Below are positions 1 through 64,000 of a stretch of 64,000 nucleotides of DNA, piece after piece. Numbering within the stretch: position 1 is the stretch's first letter; the number at the start of each line of letters is the position of its first letter. The translations under genes were made by a program, and so were the position numbers. The DNA comes from an uncultured Bacteroidales bacterium (lineage in GTDB: Bacteria; Bacteroidota; Bacteroidia; Bacteroidales; Bacteroidaceae). Below the pieces are notes generated by a model that was given only the letters and a program-made list of their open reading frames with translations, was not told where the DNA came from and did no database searches. The stretch is from assembly GCA_902799685.1 (NCBI GenBank), contig CADCBO010000010.1, positions 17,076 through 81,075 on the forward strand, given 5' to 3'.

Positions 1-1952
1 TTGTTGTCCTTTACACGCAAAGCTCGCATGGCGTTGAGGACGGCAAGGACGGTTACTCCTACATCGGCAAAGACCGCCATCCACATTGTGGCCAGGCCGG
101 GTATGGCAAGCAGGAGTACCAGGACTTTGATTCCTATGGCGAACCAGATGTTCTCCTTTGCTATGCGTATTGTGCGACGGGATATTTGAACGGCCAATGC
201 TATCTTGGAGGGTTTGTCATCCATGAGTACAACATCGGCAGCCTCTATGGCGGCATCCGATCCCAATGCACCCATTGCTATTCCGATATCGGCACGGGTA
301 AGCACTGGAGCATCATTAATGCCATCGCCCACAAACGCCAGTGTTCCTTCATTGAGCAGTTTCTCAATCTCCGTAACCTTATCAGCAGGAAGAAGCTGGG
401 CGTGATACTCATTTACCCCTACCTTTTGAGCCACGGCTGCAGCCACATGCTCCTGGTCACCTGTAAGCATAACGGTTCTGTTCACTCCTGCCTTTCGCAA
501 CTGCTCTATCGCAGATACGGCATCATCCTTTACACGGTCAGAGATTACTATATGACCTGAATACCGACCATCAATGGCCACATGGATTATTGTACCTGCG
601 TGATGACAAGGACGCCACTCCGCCCCAACCTTTTCCATCAGTTTGCTGTTACCCACAGCCACACGCTTGCCGTTTACGGTTGCCAGAATTCCGTGTCCGG
701 CGGTCTCCTCAACGTCGGCTATAACGCAGTCATCCTGTTCGTTGGGGTATGCGTTGCGCAATGCCATAGCTATGGGATGGGTTGAATGACGCTCCACATG
801 AGCGGCCAGATGCAAAAGTTCATTATTGTCAATCTCCTGCGGATGTACGGCCGTTACCTCAAACACACCTTCGGTAAGCGTTCCGGTCTTGTCAAACACA
901 ACAGTCTTTACTCCGGCAAGTTTGTCTATCAGGTTGGAACCTTTTATAAGAATACCCTTGCGCGATGCGCCGCCCAGTCCGCCAAAGAATGTGAGCGGAA
1001 CCGATATCACCAGCGCACACGGGCAAGATACCACCAGGAACAACAGTCCGCGATAGATCCAAGTGGCCCAATGGCCTGTTATCAGCCCGGGGATAACAGC
1101 AACCAGCACTGCCAGGCCCACGACTATCGGAGTATAGACTCTTGCAAAACGTGTTATGAAACTCTCGCTGCGGCTCTTGCTCTCGGCTGCATTCTCTACA
1201 AGGTCAAGAATTTTAGATACCGTTGATTCGGCAAATGCCTTTGTGGTACGCACCTTAAGCACGCCACTCAGGTTAACGCAACCTGACAGGATTTCATCGC
1301 CTTCGGAAATGCTGCGTGGAACGCTCTCACCAGTAAGAGCGACCGTATCAAGACTTGATTTGCCCTCTAAAACAATACCGTCCATAGGAACCTTCTCACC
1401 GGGACGGATTACTATTATATCGCCCACATTTACTGTATCCGGCGCAACGGTAAAGAGTTCTCCGTCACGTTCCACATGTGCTGTATCGGGACGTATATCC
1501 ATCAGATGCGATATGGACTTGCGGCTACGTCCCTCGGCCACCTCCTCAAACATCTCACCTATCTGGAAGAAAAGCATTACGAATACAGCCTCGGCAAATT
1601 GAGTTTCGGCCCCAGGCATGAATCCAATTGCCAGCGCACCTATCGTAGCTATGCTCATAAGGAAGTCCTCGCTCAGTGCCTCACCCTCAAACAGACCTTC
1701 GGCGGCCTCCTTCAGGGTCTCCCAACCAACAATAAGATAAGAAACCAGGAACAGCAGCAGATACTGCCAGTCCTGCCACGCAGTCTTTTTCTCGATGATT
1801 ACAGCTGCAATAAGCAGTATTGTAGCGGCAATAATCCTGATTATACGGCCTCTGCCCTCCTCTTCCTCTTCATGATGATGCTCGTGGCCGTGCTCATGAT
1901 GATGCTCATGCTCGCAGCATTCATTCTCGTGATGATGATGTTCGTGTATCAT
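1..1952 (-). CDS. Heavy-metal-translocating P-type ATPase (Zn/Cd/Co type), 3' end cut by window
   Basis: Inner-membrane pump that exports soft divalent metals using ATP. Read on the minus strand from ATG at 1952, the frame stays open to base 1, so the C-terminus is missing. The first 27 residues hold 14 histidines plus a Cys-Cys pair and then an acidic run; the usual HMA domain (CxxC) is absent, so this tail is the likely cytosolic metal sensor or binder. Downstream are transmembrane helices, the TGES actuator loop, the intramembrane SCPCALV motif (C310-P311-C312), the phosphorylation site DKTGT (D354) and the VGDGINDAP hinge. The CPC followed by ALVISVP favours a Zn/Cd/Pb rather than Cu transporter (family knowledge). 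A TAnnTTTG -7 element lies 26 bases upstream, back to back with the next gene's promoter. The metal specificity is inferred. Confidence 0.93.
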   Translation of the reverse strand, partial: MIHEHHHHENECCEHEHHHEHGHEHHHEEEEEGRGRIIRIIAATILLIAAVIIEKKTAWQDWQYLLLFLVSYLIVGWETLKEAAEGLFEGEALSEDFLMSIATIGALAIGFMPGAETQFAEAVFVMLFFQIGEMFEEVAEGRSRKSISHLMDIRPDTAHVERDGELFTVAPDTVNVGDIIVIRPGEKVPMDGIVLEGKSSLDTVALTGESVPRSISEGDEILSGCVNLSGVLKVRTTKAFAESTVSKILDLVENAAESKSRSESFITRFARVYTPIVVGLAVLVAVIPGLITGHWATWIYRGLLFLVVSCPCALVISVPLTFFGGLGGASRKGILIKGSNLIDKLAGVKTVVFDKTGTLTEGVFEVTAVHPQEIDNNELLHLAAHVERHSTHPIAMALRNAYPNEQDDCVIADVEETAGHGILATVNGKRVAVGNSKLMEKVGAEWRPCHHAGTIIHVAIDGRYSGHIVISDRVKDDAVSAIEQLRKAGVNRTVMLTGDQEHVAAAVAQKVGVNEYHAQLLPADKVTEIEKLLNEGTLAFVGDGINDAPVLTRADIGIAMGALGSDAAIEAADVVLMDDKPSKIALAVQISRRTIRIAKENIWFAIGIKVLVLLLAIPGLATMWMAVFADVGVTVLAVLNAMRALRVKDN

Positions 1953-1978
1953 ATAGCGTATTTTTTTGATTTCCGCTG

Positions 1979-1986
1979 CAAAGGTA
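1979..1986 (-). promoter_or_regulatory. -7 promoter element of the P-type ATPase
   Basis: TACCTTTG on the minus strand matches the Bacteroidetes TAnnTTTG -7 consensus, 26 bases ahead of the ATPase start codon. No convincing -33 TTTG at the standard distance was seen. Confidence 0.55.
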
Positions 1987-2067
1987 CTGACCACCCTATG
2001 CAACCCGGTTGCAAAAGCGTTACGTTACAGTTACGCCTTAACATGATGCAGGTCCGGGATAATCAAT

Positions 2068-2075
2068 TAATTTTG
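2068..2075 (+). promoter_or_regulatory. -7 promoter element of the HTH-DUF805 gene
   Basis: TAATTTTG fits TAnnTTTG and sits 22 bases ahead of the ATG at 2098. Together with the minus-strand element at 1979-1986 it makes the 1953-2097 gap a divergent promoter region. Confidence 0.5.
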
Positions 2076-2097
2076 TCCTTAAATTCAATAGTTGATT

Positions 2098-3144
2098 ATG
2101 GAAGATTTGACATCATTGCTTGCAGATTGTTCGGCCGTTTTCAAACAGACCGAAGAGTACCGTATCCTCAAGACCTACCGTACGCGTGACAACCGGCTCA
2201 CTTTTGACGAACGTCTGGCTATAGCCAAGTGTGTGGAACGCTCGTTCATGCCATTCTTTGACCTTATGAAAGCCGATGTCCCCACACTTACCGATTCCGA
2301 TATGCTGTTTTGCGCATTGAGCGTGCAGGGATTTGAGACGGTAGCCATAGCGGAATGCCTCACCGTTACGAAAGACGCCATCCGGATGCGTAAGTTCCGA
2401 CTGCGCGAGAAACTGCCCGAGAAGTGGTTCACACTCCTGTACCCCGAACAGAAACGTAACAGTTCGGAAAACGTTACGTCACAAAATCCCGCAGAACCTG
2501 CAGCCGAGATACCTTTGCCCTCAGAACAAATTCAAAAAGCAAACGGTATGAAAGAAAAAATGTCATTCGGTAAAGCTGTCGCTGCATGCTTCAGCAAGTA
2601 TTTCTCCCTTAAGGGACGCGCCCGCCGCGCGGAGTACTGGAACTTCTATCTGTTCCAATTGATTATTATTTATTCCTATCTCATCTTGACGACTGTCATA
2701 CGAGGCCTTGCATGTTCACATATGGCCGAGTCGGCAGCAACAATCTGCAACAACCTTATGACCACTTTCCAATGGATAATTGATGTGGCTCTACTTATTC
2801 CCATGTTCACTGTCACCGTACGCAGGCTTCATGACCGGGATGACAACGGGTGGCTGGCTATCCTGCTGGTACTTATACCTTGGGTTATTATCAGTGTATC
2901 AGGTATTCTCATTCAGCATTATGATACCACATATTTGACAAGTGGAGAAGCTTCACCATCAGCCGTAGCCGGGGCAATCACAGAATTCTTTGTTCCATTC
3001 ATATTCATGGTGTTGCTTTCCAAGGCTGTCATTATAATAAGGATAATCCTCTTTACAAAACCCGGAACCGAGGGTCCCAACTCATTCGGTCCCGATCCAG
3101 TCCGCATCATTCCGGATTCTACTGAATCAGAGTCAAACAATTAA
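2098..3144 (+). CDS. HTH domain fused to DUF805 membrane domain
   Basis: A 348-residue protein. The first ~115 residues resemble the helix-turn-helix end of Bacteroidetes regulators: a stretch around residues 62-105 (DSDMLFCALSVQGFETVAIA, then a KDAIRMRKFRLREKLP segment) looks like a LuxR/sigma-70-region-4-like recognition unit. After a polar linker (~115-150), the rest is DUF805: a short amphipathic RARRAEYW start, then four hydrophobic segments, with the family's typical RRLHDRDDNGWLAIL motif between the second and third. ATG at 2098 is preferred to the in-frame TTG at 2092 because of the promoter spacing. The lipoprotein gene follows after 15 bases, so the two are probably co-transcribed. 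A membrane-anchored regulator is one reading; the function is unknown. Confidence 0.85.
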   Translation: MEDLTSLLADCSAVFKQTEEYRILKTYRTRDNRLTFDERLAIAKCVERSFMPFFDLMKADVPTLTDSDMLFCALSVQGFETVAIAECLTVTKDAIRMRKFRLREKLPEKWFTLLYPEQKRNSSENVTSQNPAEPAAEIPLPSEQIQKANGMKEKMSFGKAVAACFSKYFSLKGRARRAEYWNFYLFQLIIIYSYLILTTVIRGLACSHMAESAATICNNLMTTFQWIIDVALLIPMFTVTVRRLHDRDDNGWLAILLVLIPWVIISVSGILIQHYDTTYLTSGEASPSAVAGAITEFFVPFIFMVLLSKAVIIIRIILFTKPGTEGPNSFGPDPVRIIPDSTESESNN

Positions 3145-3159
3145 TTAAAGAAGTACAAA

Positions 3160-4305
3160 ATGAAAAAGATATTATATATAATTTGCCTGCTTCCATTGTT
3201 GGCAGGTTGTTCGGACAGCAAGAAAACTGCAATACTGTTATCGGATGACATTATTGAGGAGGTGAATTTTGAGGATATTGCTTCCGAAATCCGGGTGTTC
3301 AGTGTAAAGTGTTCCGAGCCGATGAAAGGAATAGAGATGTTTTATGGAATTGGCGATTTCATTTTCGGTATATCTGAGGATCACCATACCCTATATTGGA
3401 TCAAGGGTGATAAGGTTGTGTCAAAGCTTGACAAATACGGCCGAGGTCATGGTGAATATCTGTATATTGAAGGTATAGCATACGCTCCGGAGGACAGCAT
3501 CCTGTTTGTCCGGACTACTGACAGCCGGCTCATCCGGTACCAGGGATTGAACTGCACATTTATAGGTGAAACGCAGAAATTCCCTTCTGCGAGCCCGTTT
3601 ATTGCCGTAGACAGCAAGACAATACTGGCTAATAGCGCTATTTTGGGAGATGACAGGAATCATCAGGGCCTCTGTCTTATTGACGTAGAAACCGGTCAGA
3701 TGACAAAAGAGATAATCCTGATGGATAATGCACAGAATCTTTTCTTCTCAGAGGTACTGTACCAGAGCGGCGATTCCGTGGTATTCATTGTTCCCGGACC
3801 TGGTAATGATGACAGCAAGGTGTATCTGTACAATGATGACAAACTGAGTAACCTGCTTAATTTCAACTATGATAACAAATGGAGAGTTCCCGAAAGCATA
3901 CTTATAAGGGAAGTGCCCGCTAACTGGACAGAAGATTTCAGTATAGTTCAGAAAGTACAGGAAATGTGTTCTTACAGGATGAACGAATCCAATTGCACCG
4001 GTGGAGAGTGGGTGTGCTGTCATGACGGCAGACTGATGTTTTGGAGCATATATAGTTTTGAGAACATGGTACTGAATGTAGCCAAGGGCAGTAATGTAAA
4101 GCGTTACAGCGTAACAATGCCGGGATTTGACGGCTGCCTGTTCCCGCTGGGCACATTCGGAGACTATTATATAACCGGATTCAATGTCGAACTGGGACGT
4201 TCAATCGGCGATGAAAGCAAGCTCTCTCCTTTAGGAAAACGCATACAGCAGGAAATCGATAAAAGCGACGGCAATCCCGTATTAATGACGTATCGCATAA
4301 AATAA
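3160..4305 (+). CDS. 6-bladed beta-propeller lipoprotein
   Basis: A 381-residue lipoprotein with a signal peptide ending in a lipobox (LLAGC, lipidated Cys near residue 16), so it should be anchored on the periplasmic or outer-membrane side. The body has the repeated WIKGDKVVSKLDKYGRGHGEY-type blade found in the 6-bladed propeller (BF3164-like) lipoproteins of Bacteroidales; the conserved G.G.GEY tract and the C-terminal NPVLMTYRIK ending are shared with the paralogues ending at 5027 and 14494. Binding partner and ligand are unknown. It follows the HTH-DUF805 gene by 15 bases and is convergent with the SprT-like gene, 13 bases apart. Confidence 0.85.
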   Translation: MKKILYIICLLPLLAGCSDSKKTAILLSDDIIEEVNFEDIASEIRVFSVKCSEPMKGIEMFYGIGDFIFGISEDHHTLYWIKGDKVVSKLDKYGRGHGEYLYIEGIAYAPEDSILFVRTTDSRLIRYQGLNCTFIGETQKFPSASPFIAVDSKTILANSAILGDDRNHQGLCLIDVETGQMTKEIILMDNAQNLFFSEVLYQSGDSVVFIVPGPGNDDSKVYLYNDDKLSNLLNFNYDNKWRVPESILIREVPANWTEDFSIVQKVQEMCSYRMNESNCTGGEWVCCHDGRLMFWSIYSFENMVLNVAKGSNVKRYSVTMPGFDGCLFPLGTFGDYYITGFNVELGRSIGDESKLSPLGKRIQQEIDKSDGNPVLMTYRIK

Positions 4306-4318
4306 AAAATCCAAAGAA

Positions 4319-4984
4319 TCAGAACTTATCTGTAAGTTTATCACAATCGGGAATATGCAAAGCCATTATTTCGGGATCCAGGAAATAGACCTTGAATGCT
4401 GACGAACTGGGAAAGCGGTTGAAGAAGGGATCTGTAGTTTGATAGAACTTTATGGAGCTGACTTTGCCGCTTGCCATCATGCCGCGGCGATAACGGCGGA
4501 TATGACGTTCCAAGCAGGGAATTACCTTGATACCTGTGCGACCATCTTTCAAAACCACTCTTGCCACTACGTGTTTCTTGGGCCGATTATCGATTGCCTG
4601 CTCCAGTTGCTCAGCGCTGAGACGATGTGACACGCGGATATTGCGGCCAAATCGCTGATTGATATCGGTCATCATCTTTCGGAACAGCGGGCTGTGGCCG
4701 GGCATATCGTCCGGACTGAAAAGGCCTATCCAATAATGTATCATCTCATGGATTATGGTGTCATCAAGTTCATCCTGAGACAAATCAATACGGCGGCTTA
4801 TGCGCAGCTTGAAATCATAATACTCCCGCTTGCCGTTCCATTTAAAACGATTGCGATACAAACACACGCCCAAATAAGACTTGGCATTGGTAACAGATAT
4901 AGGAAGTTCAGGAAGCTTACCGTCAAACATTCGGCGGTTAAACTCCCTGAACTTTTCCTGAACGTATGCTATATCTGCCTTCAT
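4319..4984 (-). CDS. SprT-like zinc metalloprotease domain protein
   Basis: A 221-residue cytoplasmic protein of the SprT/Spartan-like fold. The zinc site is complete: HEMIH with H79, E80 and H83, and a third ligand H97 in the GHSPLF motif 14 residues later. The upstream segment with the ITNAKSYLG and YYDFKLRIS strands is typical of the family. Bacterial SprT-like proteins have no established substrate; the eukaryotic relative degrades DNA-protein crosslinks. The C-terminal 90 residues lack the four-cysteine zinc ribbon of E. coli SprT and look like a separate small domain. The ATG at 4984 is used rather than the TTG one codon upstream. It appears to be a single-gene unit. Confidence 0.88.
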   Translation of the reverse strand: MKADIAYVQEKFREFNRRMFDGKLPELPISVTNAKSYLGVCLYRNRFKWNGKREYYDFKLRISRRIDLSQDELDDTIIHEMIHYWIGLFSPDDMPGHSPLFRKMMTDINQRFGRNIRVSHRLSAEQLEQAIDNRPKKHVVARVVLKDGRTGIKVIPCLERHIRRYRRGMMASGKVSSIKFYQTTDPFFNRFPSSSAFKVYFLDPEIMALHIPDCDKLTDKF

Positions 4985-5026
4985 CAACTTTCAATTACAG
5001 AGCATAAAGGTAGCGAATAATTGTAT

Positions 5027-5518
5027 TTACTTTATATGATATATCAAAAGTGACGGATTTTCACTATTGCCAATAGCTTTAAGTTTAGCTCTATCGGCAG
5101 AACTGTAATTAGTTTTACTTTCTAACCGATCATTAGCCAAATCAGCATCAATTACTCCAATGATTACATTTTTATCGCCACTGCCAACAAACTTTGAAGG
5201 TAGGATAAAGCCAAGATTTGATGTGCTGTTTGTATATCCTATCCACTTGTTGTTCTTCTTTTCATATACAAACATTCCATAATTCTCACCTGGAAATGAA
5301 AGGAAATAGTAATCCTTTGTATCTATTCCATATGAAGGTATGTAACCCATTATTTTGGTATCCATATTAATTATTCTCGTATCTTTTCTAGATAAAGATG
5401 GCATAAAAGGTATTGAAATCTTTCTTGAAACAGAACCATCGTATAACGCATACAGACGATTGTCAAAGGACCTGACATGATATATAGTACAATTGGGGTC
5501 TGACCCCTTTTGTATCAT
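5027..5518 (-). pseudogene. C-terminal remnant of a 6-bladed beta-propeller lipoprotein
   Basis: This 163-codon frame matches only the last blades of the propeller lipoproteins elsewhere in the window (compare its NPSLLIYHIK end with NPVLMTYRIK and NPVLIEFRFK). It has no signal peptide or lipobox. Its ATG and first ~10 codons (MIQKGSDPNC) are not propeller sequence: they are one face of the palindromic repeat at 5488-5518, and genuine propeller sequence begins right after it. The in-frame codon upstream is the stop of the neighbouring gene. The gene therefore seems to have lost its 5' two-thirds where the repeat-bracketed unit 5488-6623 now sits. No N-terminal part was found on the far side of that unit. 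Confidence 0.8.
5488..5518. repeat. Palindromic repeat copy A (TGATACAA arm type)
   Basis: Inverted arms TACAA...TTGTA enclose the core GGGGTC-T-GACCCC. It is in direct orientation with copy B at 6583-6623 and shares its ATTGGGGTCTG and TTTTGTATCATTTTG segments. The left arm is cut short after TACAA, exactly where propeller-gene coding sequence begins. It could also act as a hairpin terminator for the gene to its right. Confidence 0.8.
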
Positions 5519-5524
5519 TTTGCG

Positions 5525-6505
5525 CTACTCGTACGTCCAGACGGTTTTGGAAGATAACTTGCGGGACAAGGGAAGGAACGAATAACTGTAGTGGGTTTCT
5601 TCTAAGGGATCGCCGGTTTCAAGGTCATATTCGTGTTTCACAAGCGCCTCCCTCCATGTCAAGCCGTGTTTTATATGGTATTCAACCAGTTTTGTTCTTA
5701 AACCACTTTCGTTGTAAACGTATTTGACTTTAAGGTAAGGTCTTTCCTTATACTTTCCTTTCTTGTATTTATTGTCCAAATATGTGGCTATCACACGTCT
5801 TTTGGCATACCTGTATCTGTATGAATTATAGGAGGGATGTTCATCGTCTGTCCCATCAAGATAAAATTGCTCCTCGTATATTGTTCGGCCCTTTTCATCA
5901 AAATTCTTATTAGTCAAGTAATAAATGACGGCAGGCGAATCGTCTTCCTGATATGTCATTATGCGTGTGGTTTGCAAGCCATCGGCAGAATACGCCATAC
6001 TGTCAACTCTCTGTACTACAACGCCTTCCCTTTCCGAAATAACAGATCTTTTGACTGTTTGGCGCCCCAGTGAATCATAGATATAATAGGAATATCGGCC
6101 ATTGTCTGTTTCCTCCAGGATCCTGCCTTGTTCATCGGACCTGCTCCAGCCCCACTCAAACCATTCATCACCGTCAAGAGCATAACTGGAACTAGTGCCG
6201 TCACTGCGGGAAACGAATTTGCTTTTCTTCACCCCCTCCTTCCAGACCGCAGTCACGTACGTCACTTCCTCAATAATGTCACCAACCTGATTTGTCTTAT
6301 ACAAATAATAAGTGGTATCAACATGCTCCAAAGAATAAGACACCCGAGTCATTGAAACCAGTACACTATCCTCATACTGGTAAGTCTCATAGCTGCTAAG
6401 TTTGTCATTAGAATATCTTTCTAACCTTACGAGCCGATGCCCGCTCGCCGATGCACAAACCGTCAACAGCAAACCAAACACACACAGGGCCGATGAAAAT
6501 CTCAT
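5525..6505 (-). CDS. Secreted protein with YD-like repeats, function unknown
   Basis: A 326-residue protein with an N-terminal signal peptide (MRFSSALCVFGLLLTVCASA) and no lipobox. The body is rich in short beta-strand units with Tyr, Asp and Gly turns (YYIYDSLGRQT, NFDEKGRTIYEE, YVYNESGLRTK), reminiscent of RHS/YD-type repeats, so an extracytoplasmic beta-rich protein is likely. No catalytic motif was recognised. It has its own TAnnTTTG promoter (6527-6534). Gene and promoter are enclosed between palindromes A and B, which carry the same arm sequence. This suggests the unit arrived or moved as a block into the remains of a propeller gene. Confidence 0.75.
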   Translation of the reverse strand: MRFSSALCVFGLLLTVCASASGHRLVRLERYSNDKLSSYETYQYEDSVLVSMTRVSYSLEHVDTTYYLYKTNQVGDIIEEVTYVTAVWKEGVKKSKFVSRSDGTSSSYALDGDEWFEWGWSRSDEQGRILEETDNGRYSYYIYDSLGRQTVKRSVISEREGVVVQRVDSMAYSADGLQTTRIMTYQEDDSPAVIYYLTNKNFDEKGRTIYEEQFYLDGTDDEHPSYNSYRYRYAKRRVIATYLDNKYKKGKYKERPYLKVKYVYNESGLRTKLVEYHIKHGLTWREALVKHEYDLETGDPLEETHYSYSFLPLSRKLSSKTVWTYE

Positions 6506-6526
6506 AAACTACTCATTTGTTTGTGA

Positions 6527-6534
6527 CAAAAGTA
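6527..6534 (-). promoter_or_regulatory. -7 promoter element inside the A/B-bracketed unit
   Basis: TACTTTTG on the minus strand, 21 bases ahead of the ATG at 6505 and inside the palindrome pair, so the bracketed unit carries its own promoter. Confidence 0.6.
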
Positions 6535-6582
6535 CTATCCCCATCAGCAACCAGCAAGCCTCCCGCGTTGCAAAATCGTTGC

Positions 6583-6623
6583 AAAATGATACAATTGGGG
6601 TCTGTTCCCTTTTGTATCATTTT
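6583..6623. repeat. Palindromic repeat copy B (TGATACAA arm type)
   Basis: Perfect 12-bp arms AAAATGATACAA / TTGTATCATTTT around a GGGG...CCC core. Same arm and same orientation as copy A, 1.1 kb away. It lies between the bracketed gene's promoter and the 3' end of the aldo/keto reductase gene, where it could also work as a terminator. Confidence 0.85.
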
Positions 6624-6667
6624 GTGATTATCGGCTCAAATGAGAAATATGAGTGGCGCCACCATCC

Positions 6668-8014
6668 CTATAGCGTTTCGCGTTTGAGTGATTCTATGTA
6701 GCGGTCTATGCGACGCAATTCATCTGGAATGCGGATGTTCTGCGGGCAGTCACGCTCACAGCGACGGCAGGCGATGCAGTGATCGGCCTGACGTACTGTG
6801 GGGATAGCCTCGTTGTAGGCCAGCAGATACTTGCGGCGGGCTCGGGCGTAATGCTCCTGCTCCTTGCTCTTTACGTATGTGCCGGCAGTAATGTTGTCAT
6901 TGTAGAATTTGAATATGCCGGGTATGTTGATGCCGTAAGGACAAGGCATGCAGTAATTGCAGGCGGTACACTTGACCAGCGGATAGTCCTCCATCATAGT
7001 GGCAATGTCAAGCAGCATCTTCTTCTCCTCCTCATCCAGCGGCTGGAAATCAAGATAGGTCTCCAGGTTGTCTCGTAGATGCTCCATGTAGGTCATGCCG
7101 CTAAGTGCGGTGAGCACACGCGGGAAACTGCCCACATAGCGGAATGCCCACGACGCAATTGAGCGCTCGGGCTCACGCTCCTTGAGCTTGTCGGCTATCT
7201 GTGCCGGTACGTCCGATAAGGCTCCGCCGCGCAAAGGCTCCATAATTACGATGGGAATCTCACGCTTGTCAAGCTCGGCATAGAGATAATCGGCACGGGT
7301 GTTGCGGCCGTTGGGATGCTCCCAGTCCACATAGTTCATCTGGATCTGTACAAAATCCCAGTGATACTGGTCGTGCAGGGCTATGATCTGGTCAAATCCC
7401 TCCTGATTTCCGTGGAACGAGAATCCCAAATTGCGTATATGGCCGGCCTCACGCTCCTTGAGCAGGAACTCCATTACACCGGTATTCTTAAAACGGGTAT
7501 TGAAATCATTCAGGGTGCCGATACCATGCAGCAGGTAATAATCCAGATGATCGGTCTTGAATATATCAAGTGATTTATGGTACATGGCAACGCAATCATC
7601 ATACGATGTGACGTTGAAAACCGACATCTTGGTGGCAATCAGCCAGCTCTCACGCGGATGGCGGTTAAGTGCCTCAGCAGTAGCGCGCTCGCTGTCACCT
7701 CCCAGATATACGGGCGATGTATCAAAGTAATTCACGCCGTGTTCCAGAGCAAAGTCAACCAGACGGTTTACCTCCTCCTGGTCAATCACGTTCCTACCCT
7801 GCTCGTTACGCTTTTGCGGCCAGCGCATGCAACCGTAACCCAGCACGCCAATGCCGGGATAGTTCTGCAGCATCTTTCCGTGCAGGTCCTTATTTGATGT
7901 GGCTGACTTGCCGGAATTCTTGGCAACATCGGGGGTGCAGGAATCAAGAGCCAGTGCAGCGGCACCTGCGCCCATATATTTTATAAAATCTCTTCTGTCC
8001 ATAGTATCAAGCAT
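6668..8014 (-). CDS. Aldo/keto reductase with C-terminal 4Fe-4S domain and Tat-like signal
   Basis: A 448-residue oxidoreductase. The N-terminus has a twin-arginine motif (MDRRDFIKYMGAG) and a hydrophobic stretch, so export by Tat is expected. The AKR barrel follows with the catalytic set D98, Y103 (DTSPVYLGG), K129 (IATKM) and H163 (LLHG). The C-terminal part carries two ferredoxin-like cysteine clusters, CTACNYCMPCP and CIACRRCERDCP. Proteins of this type are common in anaerobes, with unknown substrate. The start at 8014 overlaps the stop of the upstream polyferredoxin gene by 8 bases (translational coupling); a second ATG at 8002 would put the RR motif at the very N-terminus and is equally possible. 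Electron transfer between the two products is an inference. Confidence 0.9.
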   Translation of the reverse strand: MLDTMDRRDFIKYMGAGAAALALDSCTPDVAKNSGKSATSNKDLHGKMLQNYPGIGVLGYGCMRWPQKRNEQGRNVIDQEEVNRLVDFALEHGVNYFDTSPVYLGGDSERATAEALNRHPRESWLIATKMSVFNVTSYDDCVAMYHKSLDIFKTDHLDYYLLHGIGTLNDFNTRFKNTGVMEFLLKEREAGHIRNLGFSFHGNQEGFDQIIALHDQYHWDFVQIQMNYVDWEHPNGRNTRADYLYAELDKREIPIVIMEPLRGGALSDVPAQIADKLKEREPERSIASWAFRYVGSFPRVLTALSGMTYMEHLRDNLETYLDFQPLDEEEKKMLLDIATMMEDYPLVKCTACNYCMPCPYGINIPGIFKFYNDNITAGTYVKSKEQEHYARARRKYLLAYNEAIPTVRQADHCIACRRCERDCPQNIRIPDELRRIDRYIESLKRETL

Positions 8015-9419
8015 TGTGGTGAATAGATAGTCCGTTTACAGTTATGGCGCTGATGGGGCGTGAAGGGCAAAGGTTCTCGCACGCTCCACAGCCTATGCAG
8101 CGGTCCTCAACAACCGAAGGGATCTGATTGCGTGATCCCTGCTGGCGAACCATACGGATGGCTCCCGACGGGCAGTGGTACGAGCAGTTTCCGCAACTGT
8201 CCTTACCCTGTGCGGGAAGACACAGATCAAGATTGACTTTTGCCACGCCAATGCGGATGGTCTGTTTCTGCTCTACGCTTACAGGTTTGATTGCGCCGGC
8301 CGGGCAAACCTGGCTGCAGGCGGTACATTCAGGACGGCAACAACCCTTCTCATACCCCATAACCGGCTGCATGAAGTGCTCCAGGTCCGATGAGGGACGC
8401 AGCACTCCATTCTTACAGGCGCTTACGCAAAGCTGGCATGCAGTGCAGTGGTCATAAAAGTTCTTGACGCTGCCGGCACCAAACGGAACCAGACGTTCAG
8501 TACGCTCAGGTGCTTTTTTGTCCAACACTTCGGCCAAGCCTCCATGCATGTGGTCCTGTGCATGGGCTGCTGCACCGGCAGCGACAACTGCACCGGTTAC
8601 AAGGAATGCGCGACGGCCCTCATCTACGGGTTCATCGGCCTTAACGGCACAAGATTTTTTGTTGCAAACCATCTTGAATTGTATTGCCCCCTCCTGACAG
8701 GTCTCTATGCAGTCAAAGCAATCTACGCAGCGACTGTAGTCTATCTTATGGTTCTTGGTGTCTATGCATCCGGCCTTACACTGGCGACCGCACTTGCCAC
8801 AGTTGATGCACTTGCTCTCATCAATCTGCGGACGGAACATTGAGAAACGGCTCAAGAAGCTGAGCAACGTACCCACAGGACAGATTGTGTTGCAATACTC
8901 ACGTCCCCACATCCATGCGCAAACGCAAATGATTATGAGTGTGAGCAGTCCGGTAAGCAGCAGAGGAAGTGTTACCGAACCCGATGCGGTTGCCACTATG
9001 GACTGAACCATACGGCCGTAAGCACTGTAAGGTGCAATCAGTGCAATGAGCATCTGATTGGCAGCCACCAATGAAATGATTGAGAGCACAAATACAATAT
9101 AACGAACCCACTTGTGCTCACCCACATATTTGAACTTGTGGGTTTTCTTCTTTTTGAAAAGTTTCTCTCCCTTGCGGCGTATCCAGATTACAAGGTCCTG
9201 GAATACGCCCATAGGACATATCACCGAGCAGTAGATACGGCCCAAAAGAAGCGTAAGCAGAACGATGCCTATGATCACGGCAAAGTTCAGGGCAAGCAGC
9301 GAAGGCAGGAACTGGAGTTTTGCCATCCAGCCCCAACAGTTATGCCCTATTCCTGTAAACAGCAGTGTTATTCCCACAAGGAACAGCACCGCAAGCATAA
9401 TTCTTGTTTTCTTCAACAT
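8007..9419 (-). CDS. NapH/MauN-type membrane polyferredoxin
   Basis: A 470-residue iron-sulfur membrane protein. About four transmembrane helices occupy residues 1-185; loops hold the paired YCSVICP (~64) and YCNTICP (~176) motifs seen in NapH, RdxA and CcoG relatives. A series of ferredoxin clusters follows: CINCGKCGRQC, CVDCFDCIETC, CTACQLCVSAC, CTACSQVCP, CGNCSYHCP and CIGCGACENLCP. A second RRAFLVTG stretch about residue 270 resembles an internal Tat or membrane-anchor segment, so the protein may be a fusion of a NapH-like and a NapG-like unit. It likely carries electrons from the membrane to a periplasmic acceptor. Its overlap with the Fe-S aldo/keto reductase gene suggests that protein as partner. 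Confidence 0.9.
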   Translation of the reverse strand: MLKKTRIMLAVLFLVGITLLFTGIGHNCWGWMAKLQFLPSLLALNFAVIIGIVLLTLLLGRIYCSVICPMGVFQDLVIWIRRKGEKLFKKKKTHKFKYVGEHKWVRYIVFVLSIISLVAANQMLIALIAPYSAYGRMVQSIVATASGSVTLPLLLTGLLTLIIICVCAWMWGREYCNTICPVGTLLSFLSRFSMFRPQIDESKCINCGKCGRQCKAGCIDTKNHKIDYSRCVDCFDCIETCQEGAIQFKMVCNKKSCAVKADEPVDEGRRAFLVTGAVVAAGAAAHAQDHMHGGLAEVLDKKAPERTERLVPFGAGSVKNFYDHCTACQLCVSACKNGVLRPSSDLEHFMQPVMGYEKGCCRPECTACSQVCPAGAIKPVSVEQKQTIRIGVAKVNLDLCLPAQGKDSCGNCSYHCPSGAIRMVRQQGSRNQIPSVVEDRCIGCGACENLCPSRPISAITVNGLSIHHNA

Positions 9420-9446
9420 AGCAGGTAGTTTGACTTCTTATTATGG

Positions 9447-10574
9447 TTACTTTGGAATGTTCAGAACCGCGTTGAAAGCAGGTTTGGGAGTACGGTCCCG
9501 GTTAAACAGCAACGGATAGTTGGTGCGGTTGGGAATGGGGTAACCGTTTTTCCATGACATGCCGTCATGCAGTCCCCATATTGTGACACGGTCTATCTTG
9601 TCACGACGGTCGTAGAATATCTGCATCAGTTCACGATAGCGGTTTGTGAGCTGATCCTGCACATCATCGGGCAAGCCGTTCTTGTAGGGATCCAGATAGG
9701 TCTCGAACTCCTCAAGCTGATAAAGCGGATCCTGGAGGGATTTGCCTATCACCTGCCCCTCCTTGGTGAGCGGCAGCACATCGACATCAAGTTCCGTTAT
9801 CATGACTTTCACGCCAAGTGCCGCGAATGTATCTATTGCGGCGGTTATATACTCGTTCTTGGGAAAATTCAGACCCCAGTGAGCCTGAATGCCAACACCG
9901 TCTATCTTTATCCCCTCTTTTTGGAGCATACGTATCATTCGGGCAATCCCGTCACGCTTGGATGGGCGCCATACATTGAAATCGTTGTAATAGAGTTCTG
10001 CATTGGGATCATACTGGTGGGCAAACTTGAATGCCAGGCGCACCACCTCATCGCCGTCACCGTTAAAGGCATTGGTCCAGAGAGTCTTGCGATATGATCC
10101 GTCATTGTCAATAATCTCGTTCACTACATCCCAGGCATTTATCTTGCCTGCAAAATGTCCTGCAACCTTCTCAATATAAGAGCGCATGGTCTCAACCATC
10201 TCATCGTGGCTCTTGGGCGTTCCGTCATCATGATTAAAGAAGAAATCAGGAGTCTGGTTATGCCAAACCAGCGTGTGTCCCAGAGCCCACAGGCCATTGT
10301 CACTGGCAAACTGGACATATCTGTCGGCAGCCTGGAAGTTCCATGTATCGGGTCTGGGATGCAGCACCTCGGCTTTCATGTCGTTCTCGGGCGATATGGC
10401 ATTGAACTGCTGCAGGATAATCTGGGCCGAACGGCTGTCGCGTCCGCTCACTATCTGCGAATTGACTGCACACCCAATCTTGAACGCATCGGCATATGCG
10501 TCCTTTAGCGTTTTCTGTGCAAATGCGGGGTGCAAAACAAGCACCGCCGCCATAATGGTTATGACTTTCTTCAT
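9447..10574 (-). CDS. Endo-1,4-beta-xylanase, GH10
   Basis: Secreted xylanase of 375 residues that cleaves the beta-1,4-xylan backbone with retention. The signal peptide ends about residue 19 (HPAFAQ). The catalytic acid/base is E153 in WDVVNE and the nucleophile is E261 in ITELDVD; the substrate-binding HTLVWH motif (~100-105) is also present. It is a single GH10 module with no carbohydrate-binding domain. ATG at 10574 is used rather than TTG at 10583. It lies 24 bases after the DUF4380-like gene and 27 bases before the polyferredoxin gene, all on the minus strand, so it is probably in one transcript with them. Other xylan-related genes (two GH43, esterases) are scattered through the window rather than forming a classic PUL; no SusC/SusD pair was seen. 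Confidence 0.96.
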   Translation of the reverse strand: MKKVITIMAAVLVLHPAFAQKTLKDAYADAFKIGCAVNSQIVSGRDSRSAQIILQQFNAISPENDMKAEVLHPRPDTWNFQAADRYVQFASDNGLWALGHTLVWHNQTPDFFFNHDDGTPKSHDEMVETMRSYIEKVAGHFAGKINAWDVVNEIIDNDGSYRKTLWTNAFNGDGDEVVRLAFKFAHQYDPNAELYYNDFNVWRPSKRDGIARMIRMLQKEGIKIDGVGIQAHWGLNFPKNEYITAAIDTFAALGVKVMITELDVDVLPLTKEGQVIGKSLQDPLYQLEEFETYLDPYKNGLPDDVQDQLTNRYRELMQIFYDRRDKIDRVTIWGLHDGMSWKNGYPIPNRTNYPLLFNRDRTPKPAFNAVLNIPK

Positions 10575-10598
10575 GCTTGACAATGGTTAGTTTCTGTT

Positions 10599-11489
10599 TT
10601 ACTTGATGGTACTGCGCACCAGGTCAAGTAGCTTCTTTGAAGGCTCAGCCTTATCCTTAAGCGGAATCAGATACCAGTCAACCACCCATGTAAGGCTTCC
10701 TCCCGGAGCAAGTGTCTTGTATTCACCCTGGCTCTCCAGTTCTATGTAGGTCTTGCCCTGGTTTACATATACCTGAATCTCGGCCTCATCGGGAGCGGGT
10801 TGTGACGGTTTAAGGTCATCAAACTTCTTTATCATGAGCAGGCCGTTTGCCGCGTATGCCAGCCAGCCCTTGCCGTCGGCATTGATCTTGCGGTTCTGGG
10901 CACCGGTCTCAAAGTTGTACCATGATGCACCTGCCTCACCCTTGAACGGGATAAGGTTTGCAGGGGTTATGCCCTCAACCGGAGCGTCAAAGAATATCAG
11001 GCCCTCCTCATCGGCCACCACGCGTGAAATCTCCCACGGGGCCACCTTTCGGGATTCCTCACCCTTGTTCGTGATAGTATATGAAACACGGATGAACTTG
11101 CCCTTGGAGTCGGGAGCATACTGCTTGCTTATCTGGAACGGCAGTTTGCGGGCCACCTGGCTGGTAAGAACAAGTGCGGAGGAGGTTTGTGACTCAACAG
11201 TATAGGCGCCTCGGTCAAACTCCGTTACGGGAGGCCAGTTCCACTCTTTCTGAGGGCTGGTCCAAAATGTACTTCCATATTGGTTCTGCATACGCAACTG
11301 GGAGAGCATCTCCTTGTCATCATACTTGTATGACATGATCTTGCCACCCTCCTTGGCGCTCACAGTCATAGTCACGTTACCGGCCTTTACCTGAAAGCCG
11401 TCATCTGCAGATCCGCTCACTGTCTGGGCGTTTACTGCACCTGATACTACCACAGCCATTACAGCTGCTATAATTCTGTCAGTTTTCAT
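10599..11489 (-). CDS. Secreted DUF4380-like protein (aldose-epimerase-like beta-sandwich)
   Basis: A 296-residue protein with a signal peptide ending at VNAQ (~21). The sequence (VTMTVSAKEGGKIMSYKYDDKEML at the start, APWEISR in the middle, DWYLIPL near the end) resembles the DUF4380 family, a galactose-mutarotase-like beta-sandwich associated with polysaccharide use. Its place directly upstream of the GH10 xylanase supports a carbohydrate role such as binding or epimerising released sugars, but no catalytic residues can be assigned. A minus-strand TACTTTTG at 11513-11520 is the likely promoter for the four-gene run down to 6668. Confidence 0.75.
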   Translation of the reverse strand: MKTDRIIAAVMAVVVSGAVNAQTVSGSADDGFQVKAGNVTMTVSAKEGGKIMSYKYDDKEMLSQLRMQNQYGSTFWTSPQKEWNWPPVTEFDRGAYTVESQTSSALVLTSQVARKLPFQISKQYAPDSKGKFIRVSYTITNKGEESRKVAPWEISRVVADEEGLIFFDAPVEGITPANLIPFKGEAGASWYNFETGAQNRKINADGKGWLAYAANGLLMIKKFDDLKPSQPAPDEAEIQVYVNQGKTYIELESQGEYKTLAPGGSLTWVVDWYLIPLKDKAEPSKKLLDLVRSTIK

Positions 11490-11512
11490 TCCTGCATTTT
11501 TTTGGGTTATGG

Positions 11513-11520
11513 CAAAAGTA
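11513..11520 (-). promoter_or_regulatory. -7 element for the DUF4380-xylanase run
   Basis: TACTTTTG on the minus strand, 23 bases upstream of ATG 11489. It faces the divergent promoter of the Y-family polymerase at 11553-11560. Confidence 0.6.
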
Positions 11521-11552
11521 GCAAAATAGTCAGAAAAGACCGAAAATAAATG

Positions 11553-11560
11553 TATTTTTG
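11553..11560 (+). promoter_or_regulatory. -7 element of the Y-family polymerase, nearly touching the start codon
   Basis: TATTTTTG ends four bases before the ATG at 11565, so the transcript should be leaderless or have only a few untranslated bases. This is why 11565 is chosen over the in-frame ATG at 11550, which lies upstream of the promoter element. Confidence 0.6.
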
Positions 11561-11564
11561 TGGT

Positions 11565-13034
11565 ATGGAGAACAGGGGCAGGATATACGCGGCAATTGAC
11601 CTTAAATCCTTCTATGCATCAGTTGAATGCATGGACAGGAGGCTTGATCCGCTCACCACAAATCTTGTGGTGGCCGATGCCTCTCGTACCGACAAGACCA
11701 TCTGTCTGGCCGTCTCCCCGTCATTGAAGTCTTACGGCATAGGCGGGCGTGCACGACTTTTTGAGGTGGTGCAGCGGGTACGTCAGATAAACCAGGCGCG
11801 CAGGCTTGAAGCGCCAGGACGCAAGCTGGGCGATCCTTCCAACGACAACCTTAAAGTACAGTCTGACCCGTCGGTTGCACTGGGCTACACAACCGCCCCA
11901 CCCCAGATGGCACACTACATGGAGGTTAGCAGCAAAATATACTCCATCTATCTTCAATATGTTGCACCCGAGGACATTCACGTCTATTCCATAGATGAGG
12001 TGTTCATAGACCTGACCGATTATCTCAAGATGCGCTCCTGTACCGCCCACGAACTTACCAGACTTATGATAAGTGATGTGCTGTCAAAAACCGGCATAAC
12101 GGCAACGGCAGGCATTGGCACCAATCTCTATCTGGCCAAGGTTGCGATGGATATTGTAGCCAAGCATGTTGAACCCGATAATGACGGGGTGCGTATAGCG
12201 GAACTGGACGAGATGGGCTATAGGCAGCAGTTGTGGGATCATCGCCCGCTTACCGATTTCTGGCGTGTGGGACGCGGCATTGCCGCAAAACTGGAGAGTT
12301 ACGGAATGCGCACCATGGGCGATGTGGCGCTATACTCCACCCATCCGCAGTGGGAGGATGAACTGTACCGCATGTTCGGAGTCAACGCGGAACTGCTCAT
12401 AGACCATGCCTGGGGCTGGGAGCCCTGCACAATGGCAGAGATAAAGGCGTACAAGCCACTGGTAAACAGCATCAGTTCCGGACAGGTGCTTTCCGAGCCG
12501 TACGATTTCAAGAAAGGACGCCTTATAGCCAAGGAGATGACCGATGCTCTTGTGTTCGACCTGGTAAGCAAGCGTCTTGTCACGGACCGCATAACACTCA
12601 CCGTAAACTATGATTCAGAGAACCTTAAGCGGCCGGACCTGAAATATGACGGTCCGGTTGTAACCGATTATTATGGACGTAAGGTGCCCAAACCGGCTCA
12701 CGGCACAGCCAGCCTGAACGGACACACGTCATCATCGGAATATATCATTAAGGCGGTGACAAAACTGTATAACCGTATTGTCAACCCCAATATGACTGTG
12801 CGACGTTTCAATGTGACCGCCCAGAATGTGATAAACGAGAGTGATGCCGAACCTCGCCAGCTGGACTTGTTCGGCGACAACGCTCCTGCCGACGGACGCG
12901 AACGCCGCCGTCAGGAAGCCGTACTGGCCATCCGCAACAAATATGGCAAGAACTCCATACTGCGGGGCATGAACTTTGAAGAAGGATCAACCGCACGGGA
13001 ACGTAACAAACAGGTAGGAGGACATAAGGCGTAA
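11565..13034 (+). CDS. Y-family translesion DNA polymerase (UmuC/DinB-like)
   Basis: A 489-residue DNA repair polymerase. Catalytic acidic residues are visible: D12 in AAIDLKSFYASVE and D144-E145 in YSIDEVFIDLT; the little-finger region is C-terminal. The type, with a PSLKSYGIGGRARLFEV segment and a small gene immediately downstream, matches the UV-repair/UvrX-like group of Firmicutes and Bacteroidetes rather than classical E. coli UmuC, and no UmuD is nearby. It would copy past lesions at low fidelity. The stop codon overlaps the ATG of the next small gene by one base (TAATG), a strong sign of coupled translation. No LexA box was recognised. Confidence 0.93.
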   Translation: MENRGRIYAAIDLKSFYASVECMDRRLDPLTTNLVVADASRTDKTICLAVSPSLKSYGIGGRARLFEVVQRVRQINQARRLEAPGRKLGDPSNDNLKVQSDPSVALGYTTAPPQMAHYMEVSSKIYSIYLQYVAPEDIHVYSIDEVFIDLTDYLKMRSCTAHELTRLMISDVLSKTGITATAGIGTNLYLAKVAMDIVAKHVEPDNDGVRIAELDEMGYRQQLWDHRPLTDFWRVGRGIAAKLESYGMRTMGDVALYSTHPQWEDELYRMFGVNAELLIDHAWGWEPCTMAEIKAYKPLVNSISSGQVLSEPYDFKKGRLIAKEMTDALVFDLVSKRLVTDRITLTVNYDSENLKRPDLKYDGPVVTDYYGRKVPKPAHGTASLNGHTSSSEYIIKAVTKLYNRIVNPNMTVRRFNVTAQNVINESDAEPRQLDLFGDNAPADGRERRRQEAVLAIRNKYGKNSILRGMNFEEGSTARERNKQVGGHKA

Positions 13035-13222
13035 TGGATAAGAGATACTTGAAGATAATTGAGCTGCCGCACCACACATCGGCCACGCACAAACCTATGC
13101 CGCTCTACAACCGGGCGGCACAGTTCTCGCCGTTTGCGGCACTTACAGGATTCGAGGATGTCATTTCCGAGACAGCAGAACAACAAATCCAAGCCTTTGA
13201 TCAACCTGATTATCAGGAATAG
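13034..13222 (+). CDS. Small protein coupled to the Y-family polymerase (YolD-like context)
   Basis: A 62-residue protein whose ATG shares a base with the polymerase stop codon. The central motif MPLYNRAAQFSPFAALTGFED is a conserved signature of short proteins found beside Y-family polymerases in Firmicutes and Bacteroidetes, so it is a real gene. Its role is not established; a polymerase accessory or regulatory subunit is the obvious guess from the context. No membrane segment or signal peptide is present. Confidence 0.8.
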   Translation: MDKRYLKIIELPHHTSATHKPMPLYNRAAQFSPFAALTGFEDVISETAEQQIQAFDQPDYQE

Positions 13223-13226
13223 GCAT

Positions 13227-13234
13227 TACTTTTG
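13227..13234 (+). promoter_or_regulatory. -7 element of the omega-amidase gene
   Basis: TACTTTTG starts 5 bases after the stop of the small polymerase partner and lies 18 bases ahead of the ATG at 13253, giving the amidase-Nudix pair its own promoter. Confidence 0.55.
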
Positions 13235-13252
13235 CAGCCAAATTGAACAGAA

Positions 13253-13996
13253 ATGAAAATTGCTATAGTACAGAATGCCCCTGAAAAAGGTGACTGGATG
13301 CAGAACATTGCTGATGCGGACAACCTGATAGGCGGCGGATGCGGAGCAGACATATATGTTTTGCCCGAGATGTTCGCAACCGGACAGTACATTGACCCGT
13401 CAGAAGTAGTACAGACTATGGACGGCCCGATAGTTGAGTGGCTGCGGGACAAGGCTTCGGAACTGAACGCCGCCGTTTGCGGCACACTACCCATAATTGA
13501 AAATGGTCTTGTATTTAACCGTTTCTGCTTTGCCATGCCTGACGGCAGTCTGGCTTATTATGACAAGCACCATCTGTTTACATATTCCGGTGAGGCTGAA
13601 CATTTTACAGCCGGCAGAGAACGTGTTGTAATCAGTTTCAGGGGGCTAAGAATCCTGCTGCTTATATGCTATGACCTGAGATTCCCTACATTCAGCCGCA
13701 ACCTTGATGACTACGATGCCGTGTTCTATCCCGCCAACTGGCCGGACAAACGCATCCTGGCCTGGGACACACTGTTGCGTGCCCGTGCCATAGAGAACCA
13801 GTGCTTTGCCATAGGCGTGAACCGAAGCGGATGTGACGAGTTGGGGTTCTATCCAGGCCACAGCGCCATTATCAGCCCATACGGAGATACTCTTGTACAG
13901 ACTGATGAAAAGCCGCAGATGACATGTGCAGAACTGGATATGGAGCAACTGGCCCGTTTCCGCGCCAAGTTCCCTGTACTTCAAGACGCAGACTGA
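13253..13996 (+). CDS. Nitrilase-superfamily amidohydrolase (omega-amidase, YafV type)
   Basis: A 247-residue cytosolic carbon-nitrogen hydrolase. The Glu-Lys-Cys triad is present: E39 (LPEMFATG), K105 (KHHLF) and C139 (LICYDLRFP). The MFATG and KHHLF signatures are typical of omega-amidases, which hydrolyse alpha-ketoglutaramate or alpha-ketosuccinamate in methionine salvage and metabolite repair. The Nudix gene starts one base after the stop, so the two are co-transcribed; both fit a house-cleaning theme. The exact substrate is inferred from the family. Confidence 0.9.
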   Translation: MKIAIVQNAPEKGDWMQNIADADNLIGGGCGADIYVLPEMFATGQYIDPSEVVQTMDGPIVEWLRDKASELNAAVCGTLPIIENGLVFNRFCFAMPDGSLAYYDKHHLFTYSGEAEHFTAGRERVVISFRGLRILLLICYDLRFPTFSRNLDDYDAVFYPANWPDKRILAWDTLLRARAIENQCFAIGVNRSGCDELGFYPGHSAIISPYGDTLVQTDEKPQMTCAELDMEQLARFRAKFPVLQDAD

Positions 13997-13997
13997 T

Positions 13998-14501
13998 ATG
14001 AACAGCGACAACAATAACGAACTGTTCCCTATAGTGGATGAGCATGGAAACGTACTGGGCAAAATTCTGCGCGGCCAGGCCCATGACGGACGCAAAGTGC
14101 TCCACCCCGTGGTTCATCTGCATCTGTTCAATTCAAAGGGCGAGCTCTACCTGCAGCGTCGCCCCGACTGGAAACCCATCCAGCCCGGCAAGTGGGACAC
14201 AGCAGTGGGAGGTCACATAAGCTATGGTGAGACCATTGAGCAGGCATTCAGACGTGAGGTAATGGAGGAACTTGGAATAAGCGTATCCAATCCCATCCCG
14301 CTTGGTCAATATGTCTTTGAAAGCAAGGTGGAAAAGGAACTGGTCTATGCTTTCAAGGCTGTCTATGAAGGACCGGTAAACCCCAGCGCCGATGAACTGG
14401 ACGGAGGCCGCTTCTGGACCATGCAGGAAATAAAGGATGCCCTGGGAAAGAGCATCCTTACACCAAATTTTGAATCAGAGTTCCGCCGCTTCTTTATTTG
14501 A
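13998..14501 (+). CDS. Nudix hydrolase
   Basis: A 167-residue Nudix protein. The box GX5EX7REUXEEXGU is complete, from G72 (GGHISYGE) through R86-E87 to E90, E91 and G93, so Mg-dependent diphosphate hydrolysis is expected. The N-terminal IVDEHGNVLGKILRGQAHD stretch resembles the IPP-isomerase-like/YfcD subgroup, whose substrates are poorly defined. Start at 13998, one base after the amidase stop. The 3' end overlaps the convergent propeller gene by 8 bases. Confidence 0.92.
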   Translation: MNSDNNNELFPIVDEHGNVLGKILRGQAHDGRKVLHPVVHLHLFNSKGELYLQRRPDWKPIQPGKWDTAVGGHISYGETIEQAFRREVMEELGISVSNPIPLGQYVFESKVEKELVYAFKAVYEGPVNPSADELDGGRFWTMQEIKDALGKSILTPNFESEFRRFFI

Positions 14502-15702
14502 AACGGAACTCTATCAGTACAGGGTTATCGTCGTTCTGTTTCTTAAGTTCATCTATGATTTGCCTGGCCAATGGTGACATCTCAACATCGGGATCTATGG
14601 CAAGTTCACCCAGATTCTCTATGATTGCCACATTGCGGTTGTCATGACAGCCGGTGGGGTCTATATCCTTAGCCAATCCCGGTATGCGCAAATGCCTGTA
14701 TGCTTTTGTACCTGAATCATTATGGACCCAATACAGGAAATTGACCTCTCCGCCCAGCAGGCCCTTGGGATAATAATGCAACCTGAAACTGATTGTACCT
14801 TTATCAACTATGATGTTATAGGTGTTCTCAATATATGGACCGTTAATCAGCAATTCCACATACTCATTGGAGAACTCCTCATAATCAAAATCCTGGAACG
14901 CCTGCTCGTCCTTATATTTGGACAGGGTCTTGCTGTCATAAGATTCCAGCCTGTAGCGATAGACATCGGTAGTTGAGTCATTATTGAAAGTGACAATCCT
15001 GTTCACATAACCCGGCAGGCAGAACGACATGTTCTTAGGGTTGATATAGAACACCTGGGGATAGCCATAAATGGTTCTGTGAAAATAGCTATGCTCATTG
15101 AGTACTGTACTATTGTTGCTCAGATCCCACTCGCCTCTGTCTGCAAGAATCACGGATTCGGTAGCATTGTAACCGCTTGTAGCATTCCTTTTTCTGGACT
15201 CATCAATTTTAAATCCGTAATACAGCATCTTGTCACCCACATTCAGAAGGTTCTGGATATCGAAAGTAACAAACTGTTTACGTATGAAATCCATTGTCTT
15301 GGCATCATAGACACAGATAAGGGAATCATTGCCTATGTAGATGAGATTCTCCTTTTCATCATACGTAAAGTCGCTCAGGTAAATGTATTCACCTGGACCG
15401 CGACCCAATTTATTGAGTACAGCATATAGCCTGTAATTGTCAAAACAGAGCAGTTTCTTGTCATCATTAGAACGGGCAAACGCCTTGTCGCCCCAGAACT
15501 TTATACCACCGATGCCGTCCATCGGAGCATCGGACTTAAGCGGATAGACCTTGAAATCGCACGCAATCTCGGTCAGGTCACCCTCATCAAGGATATCGCT
15601 GTCACTCAACACATCAACATCAAGCGGTGATGATGACGGACCGGAACATCCTACCACTGCCAATAACGGCAGCGCAAGCAAAGAAAAAAAATGTATTCTC
15701 AT
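14494..15702 (-). CDS. 6-bladed beta-propeller lipoprotein
   Basis: A 402-residue lipoprotein with a signal peptide and lipobox (LAVVGCS, Cys ~19). The blade pattern and the NKLGRGPGEYIYLSDF tract match the propeller lipoproteins at 3160 and 24268, and the C-terminus ends in the shared NPVLIEFRFK. Its own promoter is TACTTTTG at 15729-15736. Function unknown; the family is widespread in Bacteroidales and probably displayed on the periplasmic side of a membrane. Confidence 0.85.
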   Translation of the reverse strand: MRIHFFSLLALPLLAVVGCSGPSSSPLDVDVLSDSDILDEGDLTEIACDFKVYPLKSDAPMDGIGGIKFWGDKAFARSNDDKKLLCFDNYRLYAVLNKLGRGPGEYIYLSDFTYDEKENLIYIGNDSLICVYDAKTMDFIRKQFVTFDIQNLLNVGDKMLYYGFKIDESRKRNATSGYNATESVILADRGEWDLSNNSTVLNEHSYFHRTIYGYPQVFYINPKNMSFCLPGYVNRIVTFNNDSTTDVYRYRLESYDSKTLSKYKDEQAFQDFDYEEFSNEYVELLINGPYIENTYNIIVDKGTISFRLHYYPKGLLGGEVNFLYWVHNDSGTKAYRHLRIPGLAKDIDPTGCHDNRNVAIIENLGELAIDPDVEMSPLARQIIDELKKQNDDNPVLIEFRFK

Positions 15703-15728
15703 ATTGAAAAAGTTAATTGGTTAATAGG

Positions 15729-15736
15729 CAAAAGTA
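15729..15736 (-). promoter_or_regulatory. -7 element of the propeller lipoprotein
   Basis: TACTTTTG on the minus strand, 26 bases before ATG 15702, just downstream of the carboxylesterase stop. Confidence 0.5.
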
Positions 15737-15738
15737 AG

Positions 15739-17286
15739 TTATTTAAGTGAACCGGTGGCGCGGAAAGCATCCAGTTTCTTGAAGCAGTGGCGGTCAATTA
15801 TCTCCTCCAGCTCACGGTCAAAGTTATTGCGAATCTCAATCTCAGGTCCGAACATGAAGCACTCACCGTTCTCTTTTGTATATGGATGCCACTCAGGCAA
15901 GCCCTCAACGTTGGGATTGCCGGTATGCGCAAAGTTGGCCCACGACTGTGCCATGCGGTCTGCCAGACGCAAGTCGCTTACTGACGGATCGGGCAGGTCG
16001 CGACCCGCGTGATGCAGTGTGTTGAAGCAGAAATTCAGTTCAGCTCCATGAGCTGACACATGTGTGGAAGGTGATTTCCATGTGAACATGTAATTATAGA
16101 CCGGAACTGTCTTTGAAGCCGATGCGGCATCGGCAGTAATGACAGTCTTGGCACGGAACAGGTTATCTATCGACGGCAGGTCCTGCGGAACATAATCGGG
16201 CCAGGCTTTGGCCAGAGCCTCGGCATATGCATCGGTCTCATCGCCGAATGTGGCGCGAACGGCATCCTTTGCCTCATCAAGAGTCATCACTCTGTTGTAC
16301 TGACCGCGCTGCAACTCATTGAATGTAGTTCCTATCACAAGAGGTATATCCTTTGAAATGTCAGCAAAATCGGGCTGAAAAGGCTGCTGAAGCAGCACTT
16401 CGCCATCGGGCACAGGACCGAATCCCCACATTATGGGAGTACCGGGAGTACGGACCAGACCCCTTGCGGAAAGTGCCCGCTGGCCAGCCTGATAAAGACG
16501 GTCATACGGTACATCCTTTATGCGGTCAGGCTCATTATGCGGAATACCCAGCTCATCCAGAACTGCCAGGCCAAGTTCCTCGGTCATTTGCTTATTGTTA
16601 ACGTTCAGTATGGTTCCGCTCATGATTATTGCCTTGTGGTACAGGCCCTTGGCCGACGGCATGCACATCAGGGTGCCAACCTTGCCGCCACCACCGGACT
16701 CACCGAATATAGTCACGTTTTTGGGGTCACCGCCAAACTTTGAGATATTGTCACGAACCCATTCCAGAGCCTTAACGGCATCCATCATACCCACGTTACC
16801 GGAGTATTTGTACTTGGGATTACCGGTAGCCGAAAGGTCCAGGAATCCTACTATATTTAAACGGTGGTTAAGGCTTACAACAACCACATCCTTCTTGGCC
16901 AGGCACATACCCGGGTTCCACGCCGAAGTACCGGAGTCAAAACCACCTCCGTGACACCAGAACATAACGGGCTTCTTTCCTTTGGTATCGGTGGTCCACA
17001 CGTTCAGCACGCAACAATCCTCAGCACTGCCCGGCTGGATGCGGCCACTCTGCAGGGACTGCGGACCCCATTGTGTGCAATCCATAACAGTGTCCCACTT
17101 CTGGACCGGAGCAGGCGGCATACAACGCTCGGCGTGGGCGTAGGGAATGCCCTTGAACGCCATAGTACCCTCCTCATCAAATCCACGTACCTTTCCATTC
17201 GTCGTCTTGACCACAAACGGATCATTCTGGCAACTTACCAGTACCCAAACCACTGCCATCAGGGCAGTCAAGATAGTCCTCTTCAT
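15739..17286 (-). CDS. Type-B carboxylesterase, exported
   Basis: A 515-residue alpha/beta hydrolase. The N-terminus is a signal peptide with a lipobox-like end (VWVLVSCQN), so it is probably a lipoprotein. The oxyanion-hole HGGGF, the nucleophile elbow GESGGGG and the C-terminal catalytic His in SAHGAELNF are all visible. Family members hydrolyse carboxylic esters, and an acyl or feruloyl ester on plant glycans would fit the xylanase context, but this is inference. ATG 17286 is chosen over the TTG at 17295. The start codon is preceded by a heptad array (17287-17316) that fills the whole gap to the EttA stop. Confidence 0.88.
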   Translation of the reverse strand: MKRTILTALMAVVWVLVSCQNDPFVVKTTNGKVRGFDEEGTMAFKGIPYAHAERCMPPAPVQKWDTVMDCTQWGPQSLQSGRIQPGSAEDCCVLNVWTTDTKGKKPVMFWCHGGGFDSGTSAWNPGMCLAKKDVVVVSLNHRLNIVGFLDLSATGNPKYKYSGNVGMMDAVKALEWVRDNISKFGGDPKNVTIFGESGGGGKVGTLMCMPSAKGLYHKAIIMSGTILNVNNKQMTEELGLAVLDELGIPHNEPDRIKDVPYDRLYQAGQRALSARGLVRTPGTPIMWGFGPVPDGEVLLQQPFQPDFADISKDIPLVIGTTFNELQRGQYNRVMTLDEAKDAVRATFGDETDAYAEALAKAWPDYVPQDLPSIDNLFRAKTVITADAASASKTVPVYNYMFTWKSPSTHVSAHGAELNFCFNTLHHAGRDLPDPSVSDLRLADRMAQSWANFAHTGNPNVEGLPEWHPYTKENGECFMFGPEIEIRNNFDRELEEIIDRHCFKKLDAFRATGSLK

Positions 17287-17316
17287 AATTCTCAATTCTC
17301 AATTTTCAATTCTCAA
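17287..17316. repeat. Heptad array (AATTCTC)n between EttA and the esterase
   Basis: About four imperfect copies of AATTCTC on the plus strand, so GAGAATT on the coding (minus) strand, directly ahead of the esterase ATG. The same heptad occurs at 26715-26744 and 54840-54867. Here it occupies the ribosome-binding position. Confidence 0.8.
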
Positions 17317-19011
17317 TTACTGAAGCTTGCGGTAATGTATTCTTTTGGGCTCCTGGTAGCCAAGCTGCTTGATTTTGTAGTCTTCGTATTCTGAGTACGA
17401 GCCCTCATAGAATACAACCTTAGAGTCACCTTCAAACGAGAGAATGTGTGTGCAGATGCGGTCCAGGAACCAGCGATCGTGGCTTACCACGACAGCGCAG
17501 CCTGCAAAATCATCCAGGCCCTCCTCAAGGGCACGCAGGGTATTGACATCGATATCATTTGTAGGCTCGTCAAGCAGCAGTACGTTGCCCTCTTCCTTGA
17601 GCGCCATGGCCAGTTGCAGGCGGTTACGCTCACCACCCGACAGTACGCCGCATTTTTTCTCCTGGTCTGCACCGGTAAAGTTAAAACGGCCCAGATATGC
17701 GCGGGCATTTATGTCGCGGCCGCCCATACGGATAAGTTCGTTACCGCCGCTTACCACCTGATACACGCTCTTTTCAGGGTCGATATCCTTGTGCTGCTGG
17801 TCAACGTATGCAATCTTTACGGTCTCACCTATCTCAAACGTACCCTTATCAACTTTCTCCAGCCCCATTATCAGACGGAACAGCGTAGTCTTACCGGCAC
17901 CGTTGGGGCCGATGACGCCTACAATGCCGTTTGGTGGCAACGAGAAGTTCAGGTCATCAAACAGCAGCTTGTCACCGAACGCCTTGGCTACTCCCTTAGC
18001 CTCGATGACCTTGTTACCTAGGCGCGGACCGTTGGGAATGAATATCTCCAGCTTCTCCTCTTTCTGCTTGACATCCTCGTTCATAAGTTTGTCATATGAG
18101 TTCAGACGGGCCTTACCCTTAGCCTGGCGGGCCTTGGGAGCCATACGTACCCACTCCAGCTCTCGCTCCAAGGTCTTGCGACGCTTTGAAGCCTGCTTCT
18201 CCTCCAGAGCCAGACGCTGTGACTTCTGTTCAAGCCAGCTTGAGTAGTTGCCCTTCCATGGGATACCCTCGCCGCGGTCAAGCTCCAGAATCCAGCCGGC
18301 CACGTTGTCCAGGAAGTAACGGTCATGGGTTACTGCAATCACAGTACCTGCATACTGGTTAAGATGCTGCTCCAGCCACTGTATGCTCTCGGCATCCAGG
18401 TGGTTGGTAGGCTCATCCAAAAGCAGGATATCGGGCTGCTGCAACAAAAGACGGCACAGAGCTACCCGACGGCGCTCACCACCTGACAGCACACCGGTCT
18501 TCTGGTCCTCGGGCGGGCAGCGCAGGGCATCCATCGCCTGCTCCAGACGGTTGTCTATGTTCCAGGCATCGGTAGCGTCAATCATATCCTGCAGTTCAGC
18601 CTGGCGTGCCATAAGGGCATCCATCTTATCCTGATCCTCATAATACTCAGGCAGCTCAAACTTGTGGTTCACCTCATCATACTCCTTAAGGGTGTCATAA
18701 ATCTGCTGTACGCCTTCCATTACCACCTCCTTCACGGTCTTGTCAGGATCCAGTTGAGGCTCCTGCGGCAGATAGCCTACGCTGTAACCGGGGCTGAACA
18801 CCACCTGTCCCTGAAAACTCTTTTCAATTCCTGCGATTATCTTGAGCAGTGTGGATTTACCCGATCCGTTAAGGCCTATGATACCTATCTTGGCTCCGTA
18901 AAAGAAGCTCAGATATATATCCTTCAGAACCTGCTTGTTATTCTGGAACTGCTTGCTCACCCCCACCATGGAGAAGATGATTTTCTTGTCGTCTGCTGTT
19001 GTCTGTGCCAT
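17317..19011 (-). CDS. ettA: ABC-F translation factor EttA
   Basis: A 564-residue soluble protein with two ATPase cassettes and no membrane domain. Walker A motifs are GLNGSGKST and GPNGAGKTT; signature motifs are LSGGERRRVALC and LSGGERNRLQLA; Walker B motifs are ILLLDEPTNHLD and VLLLDEPTNDID. The order, length and MAQTTADDKKIIFSMVGVSK start match EttA, which binds the ribosomal E site and gates elongation by ATP/ADP ratio. The usual P-site tRNA-interacting linker lies between the cassettes. The ATG at 19011 is chosen; the longer frame upstream reads through the promoter region, where a TATCTTCG element lies at 19029-19036. Confidence 0.93.
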   Translation of the reverse strand: MAQTTADDKKIIFSMVGVSKQFQNNKQVLKDIYLSFFYGAKIGIIGLNGSGKSTLLKIIAGIEKSFQGQVVFSPGYSVGYLPQEPQLDPDKTVKEVVMEGVQQIYDTLKEYDEVNHKFELPEYYEDQDKMDALMARQAELQDMIDATDAWNIDNRLEQAMDALRCPPEDQKTGVLSGGERRRVALCRLLLQQPDILLLDEPTNHLDAESIQWLEQHLNQYAGTVIAVTHDRYFLDNVAGWILELDRGEGIPWKGNYSSWLEQKSQRLALEEKQASKRRKTLERELEWVRMAPKARQAKGKARLNSYDKLMNEDVKQKEEKLEIFIPNGPRLGNKVIEAKGVAKAFGDKLLFDDLNFSLPPNGIVGVIGPNGAGKTTLFRLIMGLEKVDKGTFEIGETVKIAYVDQQHKDIDPEKSVYQVVSGGNELIRMGGRDINARAYLGRFNFTGADQEKKCGVLSGGERNRLQLAMALKEEGNVLLLDEPTNDIDVNTLRALEEGLDDFAGCAVVVSHDRWFLDRICTHILSFEGDSKVVFYEGSYSEYEDYKIKQLGYQEPKRIHYRKLQ

Positions 19012-19106
19012 TTTATGATTGTTTAGTGCGAAGATAATAAAAAATGTATGGATTTGACCTAAAACGACTGAGACACTGAGACGCTGAAACAAATAAAAAT
19101 GTTAAA

Positions 19107-19145
19107 AAGTAAAATTTACTTGGAAGTTTGTAAAGCGCGCTTTAC
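19107..19145. promoter_or_regulatory. Tandem palindromic operator over the promoter of the membrane protein/XRE pair
   Basis: Two perfect palindromes share GTAAA/TTTAC half-sites: AAGTAAAATTTACTT (19107-19121) and GTAAAGCGCGCTTTAC (19130-19145). The second overlaps the -7 element TACTTTTG (19143-19150), and the first covers the -33 region. A repressor bound here would block the promoter; the XRE protein encoded two genes downstream is the natural candidate. Confidence 0.7.
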
Positions 19146-19150
19146 TTTTG
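19143..19150 (+). promoter_or_regulatory. -7 element of the membrane protein/XRE operon
   Basis: TACTTTTG, 20 bases before ATG 19171. Its first three bases are also the end of the operator palindrome. Confidence 0.6.
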
Positions 19151-19170
19151 TCGCATCAAACTTTACAGAA

Positions 19171-20160
19171 ATGAAAGATTACAAAAGACATTTGACTTTG
19201 CTGCCACACAAATGGCAGGTAGTGGGATTCGTAATGCTGGTTGTTGTTGTTGTGGTGTGCTTTGTGCCATTCTATTTCCTACAGCAACAATACAGTCATG
19301 AATTGTGGCCGATATATCTATATCTGGCTGGAGATTTTGTGCTTAGTGCTGCACTACTGATGATATGTCTTTCAAAGGAGAAAGTGGAGGACGAATACAT
19401 AATGTCTGTCCGGTTTCGCGCATTGACAATAGTGGCCATCATATTCTTCATTGCAAATGTGTTAAGCGAAATGGTGTATGGACGGTTGCTGCCCTTCATG
19501 ATTAAAGACCATTTTGAGTATCATTGGTCGGACATATATTTTAAGAATGGGGAAATAGGCCGATGGACAGTTATTGGTTACGTCACCAGATGGGTCAATT
19601 ATCTGCTGTCCATAAACCTGATACAGTTTATCTATATCCTGATTCTCAAAATTATGGTACGTCTTGGAAAGGGCAATATCATGAAGTCATACCTACTCCC
19701 GCACAGGTATAAAAAAGTGGGATGGTGGCTTCTGGTTGTTTCCGCTTTGCTTATTCCTGTCTCGCTTAAGGTTATGAACGACGTCTTGAATTGGGGAAAC
19801 GGAAGTCCAGACACAAGCGGGAAGTATCTTGCCGTGAGCCGTGTGATTGTGCTGCTCACATGCATAGCGGTATTCCTGGTATGCATGAGCAAGGAGGAGT
19901 ATGAGGATGAGTATATACGTAGTATCAGAGCACGTGTACTGGCATACTTTGTCATATTCTATGTGATAATATCCTTTATTGTACGGCATTATGGAAATAT
20001 CGCCATATTTGCTATGGATCTGACGGAAATAAAAGAGATAGAGTTGCTGTATCACATTGGACGGTTTATGGTATGGACACCTCTTGCAGCTATCCTATAT
20101 GCGATTGTGCTAAAAAGAGTATTATCAAAAAATGTAAAGGAGAGCAGCAATGAAGAATAA
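19171..20160 (+). CDS. Internally duplicated multi-pass membrane protein
   Basis: A 329-residue integral membrane protein with about eight hydrophobic segments. The two halves repeat each other: each begins with LPH(K/R)(W/Y) before a long hydrophobic helix, and each has a matching intracellular motif, CLSKEKVEDEYIMSVRFRAL in the first half and CMSKEEYEDEYIRSIRARVL in the second. This points to an ancient gene duplication giving a pseudo-symmetric fold. No transport or enzymatic family was recognised. ATG 19171 is chosen because the operator and promoter lie just upstream; the open frame from 19099 crosses them. The XRE regulator starts inside its 3' end (11-base overlap). Confidence 0.8.
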   Translation: MKDYKRHLTLLPHKWQVVGFVMLVVVVVVCFVPFYFLQQQYSHELWPIYLYLAGDFVLSAALLMICLSKEKVEDEYIMSVRFRALTIVAIIFFIANVLSEMVYGRLLPFMIKDHFEYHWSDIYFKNGEIGRWTVIGYVTRWVNYLLSINLIQFIYILILKIMVRLGKGNIMKSYLLPHRYKKVGWWLLVVSALLIPVSLKVMNDVLNWGNGSPDTSGKYLAVSRVIVLLTCIAVFLVCMSKEEYEDEYIRSIRARVLAYFVIFYVIISFIVRHYGNIAIFAMDLTEIKEIELLYHIGRFMVWTPLAAILYAIVLKRVLSKNVKESSNEE

Positions 20161-20338
20161 CATACGTGTAGAGAGGGCAATACTACGTATTTCCCAGCAG
20201 GATCTGGCAAATGCCATAGGCGTATCACGCCAGACGATATTCGCTATTGAGAACGGTAAGTTCATCCCTTCAACAGAGCTTGCATTGAAGCTGTCTGCAT
20301 ACTTTGGAAAGAGCGTGAATGATCTGTTCCAGCTTTAA
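20150..20338 (+). CDS. XRE-family transcriptional regulator
   Basis: A 62-residue protein that is almost entirely one helix-turn-helix. The recognition region is QQDLANAIGVSRQTIFAIENGKF (~18-40), followed by the PSTELALKLSAYFGKSVNDLF dimerisation tail. This minimal form is common behind small membrane proteins in Firmicutes and Bacteroidetes. It overlaps the membrane protein gene by 11 bases and so is co-expressed with it. It probably binds the palindromes at 19107-19145 and represses its own operon; this is inferred from position and symmetry. Confidence 0.9.
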   Translation: MKNNIRVERAILRISQQDLANAIGVSRQTIFAIENGKFIPSTELALKLSAYFGKSVNDLFQL

Positions 20339-20350
20339 AAAGCGACAGGT

Positions 20351-23300
20351 TTACCAGTTCCGGTTCAGGATGTATGGAACACCCGATGCGGTGATCCCCG
20401 CTCCGCTTATTGTGAACCGGCGGGTGAAGGTGCTGTTGTAGAACTCTACGCGGGCGCGGCCATCTTCATCGGTTTTCACGTTGGGGTTCCAGTAGAGGGT
20501 GCGGCGAGTATCTAAATTGCCTTCTATCGGACCATCGGGATACTGCGGTGAGTAGAACTCCAGGGTCCTGGTGTACCCTTTAACGGTAGTGGTACGGCGG
20601 CCCAGGTTGCTGATTTCCCAGTCAAAGAGCAGTTGCCTGTCATTCTTGATTTGTATGTCAACAAGGTAATATCTTCGCCAGCTGTTGTTAAGCCACGAGA
20701 AAAAGGCATCATCAACATGCTTACGGGCTAATTCTATCTCCAGGGGTATCAGATCGGCAAATTCCCTTGGATACATAGGCCTGTCAAAAACGATAATGCT
20801 CTTGACATCTATCATATCGATTTTCATAGGATTGGCAAATGGAGGCTGCCATAAGAATTTCTCCAGGTTATGCACATAAAAATGCGGCGTTATCTCTTTT
20901 TCGATAAAGAAACCGTTTTCGTTATCATTACTGCTCATCAGACCACTCTCTACTCCGCTCTCATATCTGTTATCAAATCCACCTATATTTCCGATTTCAT
21001 TGCCAACTCCTTCTGATTCAGAAATTCCCGAAAGGATATTCATATCCTGTTCGATAAGCTTGTCTTCCCTGCTTTCAAAATTGAATCTGATGCCCCGTTC
21101 CAGGAAATATCCTTCAACGTCGGTTGTGTATTCACCCTGGTCCAGCTCCAGCTCGGCATCCTCCTCGGCCTCGAATGATGTGAAGGTGTCATAATCAAGG
21201 AACCGTATCTTCGAGGCCTTGGCTTCTATGTCAACAGGGTCAAGCAGTGTTCCCTTGCTGCGTTTCCTGAGCTCTGACAGGTCGTCATCATCAAAGTCAT
21301 CCTCAAAACCGGTTATAACGGGTGTGTTGTGGCTCAGGTCAGTCTCCTGTTTCAGGTATGGTCTGGGCTTGGGTCTGTCGGCCCGTTCAAAGCGGATGCG
21401 CTTGCTCTTCTCATGTCTGGACTGACCGTCTTTGTTTGCCGACATCAGGTTTATGTTGAACTTGCCGCTCCCGTAAAAGTCACTCAGGTCAAACCCGAAA
21501 TAGCCTGTCGAGTCCGTGTGGTACTCGAATGACTCAAAGAGGGTCTTGTCATTGTCAGGTATCACGTTTGCATATACGCCTATGTCCGATACGGGCTCAC
21601 GCTTGCTGTATGAGAGTATCCACCCGTTCATGGTCAGGCCCTCCTCTATGCGGTGTCTCTCCTCAAACTCTTTCAGACCGGTCATTGTCTGCCACTCGTA
21701 GCGCTCCCAACCCTGAACAAGGGTGAGCAGGTTGAGGGCCTCACGGTGCTCGTCATCATCGGCTTCAAGATACCATGCGGGATCATGTATGTAGCCCCTG
21801 AGGTCCGATGACAGCAGCAGGTTGGTCTGAAGGTTGTCGGTACGGCCGCCGCCGTAGTCCGCGGCGTCACGTACCGAAAGGCAGAAACGGTCACGCAACG
21901 GGTTGCCGTCCTCGTCGGTAAGCATGAACTCAAGGACCTCCCTGCCGCATGACTTGCGTGACATGCTGTCGGTGTTGACCGTGATGGTGGGGGTGCGGTA
22001 TTCTACGCTGTTATGGAATATGCTGCGTGACGAGAGGATTCTGCCCTCCCTGTTGAACAGTGTCACGCGGCACACGCCTACAGGCCAGCCGGAGCAGTCT
22101 ATCTCAAACTGTGTGTTGTCTATGTCCTTTATCTCCTCGAAGTGTATCACCTCGCCCCGGCAGGTTACCGCCAGCGCCGCCTGCTCGCCTACACGGTCAG
22201 GGGTGCGCCAGATGTTCACCTGCATCCGGGAATCGGAGAGCATGTCCGCCATCATGGAGTATCCGCTCTTCTGGGCTGAAGGCAGATAACAGCGTTTCCT
22301 GCCGATGCCGGAGGCATGGAAATCCACCACATCATTTCCTCTGGGGGTGATTATGAATGACCCCATCCCGTCATGGACGGTATGTATGGAGTCGCTGTGT
22401 CCCGGTATCAGGAGAGTTCCCTCCATGCCGAAGGCGTCGCTCCCTGTGGCCTTGAAGGCGATCCTGCACGGCAGGCCTTTCACCAAATCACCGCCTTCGG
22501 GATAGAAGGTCACATTCACGTTATTGTTCTGCGCCCTCTGCTCCCTGGATTGGCCCCGCAGGTTCTCTATGAGGGGATTGTCCTGGTCTGAAACTACATG
22601 GGACTCATTATACTCTCCCATATACTTGGGCTGGGTATAGACGGGTATGACGCGTGAGAATATGGCTTCGGGGCTGAAGTCCAGCATGTTCTGGGTGTAT
22701 GCCCTTATCTCATAGAATCCGCTGGGATAGGCCACTATGCCGTGTTTTTCGCGTGTCTGGTATGTGCCGGCGTCAAGCAGTGGGATGATTCCGTCAGCCT
22801 GCCCCGCCTCTATCTTTAGTTTCTGCTGCATTACAAGCTGCCCGGTGGGTGAGAGGAAATCCACATACAGCACCCCGCTGGGTGCGCGCTCCAGTGTGGT
22901 GGCATTGGTGACAAAGGCCTTGTACCAGATGTCCTCTCCCTGGAAGTATGCTGTGTTGTCAAACTCCAGATAGACTTTCTCCTGCGGGAACAGGCTGTTG
23001 AACTGACGGATGTTGTCGGCAAACTTTATCAGTTCGCCGGCATAGTCTGCGGAACTCTTCACCTTAATTGCGCTTGAATCTGACGGCGGGAAGTAATCGT
23101 CGGGCAATGAGGCCGCTACCCTTTTCTTGGATATGTCGCCTGTAAAACGTATGCTGTTGTCCGTGGCGATACCTTCTTTACGGAATGTGCACTCTTCTTC
23201 CAGGAAGGTTATCCACGACTCGGAGTAACGGCGGATTCCCTTTCCTTTCTCCCTGAAGTTCACGGGAGATCCGTCGCTGCGGTGATAGTACCTTATACTC

Positions 23301-24271
23301 AGTTTCCTGTCCTTAAGGCCGCACACCCGGATCATGCCGTTTCCTGCGTCCGAAGAGTATTTGCTGACATCGACAGGCAGGTACGTCGATATCTTTTTCC
23401 TGCCTTTTACGATTGTCTCCGACATTGTCAGCGTATATCCGTTGTCTGTCAGACGGTCCTGGGCGAATGACTTGAGGAAATGCTGGCTTGAGCCGTAGTA
23501 TGCACGCATGCGGTTCTCTTCTATGCTCCTGGTCTTACGCTTTTTCAGATTCTCGTAGGGCTTGTAGTAGAAGTAGCCGAGCATGTCGCATGTGGTGATG
23601 TTGTTCGTCCTGGTGACCGTGAACTTTACCAGGTCAACATAAAGTTCATATCCAAGCAGGGGCAGGTCTATTATCAGGGGTTCATAGGCCCATGCGGTGA
23701 ATACGCTTGATACAACTTTTACCGTATCTTCAAAGACTTCGCTCTTTATCACATAATCATTGCTGATATGCTGTCTGGAATATGAGGTGCGGCTTACCTG
23801 CCTGGTGTGGTACGTGGTCTGATAGGAGTTGTCGGCCATAAGGACGTTTTCATTCGTGATGGTTGCACGCTTGCCCCACCGGTCATCGCCCAGAAACATG
23901 GTCTTGAAGTATTCCAGGTCCTCTTTCTTGACCTTATTGGCCTTGCCCGATATTTCAATCTCGTCCAACTCTATGTTTGGTTTGAGGCTGATAGTAAGCG
24001 ATCCCGGGTTACGCTCCAGATTAAATGCCTGCGGCTGATAGCCCACAAAGCTGAACACGATTGTGGCTGGGAACAATACGTCTTTAAGCTCAAAACGGCC
24101 GTCAGTGCCTGTGGTGGTTCCCTGGGTGGTGCCGTTCACATAGACAGTGGCCATTGGCAGCGGATCGTGCGTCAGGCTGTCAACGACAATACCGGTTATG
24201 GCGTTCTGTCCCAATAAGGCTGCGGGATAGGACAGGACCATTGCCAGTGCTAAGGTTATCAGGCGTTTCAT
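20351..24271 (-). CDS. Large secreted protein with carboxypeptidase-regulatory-like and MG2-like domains
   Basis: A 1306-residue exported protein with a signal peptide (~1-21). Residues ~22-105 form a CarboxypepD_reg-like beta-sandwich (ITGIVVDSLTHDPLPMATVYV, then TDGRFELKDV). A region near 400-500 (KVYLEFDNTAYFQGEDIWYKA) resembles the MG2 domain of alpha-2-macroglobulin-like proteins. The C-terminus reads TDEDGRARVEFYNS and then a final strand. No TonB plug or 22-strand barrel was recognised, so it is not a SusC-type receptor despite the N-terminal domain. A similar architecture is common in Bacteroidales with no known function; it probably lies at the outer membrane or periplasm. Its ATG overlaps the upstream lipoprotein stop by four bases. 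Confidence 0.8.
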   Translation of the reverse strand: MKRLITLALAMVLSYPAALLGQNAITGIVVDSLTHDPLPMATVYVNGTTQGTTTGTDGRFELKDVLFPATIVFSFVGYQPQAFNLERNPGSLTISLKPNIELDEIEISGKANKVKKEDLEYFKTMFLGDDRWGKRATITNENVLMADNSYQTTYHTRQVSRTSYSRQHISNDYVIKSEVFEDTVKVVSSVFTAWAYEPLIIDLPLLGYELYVDLVKFTVTRTNNITTCDMLGYFYYKPYENLKKRKTRSIEENRMRAYYGSSQHFLKSFAQDRLTDNGYTLTMSETIVKGRKKISTYLPVDVSKYSSDAGNGMIRVCGLKDRKLSIRYYHRSDGSPVNFREKGKGIRRYSESWITFLEEECTFRKEGIATDNSIRFTGDISKKRVAASLPDDYFPPSDSSAIKVKSSADYAGELIKFADNIRQFNSLFPQEKVYLEFDNTAYFQGEDIWYKAFVTNATTLERAPSGVLYVDFLSPTGQLVMQQKLKIEAGQADGIIPLLDAGTYQTREKHGIVAYPSGFYEIRAYTQNMLDFSPEAIFSRVIPVYTQPKYMGEYNESHVVSDQDNPLIENLRGQSREQRAQNNNVNVTFYPEGGDLVKGLPCRIAFKATGSDAFGMEGTLLIPGHSDSIHTVHDGMGSFIITPRGNDVVDFHASGIGRKRCYLPSAQKSGYSMMADMLSDSRMQVNIWRTPDRVGEQAALAVTCRGEVIHFEEIKDIDNTQFEIDCSGWPVGVCRVTLFNREGRILSSRSIFHNSVEYRTPTITVNTDSMSRKSCGREVLEFMLTDEDGNPLRDRFCLSVRDAADYGGGRTDNLQTNLLLSSDLRGYIHDPAWYLEADDDEHREALNLLTLVQGWERYEWQTMTGLKEFEERHRIEEGLTMNGWILSYSKREPVSDIGVYANVIPDNDKTLFESFEYHTDSTGYFGFDLSDFYGSGKFNINLMSANKDGQSRHEKSKRIRFERADRPKPRPYLKQETDLSHNTPVITGFEDDFDDDDLSELRKRSKGTLLDPVDIEAKASKIRFLDYDTFTSFEAEEDAELELDQGEYTTDVEGYFLERGIRFNFESREDKLIEQDMNILSGISESEGVGNEIGNIGGFDNRYESGVESGLMSSNDNENGFFIEKEITPHFYVHNLEKFLWQPPFANPMKIDMIDVKSIIVFDRPMYPREFADLIPLEIELARKHVDDAFFSWLNNSWRRYYLVDIQIKNDRQLLFDWEISNLGRRTTTVKGYTRTLEFYSPQYPDGPIEGNLDTRRTLYWNPNVKTDEDGRARVEFYNSTFTRRFTISGAGITASGVPYILNRNW

Positions 24272-25440
24272 TGCAGCAATACCGATGACAAGTCAAAGCT
24301 GTAGAGCAGCTCGTTGAAACCGTCCATCCCATAGAGAATATTACGGCTTCCATCGTATGCAATATCCCACACGGGAACATCCAGTTTTACGGATTTAAGG
24401 AACCTGCCGTCCAAACCAAAGAAAAGCAGTTCTGCCAGCGGGCTTTCAGGGTCAGGCGAATTTATGCTGTAATCGCCGGCAAAATAGAGCACCATAAAGA
24501 ATGAATCAGCATACGCGGCATGTCCAAAGTGCTGGATCATATTATCCTCTATATATTGCAGACCGTCTTCCGTCACCCCCTCAGTCAGCTCATAAGTGGG
24601 CAGCTTGTCATCAAAAGAGAGCGAGCCGGTCTGATGGACGGCAAAAGTCTTGTCTTTATCTATATCGATGAACAGGATGTAATCCATAGCGGAAAACGGC
24701 TGGATTATCAGGTTACGATCAGGATGTTTCAATATCGATCCTTCATAATAGTCAACATCCTCCATATCAATGCTTGTAAGGAACTTGATTCTCTTTATCT
24801 CCATTGTATCCCGGCTGATACTGTAATAAGGTTCCTCATAATAATCTGGATGAACAGTAAGGGCGGCATTGTACTCAAATGCATTGTAGATGTCATTGTT
24901 CAGGAACTGGAACTCTCTGGGGGCCGCAAAACCCACCTCAGCACCATCCAAATTGACTTTAATGAATCTGTAAGCGTAATAATCATCCCTTTGCTGTACT
25001 AATACGGTACTCTGGCGTTTTACAGATTCCGTCAGGTCCAGCACCTTGATTCCACCGGACCTGCCGTCAACCAAAGGCACCAGAATACTGCCGTCAGGTT
25101 CCTTGAAGAACTGGCCTGATACCGTGCTTACTGAATATAGGAACTCATTCCTGGCCCGCCCTATATTGCAGAATGAGCCAAGCGGTTGCCATTGAGTGGA
25201 ATAGACGTGCAACCGGGCCTGGTTTCCGCTGGATGTGACTATTATGAATGTATCACATACGGCTATTCCTGATGCTCCCAGAGGCAACTGCGCCTCTACA
25301 GGAATGCCATGAATAGTAATCTCTGATTTGTTCATGAAATCCGTTTCAATCACATCAACGGCAACGCGATGCCTGCTACTGCAGGAACATATCAGTAAGG
25401 TTGTCAAAACTGACTTGGCTAACAAAGGAAAAGGTCTCAT
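24268..25440 (-). CDS. BF3164-like beta-propeller lipoprotein
   Basis: A 390-residue lipoprotein (LLICSCSS lipobox, Cys ~18-20). The body reads as repeated beta blades (HVYSTQWQPLGSFCNIGRARNEF, GSILVPLVDGRSGGIKVLDL) like the 6-bladed propeller group, though more distant from the copies at 3160 and 14494. It is co-transcribed with the 1306-residue protein through a 4-base ATGA overlap, so the two products probably work together at the cell envelope. A minus-strand TATATTTG at 25468-25475 is the likely promoter. Confidence 0.8.
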   Translation of the reverse strand: MRPFPLLAKSVLTTLLICSCSSRHRVAVDVIETDFMNKSEITIHGIPVEAQLPLGASGIAVCDTFIIVTSSGNQARLHVYSTQWQPLGSFCNIGRARNEFLYSVSTVSGQFFKEPDGSILVPLVDGRSGGIKVLDLTESVKRQSTVLVQQRDDYYAYRFIKVNLDGAEVGFAAPREFQFLNNDIYNAFEYNAALTVHPDYYEEPYYSISRDTMEIKRIKFLTSIDMEDVDYYEGSILKHPDRNLIIQPFSAMDYILFIDIDKDKTFAVHQTGSLSFDDKLPTYELTEGVTEDGLQYIEDNMIQHFGHAAYADSFFMVLYFAGDYSINSPDPESPLAELLFFGLDGRFLKSVKLDVPVWDIAYDGSRNILYGMDGFNELLYSFDLSSVLLQ

Positions 25441-25467
25441 AATTCAAATTCTATTTGATTACGGTTT

Positions 25468-25475
25468 CACAAATA
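25468..25475 (-). promoter_or_regulatory. -7 element of the lipoprotein/large secreted protein operon
   Basis: TATATTTG on the minus strand, 27 bases ahead of ATG 25440. Confidence 0.5.
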
Positions 25476-25531
25476 TAATTCATTTTTTGTTAAAATGAGC
25501 GGAGGTTGTGACAATAAGTGAAAATGTTGCA

Positions 25532-25539
25532 TATCTTTG
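25532..25539 (+). promoter_or_regulatory. -7 promoter element of the aromatic amino acid operon
   Basis: TATCTTTG matches TAnnTTTG. A TTGTG about 21 bases upstream (25506-25510) may serve as the -33 element. The leader peptide ATG lies only 8 bases after the element, so the transcript should begin at or within a few bases of that codon. Confidence 0.7.
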
Positions 25540-25547
25540 CGGACGAT

Positions 25548-25607
25548 ATGAGAACTGTTAACGCATACTTCTATTACTTTTGGTTTACCAGACAATATGC
25601 CGGGTAA
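25548..25607 (+). CDS. Leader peptide of the aromatic amino acid operon
   Basis: A 19-residue open frame, MRTVNAYFYYFWFTRQYAG, then TAA. Eight of 19 residues are aromatic: four Tyr, three Phe and one Trp, with a run of seven in a row at residues 7-13. It lies between the operon promoter and a rho-independent terminator (25643-25670), ahead of DAHP synthase, prephenate dehydrogenase and prephenate dehydratase. This is the design of a ribosome-mediated attenuator such as the pheA leader of E. coli. The ribosome would stall at the run when charged tRNA-Tyr or tRNA-Phe is scarce. The start lies at or next to the expected transcription start, so it would be translated without a Shine-Dalgarno sequence. 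Confidence 0.85.
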   Translation: MRTVNAYFYYFWFTRQYAG

Positions 25608-25670
25608 TTTGTTGTATGCATTTTAAATAAGAAATGACAGAGAGCCCGGACAAATAATCCGGGCTTTTTT
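25600..25670 (+). terminator. Attenuator: intrinsic terminator with competing antiterminator
   Basis: Stem AGCCCGGA (25643-25650) / TCCGGGCT (25658-25665), 7-base loop, then a run of six T (25665-25670): a strong intrinsic terminator ahead of aroF. The CCGGG at 25600-25604, covering the last codons of the leader peptide, is complementary to CCCGG in the 5' arm. A ribosome stalled at the aromatic run leaves CCGGG free to form the antiterminator; one that reaches the stop codon covers it and lets the terminator form. The mechanism is inferred from sequence. Confidence 0.85.
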
Positions 25671-25701
25671 GTTACGAAACAGAAGACAAGAAACAGAAAC
25701 T

Positions 25702-26712
25702 ATGATAGCAGTACTTAAAGCTGGAGTCTCAGAGACCCAAAAGAAAAACCTTATCAACTGGATCAAAGGCCAGGGAGTTGACGTACACATATCCGAAGGC
25801 CAGTTCCAAACGGTCATTGGTCTTATAGGTGATACCAGCCGAATTGACCCCGACCTGCTTAGCGGACTGGACATTATTGAGAGCGTTACACGCATAAGCG
25901 AGCCGTTCAAGTGCGCCAACCGCCGTTTCCACCCCGCCGATACGATAGTAGAAATTGGTGAGGGTGAGAACAAAGTCCGTATTGGAGGCGGTAACTTTGC
26001 CATAATAGCCGGTCCCTGTTCAGTTGAATCTGAAGAACAGATAACCGGCATAGCCCAAGCCGTTAAGGCATCCGGAGCAACTCTGCTGCGCGGCGGCGCT
26101 TTCAAGCCCCGCACAAGCCCTTATGATTTCCAGGGAATGGGTGCCGACGGCCTTGAACTTTTGCGCAAGGCTCGCAAGGCTACCGGTCTGCCCATCGTAA
26201 CCGAGATCATGAGTGAAAAGCATCTGGATATGTTTGCCGATGTGGACATGATTCAGGTGGGAGCACGCAATATGCAGAACTTTGAGCTGCTCAAGACCCT
26301 GGGCCGCACCAAGAAGCCCATACTGCTTAAGCGCGGTCTGTCAAGTACCATAAAGGAGTGGCTCATGAGTGCCGAGTATATCATGGCCGGCGGCAATGAG
26401 AACATTGTGCTGTGCGAGCGAGGCATTCGCAGCTATGACAACTACACACGCAACGTGCTTGACCTTTCGGCCATTCCTGTTGTAAAGGAACTGTCACATC
26501 TGCCCATCATAGTTGATCCCAGCCACGCAACCGGCAAGTCACGCCTGGTTCCGTCAATGAGCCTGGCAGCTGTCGCAGCCGGTGCAGACGGCCTTATCAT
26601 AGAGGTGCATAACGATCCGGAACACGCCCTCTGCGACGGAGCACAGTCACTCACCCCGGCACAGTTTGACGAGGTGGCACGTAAAGTTAAGGCACTTAAG
26701 GAAATCGTTTAA
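25702..26712 (+). CDS. aroF: 3-deoxy-7-phosphoheptulonate (DAHP) synthase
   Basis: First enzyme of the shikimate pathway, joining PEP and erythrose 4-phosphate. 336 residues: an N-terminal ferredoxin-like regulatory domain (~1-75, as in Thermotoga-type enzymes) followed by the type I-beta/KDO8P-synthase-like TIM barrel. Metal and substrate motifs include AGPCSVES, RGGAFKPRTSPY, LKRGLSST, CERGIRSY and DPSHATG. The ferredoxin-like domain usually confers Tyr/Phe feedback inhibition. Here the chorismate mutase domain is absent; it sits on PheA instead. ATG 25702 is used because the open frame from 25669 starts inside the attenuator terminator. First structural gene after the attenuator. Confidence 0.95.
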   Translation: MIAVLKAGVSETQKKNLINWIKGQGVDVHISEGQFQTVIGLIGDTSRIDPDLLSGLDIIESVTRISEPFKCANRRFHPADTIVEIGEGENKVRIGGGNFAIIAGPCSVESEEQITGIAQAVKASGATLLRGGAFKPRTSPYDFQGMGADGLELLRKARKATGLPIVTEIMSEKHLDMFADVDMIQVGARNMQNFELLKTLGRTKKPILLKRGLSSTIKEWLMSAEYIMAGGNENIVLCERGIRSYDNYTRNVLDLSAIPVVKELSHLPIIVDPSHATGKSRLVPSMSLAAVAAGADGLIIEVHNDPEHALCDGAQSLTPAQFDEVARKVKALKEIV

Positions 26713-26714
26713 TT

Positions 26715-26744
26715 AATTGAGAATTGAGAATTGAAAATTGAGAA
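26715..26744. repeat. Heptad array (GAGAATT)n ahead of tyrA
   Basis: About four imperfect GAGAATT/GAAAATT units fill the aroF-tyrA gap and end right at the tyrA ATG, as at the esterase gene (17287-17316). The GAGAA unit could double as a weak ribosome-binding site. Confidence 0.8.
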
Positions 26745-27578
26745 ATGATTGTAGGAGTAGTAGGATTGGGGTTGATTGGCGGATCACTTGCCAAGACATA
26801 CAAGGAAGCAGGATGGACTGTATATGGTTTTGACCTGAACGAGTCTGTAAGCCGTTTTGCCGAACTTGAAGGCACACTTGACGCTGTGCTTGACAACAGG
26901 AACATAAAGAAATGTGACCTTATCCATATAGCTGTCACCCCTGATGCCGCTTGCGGATGGATTGAGAAGCATGCTCCGGAAATAGCCAAAAGCACTATGG
27001 TGATTGATGACTGCGGCACCAAACGCAAGGTGGTGGAGTGCGGTATGAAAGCGGCAGAAAAATATGGGTTCACCTACGCCGGCGGACATCCCATGGCAGG
27101 AACACATCTATCAGGCTACAAGAACTCACGCGCCACCATGTTCCAGAACGCATCCATGATAATCATCCCGCCCACCCACGATGACATCCAACTTCTGGAC
27201 CGAATCAAGCACCTGCTTGAACCCATGCTGCTGAAACGAGTGGTATTCACTACCCCTGAGCAGCATGACAGCATGATAGCGTTCACGTCGCAGCTGGCTC
27301 ACGTGGTGTCAAACGCATACATCAAGAGCCCGTCGGCCCAACAGCACAAAGGCTACAGCGCAGGCAGTTTTCGAGACCTGACACGTGTGGCCTGGCTAAA
27401 TGAGAATATGTGGACAGAGCTGTTCCTTGAAAACAAGGACAATCTGCTACGAGAGATACACACCTTGATAAACAACCTCACGCAGTACGCCGATGCCATG
27501 GAGGCCGATGATGCCAAGGCATTGTGCGCACTGCTGCGTGACGGACGCATAGCAAAGGAATTATCAGAAAAGAATTGA
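26745..27578 (+). CDS. tyrA: Prephenate dehydrogenase
   Basis: Oxidative decarboxylation of prephenate to 4-hydroxyphenylpyruvate in tyrosine synthesis. 277 residues: a Rossmann NAD(P) motif GLGLIGGS at residue ~7, the catalytic-His region GGHPMAGTHLSG (~110-120), and a helical dimerisation domain. It is the short form, with no chorismate mutase or ACT domain, so feedback by Tyr would act elsewhere. Second gene of the operon, 32 bases after aroF; the gap is the heptad array. aroB follows after three bases. Confidence 0.94.
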   Translation: MIVGVVGLGLIGGSLAKTYKEAGWTVYGFDLNESVSRFAELEGTLDAVLDNRNIKKCDLIHIAVTPDAACGWIEKHAPEIAKSTMVIDDCGTKRKVVECGMKAAEKYGFTYAGGHPMAGTHLSGYKNSRATMFQNASMIIIPPTHDDIQLLDRIKHLLEPMLLKRVVFTTPEQHDSMIAFTSQLAHVVSNAYIKSPSAQQHKGYSAGSFRDLTRVAWLNENMWTELFLENKDNLLREIHTLINNLTQYADAMEADDAKALCALLRDGRIAKELSEKN

Positions 27579-27581
27579 GTT

Positions 27582-28637
27582 ATGGAAACCCCTACCCGAA
27601 TCACCGTCAACGCCTCAGGCAAATATGACATACTGCTCCGCAAGGGCGGTCTGAGCCATATTGGGGATGCTGTTGCGGAACGCTTCAAGCCCTGCAAGAT
27701 AGCAATCCTGAGCGATGACAAGGTTTTTCCGCTCTACGGAAAGGTTGTTACGGAATCACTGGAGAGAGCTGGATTCAGCACCGTCAGCCACGTGATTGAG
27801 AACGGCGAACAGTCCAAGACCCTGGACAATGTCACAGCGTTCATAGGCACGATGGTCCAGGCGCAGGTAACCCGTACCGATATGGTGCTGGCTCTGGGAG
27901 GCGGCGTTGTGGGTGATATGGCCGGATTTGCTGCAGCCATATATCTGCGCGGCATACCTTACATTCAAGTGCCCACCACCCTGATGGCAGCTGTTGATTC
28001 ATCGGTGGGAGGAAAGACCGCCGTGGATATCAGCTCCGGCAAGAATCTGATAGGAGCGTTTCACCAGCCCGCATTGGTATATCTTGATACCGATACACTT
28101 TCCAGTCTTGACCACGATGTGATGCGTGACGGATTTGCCGAAGTGCTAAAATACGGTTTCATACTGGACAAGGAACTGGCACAGGTTACCGCACGCCCCG
28201 GCACCTTTGACCTGGAGCAGGTGATAGCCCGATGCATAAGCATCAAACGGGACGTGGTAGAACAGGATGAGTTTGACAAGGGCATGCGTGGCCTGCTCAA
28301 CCTGGGCCACACATTCGGACACGCCATTGAGAAGCTGAGCGGATTTACCATAACCCACGGAAGTGCTGTTGCACGCGGAATGGTAATTGCCGCCAAGGTG
28401 GGTGCAGAGTACGGTCTGCCAAACCTGACCGCCCAGATTACGGAAATTATAAAAGCATACGGTTTTGACACAGATTGCCCCTACTCCGCCGATGAGCTGT
28501 ATGACGTAATCCTATCCGACAAGAAACGCAGCGGAGCAGACATAACGCTCGTTCTGCCCGAATCCATCGGACACTGCGTATTAAGGAAGATGCCTGCCAC
28601 TCAGGTTCTTGAACTGATGATAAAGACTGGGCTATGA
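27582..28637 (+). CDS. aroB: 3-dehydroquinate synthase
   Basis: Converts DAHP to 3-dehydroquinate. 351 residues. NAD-binding and active-site signatures are clear: ALGGGVVGDMAGFAAAIYLRG, VPTTLMAAVDSSVGGKTAVD and the metal-ligand region LNLGHTFGHAIE. Length is normal for AroB. It overlaps the next gene by 4 bases (ATGA), so translation is coupled. Confidence 0.97.
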   Translation: METPTRITVNASGKYDILLRKGGLSHIGDAVAERFKPCKIAILSDDKVFPLYGKVVTESLERAGFSTVSHVIENGEQSKTLDNVTAFIGTMVQAQVTRTDMVLALGGGVVGDMAGFAAAIYLRGIPYIQVPTTLMAAVDSSVGGKTAVDISSGKNLIGAFHQPALVYLDTDTLSSLDHDVMRDGFAEVLKYGFILDKELAQVTARPGTFDLEQVIARCISIKRDVVEQDEFDKGMRGLLNLGHTFGHAIEKLSGFTITHGSAVARGMVIAAKVGAEYGLPNLTAQITEIIKAYGFDTDCPYSADELYDVILSDKKRSGADITLVLPESIGHCVLRKMPATQVLELMIKTGL

Positions 28638-29902
28638 CACTTGATGTAAGTGGAACTCTATCCGGAAACGTACAGGTGCCGCCGTCCAAATCGGTAGCGC
28701 ACCGCATGCTCATATGCGCCGCACTGGCAGATGAGCCATGCTCCATTGCATGCCGCAGCGTGAACCGCGATATGGAGGCCACAGCGGCCTGCCTTAACGC
28801 ACTGGGTGCCTACATCACATACACGGACGGCCGTTTCAACGTTACTCCAATAAGGAACATAAACAAGTGCAAATTGCTGGACTGCGGAGAGAGCGGTTCC
28901 ACACTGCGTTTCCTTTTACCGGTAGCGGCGGCACTAGGTGCAGATGCCATATTCACAGGCCAGGGCCGTCTGCCGGAACGACCGCTCTCACCACTTTACG
29001 AGGAGATGACAGCCCACGGAATCCGAATGTCAAAAAACGGACGCATGCCACTGTCGTGCCAAGGGATCCTGCCAGCAGGAAACTATACGATTGACGGTGG
29101 CGTATCGTCACAATTCATATCGGGACTGCTTATGGCTCTGCCTCTTACAGGAGCAGACAGCACCATTACCGTTACAGGGAAACTTGAGAGCGCATCATAC
29201 ATAGAGCTTACCATTAACGCCCTGAAACAGTTTGGGATTGAGATTCAGAAGAACGCAAACGGATACAGCATACCGGGAGAACAGAGATACTCCATACCGT
29301 CTGCCATGATTGCCGTTGAGGGCGACTGGTCTGCCGCCGCATTCTGGCTTGTGGCTGGCGCAGCAGGCAGCAAAAGCATAACCTGCACAGGAATTGACTA
29401 TGAGAGCTCTGCACAGGGTGACCGCCGTATAGTGGATGTACTGCGCAGTATGGGTGCCAACATCATTACAGGCAAAAATAACATCACGGCCATACCGTCC
29501 GGCCTGACCGCCGGCACCTTTGACTGTGCCGACATCCCTGACCTGGTTCCCATTATGGCTGTGGCGGCAGCAAAAGCACAGGGAACCACAATATTCAACA
29601 ACATAAAGCGTCTTCGCATAAAGGAGAGCGACCGCATCCAGTCTATTCTGGAACTGCTGTCAGGGACAGGGATATGCTCCTATGCCACAGAGAACTCCCT
29701 GACCGTAACCGGAGGCCCAGCGCACGGTATGCAATACGATCCAAACGGAGACCACAGAATGGCTATGGCAGCCACTATTCTGGCATCGGTCAAGAATGTA
29801 ATCATCACCATCAAAGATTCAGAATGCACGGCAAAGTCCTACCCTGCCTTTTTTGATGATTTCAATGCGCTTGGCGGACACGCCGGACAAAACGGACAAT
29901 AA
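28634..29902 (+). CDS. aroA: 5-enolpyruvylshikimate-3-phosphate synthase
   Basis: Transfers enolpyruvyl from PEP to shikimate 3-phosphate. 422 residues. The N-terminal PPSKSVAHRMLICAALA, the GESGSTLRFLLP loop, DGGVSSQFISGLLMALP and LRIKESDRI are all recognisable. The GESGSTLRFL loop aligns with the glyphosate-binding LPGSKS/NAGTAMR regions of other classes but differs in residues. It overlaps aroB by four bases; pheA follows after 11 bases. Confidence 0.96.
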   Translation: MTLDVSGTLSGNVQVPPSKSVAHRMLICAALADEPCSIACRSVNRDMEATAACLNALGAYITYTDGRFNVTPIRNINKCKLLDCGESGSTLRFLLPVAAALGADAIFTGQGRLPERPLSPLYEEMTAHGIRMSKNGRMPLSCQGILPAGNYTIDGGVSSQFISGLLMALPLTGADSTITVTGKLESASYIELTINALKQFGIEIQKNANGYSIPGEQRYSIPSAMIAVEGDWSAAAFWLVAGAAGSKSITCTGIDYESSAQGDRRIVDVLRSMGANIITGKNNITAIPSGLTAGTFDCADIPDLVPIMAVAAAKAQGTTIFNNIKRLRIKESDRIQSILELLSGTGICSYATENSLTVTGGPAHGMQYDPNGDHRMAMAATILASVKNVIITIKDSECTAKSYPAFFDDFNALGGHAGQNGQ

Positions 29903-29913
29903 TACCTTACAAT

Positions 29914-31056
29914 ATGGAACTATCAGACTACAGAAAACAGATTGACGACATTGACGATGAGATATGCCGTCTTTTTGCAGAGCGCATGAACGTTGTGAAT
30001 GAGATAGGCGAATACAAACGTAGCCATGACTTGCCCGTAAACAGTGGTTCACGCGAGCGCGAGGTGTTGGCGCATATCTCAAAACAGCTCCCAGAGGACC
30101 TTGAAGACTTTGGACGAGTTCTATATCGCTCCATGTTTGATGTAAGCAAGGCATACGAGGCCATGTACAAGGAGAAAGACTCGCCACTCTACAAAGCCGT
30201 ATCAAGCCTTATAAACGCAGACCCGGCCCCTTTCCCCAAGCGCGCTGTAGTGGCTTGCCAGGGACGCGAGGGCGCATACTCCCAGATTGCCGCCGAGAAG
30301 CTCTTTGAGGTACCTGAGATAATGTACAACAGCACATTCGAAGGTGTTATCCGTATGGTTACCGATGGACTTTGCGAGTATGGAATACTACCAATAGAAA
30401 ATTCCACTGCAGGCTCAGTAAATGAAATATATGACCTGCTTATCAGGTACAACGTACACATAGTCCGAAGCACGCGTGTAAGAATTGACCACCAATTGCT
30501 GGCAGCCAAAGGCGCACAGCTTAAGGACATAAAGACCATCTACTCTCATCCGCAGGCCATTGACCAATGCTCACATTTCCTGAGCACACTCAAGGGTATC
30601 AATATTATTCCGTTTGACAACACCGCCATGGCCGCACAGAAGGTATCAAAAGACCCCAGCTGTTCGACAGCATCCATATCATCAAAAAGTTGTGCAGACC
30701 TTTATAACATGGAGGTTCTTGCACGCAACATCCAGAACTTTGACAGCAACCACACCCGCTTTATCTGCATAGCCAAGGATGCGCGCATATATCCGGGAGC
30801 CAACCGCACCAGCATAATGATGGTAGTAAGCCACAAGCCCGGAACGCTTTTCAGCGTGCTATCCAAGTTCAACGCCACCGGCGCCAATTTGGTCAAGTTG
30901 GAGAGCCGCCCCATCCCGGGCCGTGACTTTGAGTTCATGTTCTATTTTGACATTGAGCTCTCCATCTATGACAAGAAGTTCGCATCACTCATAAGCGAGC
31001 TGGACCACTGCGGCGAGCAGTTCAAATACTTTGGCACTTATCAGGAGATTATATAA
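29914..31056 (+). CDS. pheA: Bifunctional chorismate mutase / prephenate dehydratase
   Basis: 380 residues in P-protein order. Residues ~1-90 are an AroQ-type chorismate mutase (MELSDYRKQIDDIDDEICRL, then REREVL). Residues ~108-285 are the prephenate dehydratase with GREGAYSQIAA, PIENSTAGSV and the catalytic TRF motif (NHTRFICI). Residues ~295-380 are an ACT domain with the phenylalanine-binding ESRP motif, so feedback by Phe is expected. It feeds phenylpyruvate synthesis. In many Bacteroides genomes the mutase is attached to DAHP synthase instead, so this arrangement is notable. Fifth gene of the operon. Confidence 0.95.
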   Translation: MELSDYRKQIDDIDDEICRLFAERMNVVNEIGEYKRSHDLPVNSGSREREVLAHISKQLPEDLEDFGRVLYRSMFDVSKAYEAMYKEKDSPLYKAVSSLINADPAPFPKRAVVACQGREGAYSQIAAEKLFEVPEIMYNSTFEGVIRMVTDGLCEYGILPIENSTAGSVNEIYDLLIRYNVHIVRSTRVRIDHQLLAAKGAQLKDIKTIYSHPQAIDQCSHFLSTLKGINIIPFDNTAMAAQKVSKDPSCSTASISSKSCADLYNMEVLARNIQNFDSNHTRFICIAKDARIYPGANRTSIMMVVSHKPGTLFSVLSKFNATGANLVKLESRPIPGRDFEFMFYFDIELSIYDKKFASLISELDHCGEQFKYFGTYQEII

Positions 31057-31065
31057 ATTCGCGGT

Positions 31066-31497
31066 ATGAAAAAGATTCTGGTAATAAACGGGCCTAACCT
31101 GAATATGCTGGGACTGCGCGAACCCGCCATATACGGCAGCCGTGACTACAATGCGCTTCTGGTATTCATCAGGGAATCGGCGACAGCCTTGGGACTGGAA
31201 GCGGAATGTTTCCAATCCAATCATGAAGGGGCTATTATAGATTGCATACAACAGGCTTACGGAGTATTTGACGGCATAGTGATCAACCCCGCCGCATATA
31301 CGCATACCAGCGTGGCCATACTCGATGCACTTAAGGCTGTGGCAATCCCTACGGTTGAGGTTCATTTGAGTGATGTTGATTCCCGTGAAGAATTCCGCCA
31401 CAGGTCATTCGTGTCACTCTATGCCTGCAAGGTGATTAAAGGACACGGATTTGACGGCTACAGAGAGGCTCTGGAATACTTTTCAGAAAAAAAATGA
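31066..31497 (+). CDS. aroQ: 3-dehydroquinate dehydratase, type II
   Basis: Dehydrates 3-dehydroquinate to 3-dehydroshikimate. 143 residues, normal for the dodecameric type II enzyme. Signatures: INGPNLNMLGLREPAIYG with the catalytic lid Arg/Tyr, QSNHEGAIID, INPAAYTHTSVAI with the catalytic His, and EVHLSDVDSREEFR. Last gene of the aromatic operon, 9 bases after pheA and followed by a terminator. Confidence 0.97.
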   Translation: MKKILVINGPNLNMLGLREPAIYGSRDYNALLVFIRESATALGLEAECFQSNHEGAIIDCIQQAYGVFDGIVINPAAYTHTSVAILDALKAVAIPTVEVHLSDVDSREEFRHRSFVSLYACKVIKGHGFDGYREALEYFSEKK

Positions 31498-31505
31498 AAA
31501 AAAAC

Positions 31506-31537
31506 AAAGGTTCGGACCAACAAATCCGGACCTTTTT
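31506..31537 (+). terminator. Intrinsic terminator of the aromatic operon
   Basis: Stem AAAGGTTCGGA (31506-31516) / TCCGGACCTTT (31525-31535) with one G-U pair, 8-base loop and a T run. It resembles the attenuator hairpin at the head of the operon in both loop and lower stem. Confidence 0.85.
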
Positions 31538-31565
31538 CGTCTATTAGGCAAAAGAATTACTGAAA

Positions 31566-32447
31566 ATGGGAAAAAAGATTCTGGTTGCGGCAATTGCAGC
31601 ATTGGTTGCTATGCCCACATTGGCACAGTCCGAGAAACATTACGAGTATGACGAATACGGCAAGGTAGGCCGAAGTGAAGGTTGGGCACGCAGGTTTGCG
31701 CACAACTTTGTGGATGGCCTGATGGGAGCCGAATACTATGAGGAGGTTGACAAGGACGGCAAAAGGACCGAGAAAAAGTACGATGACGCCAACAACAAAG
31801 GCAATGTAAGCAAAAGTTACCGGCATTACGGCCCGGGACACACTCCGGACCTCTATTTTGGTGTCAACCTGCTCTGTACTGACCGTCCCCCTGTCCTGAC
31901 TGAAGGACTTCCTCAGAAAACAGGTAAGGGATTCGAATTCGGCATAGCTCTTGGCCAGTGGGGCTATCACATGACCAAGAACATCGGAATAAACACAGCA
32001 TTCTATCTCACGCGCTCACGATACTGGCTGGACAACGGTCTTTACCTGAATTACAATCCAAACGGCGACGGCACCAGGACACTCACCCTGAGCAATGCAC
32101 AAATAGACGGAAAGGAGGTCAAGCAGGGTTATCTACGCTATTGGAGCATACGTGTCCCACTCTGTCTGGAAATAAGTTCGGCATCCAGACGCGGACCGTT
32201 CATTGCTATAGGCCCTGAACTGGAGTACCGTTTCGCTGATGTGTCCAAGGTTGACTATTACGGTCAGAAGAAAGGTGAGAAGATAGTAAAGGGAACTAAC
32301 CTGAATCCACTTGGCCTTAATGCCGTGGCACGTGTAGGAATCAGTGACTTCGGAATCATTGCACGCTATTCGTTCAACAGCCTCTTCAATAACGACGAGC
32401 CTTTCAAGACCTATCCGTTCATGATAGGATTAAGCACCTCGTTCTGA
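31566..32447 (+). CDS. Outer-membrane beta-barrel protein, unknown function
   Basis: A 293-residue protein with a signal peptide ending at LAQS (~20). The N-terminal ~70 residues are charged and helical (GWARRFAHNFVDGLMGAEYYEEVDKDG). The rest shows alternating beta strands (LYFGVNLLC, FEFGIALGQWG, YWSIRVPLCLEIS, GPFIAIGPELEYRF) ending in a C-terminal aromatic (GLSTSF), typical of small PorT-like outer-membrane barrels. It is a single gene between two terminators (31506-31537 and 32473-32506). Confidence 0.75.
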   Translation: MGKKILVAAIAALVAMPTLAQSEKHYEYDEYGKVGRSEGWARRFAHNFVDGLMGAEYYEEVDKDGKRTEKKYDDANNKGNVSKSYRHYGPGHTPDLYFGVNLLCTDRPPVLTEGLPQKTGKGFEFGIALGQWGYHMTKNIGINTAFYLTRSRYWLDNGLYLNYNPNGDGTRTLTLSNAQIDGKEVKQGYLRYWSIRVPLCLEISSASRRGPFIAIGPELEYRFADVSKVDYYGQKKGEKIVKGTNLNPLGLNAVARVGISDFGIIARYSFNSLFNNDEPFKTYPFMIGLSTSF

Positions 32448-32472
32448 TAAAATTGTAAGGATAATTTACATA

Positions 32473-32506
32473 GACATCCTGCCTTTTCGGGCAGGATGTC
32501 TTTTTT
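32473..32506 (+). terminator. Intrinsic terminator after the barrel gene
   Basis: Perfect 11-bp stem GACATCCTGCC / GGCAGGATGTC with a TTTTCG loop, followed by six T. Confidence 0.9.
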
Positions 32507-32553
32507 CGCGCGTTAATGCGCGTACATTATTTCTCCGTTTGCATTTTTTAGAT

Positions 32554-32561
32554 TATTTTTG
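32554..32561 (+). promoter_or_regulatory. -7 element of the exported-protein operon
   Basis: TATTTTTG, 29 bases before ATG 32591, downstream of the terminator at 32473. It probably drives the run of genes to ~39.9 or 41 kb. Confidence 0.6.
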
Positions 32562-32590
32562 CATCCGCAACAAAACAAAAGGACAGTTAA

Positions 32591-34078
32591 ATGAAAAGAA
32601 CAAAATCCATAATTCTGACATTCATGGCCTTTGCACTGATGTCATCCTCAACTCTCACAGTACACTCACAGAACTCTGCAAGCAAGCAACCGGCCTGGAT
32701 TACCAAGGCCCCCACGGTCAAGAACACATACGTGGGAATAGCCAGCGTATCCAAACGCTCCATGAACCCGGAGGGCGACCAGAATGAGAATACGGCCGCA
32801 GCAGCACAACAGGCATCATCCATCATTGTGTCTCAGTTGTTCTTTAATGACAAATACAAGGATAGCGGCAAGAAAGAGGCTGAGAAAAAGATCCTGGCAT
32901 CACTCCACCTGGCCGTTGACGCCAACTCCCTGTTGGGCGACCTTATCCTTAAAGGCGCTTACAACTCATCGTTCGATGACGTGTTCATTGACAGAGTCCT
33001 GGACTCACCGGCACTGAAACTGCAGGGCGAATGGGAGGATGACGAGGAATACTGGTGCTACTACAGCATAACTGAAAAAGACTACCAGGCCAGGATTGAA
33101 TCCGTTCAGGACAGCATATGCACCCAGGCACAGACCATGTGGGAGTTAGGCATGTCCTATCAGAAAGAGGGATTGCTGTTTAACGCCGCCAAGACCTATT
33201 CACAGGCTCTGGAGCTTATCCATCCGTTCATTTACACCCAGCATATGGTCAAACATGACTTTGAGAATGTTGACCTGTTCACAAGCATCTACAACAGTTA
33301 CATTCATGTTTACGACAACCTGAAACTGACATGCCCGGTAACAGAGATTCCGGCAGTTGCAGGAGAGAGAGTACCCGCCACGTTCCAGGTCACAGTTGAC
33401 CAGAACGGCGTACCCGTAAAGAAAGTAGGAGTAGTGATTGACTATGAAGGTACAACTGACGGCTCTTTCATCACCGATGACAACGGTGCGGCCACATTCT
33501 CAATCGTCAAAGCCACCGAAGACCCGGTGCAGACAATTTCCTTCTCCATAGACAAGGACGGACTGTATGACCTGCCCGAAACATACGCATTCAAACAGCT
33601 TGTATCAGGTGCAGATAAGATAGGTACCGCACAGACCAGCGTAAAACTGTTTGATCCAACCAATTACATCTTCATAAATGTGAATCCTTTTGATTCCGTG
33701 ACCGACAAGTCCGTCCGTGAACTCATTGGCGAGCGCAAGGACCTGGTCATAGTATCGGACAAATCCAAGGCGGACCTCATACTTGAGGCTGCAGTGGCAA
33801 CCAAACTTGACGAGGAAGGGGTATCGGCCGAAAAATGGCCTATCAACAAATACCTCTCATCCCTGAATGTCACGGTCAATGAGGTGGCATCCGGAAACGA
33901 GCTGTTCAAATACGGCATAGACAAGTTCCAGTATCTGGCTCCCGCCAGCAGGAACAGGAATCAGGTGCTTCACGCATCGGCCAAGGAGATGTCCAGGCAG
34001 TTGATCCGTGAGTTCCCCGACAAGTTCAAGCCATTCGGCTATGACAAACGGTCCATAGTCTGGTCAACGCTCAAATAA
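32591..34078 (+). CDS. Exported LPP20/FlgO-like protein with Ig-like insertion
   Basis: A 495-residue protein with a signal peptide (~1-26, no lipobox seen). The mature start PAWITKAPTVKNTYVGIASVSKR followed by an Ala-rich helix resembles LPP20-domain envelope proteins. A helical TPR-like stretch lies at ~180-240, an Ig-like domain at ~255-350 (VPATFQVTVDQNGVPVKKVGVVIDYEG), then a FlgT/CsgG-like part (DLVIVSDKSKADLILEAAVATKL). It is the first gene of a five- or six-gene run with 3-42 base gaps. Function unknown; comparison with flagellar T-ring proteins is structural only, since no flagellar gene is present. Confidence 0.7.
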   Translation: MKRTKSIILTFMAFALMSSSTLTVHSQNSASKQPAWITKAPTVKNTYVGIASVSKRSMNPEGDQNENTAAAAQQASSIIVSQLFFNDKYKDSGKKEAEKKILASLHLAVDANSLLGDLILKGAYNSSFDDVFIDRVLDSPALKLQGEWEDDEEYWCYYSITEKDYQARIESVQDSICTQAQTMWELGMSYQKEGLLFNAAKTYSQALELIHPFIYTQHMVKHDFENVDLFTSIYNSYIHVYDNLKLTCPVTEIPAVAGERVPATFQVTVDQNGVPVKKVGVVIDYEGTTDGSFITDDNGAATFSIVKATEDPVQTISFSIDKDGLYDLPETYAFKQLVSGADKIGTAQTSVKLFDPTNYIFINVNPFDSVTDKSVRELIGERKDLVIVSDKSKADLILEAAVATKLDEEGVSAEKWPINKYLSSLNVTVNEVASGNELFKYGIDKFQYLAPASRNRNQVLHASAKEMSRQLIREFPDKFKPFGYDKRSIVWSTLK

Positions 34079-34087
34079 CACAATGTC

Positions 34088-36379
34088 ATGAAAAGGCTCA
34101 TTCTTGTATCGGCCCTGATAATGTTGCTTTCGGCAGGCAATGCTGACGCACAGATGACCCGTGGCCAGCTTCTGCGAAAGTACTACCAGATAACCCAGCT
34201 TCATGAAAGCGGAAAGGATGCAGAGGCCATAGCTCTTTGCGAAGAGATTACGGCTATGTACCCCAAACTACCTGACACATACCTGCGAATGGCGCAGATT
34301 TATGATGACGGAGGCGAGAACGAACTTGCCCTGGTCATGTACCGCACCTACGCCAGCCTGGAGATGGATGACAAGAAACTGGCTGAAATAAAGCCCAGGA
34401 TGAAGCAGCTTGAGGAAAAAGTGGGAGCCAAAAGCTTTGAGGAGCAGGAGAAGCAGAAATTTGACAAGCTTATGGCAGAGACAGCAGCCAAGGAACAGGC
34501 TAAAACCGTTTCAGCCCCCGTTCAACAGAATGCAACCTCTGCAATAACCACCACTGCCACATCACTGTTTGACCTTTCGGCGCTTGTAGCATCGGCCAAC
34601 ACCAAAGAGCCTGAACCCGAACCGGAGCAGGAACCGGAAGAAGCACCGCTCAATGAGCCCGACGCCGCCCCCGAACCGGTAAGCGGCCAGGAGGTCTCGC
34701 TGTTTGACATTGCCTCTGTAGATTTCAGCACAAGTGCAGCAACAGCACAGACCGTATCAACCGAACCGGAACCAGAACCGGAGCCAGAAATAACACAAGA
34801 GATTCAGCAGGAAGCTGAGAAACTGATGGAGAAAGCCTCTGCCAATCAGAACAGTCAGGACTGCAACGCTCCGTACCTGTTCAGCCCGCACCCGGACGTC
34901 ATCAATGACCTTGGAATAAAACGTGATGCGCAGTATAAAGCACAGGTTTCACCCAAACGCACTTTCTCATCCAAGAGTGACTTGACAGGCAAATGGGCGT
35001 CATCATTGTTCAATGCCGAGACAGGGCGTGACTTCATAATTCTGGAAATAGACCAGATGGGCAATAGTCTGAGCGTCATGCTAGATAATGAATCCGGGCT
35101 GTTCATTGACAAGAAGAACGGACTGTTCAAGACATCATGGAACGCTATTAAGAGCATCTGGTCCAGTGACGGCGCGGACTTTGACGCCAATGAGCTCAAG
35201 GGCAGTGCCGCAAGAGGGGATTTCTCGGAAGAAAGCTTTGACTTTACATTCTCCCTCAAGAAAAAGCAGAAGCCCAATGTAGCATCCATAGGACGTGACA
35301 TTATGGACGGTCTGTCACTTGTAATCCCGTTCGGGAACATAGCCAGCCGTATTGGCAGCACACTGCTCAACTATGCCGGCCGCAAGACATCGGGCGAAAA
35401 GTTCCAGACATCTATCAATTTCTCACTCAAAAGCGTGACTGACAACGTCTTGGCATGCAATTACATAGTAAGCGAAAGGCACAGTACGGCCGACGGCACA
35501 CGTGACCTGATCATAGAAGAGAAGAGTTTCCACCTTTTCCGCGTCCCGGATGCCTACAAGCCATATACATATAACAGCAACATACAGGAGAACGCCCTTT
35601 ACAGAGCCATGTACGCAAAACTGGAGGAAGAATCCGCAAATGACCAGTCAAAACTTTTCCCGCTGGCTTACATGAGCTACTATGGTGCCGGTATGGGAAA
35701 GAAAGCTGATGAGACTGACCGCCTGTCCAAGGCTGTCGTCCAGATGCAGAAACTGGCTGACTCGGGATGCCTGAGGGCAAGTGCCTGGCTCATTCCGGTA
35801 TATTACAATCTGTCAATAGATGAAAAGCACTATCCCATGCGTATGCAGCGCAAGCGTTTCCGCGAACTGTCAGACAAGCAGGTCAGCGCATTGATGATGG
35901 CCTACAATCCGTATGTATATGGCCTGAACGGTGACATCCTGGCCAGTTCCGGTTCAGACCCTGAAGAGATTGCGGCACAATATGAACAGGGTGCATCCCA
36001 GGATGATGCATACTCCATGTACTGCCTGGGCATGGCCTACAAGGAAGGTGTCGTCAAGTCACGCAATCTGGTCCAGTCTTTGGAATATTTCAGGAAATCG
36101 GCTCAGAAAGGATATGCCGATGCTTATTGGCAGATTGCACTTGCTTATAAAAGCGGACTAGGTATCACAGCTGACTACGACCAGTACATACACTCCCTGT
36201 TCCAGGCCATTGACGCCGGCTCGATTGAGGCCGTCAATGAACTGAGCACGGCATACTTCTGGGGAATCGGAGTAGAACGTGACATAGATATGGCACAGCA
36301 GGTAAGACGCAGCTACTTCTACCTTAAGAACAATATCTGGCGTGATGTACTTACCCTTTACGGTTTTCCAAACGTTTAA
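34088..36379 (+). CDS. Exported TPR/Sel1-repeat protein
   Basis: 763 residues with a signal peptide (~1-22). Residues ~23-125 are TPR-like (LLRKYYQITQLHESGKDAEAIALCEE, DTYLRMAQIYDDGGENELAL). Residues ~165-255 are a low-complexity linker rich in Glu-Pro repeats (EPEPEPEQEPEE, EPEPEPEPE). The C-terminal ~150 residues are Sel1 repeats (AYSMYCLGMAYKEGVVKSRN, ADAYWQIALAYKSGLGI, AVNELSTAYFWGIGVERD). Repeat proteins of this form scaffold protein complexes. Nine bases after the LPP20-like gene and three bases before the next, so co-translated with both. Confidence 0.8.
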   Translation: MKRLILVSALIMLLSAGNADAQMTRGQLLRKYYQITQLHESGKDAEAIALCEEITAMYPKLPDTYLRMAQIYDDGGENELALVMYRTYASLEMDDKKLAEIKPRMKQLEEKVGAKSFEEQEKQKFDKLMAETAAKEQAKTVSAPVQQNATSAITTTATSLFDLSALVASANTKEPEPEPEQEPEEAPLNEPDAAPEPVSGQEVSLFDIASVDFSTSAATAQTVSTEPEPEPEPEITQEIQQEAEKLMEKASANQNSQDCNAPYLFSPHPDVINDLGIKRDAQYKAQVSPKRTFSSKSDLTGKWASSLFNAETGRDFIILEIDQMGNSLSVMLDNESGLFIDKKNGLFKTSWNAIKSIWSSDGADFDANELKGSAARGDFSEESFDFTFSLKKKQKPNVASIGRDIMDGLSLVIPFGNIASRIGSTLLNYAGRKTSGEKFQTSINFSLKSVTDNVLACNYIVSERHSTADGTRDLIIEEKSFHLFRVPDAYKPYTYNSNIQENALYRAMYAKLEEESANDQSKLFPLAYMSYYGAGMGKKADETDRLSKAVVQMQKLADSGCLRASAWLIPVYYNLSIDEKHYPMRMQRKRFRELSDKQVSALMMAYNPYVYGLNGDILASSGSDPEEIAAQYEQGASQDDAYSMYCLGMAYKEGVVKSRNLVQSLEYFRKSAQKGYADAYWQIALAYKSGLGITADYDQYIHSLFQAIDAGSIEAVNELSTAYFWGIGVERDIDMAQQVRRSYFYLKNNIWRDVLTLYGFPNV

Positions 36380-36382
36380 GTG

Positions 36383-37507
36383 ATGGCAAGATTAAGATAC
36401 ATAACGGTTATTCTGGCACTTGTATGTTCTACAGGCCTTTGGGCTCAGGGCGGAGTGGAGATCAAGACACCTGAACGCATAAACAGGATGCTTGAGGCCA
36501 TGCCCGTAAACAACATACCCAAAGCCGGCCGGTTCCAATGCACGGAGTTGAGCGGCACCATAATGTTCTACACTGAGGCTGAGTACGGCGTAACGGTACA
36601 ACTGGGTGCATACCTGTTTTCGGATGCCGTCCGCAAGGCATACGATCCTGTCATCATCAGCTTTGTGGAAAGGCTGTGGGTTGAGTTACTGCTTCGCAAG
36701 ACCACTGCGTCACAATCCGCACTGCTCAAGGAGTATGGCGTACGCATGGTCCTGAACGGTTATCCTTTAGGTACCGGAAGTTTCAGGCAGCTGGCCCAGG
36801 CTCTTGATGCGATAAATACGCTCAGTTCCCTTTCAATTACAACCGGAGGCAATGAGATAGACATGTTCATGCGTGACAAGGCCGGCTCCACACTTCACAT
36901 CTACATTCCTGCCAGCCGTGACCTGCTGTTCCCATACGACAAGAAGGAGCATGAGGAGCGGCTCCTGAAGGAACTCACTGAGAGCACCGCACATTTCAGT
37001 CCGGTAATCCCTGACCTCAACGATCCGCAGAAGACTCCACAAGGACTCCTGGTCCAGGGAGGCGAGTGCTATATGATAGATTCGCTGAAGAATGATGTAT
37101 TCTTTACTCCGGACCGCAAGCTGCTTTATGACAGCAAATGGCCCGAGCAAACCATGCAGAACATCCTTATGTGCGCCGTAAGTCAAGAGAACATGGGCGG
37201 CAAAAGAGTGAGCGTAAAACCTCACACATACAGTAAGATTAACAGTAACATAAATGTCTCGCTGGATCTTCTGCTGGGATATTTCCAGAAGCAGGGATTG
37301 CGTTTCTACACCGGAACCATGGGACTTGAAGGAGACAAATGCCAATGCCTTTTGGCCATGTACCACCCTGTATATAACTACCTCCATATACTGTCGGTAC
37401 GTTTTACCCCCGCCCAACTGGAATCCGGGCGACAGGTCACCTTCAATGCAGACCTGTCAACATTCATACCGCAGCATAACATAAAGAATCTGTTTCAAGA
37501 AAAATAA
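36383..37507 (+). CDS. Exported protein of unknown function
   Basis: A 374-residue protein with a signal peptide (MARLRYITVILALVCSTGLWAQ). No domain was recognised. The body alternates short helices and strands with charged patches. ATG 36383 is chosen over the GTG at 36380, which abuts the previous stop. It lies inside the exported-protein run, nine bases before the NTF2-like gene, so it probably shares their process. Confidence 0.7.
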   Translation: MARLRYITVILALVCSTGLWAQGGVEIKTPERINRMLEAMPVNNIPKAGRFQCTELSGTIMFYTEAEYGVTVQLGAYLFSDAVRKAYDPVIISFVERLWVELLLRKTTASQSALLKEYGVRMVLNGYPLGTGSFRQLAQALDAINTLSSLSITTGGNEIDMFMRDKAGSTLHIYIPASRDLLFPYDKKEHEERLLKELTESTAHFSPVIPDLNDPQKTPQGLLVQGGECYMIDSLKNDVFFTPDRKLLYDSKWPEQTMQNILMCAVSQENMGGKRVSVKPHTYSKINSNINVSLDLLLGYFQKQGLRFYTGTMGLEGDKCQCLLAMYHPVYNYLHILSVRFTPAQLESGRQVTFNADLSTFIPQHNIKNLFQEK

Positions 37508-37516
37508 CTGACTATT

Positions 37517-38512
37517 ATGAGAATATCGAGAACCATTATCGCGGCAGTACTTTTACTCTGCACCGTTACAGCCAGTGCACAACTGGATGTTGTACGTTTT
37601 ACCGTATCAGACGGCATATCCGATGCCGCACTCAAGGCAGGCATTGAGCACAGTGCTTCATTAATGCTATCCACACTGAACTCAACAGTGATAGCCGGCA
37701 AGTCCAAGATCAAGCTTGAGAAAGAAAACGAGCAGCTGTTCACCAAGGACGGACGCAAGTGCCTGGACGAATTGTGGGCATCGAGTGCCATGATGTGCCC
37801 TGTATCGCAGGTTACGGAGAAAGGTATCTCCATGCAGAACGGCACCGTTCAGGTACGTAACATCCCCATCACACTGCTTGCCGCCGATGACGACAATTGC
37901 GAGCAGGAACTTGTGGTATGTTTCAACGAACAGGGGCAGATTGACAATATCATGATTGCCCTTGAGGAGCACCGTTACCTGGATGTCATCAACGCACAGA
38001 TAAGCGTCAAGGATTTCCACCGCCGTCAGGCAATAATAGACTTTGTGGAGAATTTCCGCACAGCCTATAACCGCAAGGACATAGACTACATCAACAACGT
38101 GTTCAGCGACAACGCCCTTATCATTACAGGTAAGGTGGTCAAGATTGACAAGAAAAAACAGGACCTGACCGCCCAATCACTCAACAACGAGCAGATACAG
38201 TATCAGAAATCCACCAAGGAGGAGTACATCAACAATCTCAAGAAGTGCTTCAAGAACAACAGCTACATAAACCTGATATTCGATGAGATAGAGGTCATGC
38301 GTCATCCCAAGCGTGATGACATATTCGGTGTCACGCTCAAGCAGCACTGGAACTCATCAAACTACTCGGATGTAGGTTACCTGTTCCTTATGATAAACTT
38401 TGAGGATGAGATGAACCCCTGCATACAGGTGCGCACCTGGCAGCCTGACAAATACAACGGCAAGCCGCTGCCGCGTGATGAGGTATTCTCACTTGATATG
38501 TTCAGCATCTGA
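37517..38512 (+). CDS. Exported protein with C-terminal NTF2-like domain
   Basis: 331 residues with a signal peptide ending at ASAQ (~22). The C-terminal half begins QAIIDFVENFRTAYNRKDIDYINNVFSDNALIITGK, the start of an NTF2/SnoaL-like alpha+beta cone fold, which often binds small ligands or partners. The N-terminal half (~23-165) is an unassigned domain, possibly also NTF2-like or cystatin-like. No catalytic residues were seen. Fourth gene of the exported-protein run. Confidence 0.7.
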   Translation: MRISRTIIAAVLLLCTVTASAQLDVVRFTVSDGISDAALKAGIEHSASLMLSTLNSTVIAGKSKIKLEKENEQLFTKDGRKCLDELWASSAMMCPVSQVTEKGISMQNGTVQVRNIPITLLAADDDNCEQELVVCFNEQGQIDNIMIALEEHRYLDVINAQISVKDFHRRQAIIDFVENFRTAYNRKDIDYINNVFSDNALIITGKVVKIDKKKQDLTAQSLNNEQIQYQKSTKEEYINNLKKCFKNNSYINLIFDEIEVMRHPKRDDIFGVTLKQHWNSSNYSDVGYLFLMINFEDEMNPCIQVRTWQPDKYNGKPLPRDEVFSLDMFSI

Positions 38513-38554
38513 TTTTTTCCTTAACCAAGTTTTACATTTTCTTATTTGAATAAA

Positions 38555-39949
38555 ATGAAAAAGAACAGAATCATTATGGCAGCAGCCATATTGGCTGTCT
38601 CAATGAACCTGACCGCCCAAAATGAAAGCAAACTCAAGAATCTGACAATAACAAACATAACACCCGAGCTTAGCGTATATCCGTGCGGTGACCGCCATGA
38701 GGCACAAGTCATCCTTAGGTGCCAGGAGCCGTTTGACCTGGTGTTTTCATCAAACGTAGATGCCAACCTGGACCTGACCGTAACCACCGAAGGCCCTGAG
38801 AAAGTCTATAGCATAGTATTCAAGACCAAGGAGGAGGGTACGTCATTCAAGGGACGCCAGCTCTCCATTGTGGCCGAAGGATTCAAGAAGCACTACATCG
38901 CGCTCAACCTCAATGACAAGGAGAAACTGGAGTATCTGGTATCGGACCCCTACTCCAAACTGCGCAGCCTTTTCTACACTGCTACAGAGGAAGGTGTGAG
39001 CCTGATGTCCGAAGGTATGTATGATGCCGCCATTGACAAGTTCCGTGTGGCAATGCAATGTCCTGAATATCCCGACACGCCCAACCACCTGGATGAATAC
39101 ATTCAACGCTGCGACACCCTTATGGCGTGGACAGAGAGAGCCGCAAAATATGCAGAGGATGAAGATTACTACAATGCCAGAACGATTTATATGAACATCC
39201 TGCGGGAAAACCCCAACTGTGATGTAGTCCGTCTGCTTTACAACGATGCCAATGAGAACTACACCAGAGTAAGCAGACATGACATGGAAGTGGCGCAGGC
39301 CTATTTTGACACCAAGCGCTATGAGGAGGCACGTGACCTGTATGAGCACGCCATAGCCCAGAACAATCCGCAATCGGCACAAGCCGGAATCAACCTGGCC
39401 GCCATCAACCTGAAAAGATACAAGAAAGACAACCATACCCGTTCTTTGTCTTACGTATTTGACAGTGACTGCCCCATAGGACTCATGTATGCCGGCCTCA
39501 AGCCCGATAAATCCGGCGGTTATTTTGCTTTCGGATTTGACAAGGGTTGCATAGACATCCTATCCGGTAACATTGATCCAATAACGGTAGATGGTTTTGT
39601 ACCGGAGAAGCCCATGTACCAGGCAACAGTAAGCGCAGGATGGACACTAAGGTTATATACGCAAGGCAAAGAGTTTTATATCCCCAAGGTCTGGCTGATG
39701 ATGACCCCGTTCGGCTATGCCACCGGCGGTTATTATACCAAGATACCACTGAACGGTAAAGACAATGAGTATAACCAGAAATATCATCTCATGCATGCCC
39801 TGGCACCCGAAATCGGTGTTGCAGTACGTATGTGGAGAGTGGTTCTGAGCTACCGTTACCAATACCGTTATATGCTTAATATAGACAAGCCTGTATCGGA
39901 TGACTTGGGTAAGTCAAGAAATCTGCTGGGACTTGGTTTCTGCTGGTAA
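38555..39949 (+). CDS. Exported TPR protein with C-terminal outer-membrane-like domain
   Basis: 464 residues with a signal peptide ending at LTAQ (~22). An N-terminal beta-rich region (~25-130) is followed by TPR units at ~150-290 (EGVSLMSEGMYDAAIDKFRVAM, AQAYFDTKRYEEARDLYEHAIAQNN). The C-terminal 170 residues contain paired beta strands (YFAFGFDKG, YQATVSAGWTLRLY, GVAVRMWRVVLSYRYQYRYML) ending in GLGFCW, which looks like a half-barrel or outer-membrane anchor. ATG 38555 is used instead of TTG 38546. The 42-base gap upstream is the largest in the run. Confidence 0.75.
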   Translation: MKKNRIIMAAAILAVSMNLTAQNESKLKNLTITNITPELSVYPCGDRHEAQVILRCQEPFDLVFSSNVDANLDLTVTTEGPEKVYSIVFKTKEEGTSFKGRQLSIVAEGFKKHYIALNLNDKEKLEYLVSDPYSKLRSLFYTATEEGVSLMSEGMYDAAIDKFRVAMQCPEYPDTPNHLDEYIQRCDTLMAWTERAAKYAEDEDYYNARTIYMNILRENPNCDVVRLLYNDANENYTRVSRHDMEVAQAYFDTKRYEEARDLYEHAIAQNNPQSAQAGINLAAINLKRYKKDNHTRSLSYVFDSDCPIGLMYAGLKPDKSGGYFAFGFDKGCIDILSGNIDPITVDGFVPEKPMYQATVSAGWTLRLYTQGKEFYIPKVWLMMTPFGYATGGYYTKIPLNGKDNEYNQKYHLMHALAPEIGVAVRMWRVVLSYRYQYRYMLNIDKPVSDDLGKSRNLLGLGFCW

Positions 39950-39958
39950 ATTCACATA

Positions 39959-41080
39959 ATGGTTCAAATAAAGGAGGTCCTTACAGACAAGGACAAGAAG
40001 AAGCTGTTCAGGTTCCCGATAGACCTGTACAGGGAGTGCGACATGTACGTACCGGTACTTATAGGTGATGAGATGGACACCTTCAACCCCGCCAAGAATG
40101 GGGCCTACAGCTATGCAGACAGCCGGCTTTGGCTGGCATACCGCGACGGCAGGATTGTGGGCCGTATAGGTGCCATTCTGAACCGTGCAGCAAATGAAAA
40201 AGATAATGTAAAACAACTGCGTTTTACCCGTTTTGACTTCATCGATGACTATGAGGTATCAAAGGCGCTCTTTGACACAGTTGTTAACTGGGCCCGTGAA
40301 CTGGGTATGACCGAGGTGGTTGGGCCACTGGGATTCTCCAATCTGGACAAGCAGGGTATGCTGGTGGACGGATTCGACCAGTTGGACATGTACATTACGC
40401 TCTACAACTACCCTTACTACATAGAGCACATGAAACGTCTGGGCCTGACCAAGAAGTGGGACTGGACAGAGACCAAGGTGATTGTACCTGACCAGGTTCC
40501 GCCCAAGATGGACCAGATTGCCGATATTTCCGAGAAGCGTTACGGCTACTCGATCAAGAAGTTCCGTAACATGAAGGAGGTACGCCCGTATATCCGCAAG
40601 GCTATGGAGATAATCAACATAGCGTTTGCCAAGCTGCATGGAGTTGTTCCATTGTCTGACAAGCAGATTGAGAATATGGAGCACCTGATAGCGCTTGTAG
40701 GCCGTCCGGAATATTCGCTTATGGTGCAGAACCAGCAGGGTGATCTGGTGGGATTCGGATTCATTGCTCCTTCTATCAGCCGTGGAATCCGTGCCAGTCA
40801 TGGTAAATTGGGGCTTTTCTCAGCACTTAAGGTTCTGAGTGACCTTAATGACCACCGTCACATAGACTTTTATATGATTGGGGTGCGTCCCGAAGACCAG
40901 AAGAAAGGTGTGGAGTGCATCATTCTGCGCGAAGGCATAAAGGCCATACAGTCACACGGCGGCATAGACTGCCAGACCGGCCCCATGCTTGAGGACAACG
41001 CCAACGTCCAGAACATCTGGAAGCACTTTGAGCACTATACCCACCGGCGGCGCCGCTGCTGGAGCTTTACTGTTTCTTAA
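39959..41080 (+). CDS. GNAT-like N-acetyltransferase
   Basis: A 373-residue cytosolic protein with no signal peptide. The N-terminal half is typical of a Bacteroidetes-specific long GNAT-like group (LFRFPIDLYRECDMYVPVL..., WLAYRDGRIVGRIGAI), and the C-terminal portion contains a second acetyl-CoA-fold unit (GDLVGFGFIAPSISRGI, HIDFYMIGVRPEDQKKGV). Substrate unknown. It follows the exported-protein run by nine bases and could be its last gene, or merely a downstream neighbour; its cytosolic location argues for a separate task. Confidence 0.75.
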   Translation: MVQIKEVLTDKDKKKLFRFPIDLYRECDMYVPVLIGDEMDTFNPAKNGAYSYADSRLWLAYRDGRIVGRIGAILNRAANEKDNVKQLRFTRFDFIDDYEVSKALFDTVVNWARELGMTEVVGPLGFSNLDKQGMLVDGFDQLDMYITLYNYPYYIEHMKRLGLTKKWDWTETKVIVPDQVPPKMDQIADISEKRYGYSIKKFRNMKEVRPYIRKAMEIINIAFAKLHGVVPLSDKQIENMEHLIALVGRPEYSLMVQNQQGDLVGFGFIAPSISRGIRASHGKLGLFSALKVLSDLNDHRHIDFYMIGVRPEDQKKGVECIILREGIKAIQSHGGIDCQTGPMLEDNANVQNIWKHFEHYTHRRRRCWSFTVS

Positions 41081-41087
41081 TTACTCC

Positions 41088-41278
41088 GCCGGACTATAGG
41101 GTTTTAAAGCAGCACCTCCGGGCTACTCCGAACCCCTCCGGACCCTAAACGTCGAACTCGGCATTTTTAGTCCCCTACGGGGCTTAACATGCCTCAGACA
41201 TGCGCCGTTCTTAACGGGATCTTCCAAGGTTCTCCGCTTTACGCCCTCCGCTAATGCTTTAAAACCCTATAGTCCGGC
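41088..41278. mobile_element. MITE-like element with 24-bp terminal inverted repeats
   Basis: A 191-bp non-coding element. The terminal inverted repeats 41088-41111 and 41255-41278 are perfect over 24 bp (start GCCGGACTATAGGG). Inside are a CCCC-TAC-GGGG triloop hairpin (41172-41182) and a 28-base block (41194-41221) that recurs identically in the opposite orientation at 63849-63876. It lies between the 3' ends of the acetyltransferase and epimerase genes. No transposase is encoded, so it is either a non-autonomous mobile element or a repeated structured RNA. Confidence 0.75.
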
Positions 41279-41308
41279 TACTGCAAATGGAAACAACAAT
41301 CGTAATAT

Positions 41309-42196
41309 TCAAATTGCGGTAATACGGAAAGAAAAACATGCAGTTTTTCCTGCCCCAAGTTTGTTTATATAATCCCGGCCGGAAATATCGCCGTTGTAGC
41401 CCTGATAGTCGCAGCGTCCCATCCAGGGTTCTATGCAGACAAAGGGGGCGTTCTTGGCGGGCGGTGACCAGAGGCCCCATACCGGAGCATCCTGCGTTTC
41501 TACTGCAATATAGGGATTGCACTCCTTATCATATAATATTACCTGGTCTATCTGATGCTCCTCAAGCACCAAAGCATCGTTTGCAAATAGTCCGGGAGTG
41601 ACGGGAAGCATTGCGTCACCATCCAGTTCCATCATACCGGCGCTGTCACTACGATAACCATCGGGCGTGAGCTGACCTACAATCAGCTGACTCACAGGTT
41701 CCTCACCTGATGTAAGGCGGAAATAACCATGTATTAAATCATCCTTCCGGAAATCACGGTAGTTAAAACCGGGATGCGCCCCAATCTGGAAATACATGGG
41801 TTCTGAACCGGGATTCTTTATGCGCCACTCCACTACAAGAGTGTTCTCCTCCAGGCGATACGTAGCCTCAATGCGAAAGGGATACGGATAGACCTTGAGG
41901 GATTCCTCATCGGACTCAAGGCAGAGCACTATGCTCTCCTTATCATGACACAGTACCTTGAAATCGCGGTCACGGGCAAAACCGTGCTGCGGCAGGTTGT
42001 ATGTTTTGTCCCCTACCCTGTACTCTCCGTTCCACACCTTTCCCACTATGGGGAAAAGCATCGGCGCATGACGTCCCCAGTATTCTTTATCGGCAGTCCA
42101 TATCAGTTCCTCGTCACTGCCTTGCCTCTTAAGGCTGACAAGTTCGGCTCCGTGCAGGTCTATCACGGCGCTTATGCGTTCATTTTCTATTGTCAT
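41309..42196 (-). CDS. Aldose 1-epimerase family protein (LacX-like)
   Basis: 295 residues, cytosolic. The galactose-mutarotase-like fold is recognisable from ADKEYWGRHAPMLFPIVGKV, NLPQHGFARDRDF (catalytic His region) and GAHPGFNY (second His). It resembles the LacX and hexose-6-phosphate epimerase-like branch rather than GalM. It would interconvert alpha and beta anomers of sugars or sugar phosphates; the exact sugar is unknown. A TATCTTCG at 42216-42223 (minus) is a plausible promoter. Confidence 0.88.
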   Translation of the reverse strand: MTIENERISAVIDLHGAELVSLKRQGSDEELIWTADKEYWGRHAPMLFPIVGKVWNGEYRVGDKTYNLPQHGFARDRDFKVLCHDKESIVLCLESDEESLKVYPYPFRIEATYRLEENTLVVEWRIKNPGSEPMYFQIGAHPGFNYRDFRKDDLIHGYFRLTSGEEPVSQLIVGQLTPDGYRSDSAGMMELDGDAMLPVTPGLFANDALVLEEHQIDQVILYDKECNPYIAVETQDAPVWGLWSPPAKNAPFVCIEPWMGRCDYQGYNGDISGRDYINKLGAGKTACFSFRITAI

Positions 42197-42245
42197 AGGT
42201 TAAGTAATTATTATGCGAAGATAACGTTTTTTCGCTGCTTATTAT

Positions 42246-42253
42246 TACATTTG
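42246..42253 (+). promoter_or_regulatory. -7 element of the histidine acid phosphatase gene
   Basis: TACATTTG, 30 bases ahead of ATG 42284. Confidence 0.55.
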
Positions 42254-42283
42254 CAGAAACCGCTAACCAAAACTAACCTATAT

Positions 42284-43537
42284 ATGAAAAGGATTCTTTT
42301 ACTTATTGCACTGTGCATCAGTGCCGTTTCATACGCCCAGCGTATGAATGTGCTGGATGAGGTCAAGGCCAATCCGCAGAAATCATACGGAACCGATTAC
42401 CCCTACACTTTCGATGCGCCTGCCCTAACAAAGGCTCCCAAAGGCTACAAGCCGTTCTATATCAGCCATTACGCACGTCACGGTTCACGCTATTATTGGA
42501 ACAATTCACTCTATCTGGAGCTGGACACCATTTTTACCGAGGCCCACGACAAGCACCTGCTCAACGCTGAAGGTGAGAAATTCTACCGCCAGTACAAAGC
42601 CCTGTATCCGGAATTCATGGCCGGTATGGGAGAACTTACCCGCGTGGGATGGGACCAGCATCAGGGCATAGCACGCAAGATGTACGAGAGTTTCCCCGAG
42701 GTATTCAAAAAGGGCGGCACAATCAGAGCCATATCATCCACTACAGGCAGATGCATCATCAGTATGGCCGCATTCTGCCAGGCAATGGTACAATGCAACC
42801 CCAAGATTGACATCTATGAACAGGCGTCAAAAGCCACCCTTCACGGTGTTAAACCCGATGCCGATGAGAACCCATACCGCCAGAGCGTTCCCCGTGCCAG
42901 ACTTGAGATGGATATGAGCGGATTCACGCCCGAGACACAGCAAGTGGCATCGAACGATGAGATTGTGGCACGCCTGTTCACCAGCACCGAAGGGCTTTCC
43001 CGCAGTTCACGCCGTATCTACAGCAACCTGAAGAACCTTTACACATCACTTCCAAGCATCGGCCATGAGGAGCTTCTGGTAGGATTGTTCTCACCCGATG
43101 AACTGACTGCCAACTGGGAAAGTTCCAACCTGAGTTCATACCGCAACTGGTACAGGGACATAAACGTCATGAAACCAATCGTTCAGGACATACTGGACCA
43201 GGCAAAACTGGTTATAGAAGGTGATTGTGATGACATTGCATCCCTGCGTTTCGGACACGACACAAACCTTGGACCTCTCACCATCCTGATGGGCATCAAC
43301 ATGCCCAAAGGCGGTGTAACCGATCCCAACCAGCTTAAGTACTATTTCCAGAGCTGGCAGATAGGCAAGGCTGCAAACCTGCAGTTCATATTCTACAAGA
43401 GCAAGAAGAACCCAGAGATTCTGGTCAAGTGCCTGCAGAATGGCTTCGAGGTACAGTTGCCGCTTGACACCGACAACTATCCCTACTACAAGTGGACTGA
43501 TTTCTATAATTATTATTCTGCACTCATCGCAGAATGA
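42284..43537 (+). CDS. Histidine acid phosphatase (multiple inositol polyphosphate phosphatase-like)
   Basis: 417 residues with a signal peptide ending at SYAQ (~19), so exported. The catalytic RHG motif is at R65-H66-G67 (SHYARHGSRYYW), and the proton donor HD occurs in LRFGHDTNLGP near residue 325. The RHGSRY variant is typical of MINPP/phytase-like enzymes of gut Bacteroidales, which strip phosphate from phytate. Phytate as substrate is inferred. The open frame extends far upstream, but that part runs antisense through the epimerase gene; the signal peptide and promoter fix the start at 42284. Confidence 0.9.
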   Translation: MKRILLLIALCISAVSYAQRMNVLDEVKANPQKSYGTDYPYTFDAPALTKAPKGYKPFYISHYARHGSRYYWNNSLYLELDTIFTEAHDKHLLNAEGEKFYRQYKALYPEFMAGMGELTRVGWDQHQGIARKMYESFPEVFKKGGTIRAISSTTGRCIISMAAFCQAMVQCNPKIDIYEQASKATLHGVKPDADENPYRQSVPRARLEMDMSGFTPETQQVASNDEIVARLFTSTEGLSRSSRRIYSNLKNLYTSLPSIGHEELLVGLFSPDELTANWESSNLSSYRNWYRDINVMKPIVQDILDQAKLVIEGDCDDIASLRFGHDTNLGPLTILMGINMPKGGVTDPNQLKYYFQSWQIGKAANLQFIFYKSKKNPEILVKCLQNGFEVQLPLDTDNYPYYKWTDFYNYYSALIAE

Positions 43538-43539
43538 CC

Positions 43540-43771
43540 CAAAGGGGCACAAAGGGGACGGTTCTTTTTGTGCCCCTTTGATAATAATCCAAGGTGCACG
43601 GAACTTTTGGGGTATCGGTATCGGAAACCATCGACGCCCGTGTCGTTGTGAACGGGAGGGGCCCGCGCCGTAGGCGTGGGAGGGATAGCGCGAAGCGCGT
43701 AGTTTCAGATATTGATACCCTAAAAGTTCTCCTGGGAAAGGGCACAAAAAGAACCGTCCCCTTTGTGCCCC
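43540..43771. mobile_element. Fold-back element with nested inverted repeats
   Basis: A 232-bp non-coding block between two convergent genes. The outer 32-bp inverted repeats 43544-43575 and 43740-43771 are exact complements, and each is itself a hairpin with GGGCACAAA arms. Inner 16-bp inverted repeats lie at 43601-43616 (GAACTTTTGGGGTATC) and 43714-43729 with one mismatch. The centre has two triloop hairpins, CGCC-GTA-GGCG (43666-43676) and GCGC-GAA-GCGC (43688-43698). No coding frame is convincing. Confidence 0.8.
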
Positions 43772-44464
43772 TCAGAGAATTGCAGGAATCTCAGAAAGAG
43801 AGTGGATTGTGTAATCGGGAACAACTGAGTCCGATGGCTCCACATTTCTTATGTTGAACCAGATGGTGTGGAGGCCATAGGCTATGCCACCGCTGATATC
43901 GGCATTAAGGGAATCGCCTATGATTACGGTCTGGTCGGGACGCGTGCCGTTAAGCTGGCCAAAACAGTAGTCAAAATAGTCGCGTGACGGTTTATTGAAT
44001 CCTATGTCCAGTGAGCCGAATACACCGTCAACATACTGCATCAGCCCGGCCTTACCCAGACGGGTGGATTGCTGCAGGTTTGACGCATTGCTCACCACAT
44101 AGACTTTATACCTATCGTGAAGATACTTCATCACCTCATGTGCTCCCGATACGGGAACATGCGTATCCCTTAGTCCTGCGATGAAATCCAGCTCGAATGC
44201 AGGGCCGTCAGCCTCAATGCCCAAATCATGAAATATGCCCGCCCAGCGGGTCTGATGAAGCTCATCAACAGTCAGGAGCCCGTCCTCTATGCGTTTCCAG
44301 AGAATGATGTTGCGGCTCAGAAAGAACTCAAACAGATGGTCGGAGTATGGGACACCGTTCTTGCGGCAGCAACCGCGCACATTCTCCCTGGCACACTCCT
44401 TGAAATCCAGGAGCGTGTCATCGACATCCATCAGGACGGTTGTTATATTTGCCTTATTGAACAT
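43772..44464 (-). CDS. HAD-superfamily phosphatase (YjjG-like nucleotidase)
   Basis: 230 residues, cytosolic. HAD motifs: DVDDT with the nucleophile Asp (~12), VVSNAS (motif II), a Lys in GFNKPSRDYF (motif III) and IIGDSLNADISGG (motif IV). The helical cap and sequence resemble YjjG/YfnB-type pyrimidine 5'-nucleotidases that hydrolyse non-canonical nucleotides; the precise substrate is inferred. The start used (ATG 44464) overlaps the thioesterase stop by 11 bases; an in-frame ATG at 44482 would add six residues. Its stop lies directly at the edge of the fold-back element. Confidence 0.88.
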   Translation of the reverse strand: MFNKANITTVLMDVDDTLLDFKECARENVRGCCRKNGVPYSDHLFEFFLSRNIILWKRIEDGLLTVDELHQTRWAGIFHDLGIEADGPAFELDFIAGLRDTHVPVSGAHEVMKYLHDRYKVYVVSNASNLQQSTRLGKAGLMQYVDGVFGSLDIGFNKPSRDYFDYCFGQLNGTRPDQTVIIGDSLNADISGGIAYGLHTIWFNIRNVEPSDSVVPDYTIHSLSEIPAIL

Positions 44465-44855
44465 CTTCAAGAAGGAACGCAATCTCGTCGCCCTTGCTCA
44501 GACGGCCGTTTACCACGCTTACTATGGTAACCGTGGCCTGGATGCACAGTTTCATATCGGCCTTGCGGTATATGTCCTGCTCAAAAATGAAACGGGCACC
44601 CTCACGGTGCAGGTTGAGGCATGACAGAAACTCCTCCTGACCGTGCAGCGGGCTCTTGTATTTGATGTTGATCTCAGACACCATTGCATCGATGCCCTTC
44701 TCATGCCACTGCTGGAATGACTGGCCGCGGCTCTGCAGCCACTTGTGGCGGGTATACTCCAGATAGTGCTGATAATTGGCATTGTTGACCACGCCCTGCA
44801 GGTCACATTCGTAGTCACGGGTCTCAAGACTGGTTGTAAAAAGATACTCTTTCAT
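44454..44855 (-). CDS. Acyl-CoA thioesterase, hotdog fold (YbgC-like)
   Basis: 133 residues, one hotdog domain. The N-terminal ETRDYECDLQGVVNNANYQHYLEYTRHKWL matches the 4-hydroxybenzoyl-CoA thioesterase/YbgC group, in which an Asp in this loop is catalytic. It hydrolyses short acyl-CoA or acyl-ACP thioesters. It overlaps the downstream HAD gene by 11 bases, so they form a two-gene operon, divergent from the GH43 gene. Confidence 0.88.
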   Translation of the reverse strand: MKEYLFTTSLETRDYECDLQGVVNNANYQHYLEYTRHKWLQSRGQSFQQWHEKGIDAMVSEINIKYKSPLHGQEEFLSCLNLHREGARFIFEQDIYRKADMKLCIQATVTIVSVVNGRLSKGDEIAFLLEDVQ

Positions 44856-44881
44856 AGCAGCGCGAAGTTAATGCTTTTTAT

Positions 44882-44889
44882 TATTTTTG
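44882..44889 (+). promoter_or_regulatory. -7 element of the GH43 gene
   Basis: TATTTTTG, 23 bases before ATG 44913. Confidence 0.5.
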
Positions 44890-44912
44890 CCATACACCGA
44901 AAGTTCAATCAT

Positions 44913-46475
44913 ATGGTCCAATCAATTATAAGGAAGGCCTTTCTGGCCATATCAGCACTGGTGGCAGTTTCCGCTACAGCACAAAACCCTGTTCAGTACC
45001 TGTGGGGCGACCAGGGCAACGGCACCTACATCAACCCTGTCCTGAACGCCGATTATTCCGACCCTGACGTAATCCGCGTAGGTAAGAAATATTACATGGT
45101 GGCGTCCGATTTCCATTTCCTGGGAATGCAGATACTGGAGTCCGATGACCTGGTAAACTGGACAGTCCTGACACAGCTCTACAGCCGTTTTGACCTGCCG
45201 GGATGGGATGATAACCGCCATTATTCCGGCGGCTCATGGGCTCCCTCCATCCGCTATCACGGCGGCCGGTTCTGGGTCTATTTCTGCACCCCCGATGAGG
45301 GTCTGTTCATGACCAGCGCCAAGAAGCCCGAAGGCCCCTGGGAGCCGCTCTGCCACGTAAAGGATGTACCCAAGTGGGAGGATCCCTGTCCTGTCTGGGA
45401 TGACAAGGGCAACGCCTATCTGGGCCGAAGCGCCCACGGAGCCGGGCCCATCATTCTGCACCGCATGAGTGCCGACGGAAAGCAACTGCTTGATGACGGC
45501 GACACCATCTATACCGGACCGGTGGCCGAGGGCACAAAGTTCCTGCGCAAGGACGGCTGGTACTATCTTATCATACCAGAAGGCGGTGTAGGCCAGGGCT
45601 GGCAGACAGTGCTCCGCTCCAAGGACCTGTACGGCCCGTATGAGCGCAAGGTGGTGCTGGAGCAAGGCCCCACAAACATAAACGGCCCTCACCAGGGCGC
45701 ACTGGTGGATACCCCGGAGGGCGAATGGTGGTTCTACCATTTCCAGGAGACCAACCCCATGGGCCGCGTGGTGCATCTGCAGCCCGTGCGCTGGGAGGAC
45801 GGCTGGCCGCTTATGGGAGTGGACCTGGACGGCAACGGCATAGGCAATCCCGTAACCTCATGGACCGTACCCAAGGTAAAGAAATCCAAAGGTCCTCACC
45901 TGCCCCAGACATCGGATAACTTTGAAAGCAGCACCCTGAGCCCGCAGTGGCAATTCTGCCATAACCCGCACAATGAATACTGGAGCCTTACCGAGAATCC
46001 CGGACGGCTCACTATCAAGGCACAGCGCTCCACCAGCCTTATGATGGCGCACAACATCATAACCCAGAAGATTATGGGCTGGAAGAGCCTGATATCTGTA
46101 ACGGTCGATGTAAGCCAGCTGGCCGATGCCCGCGCAGGCCTGACATCGATGGGTCAGTCTTTCTACGCCATAGGAGTGACTGAGCGTGACGGCAAGCTCT
46201 GCCTGTATCAGGACGGAGGCTACCGCACCACCTATATCGATGACTTTGAGGTGGGCAGCACCATCTGTCTGGCTCTTGAATACGATGCACAGACCAACAA
46301 GTTCCGCTTCATGGCCGGAGCCGACCGCGACTCACTGAAGCCCATAGGCACGGAGTTCAGCCAGCGAAGCGGGTTCTGGAAAGGCACTCGCGTAGGCCTG
46401 TTCTGCTACAACACCCATGCCGATGGCGGTATGGCCCTGTTTGATGACTTTGAATATCCTATCAAAAACAGATAA
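44913..46475 (+). CDS. GH43 beta-xylosidase/alpha-L-arabinofuranosidase with C-terminal beta-sandwich
   Basis: 520 residues with a signal peptide ending at ATAQ (~23). The five-bladed propeller has the general base Asp in NADYSDPDVIRVG, the pKa-modulating Asp in KWEDPCPVW and the acid Glu in GPVAEGTKFL. Residues ~325-520 form a concanavalin-like GH43 C2 domain (DNFESSTLSPQWQF to ALFDDFEYP). Enzymes with this layout remove xylose or arabinose from arabinoxylan oligosaccharides; the exact specificity cannot be read. ATG 44913 is chosen because the longer frame runs back through the divergent thioesterase gene. The nitroreductase gene starts 4 bases later. Confidence 0.92.
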   Translation: MVQSIIRKAFLAISALVAVSATAQNPVQYLWGDQGNGTYINPVLNADYSDPDVIRVGKKYYMVASDFHFLGMQILESDDLVNWTVLTQLYSRFDLPGWDDNRHYSGGSWAPSIRYHGGRFWVYFCTPDEGLFMTSAKKPEGPWEPLCHVKDVPKWEDPCPVWDDKGNAYLGRSAHGAGPIILHRMSADGKQLLDDGDTIYTGPVAEGTKFLRKDGWYYLIIPEGGVGQGWQTVLRSKDLYGPYERKVVLEQGPTNINGPHQGALVDTPEGEWWFYHFQETNPMGRVVHLQPVRWEDGWPLMGVDLDGNGIGNPVTSWTVPKVKKSKGPHLPQTSDNFESSTLSPQWQFCHNPHNEYWSLTENPGRLTIKAQRSTSLMMAHNIITQKIMGWKSLISVTVDVSQLADARAGLTSMGQSFYAIGVTERDGKLCLYQDGGYRTTYIDDFEVGSTICLALEYDAQTNKFRFMAGADRDSLKPIGTEFSQRSGFWKGTRVGLFCYNTHADGGMALFDDFEYPIKNR

Positions 46476-46479
46476 CAAT

Positions 46480-47004
46480 ATGACAGACTTTCTTGAATTA
46501 TGCAAGGCGCGCTACTCGGTGCGCTCATTCTCGGACCGCAAGGTGGAGCCTGAGAAACTTGAAAAGATACTGGAGGCTGGACGCGTGGCGCCTACTGCCG
46601 TGAACTTCCAGCCACAGGTGATTTATGTACTGCAGAGTCCCGATGCCGTGGCCAAGATGGCCAGCGTCACTCCGTATATGTTCCATGCTCCGCAGGCGCT
46701 GCTGGTGTGTTATGACGAGGATATCTGCTGGAAAAACCGTAAGCATGAGGAGGAAGGACATTCTGCCGGCGAGATGGATGCCACAATCGTACTCACCCAT
46801 ATGATGCTACAGGCATGGGAGCTGGGCATCGGCTCATGCTGGGTATGCAGCTTTGACTTCAAGGCCACCCGCCAGCTGTTCAACCTGCCGCCCAACATCA
46901 AGCCCGTAGCCCTGATGCCCATCGGCTATGCAGCCCCCGACGGTGTGGCATCGGACCGTCACCCCAAGCGCAAACCCCTGGCCGAAACCGTCCGCTACCT
47001 CTAA
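46480..47004 (+). CDS. Nitroreductase family protein
   Basis: 174 residues. The FMN-binding start ARYSVRSFSDRKVEPEKLEKILEAGRVAPTAVNFQPQ and the GIGSCWVCSFD segment are typical of the NfsA/FRP-like fold. It uses NAD(P)H to reduce nitro compounds, quinones or flavins; natural substrates are usually unknown. ATG 46480 lies 4 bases after the GH43 stop, suggesting co-transcription without a functional link. Confidence 0.9.
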   Translation: MTDFLELCKARYSVRSFSDRKVEPEKLEKILEAGRVAPTAVNFQPQVIYVLQSPDAVAKMASVTPYMFHAPQALLVCYDEDICWKNRKHEEEGHSAGEMDATIVLTHMMLQAWELGIGSCWVCSFDFKATRQLFNLPPNIKPVALMPIGYAAPDGVASDRHPKRKPLAETVRYL

Positions 47005-47029
47005 TCCCGCCAAAGGGGGAACGGGCTGA

Positions 47030-47584
47030 TCAGTCAATGATCTTGTACACCACAATCATGATAGCTATAGTGAACACCATGATCATTGCCAGTTTTGTTC
47101 CGATATTTCTCTTGGTGGACAGTCTGTCCAAGGGAATGGGACTGACGCCACGCTCCTGATTGTATTTGTCATAACTGGTCCGGATCATATTAAATGTCTC
47201 CTGAGCCCGGTCTCCATTCACGCCAAGATTATAACGTGACGGGGCCGATACCTCATCGGACCATATAAGCAACTGTCCTGAAACCATATCAACGTTCCTG
47301 ATATCGGAATACATGAACTCTACCCTTCTGAAACTGAGAGGTTTTCTTATCTCAAGACGGTCGTTATACACAATCATGACCGGTTTGTTTCTCCAATACA
47401 GGTCCATGACAAATGCTGCCAGGAATGGTACAACCAGCATCACGGTAATCAGAATATCAATAATAGACTGATCTTTATCGAAAAACAATTTAATTATCGC
47501 CAGGATCAGAATCAAAAAGGCATATATCAGACTAGCCCATGTTTTTGATTCATATTGCTCGTGTAAAACTCTAATCTGTCCCAT
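47030..47584 (-). CDS. Membrane protein with bacterial PH-like domain
   Basis: 184 residues. Two N-terminal transmembrane helices (~14-34 and ~43-63) are followed by a beta-rich domain (VMIVYNDRLEIRKPLSFRRVEFMYSDIRNVDMVSG) that resembles bacterial PH-like (bPH) domains, and the C-terminus ends in another transmembrane helix (~163-180). It starts two bases after the stop of the Arc-like gene and is part of the SPFH-Arc-PH operon. A role in membrane organisation is possible but unproven. Confidence 0.7.
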   Translation of the reverse strand: MGQIRVLHEQYESKTWASLIYAFLILILAIIKLFFDKDQSIIDILITVMLVVPFLAAFVMDLYWRNKPVMIVYNDRLEIRKPLSFRRVEFMYSDIRNVDMVSGQLLIWSDEVSAPSRYNLGVNGDRAQETFNMIRTSYDKYNQERGVSPIPLDRLSTKRNIGTKLAMIMVFTIAIMIVVYKIID

Positions 47585-47586
47585 AA

Positions 47587-47751
47587 TCACTGTTTAGGTT
47601 TGCGGCCGGCGCGACGCAGGGCATCGGCAATGATCCATTGCAGCTGGCCGTTCACGCTGCGGAACTCGCTGGCGGCCCACCCCTCCAGGGCCTCCATCGT
47701 AGCAGAGTCCACTCTCAGCAGAAAGCTTTTTGAATCAGCGTCTTTAGCCAT
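47587..47751 (-). CDS. Small Arc-like ribbon-helix-helix protein
   Basis: A 54-residue gene on the minus strand, ATG 47751 to TGA 47587. It begins MAKDADSKSFLLRVDSATME and continues ALEGWAASEFRSVNGQLQWI, a beta strand plus helices matching the Arc/MetJ ribbon-helix-helix fold (FLLRVD as the DNA-contacting strand, SVNGQLQWIIADAL as the second helix). It lies between the SPFH gene (12 bases upstream) and the PH-like gene (two bases downstream), so it is translated with them. It is a likely DNA-binding autoregulator; the tandem GATATC repeats at 48714-48734 are a candidate site. Confidence 0.8.
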   Translation of the reverse strand: MAKDADSKSFLLRVDSATMEALEGWAASEFRSVNGQLQWIIADALRRAGRKPKQ

Positions 47752-47763
47752 CTGTCAGTCATT

Positions 47764-48690
47764 TTAGTTATAAAGTGTACCGGCGTTTACCACAGGTGCT
47801 GCAGGCTCATCGCCGCAGAGCACTACAAGCAGGTTGCTTACCATTGCAGCCTTACGCTCCTCGTCCAGATCTACAACGCCGTCTTTCTTGAGGTTGTCAA
47901 GAGCCATCTTTACCATCGATACGGCACCCTCAACTATCTTCTCGCGGGCTGCTATGATGGCATCGGCCTGCTGGCGGCGAAGCATTACGGCTGCAATCTC
48001 AGGGGCGTATGCCAGGTAGTTGATTCGGGCCTCGATAGCCTCGATACCGGCTATTGCCAGACGCTCATTCAGGGTCTGCTTGAGAGCTTCGTTAATCTCA
48101 TCGGCACCTGAGCGCAGGGTTACGTCATCGGCAGGATTGCTGTTCTCATCGTAGTTGTATCGGCCAGCGACCTGACGCAGGGCAGCATCGGACTGGACCG
48201 ATACGAAGTTCTCAAAAGCTCTCATTGTTGAGTTGAGTGAGGTGATGCCACCGGGGGTCTGGCCCATGGTCTGTGAATCGATCTCAAACAGGGCCTTGTA
48301 AACATCCTTTATCTTCCAAACCATTACCAGACCTATCATGATGGGGTTACCGCTCTTATCGTTAACCTTGATGGCCTCAGCGTTGAGGTTGCGGGCGCGC
48401 AGGGATATCTTTTTCTTGGTAAGGAAGGGGTTGACCCACCAGAAACCGTTTTCACGGAAAGTGCCCCTGTACTTGCCGAAGAACACCATGGCGCGGGCCT
48501 CGTTGGGTTCCAGCTGTACGAATCCGACAGTCATGATTATAAGGACCAGAAACAGAATCGGGATGATTATTGCAGGTGCGGTAAGTGTCACTCCGCTCCA
48601 AACCATTACGCCAATCATTGCAAACACCAGAAGCAGCCCTATAAAACCGCTCATCTTAAATCCTTTGAATTCAAATTCCTTTGTTTCCAT
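47764..48690 (-). CDS. SPFH/band 7 domain protein
   Basis: 308 residues. Two N-terminal hydrophobic segments (~13-33 and ~38-58) are followed by an SPFH domain ([60 protein letters not shown]) and a C-terminal helical region ([32 protein letters not shown]). SPFH proteins oligomerise at membranes into cage-like assemblies that regulate proteases or lipid domains. No NfeD partner or HflK/HflC pair is nearby; the partners here are the small Arc-like protein and the PH-like membrane protein. Promoter TACATTTG (minus) at 48736-48743. Confidence 0.92.
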
Positions 48691-48713
48691 AATACTTTAT
48701 TGTTTTAATGTTG

Positions 48714-48743
48714 TTTTGATATCATTTTGATATCGCAAATGTA
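48714..48743 (-). promoter_or_regulatory. Promoter and tandem GATATC repeats of the SPFH operon
   Basis: The -7 element TACATTTG (minus, 48736-48743) is followed in the untranslated leader by two copies of the 10-mer TTTTGATATC (plus, 48714-48723 and 48725-48734), 11 bases apart and so about one helical turn. The spacing and dyad GATATC suit a ribbon-helix-helix repressor, with the Arc-like protein of the operon as candidate. Confidence 0.55.
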
Positions 48744-48789
48744 AACACCATTTTTCAACCCGCCAAGCGTTTAGCGAATTTTAACAATT

Positions 48790-48818
48790 GACGCAAAGGG
48801 GTCGTTTCCCTTTGCGTC
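48790..48818. repeat. Palindromic repeat copy C (GACGCAAA arm type)
   Basis: Perfect 11-bp arms GACGCAAAGGG (48790-48800) / CCCTTTGCGTC (48808-48818). Same core style as copies A, B, E and F but a different outer word, and no matching partner elsewhere in the window. Its right arm overlaps the stop codon of the MBL-fold gene, so it may serve as a terminator. Confidence 0.75.
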
Positions 48819-49656
48819 ACTTCAGTCCGTTCTGGCTGCTGTAGGTAAGTCGGAATCCGTCACCCTCGGCCATCATGTCGTTGCCGCCGTTGTTACCGTC
48901 GCTCTTTACGCCCTGGCGCTTGCCGGTGAGCAGGTCATCGCACAGGTTCTTGATATCGGTAACACGCTTGGGACTCTCCAGGTTATCGCCGCTGTAGTGT
49001 CCGGGATACAGGAAACGTATATCGTTGTCCTTCATGTATTTCTCAACCTTCTGGGCCGATACCTTCACGTTCGATAAATACGTGAACACCAGCAGGTTGG
49101 TGGATCCGAAAGCATCGCCGCTGAATCCGTAATGGTTTGCCTTGTCAAAGAATGTCACGCTGCCCGATGTGTGACCGGGAGTGAACATCACCTCCAGCTT
49201 GCGTCCGCCCAGATCGATAGTCTCGCCATCGGTCAGGTGCTTGATCTGGCCCTGGTACCGGCGCTGGCTGTTTCGCAGCATCTGCTCATCGGCCGGACCT
49301 ATCCATACCTCAGGGAACGGTCCTACTCCACCTACGTGGTCACCGTGTCCGTGGGTCAATATCATTGTTACGGGCTTGGATGTAATACCTGCTACAATCT
49401 TGTCCAGTCCCGGAACGCGGGTACCGGCATCTATCAGCACAGCCCGGTCATTGCCCTCCACCAGATAGAGGGACTCGTTATAAGTGCGGTGTCCGTTACC
49501 TATCCAGGTATGCTCGTCCAACTGGCGGAACACCACCTCATCGTCCTCATAAACCACTTTGCCGCGAAGGTCACGGCTGTTGACATCACTACCCTGAGCC
49601 ATCATCAGCCCGGGAACAAAGCAGAACAGGATTGCTGCAAGAATATTCTTTTTCAT
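48817..49656 (-). CDS. Exported MBL-fold metallo-hydrolase
   Basis: 279 residues with a signal peptide ending at MMAQ (~20). The zinc motif THGHGDHVGG, the following GHTSGS His and the C-terminal YPGHYSGDN His complete the metallo-beta-lactamase-fold site. The family covers glyoxalase II-like and many other hydrolases; the substrate is unknown. ATG 49656 is chosen over the TTG at 49665. It lies one base after the stop of the CE2-type esterase gene, so the two form an operon of exported hydrolases. Confidence 0.88.
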   Translation of the reverse strand: MKKNILAAILFCFVPGLMMAQGSDVNSRDLRGKVVYEDDEVVFRQLDEHTWIGNGHRTYNESLYLVEGNDRAVLIDAGTRVPGLDKIVAGITSKPVTMILTHGHGDHVGGVGPFPEVWIGPADEQMLRNSQRRYQGQIKHLTDGETIDLGGRKLEVMFTPGHTSGSVTFFDKANHYGFSGDAFGSTNLLVFTYLSNVKVSAQKVEKYMKDNDIRFLYPGHYSGDNLESPKRVTDIKNLCDDLLTGKRQGVKSDGNNGGNDMMAEGDGFRLTYSSQNGLK

Positions 49657-49657
49657 A

Positions 49658-50776
49658 TTATTCAATAGGTTTAGTAGGCTGCATATCCCAGCCGGTTATA
49701 GTAGAGAAATAAGGTATCAGGGCGTAGGCCAGCTTGATGTGAGCCTTCCAGTTGGGGTGCCAGTCGGCGCCCAGCTCCTGGTCATTGTCCAGATGCACGG
49801 CCTGGAACATCCCGTCGTAATAGACGTTCTTGTAAACGCACTCCTCAACGCACTCGCGCACAAAGTCAAACAGCAGTTTGTCAACCTTGGTCGAAACGCA
49901 CAGTATGGGGTGATCCTCACCGTAATAATCCTTGATGGCCTTGATAAGACGCTTGTAGTTGCGCTTAAACGGATCACGCATGGGTTGGCGCTCTGTCGAA
50001 AAGTCGTTCTGTCCCAGATAGATCATGGTAATATCGGGCTTAAGGTCTCCCGGCTCCCATTTGGGCTGACGTGCATTGTCAAACGTACAGCCGTATCGGT
50101 CGGGCATATACCAGCGCGACTGACGGTCGCTGTCATCGTAATTACGCGTAATGCCTTTGCCCGAATGCGACACCGTAACGAAATCGGCATCGAAATACCG
50201 GGCCAGCAGAGCACAGTATGTCTTGGAAGTGTTTTGGGTCTCGGGAGTGTATCGGTTGCGCGCCACACTGTTCTCAATGCCGTATCCGCAGGTGTATGAA
50301 TCGCCCACAAACTCAATCAGGCGCTCCTTGACCGGCGCCGCCTGCAGCAACCCCTTATCGGTCAGGAACTCATGGAATGTAGTACGACCCTGATCGGCCT
50401 CGGTGCGTTTCTGGATTATCACCGTATGGCTGGCCTGCTTCTTGCCTTTCTTGCTGAAATCGGCACTGCTTACAATGGTGAGCAGAGTATCGGCAGAGTT
50501 TAAACACAGCACCTTATCGGCCTCAGCGCTCATATCGCGGTCAATCCACACGTTAAAATAATCCTTACCCGTGTCCGATGCACGCACGACCAGATAATCG
50601 CCCTGGAACGATACCTTGGCATATGTGGAACTCCAATCAAAACTTACATCGCCGTCAGCGGCCAAGGTACGGCCCACGTATGTGATGCGGCTGTCCGATG
50701 CCGAAGTACTCTGCACGGCCGATGCAGGCACAGAGACCAAAAGGGCGAGAATGAAGGTAATACCGGATATTTTCAT
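49658..50776 (-). CDS. SGNH/GDSL esterase, CE2-type acetyl esterase
   Basis: 372 residues with a signal peptide (~1-19). The layout is that of CE2 carbohydrate esterases: an N-terminal jelly-roll (RITYVGRTLAADGDVSFDWSSTYAKVSFQG, ~30-125) followed by the SGNH hydrolase domain with FVGDSYTCGYG (catalytic Ser), YLGQNDF (block III) and GADWHPNWKAH (catalytic Asp/His). These enzymes remove acetyl groups from xylan or glucomannan, consistent with the xylanase and GH43 genes in the window. First gene of the operon with the MBL hydrolase. Confidence 0.9.
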   Translation of the reverse strand: MKISGITFILALLVSVPASAVQSTSASDSRITYVGRTLAADGDVSFDWSSTYAKVSFQGDYLVVRASDTGKDYFNVWIDRDMSAEADKVLCLNSADTLLTIVSSADFSKKGKKQASHTVIIQKRTEADQGRTTFHEFLTDKGLLQAAPVKERLIEFVGDSYTCGYGIENSVARNRYTPETQNTSKTYCALLARYFDADFVTVSHSGKGITRNYDDSDRQSRWYMPDRYGCTFDNARQPKWEPGDLKPDITMIYLGQNDFSTERQPMRDPFKRNYKRLIKAIKDYYGEDHPILCVSTKVDKLLFDFVRECVEECVYKNVYYDGMFQAVHLDNDQELGADWHPNWKAHIKLAYALIPYFSTITGWDMQPTKPIE

Positions 50777-50824
50777 AATGAATGCTGGTTAGTAAGTTCA
50801 GTACGCAAATATACTCTTTTTAGT

Positions 50825-50832
50825 TATCTTTG
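50825..50832 (+). promoter_or_regulatory. -7 element of the ABC-F gene
   Basis: TATCTTTG only 9 bases ahead of ATG 50842, implying a very short or absent untranslated leader. Confidence 0.6.
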
Positions 50833-50841
50833 CTGACCGAT

Positions 50842-52623
50842 ATGGAGAGTTTTCTGCAGATAGACGGACTGTGCAAGTCATTTGGCGACCGCGTTATCTT
50901 TGACGGCCTCTCGCTCAATATCAATCAGGGTGAGAAGGTGGGCCTGATAGCACGCAACGGCCAGGGCAAGAGCACCCTTCTGGACGTGATTGCCGGTAAG
51001 GCCGATTACCGCAGCGGCACCATCACATTCCGCCGTGACATCCGCACTGCCTATCTGGTGCAGACCCCGGTATTCCCCAAGGGCGCCAACGTGCTGACCG
51101 CATGCTGGCCGGAGTCCGATGAGGACAAACTGCTGCGAGCCCGCCAACTGCTCACCAAACTGGGCGTACCAGATTTTGACAAACCCATAGACCAGCTCTC
51201 CGGAGGCCAGGCCAAACGTGTGGCATTGGCACAGGCGCTGATGCAGGAGCCCGATTTCCTGATACTGGACGAGCCCACCAACCATCTTGACGTGGAGGTC
51301 ACGGAATGGCTGGAGGATTATCTCACAGCCAGCCGCCTGACCCTGTTCATGGTCACCCATGACCGATACCTGCTGGACCGCGTGTGCAACCGCATCATAG
51401 AGATAGATGACTTCCGCGCCTACTCCTATCAGGGCAATTACAGCTACTATCTGGAAAAGCGACAGGAGCGCCTGGATGCCGAGTCATCGCAGCGCGAGAG
51501 TGACCTGAACCTCTACCGCCGCGAGCTGGACTGGATGCGCCGCATGCCCTGCGCCCGTGGAGGCAAGGCCCGCTATCGCAAGGAGTCGTTCCATCAGCTT
51601 GAGGAGCGCCTGCAGCATCGGCGCGACGAGCAGAGCGTGGCCCTGGACGTCAAGGCATCTTACATCGGTAAAAAGATATTTGACATTGAGCACCTTAGCA
51701 AGGCGTTCGATGACAAGATAATACTCAAGGATTTCAGTTACATCTTTACCCGCTACGAGAAACTGGGCATAATAGGTGAAAACGGCGTGGGCAAATCCAC
51801 ATTCCTAAAGCTGCTTTTGGGCATTGAGCAGCCCGACAGCGGTGTCATTGGCCGCGGAACGACATTAAAAATAGGATACTACTCACAGGATGGGCTCAAA
51901 TTCCCCGAGGATGCCAAGGTGATTGACGTGGTGACCGCCATTGCCGACCATATAGTCCTGGACGACGGGCGCCGCATGTCGGCCGGCCAGTTCCTGCAGA
52001 AATTCCTCTTTACGCCCAAGACGCAGTACAGTTACGTGAGCAAGCTGAGCGGAGGCGAGCGCCGCAGGTTGTATCTGTGCACCATCCTGATGCAGAGCCC
52101 CAATTTCCTGATTCTGGACGAGCCCACCAACGACCTGGACATCATGACCCTGCAGGTGCTCGAGGAGTACATCGCACAGTTCAAGGGATGCGTGATTGTG
52201 GTTTCGCATGACCGGTACTTCATGGACAAGATTGCCGAGCATCTGCTGGTGTTTGAGGGCGACGGCAAGGTCACAAACTTCCCCTCATCGTACAGCGACT
52301 ACATGGAGTACAAGGTGCTCAAGGAGGATGAGGAGAAAGCCGCAGCCGCCGCAAAAGCAAAGCCCCAGCCGGATGGAGGCCAAAGCCAACGCCAACGCCA
52401 AAGTTCCACAACCGCAAAACTCACCTTCAAGGAGAAACGCGAGATGGAGCAAATTGAGCAGGAGCTCCAGCAGCTTGAAGAGGAGAAAGCCCAGCTGGAA
52501 CAGGAACTGAACAGCGGCACCCTGCCCTACGACCAGCTCCAGCAGAAATCCGCCCGGATAGGCCAAATCATAGAGCGCACCGACGCCATAACCATGCGTT
52601 GGCTCGAACTCAGCGAAAAATAA
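50842..52623 (+). CDS. ABC-F ATPase (Uup-like)
   Basis: 593 residues, two ABC cassettes, no membrane segments. Walker A ARNGQGKST and GENGVGKST; signature motifs LSGGQAKRVALAQ and LSGGERRRLYLC; Walker B FLILDEPTNHLD and FLILDEPTNDLD. A Lys/Glu-rich coiled coil closes the protein (~515-593), as in Uup. ABC-F proteins act on ribosomes or on DNA structures. It differs from the EttA at 17317 by its C-terminal coiled coil. The ATG is taken at 50842 because the promoter element lies just upstream. Confidence 0.93.
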   Translation: MESFLQIDGLCKSFGDRVIFDGLSLNINQGEKVGLIARNGQGKSTLLDVIAGKADYRSGTITFRRDIRTAYLVQTPVFPKGANVLTACWPESDEDKLLRARQLLTKLGVPDFDKPIDQLSGGQAKRVALAQALMQEPDFLILDEPTNHLDVEVTEWLEDYLTASRLTLFMVTHDRYLLDRVCNRIIEIDDFRAYSYQGNYSYYLEKRQERLDAESSQRESDLNLYRRELDWMRRMPCARGGKARYRKESFHQLEERLQHRRDEQSVALDVKASYIGKKIFDIEHLSKAFDDKIILKDFSYIFTRYEKLGIIGENGVGKSTFLKLLLGIEQPDSGVIGRGTTLKIGYYSQDGLKFPEDAKVIDVVTAIADHIVLDDGRRMSAGQFLQKFLFTPKTQYSYVSKLSGGERRRLYLCTILMQSPNFLILDEPTNDLDIMTLQVLEEYIAQFKGCVIVVSHDRYFMDKIAEHLLVFEGDGKVTNFPSSYSDYMEYKVLKEDEEKAAAAAKAKPQPDGGQSQRQRQSSTTAKLTFKEKREMEQIEQELQQLEEEKAQLEQELNSGTLPYDQLQQKSARIGQIIERTDAITMRWLELSEK

Positions 52624-52668
52624 ATCATTAAGTACAGTCTCTATTGTGTAATTTATTATATTCGCGGT

Positions 52669-54090
52669 ATGAGAAAGAGCCTTATATTACTGACCATCCT
52701 GCTGGCATCCTGCACAGGAGCACAGCAGAGCGTGAACAATAGTGTGGCCGATGGCCGCAGGTACTGCAATCCGCTGCCTATGGTGATAGGTACGGGAGGC
52801 AACGCATCGGGCGACGTATCGGTAATGCGTGACGATGACGGCCGATACTACATGTTCTGCACCGGAGGCGGCGCCTGGCACAGCGACAACATGCTGGACT
52901 GGGAATTCACACCCGTCGTGGCCGATAACCCGCTGGGCCCCTACTCCGTTCTGGGCGAATGGGAGAACACCCCCGATGTGGAAGGCGGCTGGAACGACCC
53001 GTTCGATATGCACATATTCATAGACGATGACAAGCCCTACCTGTTCTACTCCGGACGCGGAATAAGCGGCATATTCGGTGTGCCACTGGACCCCGACCAT
53101 CTGAACCGTTTTGCCGACAAGCCCACACATCTGTTCAGCTTCAATCCCAATCATGAGTGGGAGCGTTACGGCGAAATGAACGAATACACCGGAGTGGCCT
53201 GGATAGAAGGCCCCTGGCTATTCAAGTATAAAGGCACCTATTACATGCAGTATTCCGCATCGGGTACCCAATGGAAGACCTATGCCGAAGGCTACTACAC
53301 AGCCAAGCATCCGCTAGGGCCATATACCTATGCTGACAACAACCCGCTACTGCGCAAGACAGACGGCCTGGTTACAGGAACGGCCCATGGAAGTGTGGTT
53401 GAAGGTCCTGACGGCGGACTGTGGCAGTTCTACACAATCGTGCTCTCCAATCCGCCCGGCGGCCGCCGCATAGGAATGGACCGCATAAACGTAGACAAGA
53501 AGGGACGCTGGTCAGTACAGATTACCGATACCCCCCAGCCGGCGCCAGGTGTAAAGAATACCAGAGAATCGCTCCCTGTGACCATAAACAAGATGAACGC
53601 CATGAACGCGCTCTCCAAGTTCTCGTCACAGCAGCCGGGCCGATATGCATCATACGCCGTTGATAACTCCAGCGGCACAGTCTGGGAGCCGGACCCATCG
53701 GACCCTGAGCCCTACATAACGATTGAGCTCTCTCCCGCCACCCGTTTTGACGAGGTACAACTGTTTGATGTGGATGCAGTAAGGATAATGTTCAATGCAG
53801 GCGGCCGTCGCGGATTCGGCGGCGGAGGCGGTACAGGTACAGTCTACAAATACAAAGTTGACGTATCACTTGACGGCGAGACCTATACAACCGTGCTTGA
53901 CAAGACCTCAAACACAGAGCAGCGCAACACAATATTTGAGGAGTTCAAGCCCGTTGAGGCCCGTTTTATCCGCCTCACGGTAACTGAATGGCCCGGCACA
54001 CAGCTCGGAGTGATAGAATTCACTGCCTTTGGCCTGCCAGGACGCACCGAGCCAGCCCGCGTGGCAATTCCCCCTGTAATTAGTTATTGA
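52669..54090 (+). CDS. GH43 glycosidase with C-terminal discoidin (F5/8C) domain
   Basis: 473 residues; the signal peptide ends in a lipobox (LLASCTG, Cys ~15), so probably a surface or periplasmic lipoprotein. The GH43 propeller is seen in SVMRDDDGRYYMFCTGG, WNDPFDMHIFIDDDKPYLFYSG and WIEGPWLFKYKGTYYMQYSA, with the acid Glu in IEGP. Residues ~325-460 form a discoidin-like beta-sandwich (YITIELSPATRFDEVQLFDVDAVR to LTVTEWPGTQLGVIEFTAFG). A Gly-rich loop, GRRGFGGGGGTG, is inserted within it. It is likely to act on arabinan or xylan side chains. Its 3' end overlaps the convergent kinase-like gene by 7 bases. Confidence 0.88.
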   Translation: MRKSLILLTILLASCTGAQQSVNNSVADGRRYCNPLPMVIGTGGNASGDVSVMRDDDGRYYMFCTGGGAWHSDNMLDWEFTPVVADNPLGPYSVLGEWENTPDVEGGWNDPFDMHIFIDDDKPYLFYSGRGISGIFGVPLDPDHLNRFADKPTHLFSFNPNHEWERYGEMNEYTGVAWIEGPWLFKYKGTYYMQYSASGTQWKTYAEGYYTAKHPLGPYTYADNNPLLRKTDGLVTGTAHGSVVEGPDGGLWQFYTIVLSNPPGGRRIGMDRINVDKKGRWSVQITDTPQPAPGVKNTRESLPVTINKMNAMNALSKFSSQQPGRYASYAVDNSSGTVWEPDPSDPEPYITIELSPATRFDEVQLFDVDAVRIMFNAGGRRGFGGGGGTGTVYKYKVDVSLDGETYTTVLDKTSNTEQRNTIFEEFKPVEARFIRLTVTEWPGTQLGVIEFTAFGLPGRTEPARVAIPPVISY

Positions 54091-54731
54091 CCAATATACT
54101 TGAGGATTATATCGACTGCCTCTTCCTCGGTCTTGCCGTTCATGGAGATGACAAGATCGTAGTTGCGAGGGTCGTAACGGCTTACACCGGTGTGACGTTT
54201 TGCATAATCATCACACAGCTTGTCAACCTCCTTTATGAATTTTTCGGCTTCTTCCTTTGAGGCGATTCCCTTCTTTTTCATGACTCTCTCCACACGATAC
54301 TCCATAGGAGATTGGATCCATATATGAAGGTGATTGGGATGATTCTTGAATGTAACAAAGCTGCAACGTCCGGCTACCACGCACGACTCAGCATCGACAA
54401 TACCTTCAAGTATTTCCTGCTCAGTCCTGAATTTCTTGTCTGTATCATTTTTCTCCGGAACTGCAAAATTGGGCAAGCGGTCATAAATGGAGACTGCAAA
54501 ACCGCCATCCAGTTCAACCATCCGCTTAAGATCCGGCCACCACTTACGTTTTTTTGCCTTGAGACTCTCTATTTTCTCTTCGTTCAAGCCCTCTTTTTCT
54601 TCAAGTGACTGCAGATGAGCCTTATCATAATAAGGCACACCCAGTTTTTGAGCCAGTAACTTTGCAACAGTCTTTCCGCCCGAACCCAATTCACGATTGA
54701 TAGTGATGACATACTTGCTTGATAAATCCAT
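54084..54731 (-). CDS. Cytidylate kinase-like protein
   Basis: 215 residues with an N-terminal P-loop-like NRELGSGGKTVAKLLAQKLGVPYYDKAHL, matching the cytidylate kinase-like (AAA_26) family rather than Cmk itself. The lid region contains VVAGRCSFVTFKNHPN and a C-terminal DPRNYDLVISMNGKTEEEAVDIIL typical of nucleoside monophosphate kinase folds. The true substrate is unknown. Single gene, no obvious operon partner. Confidence 0.85.
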   Translation of the reverse strand: MDLSSKYVITINRELGSGGKTVAKLLAQKLGVPYYDKAHLQSLEEKEGLNEEKIESLKAKKRKWWPDLKRMVELDGGFAVSIYDRLPNFAVPEKNDTDKKFRTEQEILEGIVDAESCVVAGRCSFVTFKNHPNHLHIWIQSPMEYRVERVMKKKGIASKEEAEKFIKEVDKLCDDYAKRHTGVSRYDPRNYDLVISMNGKTEEEAVDIILKYIGQ

Positions 54732-54839
54732 AAAACAGCTATTAGGTATTGTTCAAACACAAATATAGGCAAGAATTTTACATTTGTCAACATTTAGCCC
54801 AAGAAAAAACATGATTACATCTCAAATCAAGGAAAAAAT

Positions 54840-54867
54840 TTCAATTCTCAATTCTCAATTCTCAATT
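54840..54867. repeat. Heptad array (AATTCTC)n upstream of the TPP riboswitch
   Basis: Three near-perfect AATTCTC units plus a partial copy, ending 8 bases before the -7 element TACCTTTG (54876-54883), so it covers the expected -33 region. Same heptad as at 17287 and 26715 but in the opposite orientation relative to the downstream gene. Confidence 0.75.
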
Positions 54868-54875
54868 ATAACTCT

Positions 54876-54883
54876 TACCTTTG
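54876..54883 (+). promoter_or_regulatory. -7 promoter element of the thiamine operon
   Basis: TACCTTTG fits TAnnTTTG and lies about 10 bases upstream of the TPP riboswitch. Confidence 0.65.
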
Positions 54884-54892
54884 CGGCCGAAT

Positions 54893-54995
54893 GAAGAAGG
54901 GGTGCCCGCAAGGGGCTGAGATTATACCCTATGAACCTGATCCGGACAGTGCCGGCGTAGGGATTGGATTTCAAGATACTGGCATACCCTTTTTC
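54893..54995 (+). ncRNA. TPP riboswitch (THI element)
   Basis: The thiamine pyrophosphate aptamer is recognised by its conserved words: GGGGTGCC, GGGGCTGAGATTATACCC, ATGAACCTGATCCGG, ACAGTGCCGGCGTAGGGA. A 3' segment GGCATACCCTTTTTC (54981-54995) can pair with the 5' GAAGAAGGGGTGCC to close P1. No separate strong terminator is visible before ATG 55020, so control may be through P1-coupled access to the start region. It controls the TonB receptor and PnuT genes. Confidence 0.95.
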
Positions 54996-55019
54996 ATTTG
55001 GATTAAACTTTAAATCTTT

Positions 55020-57413
55020 ATGAAGAAGGTGTTTTTTTTGTCCTTAACCCTATTGACAGGCCTTACCGCACAGGCCAGATCTGAAAACTTTGATGCAGAT
55101 GCCGATTCAACGCGTCTGGGGCAACTTAATGAAGTTGTAATAGACGGAGTGCTTGCCCGCGGGAACGAACCGTTTGCAACAACCAATATCGATCGTGAGG
55201 AACTTGACAGCTATTCCAAGAATGGCCGCGAACTGCCATTCCTTTTAGCCCGCACACCAGGTGTGATTGCATGGAGCGAGAACGGAACAGGCATAGGAAC
55301 TACATACATGCGTATCCGGGGAGCCGCCGATTCACGTATCAATGTGACGCTGGACGGTGTACCACTCAACTCGCCCGAAGACCAGTGCGTTTTCTGGGCA
55401 AACATGAACAGCTACGCTTCACTTTTAGGGAGCGCACAGATACAGCGCGGTCTGGGCACATCGACAGTAGGTGACGGAGCATTCGGAGGCTCAGTGGCAC
55501 TTACGAGCAAACTGCCAAACCCTGAAAAGTGTGCAGAAATCACTGCATCATACGGTTCATTCAACACTCTGCGTCTGGGAGGCTCGTTCTCAACAGGCAG
55601 AATCCTGAACAGCATTATCATAGACGGTGCCTACCACCTGACCCAGACCGACGGTTTCATACACGGCACCAAAGGCAAGTCCGGCAGTTATTACGCAGGC
55701 CTGCTATGGAACCCTAGTGACAATGTAATGGTACGTTACCGCAATATAGGGAACTTTGAGACCACCGGCCAGGCCTGGAACGGAGTAACCGCCGGAAACG
55801 ATGACCTGAGTATCATGGACGGCATATATGGTGAAAGAACTCTCATCAAGACATATGAAGACATGTGGAATGCGGGACTTGGCAAGTTCAATTCGCTGTA
55901 TGAGTCATTGACAATCACACCTCTTGAACAGAAGACAGAGGGTAACCCATACTCATACACGATAAACCGATATCAGATGAAAGACGGCTCATTCTGGGAC
56001 CGCACAACCGATAATTTCCGGCAAGACCACAATATACTGTCAATCTCATGGAGCATCAATGACAATCTTATTGCATCTCTTACCGGTCATTACACATACG
56101 GTTACGGATATTATGAAGAATTCCGCTATAACAACAAGCTCAAGAAGTTCGGCCTGTCCAACTACACTGCTCCCGATTCCAGCGTGATAAAGAAAAGTGA
56201 CTTTGTGCGCAAAAAAGGGCTGGAACAGCACACCTACGGCGCCATCTGGAATTTGGATTACACAAAAGACAGGCTGGACGTACGCAGCGGCGTGTCATTC
56301 CAGCAGTTCAAGGGCAACCATTTTGGACATATAACCTATGTAGGCAATCAGGCATTGAGCGACTACCTGCTTGCTGACGGAGAATACACCTATTATGATT
56401 CAGACGCTTCCAAGACAGACATAAGTGCATACGTGAAGGCCGGATATGACATCACAAAGAACCTTCATGCCTTTGCTGACTTACAGTTACGCCACGTGGG
56501 TTACAAAACTGACGGTTACAATGACAAATTCATTGACAACGGTGACGGAACATACGGCAAGCATTTTCTTGACATAGACCGGAAATACAACTTCCTTAAC
56601 GGCAAGTTAGGCGCCACATACACCGCCGGCAGCAGCCGATTCCACTTATTGGTTGCAACTGCGGGACGTGAGCCTGAAAGAAATAATTTTACAGACAACG
56701 GAACCTATCCTGCTCCCGAACCCGAGCACATGATTGACTATGAAGCAGGATACGGCTTTTACGGTGATATCTGGAAAGCCGGAATCAATGTCTATTACAT
56801 GGACTACAACAACCAGTTTGTACAGACCGGAGCACAGAGCGACATAGGTGAGAAACTCACCACAAACATCAAGAGTTCATACCGTACCGGCGTTGAACTT
56901 ACTGCCGCCGTTTCACCCCTGCCCTGGTTGGAACTTGAAGGCAATGCCGCCCTTAGCAGCAATAAGATCAATGATTTTGATGAGGTGGTCGAAGACTGGG
57001 ATAACGGAGAACGGACAATACACTATGACAACTCCACTTTGGCCTACTCTCCAAGTGCCATTCTGAACGGATTCATAAACTTCAGCTATGCCAACTTCAA
57101 GGCTACATGGCATACCGGCTACGTGAGCCGCCAGTATCTGGACAACTCTGAAAATGAAGACCGTTCACTGCCCGCCTACTCTCTCTCGGATCTCTCGTTC
57201 TCATATACCATACCAATGAAAAATGTATTCAACAGCATCGTGATAGGTGCAGACATGAACAACATTCTCAATGCCCGCTGCGCCACTTCAGGTTGGGTAT
57301 ATTCAGCCATCTACGAAAGTGGTGGCCACGGTAACGACAACCGCTACTATCAGATAGGTTTCATCCCTGCTGCATCTTTTTCTGCTTTAGCTCACGTAAC
57401 ACTAAAATTCTAA
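55020..57413 (+). CDS. TonB-dependent receptor, thiamine-regulated
   Basis: 797 residues: signal peptide (~1-19), plug domain (~35-150, with the TonB-box-proximal LNEVVIDGVL and MRIRGAADSRINVTLDGVPLN), then a barrel ending in the C-terminal strand ALAHVTLKF. It imports a ligand across the outer membrane using TonB energy. The TPP riboswitch immediately upstream and PnuT immediately downstream make thiamine or a thiamine precursor the likely cargo, as in the known Bacteroidetes OMR-pnuT arrangement. It lacks a SusC-type N-terminal carboxypeptidase-regulatory domain. Confidence 0.93.
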   Translation: MKKVFFLSLTLLTGLTAQARSENFDADADSTRLGQLNEVVIDGVLARGNEPFATTNIDREELDSYSKNGRELPFLLARTPGVIAWSENGTGIGTTYMRIRGAADSRINVTLDGVPLNSPEDQCVFWANMNSYASLLGSAQIQRGLGTSTVGDGAFGGSVALTSKLPNPEKCAEITASYGSFNTLRLGGSFSTGRILNSIIIDGAYHLTQTDGFIHGTKGKSGSYYAGLLWNPSDNVMVRYRNIGNFETTGQAWNGVTAGNDDLSIMDGIYGERTLIKTYEDMWNAGLGKFNSLYESLTITPLEQKTEGNPYSYTINRYQMKDGSFWDRTTDNFRQDHNILSISWSINDNLIASLTGHYTYGYGYYEEFRYNNKLKKFGLSNYTAPDSSVIKKSDFVRKKGLEQHTYGAIWNLDYTKDRLDVRSGVSFQQFKGNHFGHITYVGNQALSDYLLADGEYTYYDSDASKTDISAYVKAGYDITKNLHAFADLQLRHVGYKTDGYNDKFIDNGDGTYGKHFLDIDRKYNFLNGKLGATYTAGSSRFHLLVATAGREPERNNFTDNGTYPAPEPEHMIDYEAGYGFYGDIWKAGINVYYMDYNNQFVQTGAQSDIGEKLTTNIKSSYRTGVELTAAVSPLPWLELEGNAALSSNKINDFDEVVEDWDNGERTIHYDNSTLAYSPSAILNGFINFSYANFKATWHTGYVSRQYLDNSENEDRSLPAYSLSDLSFSYTIPMKNVFNSIVIGADMNNILNARCATSGWVYSAIYESGGHGNDNRYYQIGFIPAASFSALAHVTLKF

Positions 57414-57419
57414 ACAGCA

Positions 57420-58058
57420 ATGCTATCCGTCTGGTCATATATAGCCGAACAGTTTACCGGCATGGATTTCTGGGATACGATCCAGACCATCGGGCTCATA
57501 CTGAGCTTCATCTACCTGTGGCTTGAGTTCCATCAGAAACCGCTTATGTGGATAATAAGCGCCATGTGTTCCATGATATATGCCAGCGTCTATTTCCACA
57601 GCAAGATATATGCCGATATGGGATTCAGCTGTTTCAATATCTGCATGTGTGTTTACGGTTTCATCAAATGGCTCCATAGTGACCGTAAACGCGCATCGCA
57701 CGGCACCGAAGGGAAAGGCGGTATCATCTACCGCCATTTCCGTGCCGGTGAATTCATGGCAGTACTTGGAGTGGCGGCACTTATCTGGACAGCCATTTTC
57801 TGCATTCTGCGTTTCCTCACTGATTCTCCTGTTCCTGCTCTGGATGCGCTTACAACCATGCTCAACATAGTGGGCACATGGGTGCTTGCCCAAAAGATTA
57901 TAGAAGTCTGGGGAATATGGTTTCTGGTCAATGCCATATCCATATACATCTACTGCCGCCGTGGCCTGCACCTTACAACCATCCTGCTTTACGGTTTCTA
58001 TCTGTGCGCATCGGTCTATGGCTACTTCAAATGGCGTCTGAAAGGAACACTACAGTAA
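57420..58058 (+). CDS. pnuT: PnuC-family transporter, thiamine (PnuT)
   Basis: 212 residues with about seven transmembrane segments, the size and pattern of PnuC/PnuT facilitators. Motifs include FIYLWLEFHQKPLMWI near residue 30 and GFYLCASVYGYFKWRL at the end. PnuT moves thiamine by facilitated diffusion, trapping it by phosphorylation. It starts 6 bases after the TonB receptor gene, in the same TPP-regulated operon. The thiamine pyrophosphokinase gene that often completes this operon is not present here. Confidence 0.9.
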   Translation: MLSVWSYIAEQFTGMDFWDTIQTIGLILSFIYLWLEFHQKPLMWIISAMCSMIYASVYFHSKIYADMGFSCFNICMCVYGFIKWLHSDRKRASHGTEGKGGIIYRHFRAGEFMAVLGVAALIWTAIFCILRFLTDSPVPALDALTTMLNIVGTWVLAQKIIEVWGIWFLVNAISIYIYCRRGLHLTTILLYGFYLCASVYGYFKWRLKGTLQ

Positions 58059-58136
58059 CACTTAAGTGTCTGTTCCTGTTGTGAAATTGTTGATAACTTT
58101 CCATGACTTCATTGTCTGCAACCCGTTCAATGTAAG

Positions 58137-58144
58137 TAACTTTG
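58137..58144 (+). promoter_or_regulatory. -7 element of the PRTase-like/CodB operon
   Basis: TAACTTTG, 27 bases before ATG 58172. It separates this pair from the thiamine operon. Confidence 0.6.
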
Positions 58145-58171
58145 AATTCCAGAATAAAGATTGGCACTACT

Positions 58172-59266
58172 ATGCGACCTTATCTGGAAAAAACTTATCT
58201 GCAGAGTGCAGGACGATACAAAGGGACTGACATCTACCGTCTGGACGGCGGCAAATTCAACGGCAAGTACTACATAATAAGCAATGAGGGCACACGCCAT
58301 CTGCTTGCATCACCCGAGGTCATAGGCTATGACTCCTATCTGGCCATGTGCGGAGCCACATCCGATATGCTGGGTTGGCTAAAGGAGCAGAACGCCGTAG
58401 GCAATGAAACTGATATAATGACTATCCTGCGAGGTGGCCTGAACTACCCGCTTGAAGAGTGCTGCTACCGAAACGGAATCCGCGTCAACAACATGGATTT
58501 CATATCGTGTGAGCGCGTGATACGCAACAACCAGATTACCGGTCTGGACATACGCTACACTAAGATGCGCGCCCCCAGAGACATAACACTGATGATAGGC
58601 GACATCATTGCATCGGGTGAGACCCTGGCCCGTTGCATCCGCTACATCATTGGTGAGTTCAAGCGTCTGGGCGGCAGCATACGCAGAATGGTCTTCTTCA
58701 CCATTGGCGGCACCCGTGCCATCGAGCTGTTTGAAGAACTGACACCGGAATTCCGTTTCCACTGGCCGGAGTTCGAGGGCATAACCTGCATATTCTATGA
58801 GGGCATTTTCTCAGCCTATCAGGACAAGGGAGTGACAGGCATAAGCTGGCCTCAGATAGATTTCTTCTGGAAGGACGGCGTAATATCACCTGAGTTTCGC
58901 CGTTACGTCCTGTCCGATGACGACGCCCTGTTTGAGAAATGCATCATCTATGACGGTGGCGCCCGACGGTACGAGATTCCGGACCATTACCATGAGGTTA
59001 CGGAGTACTGGGAGGATATAAAGAAGGTGGCCGATGACTTCAGCTTCAAGGACTTTCTGGATGAGAAGTTGGGCTACCCCACTCCGGCAAGCTATGACGA
59101 ATGGCTTAAATTGAACCACTATCAGCAGCTGGAAAGCAAGACGATGAATGAACTATACGTCCTTGAAAGGGAGTTTGCCAGCAGGAATGAGGACCAGTCA
59201 ATAATCCGTATTGCTGACCGCCGTCTGAATGAATTCAGGAAGGCATTGCAGGAATATATCCATTGA
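58172..59266 (+). CDS. Phosphoribosyltransferase-like protein
   Basis: 364 residues, cytosolic. A type I PRTase fold is suggested by ILRGGLNYPLEECCYRNG (~86-103, like the flavodoxin-core loop of uracil PRTase) and the PRPP-loop-like LMIGDIIASGETL (~140-152), in which one of the usual two acidic residues is Gly. The C-terminal ~130 residues are an unassigned helical extension. Enzymatic activity is uncertain because of the altered loop. The adjacent cytosine-permease gene (28 bases downstream) points to nucleobase salvage. ATG 58172 is used; an in-frame ATG at 58142 lies inside the promoter region. Confidence 0.75.
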   Translation: MRPYLEKTYLQSAGRYKGTDIYRLDGGKFNGKYYIISNEGTRHLLASPEVIGYDSYLAMCGATSDMLGWLKEQNAVGNETDIMTILRGGLNYPLEECCYRNGIRVNNMDFISCERVIRNNQITGLDIRYTKMRAPRDITLMIGDIIASGETLARCIRYIIGEFKRLGGSIRRMVFFTIGGTRAIELFEELTPEFRFHWPEFEGITCIFYEGIFSAYQDKGVTGISWPQIDFFWKDGVISPEFRRYVLSDDDALFEKCIIYDGGARRYEIPDHYHEVTEYWEDIKKVADDFSFKDFLDEKLGYPTPASYDEWLKLNHYQQLESKTMNELYVLEREFASRNEDQSIIRIADRRLNEFRKALQEYIH

Positions 59267-59294
59267 ATGAAACAACAAACTAAACTATACAAAT

Positions 59295-60560
59295 ATGGCT
59301 TATAAAAAACCGGATGTAGATTATACATCAAGCAGAGTACCCATGGAGGGTCGCAAAAGCAACATCAGCATGTTCATGGTAATGCTGGGATTCACATTCT
59401 TCTCGGCAAGCATGTGGGCCGGCCAGAATCTGGCTGCAGGCCTTAATTTCGGAGGATTCATAGGTGCCCTCATTCTGGGTGGTGTCATTCTGGGTCTATA
59501 CACAGGCACACTCGGTTATATTGGTGCCAAGACCGGACTCACACTCGATATGCTGGCACACCGCAGTTTTGGCCGCAAGGGCAGCTGGCTGCCCAGCGCA
59601 ATGATCAGCTTCACCCAGATGGGCTGGTTCGGCGTAGGTCTGGCCATGTTTGCCATTCCTGTTGCAAAAGAATTCCTTGGACTTGAGGTTACACCTGACC
59701 ACATGCCATATCAGGGTTATATCCTGGTAGCTGTAGCCGGTCTGCTTATGACCGCCAGTGCTTATTACGGCATAAAGAGCCTTGCCATTATCAGTTGGAT
59801 TGCAGTACCTTTGGTTGGTATCGTAGGTACAATCGCCATGATTATGGCCATTCACCGCGGTGACGCTTCACTTGTTGACCAGTTTGCAAAAGTCAATGAC
59901 GGTTCTCTTACCATCATAGCCGGAGCCGGTCTGGTTATAGGTAGTTTTGTATCGGGCGGTACCGCCACACCTAACTTTGCCCGTTTCTCAAAAACCGCCA
60001 AGGTTGGTTTCTGGGTAACCGTAGTGGCTTTCTTCCTGGGCAACTCCCTGATGTTCTTCTTTGGTGCCGCATCAAGCATATATGTAGGTGGCAATGACAT
60101 CTTTGAGGTTATGCTCAACCTTAACAGAATCATGTTCTATGTATCAGTTCTGGTACTTGGCCTCAATATCTGGACTACCAATGATAATGCCCTCTACTCA
60201 TCCGGTCTGGGACTCTGCAACATATTCGGATTCTCAAAGAAGACCATGGTTCTCATTGCAGGTATCATAGGTACTGTATCGGCTGTATGGCTTTATTGGA
60301 ATTTCTGTGGCTGGCTTAACATTCTTAACTGCACCCTGCCTCCCATCGGTGCAATCCTTATTGTCAGCTACTTCCTGAACCGCGATGATTATATGTCCGA
60401 TGACGTTCAGATCAAATCTGTCAACTGGGCATCAGTAATCGGTGTCATTCTGGGAGCAACAGTCGCAAACCTGCTGCATTGGGGTATCGCATCAATCAAT
60501 GGTATGGTTGTGGCAGTAGCCTGTTACCTGATTGGCAATGCCATAAGCACAAAAAAATGA
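59295..60560 (+). CDS. codB: Cytosine/purine permease (CodB-like, NCS1 family)
   Basis: 421 residues, about 12 transmembrane helices. The N-terminal MFMVMLGFTFFSASMWAGQNLAAGL and TQMGWFGVGLAMFA stretches, and WTTNDNALYSSGL in the middle, match E. coli CodB and NCS1 cytosine permeases. It would take up cytosine or another nucleobase with H+ or Na+. Near TPP-regulated genes such permeases can carry the thiamine pyrimidine HMP (CytX), but no riboswitch precedes this one. The PRTase-like gene upstream suggests a salvage pair. Confidence 0.88.
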   Translation: MAYKKPDVDYTSSRVPMEGRKSNISMFMVMLGFTFFSASMWAGQNLAAGLNFGGFIGALILGGVILGLYTGTLGYIGAKTGLTLDMLAHRSFGRKGSWLPSAMISFTQMGWFGVGLAMFAIPVAKEFLGLEVTPDHMPYQGYILVAVAGLLMTASAYYGIKSLAIISWIAVPLVGIVGTIAMIMAIHRGDASLVDQFAKVNDGSLTIIAGAGLVIGSFVSGGTATPNFARFSKTAKVGFWVTVVAFFLGNSLMFFFGAASSIYVGGNDIFEVMLNLNRIMFYVSVLVLGLNIWTTNDNALYSSGLGLCNIFGFSKKTMVLIAGIIGTVSAVWLYWNFCGWLNILNCTLPPIGAILIVSYFLNRDDYMSDDVQIKSVNWASVIGVILGATVANLLHWGIASINGMVVAVACYLIGNAISTKK

Positions 60561-60615
60561 AACATATCCCTTTTTTATCTATCTTCGCGGCAAAATAACC
60601 CTAAAGCAGATAAAA

Positions 60616-61479
60616 ATGAAAAAGACACTTTTTTTACTGGCTGCGCTTATTACGTCAAGCCTATATGCCCAGGAAGCTGAAGAAGGCTGGAGCCACAATG
60701 GTCTGGCAGGTTTCAATATGTCACAGACTTCATTCACCAACTGGAGTGAGGGTGGTCAGAATGTCGTTTCGGACAACGTGTATCTCAACGGATCGCTCAA
60801 TTATAAAAAGGACAAACTGTCCTGGACAAATGACCTGAACGCCACCTATGGTCAGAACTTCACCGAGGAGAACGGATGGCGCAAGGGCATGGACAACCTG
60901 AACTTTGCCTCCAAGTTAGGACACCAGATAACTGAGAAGCTCTATTATGCCGCACTGCTAGACTTCAAGTCACAGTTTGCCGACGGATACAAATACACTG
61001 ATGATTCCAAGGAACTTATTTCCAAGTTGCTTACACCATCATATCTGAATCTGTCAGTCGGTCTTGATTACAAGCCCAACAGCCACATAGCAGTTTACTA
61101 TTCACCCGTGGCAGGTAAGCTCACGATGGTAACTGACACCGCTTTTTCAGTTAAATACGGCATTGATCCCGGAAAGAAAGTAAAGCCGCAGTTAGGTTCC
61201 ATCCTCAAAGTCAATGTTGACTATAAGTTCTTTGAAGACAAAGTAACCTTTAAATCAGTTCTTGACCTGTTCACCGCATACGATGATTCGTTCGGAAACA
61301 TAGATGTGAACTGGGATGTCCTGATTGGTTACAACCTGACCAAGCTGCTCACCCTGACATTCCAGTCAACCCTTAAGTATGACGATGACATCAAGACCGT
61401 GGATTCAGACGGTAATCCTCATGGTGCAAAGGTCCAGTTCAAGGAGATGGTTGGAGTTGGCTTGAGCTACAAGTTCTGA
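60616..61479 (+). CDS. DUF3078-type outer-membrane protein
   Basis: 287 residues with a signal peptide ending at LYAQ (~19). The signature GWSHNGLAGFNMSQTSFTNWSEGGQN at the mature N-terminus and the repeated amphipathic strands (LSWTNDLNATYGQNF, KLYYAALLDFKSQF, GVGLSYKF at the end) match the DUF3078 family, a Bacteroidetes barrel group of unknown function. The gap upstream holds a TATCTTCG promoter-like word. The EamA-type transporter gene starts 20 bases after its stop. Confidence 0.85.
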   Translation: MKKTLFLLAALITSSLYAQEAEEGWSHNGLAGFNMSQTSFTNWSEGGQNVVSDNVYLNGSLNYKKDKLSWTNDLNATYGQNFTEENGWRKGMDNLNFASKLGHQITEKLYYAALLDFKSQFADGYKYTDDSKELISKLLTPSYLNLSVGLDYKPNSHIAVYYSPVAGKLTMVTDTAFSVKYGIDPGKKVKPQLGSILKVNVDYKFFEDKVTFKSVLDLFTAYDDSFGNIDVNWDVLIGYNLTKLLTLTFQSTLKYDDDIKTVDSDGNPHGAKVQFKEMVGVGLSYKF

Positions 61480-61499
61480 TATTCTGAAAGCAGGCAGTC

Positions 61500-62399
61500 A
61501 TGTGGTTGGCATTCGCTCTCGTTTCAGCCCTTTTCCTGGGTTTGTATGACGTAGCCAAGAAACAATCACTTAAGGAGAACGCGGTCATTCCGGTTCTCTG
61601 GTTCAATACCCTGTTCTGCTCACTCTTAATGCTGCCGTTCACGCTCCTGTCATGGAAGACAGGCATGCTGGACGGCAGCATCTTTTATGTTCCCACTGCC
61701 GGTTGGGAACTGCACCGCCTACTAATGCTAAAGGCGTTCATAGTGCTTGGTTCCTGGATCTTCGGCTACTTCGGAATGAAACACCTGCCCATAACCCTAT
61801 TCGGCCCCATTAACGCCACCCGTCCCATCATTGTATTATTGGGCGGACTGCTGCTATTTGGAGAGCGCTTGAACCTGTATCAGTGGATAGGTGTAATCAT
61901 TGCCGTCATATCATTCTACATGCTCAGTGTGAGCGGCAAGAAAGAGGGCATCAGTTTTGCCCATAACAAATGGGTGTTCTGCGTCATCATGGCCACCATA
62001 CTGGGAGCCGTCAGCGCCCTGTTTGACAAATACCTGCTGGGGCGTTTCAACAACATGTTCGTACAGGCCTGGAGCAACTTCTACCAGCTGGCCCTCATGA
62101 CGGTAATCCTCTTCACCCTATGGTGGCCCACACGCAAGCGCACCACCCCCTTCCAATGGAAATGGCCCATAATCTTCATCGCCGTATTCCTTACCCTGGC
62201 CGATTACGCATACTTCGTATCCCTAGCCTCCAGCGCATCAATGGTCTCCATCGTCTCCATGATCCGCCGCTCCAGTGTCATAGTCAGCTTCCTCTGCGGA
62301 GCCCTCCTCTTCCACGAGAAAAACCTCCGCAGCAAAGTCATCGACCTGCTCCTTGTCCTGCTGGGCCTCTTCTTCCTGCTAATAGGTTCTCTGCAATAA
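61500..62399 (+). CDS. DMT-superfamily transporter (EamA family)
   Basis: 299 residues with ten predicted transmembrane helices in two EamA repeats (~1-145 and ~158-298). Each repeat ends with a conserved motif: LFGPINATRPIIVLLGGLLLFGERL in the first and MIRRSSVIVSFLCGALLFHEKNL in the second. DMT proteins export or import metabolites; the substrate cannot be read. Its stop is directly followed by palindrome E, which may act as terminator. Confidence 0.9.
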   Translation: MWLAFALVSALFLGLYDVAKKQSLKENAVIPVLWFNTLFCSLLMLPFTLLSWKTGMLDGSIFYVPTAGWELHRLLMLKAFIVLGSWIFGYFGMKHLPITLFGPINATRPIIVLLGGLLLFGERLNLYQWIGVIIAVISFYMLSVSGKKEGISFAHNKWVFCVIMATILGAVSALFDKYLLGRFNNMFVQAWSNFYQLALMTVILFTLWWPTRKRTTPFQWKWPIIFIAVFLTLADYAYFVSLASSASMVSIVSMIRRSSVIVSFLCGALLFHEKNLRSKVIDLLLVLLGLFFLLIGSLQ

Positions 62400-62432
62400 T
62401 GTGTAATTGGGGACAGACCCCTTTTGCACATT
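62398..62432. repeat. Palindromic repeat copy E (AATGTG arm type)
   Basis: Arms AATGTG...CACATT enclose a GGGGACAGACCCC core. It touches the stop codons of two convergent genes. The same outer word AATGTG/CACATT occurs in copy F at 63735-63765, on the other side of the lipoprotein gene. Confidence 0.85.
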
Positions 62433-63673
62433 TAATTCCGCACCGCGCGAACAAAATATTTACTCCTTGTGTTGTCTGAACCATAAGTGGAGCTTGTAGA
62501 CCAGTTCCATCCTCTCCACGGATATGTTGTATAGATAGATGCCGTAAGATGAGCCTCGTCTGTGTTGTACTGCGGAGTGCTGGTCCAATATATACTTCCT
62601 ACTACAATGGCAATCTGTTTCCCGTTATTACCGGTAACGACAGCACAACCGCCTATGCACTCAGACTCGGCGCCAGATAAACAGCTGAGCAGTTCGTTGA
62701 ACTCGGCAACGGTAGGCAGACGTGCGCTGCTACCATATGCATTGGTAACAGCGGTCAATGCGTCATAATAGTTCAGTTCTGTTCCATCTTGTTCATGATA
62801 CATGCTCCATGGAGATGTCTGGCCTATGTTGCGCGATGCCCACTTGACGCTTAGGCCCAGATCGACAAAATCAGTTGTCTCTACATTCTTTGTAGTAAAT
62901 TCACGGACTTCGCTGGAAATGATGTTTCCTGCCATCTCCACCAACAGACAGTAATAATATGTAGTCCCAGGAATCAGATTCCAAATCTGGCATGACTCGT
63001 CTTTATCCAAATCCACGAACCATGCAGTCTGATGGTTTATGAAATCTTCCCAATTATCCCAACCAAGCTGATTGAATACAGTCTTTATTCTTGTGCTGAC
63101 GTTGGCTTTATCGGATGAAATCGCCACACCCCATATGTAAGACTCGTTTTCAAGAGAATTGCCGTTAAAGCCTATCCCAGAGAGAGAGACTTCATCAAAA
63201 TCAATCTTTGAAACTGAACCTATCCTGAAATCCACGACATTCGAGAACGGCTTTGTAGTAAAAGAACCTGTTTCTACTCCATATTGATTACCTACAAATG
63301 TCCGATAGAAATATTTGGTGTCCGGTTCCAGACCTCTTAAGATAAGAGAGAATTTGTTTCCCATTATCTTGTAGCAATATACGTATTGTGAATTAGAGAA
63401 AGACTCTGATTTGGAGTAGCAAACGCCAAAGGGCAGAACATCCAGATCACCAAGAAAAGCACGTAGGTCTCCCGTAACGTTGACATAACCCAGCACATTG
63501 GCATAAGTCATACCCGTGCTTTCCACACCACCTGTCACAGCAATGTCAGTCGTATTGTCTGCACCCATGTTGATGCCATCATCTTCTTTCTCTTTATCAC
63601 AAGAAGCAATACCTGAACTTAACGATGCAAATACAATTGCATAAAAAAATCTTCTGAGAATATTCCTTTTCAT
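62432..63673 (-). CDS. Lipoprotein with fibronectin-like domains and Fib_succ_major-type C-terminus
   Basis: 413 residues with a lipobox (SSGIASCDK, Cys ~25). Two fibronectin-III-like modules (LILRGLEPDTKYFYRTFVGNQYG, IWNLIPGTTYYYCLLVEMAG) precede a C-terminal domain of the Fibrobacter-succinogenes-major-paralogue type (FVDLGLSVKWASRNIG, ARLPTVAEFNELLSC, IYWTSTPQYN, KYFVRAVRN). It is likely surface-exposed and variable between strains. ATG 63673 is used rather than TTG 63679. Gene plus promoter are enclosed by palindromes E and F with the same arm word. Confidence 0.85.
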   Translation of the reverse strand: MKRNILRRFFYAIVFASLSSGIASCDKEKEDDGINMGADNTTDIAVTGGVESTGMTYANVLGYVNVTGDLRAFLGDLDVLPFGVCYSKSESFSNSQYVYCYKIMGNKFSLILRGLEPDTKYFYRTFVGNQYGVETGSFTTKPFSNVVDFRIGSVSKIDFDEVSLSGIGFNGNSLENESYIWGVAISSDKANVSTRIKTVFNQLGWDNWEDFINHQTAWFVDLDKDESCQIWNLIPGTTYYYCLLVEMAGNIISSEVREFTTKNVETTDFVDLGLSVKWASRNIGQTSPWSMYHEQDGTELNYYDALTAVTNAYGSSARLPTVAEFNELLSCLSGAESECIGGCAVVTGNNGKQIAIVVGSIYWTSTPQYNTDEAHLTASIYTTYPWRGWNWSTSSTYGSDNTRSKYFVRAVRN

Positions 63674-63703
63674 AAGCAATACATGTAAGGTTTATAATTT
63701 GCA

Positions 63704-63711
63704 CAAACATA
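63704..63711 (-). promoter_or_regulatory. -7 element inside the E/F-bracketed unit
   Basis: TATGTTTG on the minus strand, 30 bases ahead of ATG 63673 and inside the palindrome pair. Confidence 0.6.
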
Positions 63712-63734
63712 TAAAAAATTCTGATAATCACAAA

Positions 63735-63765
63735 AATGTGAAAAAGGGGACCCCTTTTACACATT
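63735..63765. repeat. Palindromic repeat copy F (AATGTG arm type)
   Basis: AATGTG and CACATT arms around AAAAAGGGGACCCCTTTT. Same arm word as copy E, 1.3 kb away, with the lipoprotein gene and its promoter between them. Confidence 0.85.
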
Positions 63766-63792
63766 GAGCAAAGGTTTCCGTTTGCTGGAGCG

Positions 63793-63908
63793 GGACTAAG
63801 GGTTAATGAGAACGTCAGTGCAGCGGCGTTAAGCGTAGGAGTTTGGAGGATCCCGTTAAGAACGGCGCATGTCTGACGAACGTTAGACCCCGAAGGGGGC
63901 TATAAGTT
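63793..63908 (+). mobile_element. Second copy of the 41.1-kb element (partial or divergent)
   Basis: Homologous to the MITE-like element at 41088-41278 in the opposite orientation: a 28-base block (63849-63876, containing CCCGTTAAGAACGGCGCATG) is identical, and GGACTA-AGGGTT, GGCGT-AAGCG and a CCCC-GAA-GGGG triloop hairpin (63888-63898) align around it. A matching terminal inverted repeat was not found before the window ends, so it is truncated, diverged or continues beyond. Confidence 0.65.
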
Positions 63909-64000
63909 CCTATGTTTGAAATCCCAAAGAAATGTACAGCTCCTGCGTATGCAGGCGGATGGACGCTCTCGGGGGTTTCGACCCCCGCCGCTGTGGCAGC
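63909..64000. other. Non-coding sequence with two hairpins at the window edge
   Basis: No gene recognised. CTGCGTATGCAG and a CGGGGG-TTTCGA-CCCCCG type hairpin near 63979-63998 are visible; they may belong to the neighbouring repeat element or to something beyond the window. Confidence 0.4.

Follow-up and report, generated by a model that had tools for sequence, protein, structure and literature searches.

In Escherichia coli, the pheL leader peptide, which lies ahead of the chorismate mutase/prephenate dehydratase (CM/PDT) gene, is described as being under the control of charged tRNA-Phe. The pheL leader forms competing hairpins, is translated from a Shine-Dalgarno start and responds to Phe only. 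Among Bacteroidetes, the Bacteroid-trp RNA is a Trp-codon leader found ahead of trp genes. Table 1 of Weinberg 2010 (PMC2864571) gives this RNA (RF01692) as cis-regulatory and places it in Bacteroidetes. In Corynebacterium glutamicum, the aroR-aroF system (Neshat 2014) comprises a leader peptide with Phe-Tyr-Phe before a DAHP synthase operon, and according to the source passages stalling raises transcription under Phe limitation while Tyr availability is without effect (PMC11802643, PMC4046766). The ilvBNC leader peptide of the same species is reported, in a title cited in PMC4046766, to be made without a ribosome binding site. For Flavobacterium psychrophilum, ‘strong clues’ are mentioned that leader peptides mediate attenuation ahead of operons for amino acid biosynthesis, which go unnamed in the source passages (PMC9723704), and sORFs of Bacteroides thetaiotaomicron have been called ‘reminiscent of leader peptides’.

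We analyzed a stretch of 64,000 nucleotides (the window) from the genome of an uncultured Bacteroidales bacterium of the family Bacteroidaceae, in which an aromatic-rich leader stands before an operon for aromatic amino acid synthesis. As in pheL (RF01859), a leader peptide lies ahead of a CM/PDT gene; unlike pheL, with its Shine-Dalgarno start and its response to Phe only, the window stays under the RF01859 cut-off. Whereas Bacteroid-trp senses Trp, the leader of the window would sense Tyr and Phe. The window shares with C. glutamicum aroR-aroF, as far as the source passages describe it, an aromatic leader peptide before a DAHP synthase operon, but belongs to another phylum and has seven consecutive aromatic codons instead of three; the F. 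psychrophilum attenuators belong to the same phylum as the window. The first-pass annotation, made from the letters alone, named no described example of such a leader for a Bacteroidales aro operon. We likewise found no paper on this element, nor on any aromatic leader in Bacteroidales or Clostridia, in the open-licence literature without its supplements, but RF01692, F. psychrophilum and C. glutamicum aroF are precedents. The mechanism is classical, and neither the leader family nor its breadth seems to be described in the literature searched.

The leader occupies positions 25532–25670 of the window, and all its parts lie on the plus strand. It begins with a −7 promoter box of the Bacteroidota TAnnTTTG type (TATCTTTG, 25532–25539). 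Eight bases 3′ of this box is the leader ATG (25548–25550), which opens a 19-codon frame (25548–25607) encoding the peptide MRTVNAYFYYFWFTRQYAG and closed by a TAA stop (25605–25607). Eight of the codons are aromatic: seven are consecutive (the regulatory codons 7–13, Y F Y Y F W F, 25566–25586) and codon 17 encodes Y. A second in-frame ATG at 25524 is missing from several rows of the genus alignment and lies 5′ of the −7 box, and would therefore be absent from the transcript. Several segments are predicted to pair in and around the frame. Strand 1 (GCATAC, 25563–25568) is the 5′ half of a protector helix whose 3′ half is GTATGC (25614–25619). Strand 2 (TGCCGGGT, 25598–25605), located at the leader stop codon, is the 5′ half of the antiterminator, and strand 3 (AGCCCGGACA, 25643–25652) is both the 3′ half of the antiterminator and the 5′ arm of the terminator. 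The core of strand 2, CCGGG (25600–25604, codons 18–19), is complementary to CCCGG (25645–25649) inside this arm. The intrinsic terminator (25643–25670) pairs 25643–25650 with 25658–25665 and continues into six T residues (25665–25670), the first of which doubles as the last stem base of the 8-bp hairpin. The promoter, the 19-codon frame with its eight aromatic codons, the T6 terminator and the CCGGG/CCCGG complementarity named in the first-pass annotation could thus all be read directly from the DNA. A generic scan reported no terminator in 25000–26200 and likewise did not list this promoter type, and its sigma-70-type promoter hits were at chance level; support for the terminator hairpin comes from folding and alignment, not from that scan.

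The aro operon begins 31 bases after the end of the terminator. Its six genes, all on the plus strand, have roles in chorismate, tyrosine and phenylalanine synthesis. Profile matches identified aroF, the first gene, encoding a DAHP synthase (NF006421, 25702–26712), aroB, encoding 3-dehydroquinate synthase (27582–28637), aroA, encoding EPSP synthase (28634–29902), and aroQ, encoding a type II dehydroquinase (31066–31497). The second gene, tyrA (26745–27578), was assigned to the prephenate dehydrogenase family from best matches that lie under their curated cut-offs, and the fifth encodes a pheA-type chorismate mutase/prephenate dehydratase (29914–31056, PF00800 above its cut-off). The earlier proposal that the downstream genes make Tyr and Phe agrees with these assignments. 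The prephenate dehydratase of this operon is the sole one found in the genome, the assembly of which consists of 37 contigs and is 85.8% complete. Another DAHP synthase, whose tail resembles chorismate mutase by eye, is encoded on the minus strand of a different contig (L181, 4447–5526), and no prephenate dehydratase adjoins it. Elsewhere in the window there is a TPP riboswitch (54888–54980, 62.1 bits).

The arrangement displays the parts of a leader-peptide attenuator: a short frame rich in codons for the products of the operon, a terminator between the leader and the first gene, and an antiterminator that shares the 5′ arm of the terminator. The remaining feature, a strand 2 that is free upon stalling and covered when the ribosome is at the stop codon, was found as geometry only. 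From these parts we infer the transcription start, translation, stalling and amino acid response as follows. Transcription would begin from the TATCTTTG promoter, at the leader ATG or a few bases 5′ of it, and a ribosome would load on the leader without a Shine-Dalgarno sequence. When Tyr-, Phe- or Trp-tRNA is scarce, the ribosome would stall in the YFYYFWF run, leaving strand 2 free to pair with strand 3 (AGCCCGG-CA); this pairing would block the terminator, and the aro operon would be transcribed. With ample charged tRNA, the ribosome at the stop codon would cover strand 2, strand 3 would pair with strand 4, and transcription would end at T6. In cells that do not translate the leader, the GCATAC/GTATGC helix would shelter strand 2 and favour termination. 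We consider it very probable that the element is a ribosome-mediated transcription attenuator that senses charged tRNA-Tyr/Phe (and Trp).

Folding agreed with these helices. The fold of the 125-nt leader consists of the protector and the terminator (−33.8 kcal/mol, z −3.8, 1 of 200 shuffles as good), and that of the 59-nt segment 25596–25654, the part left free by an early ribosome stall, is the antiterminator (−18.3 kcal/mol, z −3.9, equalled by none of 200 shuffles). In the genus alignment, with 20 distinct rows, both protector and terminator were paired in 100% of cells, each with three one-sided G-U variants. The antiterminator was paired in 91.6% of cells; its six core pairs do not vary, and its outermost pair (25598:25652) fails in 13 of the 15 distinct rows that have letters on both sides. 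Two-sided changes of pairs were absent from all 3 helices within the genus, so that the pair counts yield no covariation evidence for or against the helices.

A DNA search found the leader in 21 of the 37 genomes of the genus, its own included, that is, in 20 of the 36 others. We read all 21 loci of these 20 genomes (G569 has two), which together with the window's own gave 22 rows. An earlier view that the leader is absent from relatives, based on five aroF orthologues of the family that lack it, was thereby overturned. At each of the 21 other loci the leader precedes an aroF-like frame starting ATGATAGC; four genus genomes without a leader DNA match had no aroF at the guessed operon places. 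Mean column identity was high in the −7 box (0.97), the ATG (1.00, invariant in 22/22 rows), codons 6–13 (0.96), GCCGGGTAA (1.00), TTTGTTGTATGC (0.97), strand 3 (0.96) and strand 4 (0.93), and lower in the spacer between box and ATG (0.69), codons 2–5 (0.78) and the stretch 5′ of strand 3 (0.78). The seven consecutive aromatic codons are kept in all 22 rows, in six DNA variants. Within the run F, Y and W interchange, with W replaced by Y in three rows, and all seven codon variants are aromatic, as against 12 of the 63 possible single-base changes. In most rows codon 17, next to strand 2, is aromatic as well; a ribosome stalled there would favour termination, which counts against the proposed mechanism. 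The RNA strand GCCGGGTAA, which pairs with the 5′ arm of the terminator, is invariant in 22/22 rows, also in the 6 rows in which the leader stops earlier; in 5 loci (L248, L251, L255, L256 and L258) one base fewer leads to an earlier TAG stop and leaves GCCGGGTAA intact. The RNA is therefore conserved and the peptide tail is free, and selection seems to act first on the aromatic codons and next on the RNA pairing. The first-pass annotation expected conserved aromatic codons and compensatory changes in the CCGGG/CCCGG pair among relatives: the former were found in every row, but within the genus the pair is invariant and no compensatory change was seen. Altogether, the fold z-scores and the conservation at 21 other loci of the genus place the leader element beyond chance.

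Covariation was seen only between genera. The order is taken as Bacteroidales, since in the aroF tree genomes of the same family cluster tightly with Bacteroidaceae-labelled records (L101 with L005–L008). In this order, 61 of 149 genomes, the window's own among them, yielded a prephenate dehydratase. Among the 61 PDT loci from the 60 other genomes, 53 had a hairpin and a T-run behind an aromatic-rich frame (51 after removal of doubtful leaders). No leader unit was found at L051, L055, L057, L065, L068, L084, L090 and L097; at L068 and L084 the contig breaks off just 5′ of the gene. In a strand control on 29 PDT loci, an aromatic frame was present on the forward strand in 24, on the reverse strand in 7 and in 1.6 after shuffling. 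Since such frames also occur on the reverse strand, the frame alone is weak evidence, and the hairpin and strand 2 carry the case. In the phylum outside the order, the frame was present in 1 of 30 loci and on the reverse strand also in 1 of 30 (best 30 of 71 PDT matches).

We next compared the strand near the leader stop with the 5′ arm of the terminator. The mean score of 66 leaders, among them the window's own, L032 and L033 (six frames dropped: one each of L032, L071, L091 and L096, and two of L047), was 18.9 versus 10.8 for shuffled sequences, with p < 0.05 in 51 of the 66; the window's own score is modest taken alone (p = 0.03). After three further drops (L047, L099 and one of L096), the remaining 63 leaders, which again include own, L032 and L033, scored 19.33 with their own arm and 13.85 with swapped arms (sd 0.35, maximum 14.89 of 200). 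These 63 leaders have 53 distinct strand-2 sequences. The leaders are not aligned homologues, and such differing but self-matching pairs of strand 2 and arm are, on this reading, the between-genus form of compensation. Strand 2 begins at a median of 37 nt past the first and 13 nt past the last aromatic codon of the cluster (34 and 13 nt in the window, where it lies at the stop codon), and in 52/63 leaders it overlaps the region within 15 nt of the stop. With this geometry, a ribosome at the stop would mask strand 2, and one stalled in the run would leave it exposed. The analysis documents the anatomy, conservation and geometry of the leader as well as a complementarity that returns in other leaders with other sequences. 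Leader-peptide attenuation as proposed in the first-pass annotation is supported by the comparison suggested there: the genus conserves the aromatic codons, and in other genera the end of the leader again complements the terminator arm, with different sequences.

At nine loci of the strict set (L044, L054, L063, L066, L072, L079, L080, L094 and L100), tandem aromatic leader frames precede pheA, each with its own hairpin and T-run. Tandem attenuators with 2 short frames in one leader region have been described for Salmonella mgtCBR (PMC3641672), which in this respect resembles these nine loci, whereas the window has a single unit; as far as the source describes it, mgtCBR differs from the leaders of the order in its signals and its genes. 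A codon pattern search with [FY]5-W-[FY] in 393 genomes of the order was set aside: it matched 106, mostly AT-rich noise as judged by eye. Thirty loci from this search included the window's own, and two of ten that were read further (L032 and L033) proved to be leaders before pheA.

The position of the leader start codon allows two readings of the same attenuator. Transcription usually starts a few bases 3′ of the −7 box, and with the box 8 nt from the ATG the 5′ UTR would therefore be approximately 0 to 5 nt long. A start codon next to the transcription start is thus plausible, and we give about an even chance to the near-leaderless start being a working part of the attenuation. A shade below that we place an attenuator with a short but ordinary 5′ UTR, in which transcription would start 3–6 bases before the ATG and initiation would be of the ordinary Shine-Dalgarno-free kind; the 8 nt between box and ATG are compatible with it. 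It also draws support from the wider order, where an exact TAnnTTTG occurs no more than 60 nt 5′ of 41/63 leaders (shuffled mean 2.6, maximum 8), at 6–50 nt from the ATG with a median of 22 nt. Because 36 of these 41 boxes lie at 14–32 nt, longer 5′ parts work as well, and the spacing in the window is the second shortest among the order leaders with an exact box. Against the ordinary UTR stands the genus, in which the spacing is exactly 8 nt in 20/22 rows, own included (9 in G592), despite the variable spacer, which suggests that closeness matters. Judged by these distances, the predicted near-leaderless start is a trait of the genus and unusual in the order. G581 (L260) is the only genus row with another 5′ part, in which TACTTTTG is followed by a 5′ hairpin (GGTGCCTGAA...TTCAGGCACC) and the leader ATG lies 3′ of it.

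The aro operon itself looks clostridial. Among the best 80 aroF relatives retained from a collection of genome contigs, 2 are labelled Bacteroidaceae (L101 and L102) and almost all the rest belong to Clostridia or Spirochaetes, and many of the 80 have the gene order aroF-tyrA-aroB-aroA-CM/PDT in common. In a quick aroF tree, the window and seven Bacteroidaceae-side rows (support 86) stand beside one clostridial sequence (99*), among Bacillota, and L101 groups closely with L005–L008. The attenuator may have come from Clostridia together with the operon, or a native element may have been placed before a foreign operon. To the joint arrival, which this tree favours, we assign a probability approaching one half. 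In line with it, aromatic frames were found 5′ of aroF in 65 of 78 clostridial/Treponema loci (L103–L180; 4 on the reverse strand, 1.6 in shuffled sequences), and the word GGGTAATTTGT is common to the window and three clostridial-side loci. However, shared words of at least 9 letters arise in approximately 1.5% of shuffled regions, so that about one of the five matches seen is expected by chance, and the three matches with 11 belong to one clade. Profile scores are moreover alike for clostridial and Bacteroidales leaders, and the leader is absent at the seven nearest Bacteroidaceae-side relatives of aroF (L004–L008 of the same family, L101 and L102), which means that the operon can live without it. 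By eye, L004–L008 have TAnnTTTG-like boxes shortly 5′ of aroF. An initial impression that clostridial leaders lack the strand-2 signature (p < 0.05 in 7 of 51) was dropped: with the loop included, p < 0.05 was reached in 33 of the 58 loci analysed of the 65 with an aromatic frame (own score 17.9, shuffled 12.6, swapped 14.2), and we therefore withdrew a difference in kind between the attenuators of the window and of Clostridia. No Rfam cis-regulatory match was found in the six clostridial/Treponema aroF loci scanned.

Rfam did not assign the leader of the window to a described class. At the leader, every family stays below its gathering score, and the copy at L019 has no match at E ≤ 1. The Phe_leader (RF01859) and Trp_leader (RF00513) families do not reach their gathering cut-offs in the window and gave sub-threshold hits only in other loci; tRNAs apart, Rfam 15 yielded only sub-threshold matches to known leaders in 16 loci. 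Bacteroid-trp (RF01692) is matched neither in the window nor in the genome as a whole (85.8% complete), though the same search was positive in Bacteroides ihuae. A small-molecule riboswitch, a T-box or an RNA-binding protein acting through the same terminator is accordingly very improbable: the stable leader fold speaks for it, but no T-box was matched by Rfam in the window or in six relatives, and conservation falls on codons and helix strands. A constitutive terminator or processing site behind a frame that arose by chance or encodes an unrelated small protein is highly unlikely too, since, although seven related aroF loci do without the leader, conservation covers the aromatic run and strands 2 and 3 but not the variable spacers, and the adjoining gene (24268–25440) is on the minus strand, so that no other transcript is seen for the terminator to end.

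We return to the ribosome-mediated attenuator and to its wider reading, which we put forward tentatively, at less than even confidence for the whole. The leaders would form an order-wide, unrecognised family of leader-peptide attenuators for aromatic synthesis, sometimes in tandem and leaderless in the genus, where the promoter-start distance is fixed. In the genus version, the first ribosome would need no Shine-Dalgarno sequence to bind the emerging RNA at its 5′ end, and the promoter itself would time the sensing. The aro operon governed by the switch would be clostridial in type, and the two may have passed together from one phylum to another. The 63 leaders would point to an RNA family missed by Rfam 15 both in the window and in the 16 loci scanned. 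In Bacteroidales, translation starts largely without Shine-Dalgarno sequences, and these leaders would provide natural variants for how a ribosome loaded in this manner keeps pace with RNA polymerase. If this reading is true, ribosome-mediated attenuation would be a widespread control of Tyr and Phe synthesis in Bacteroidales.
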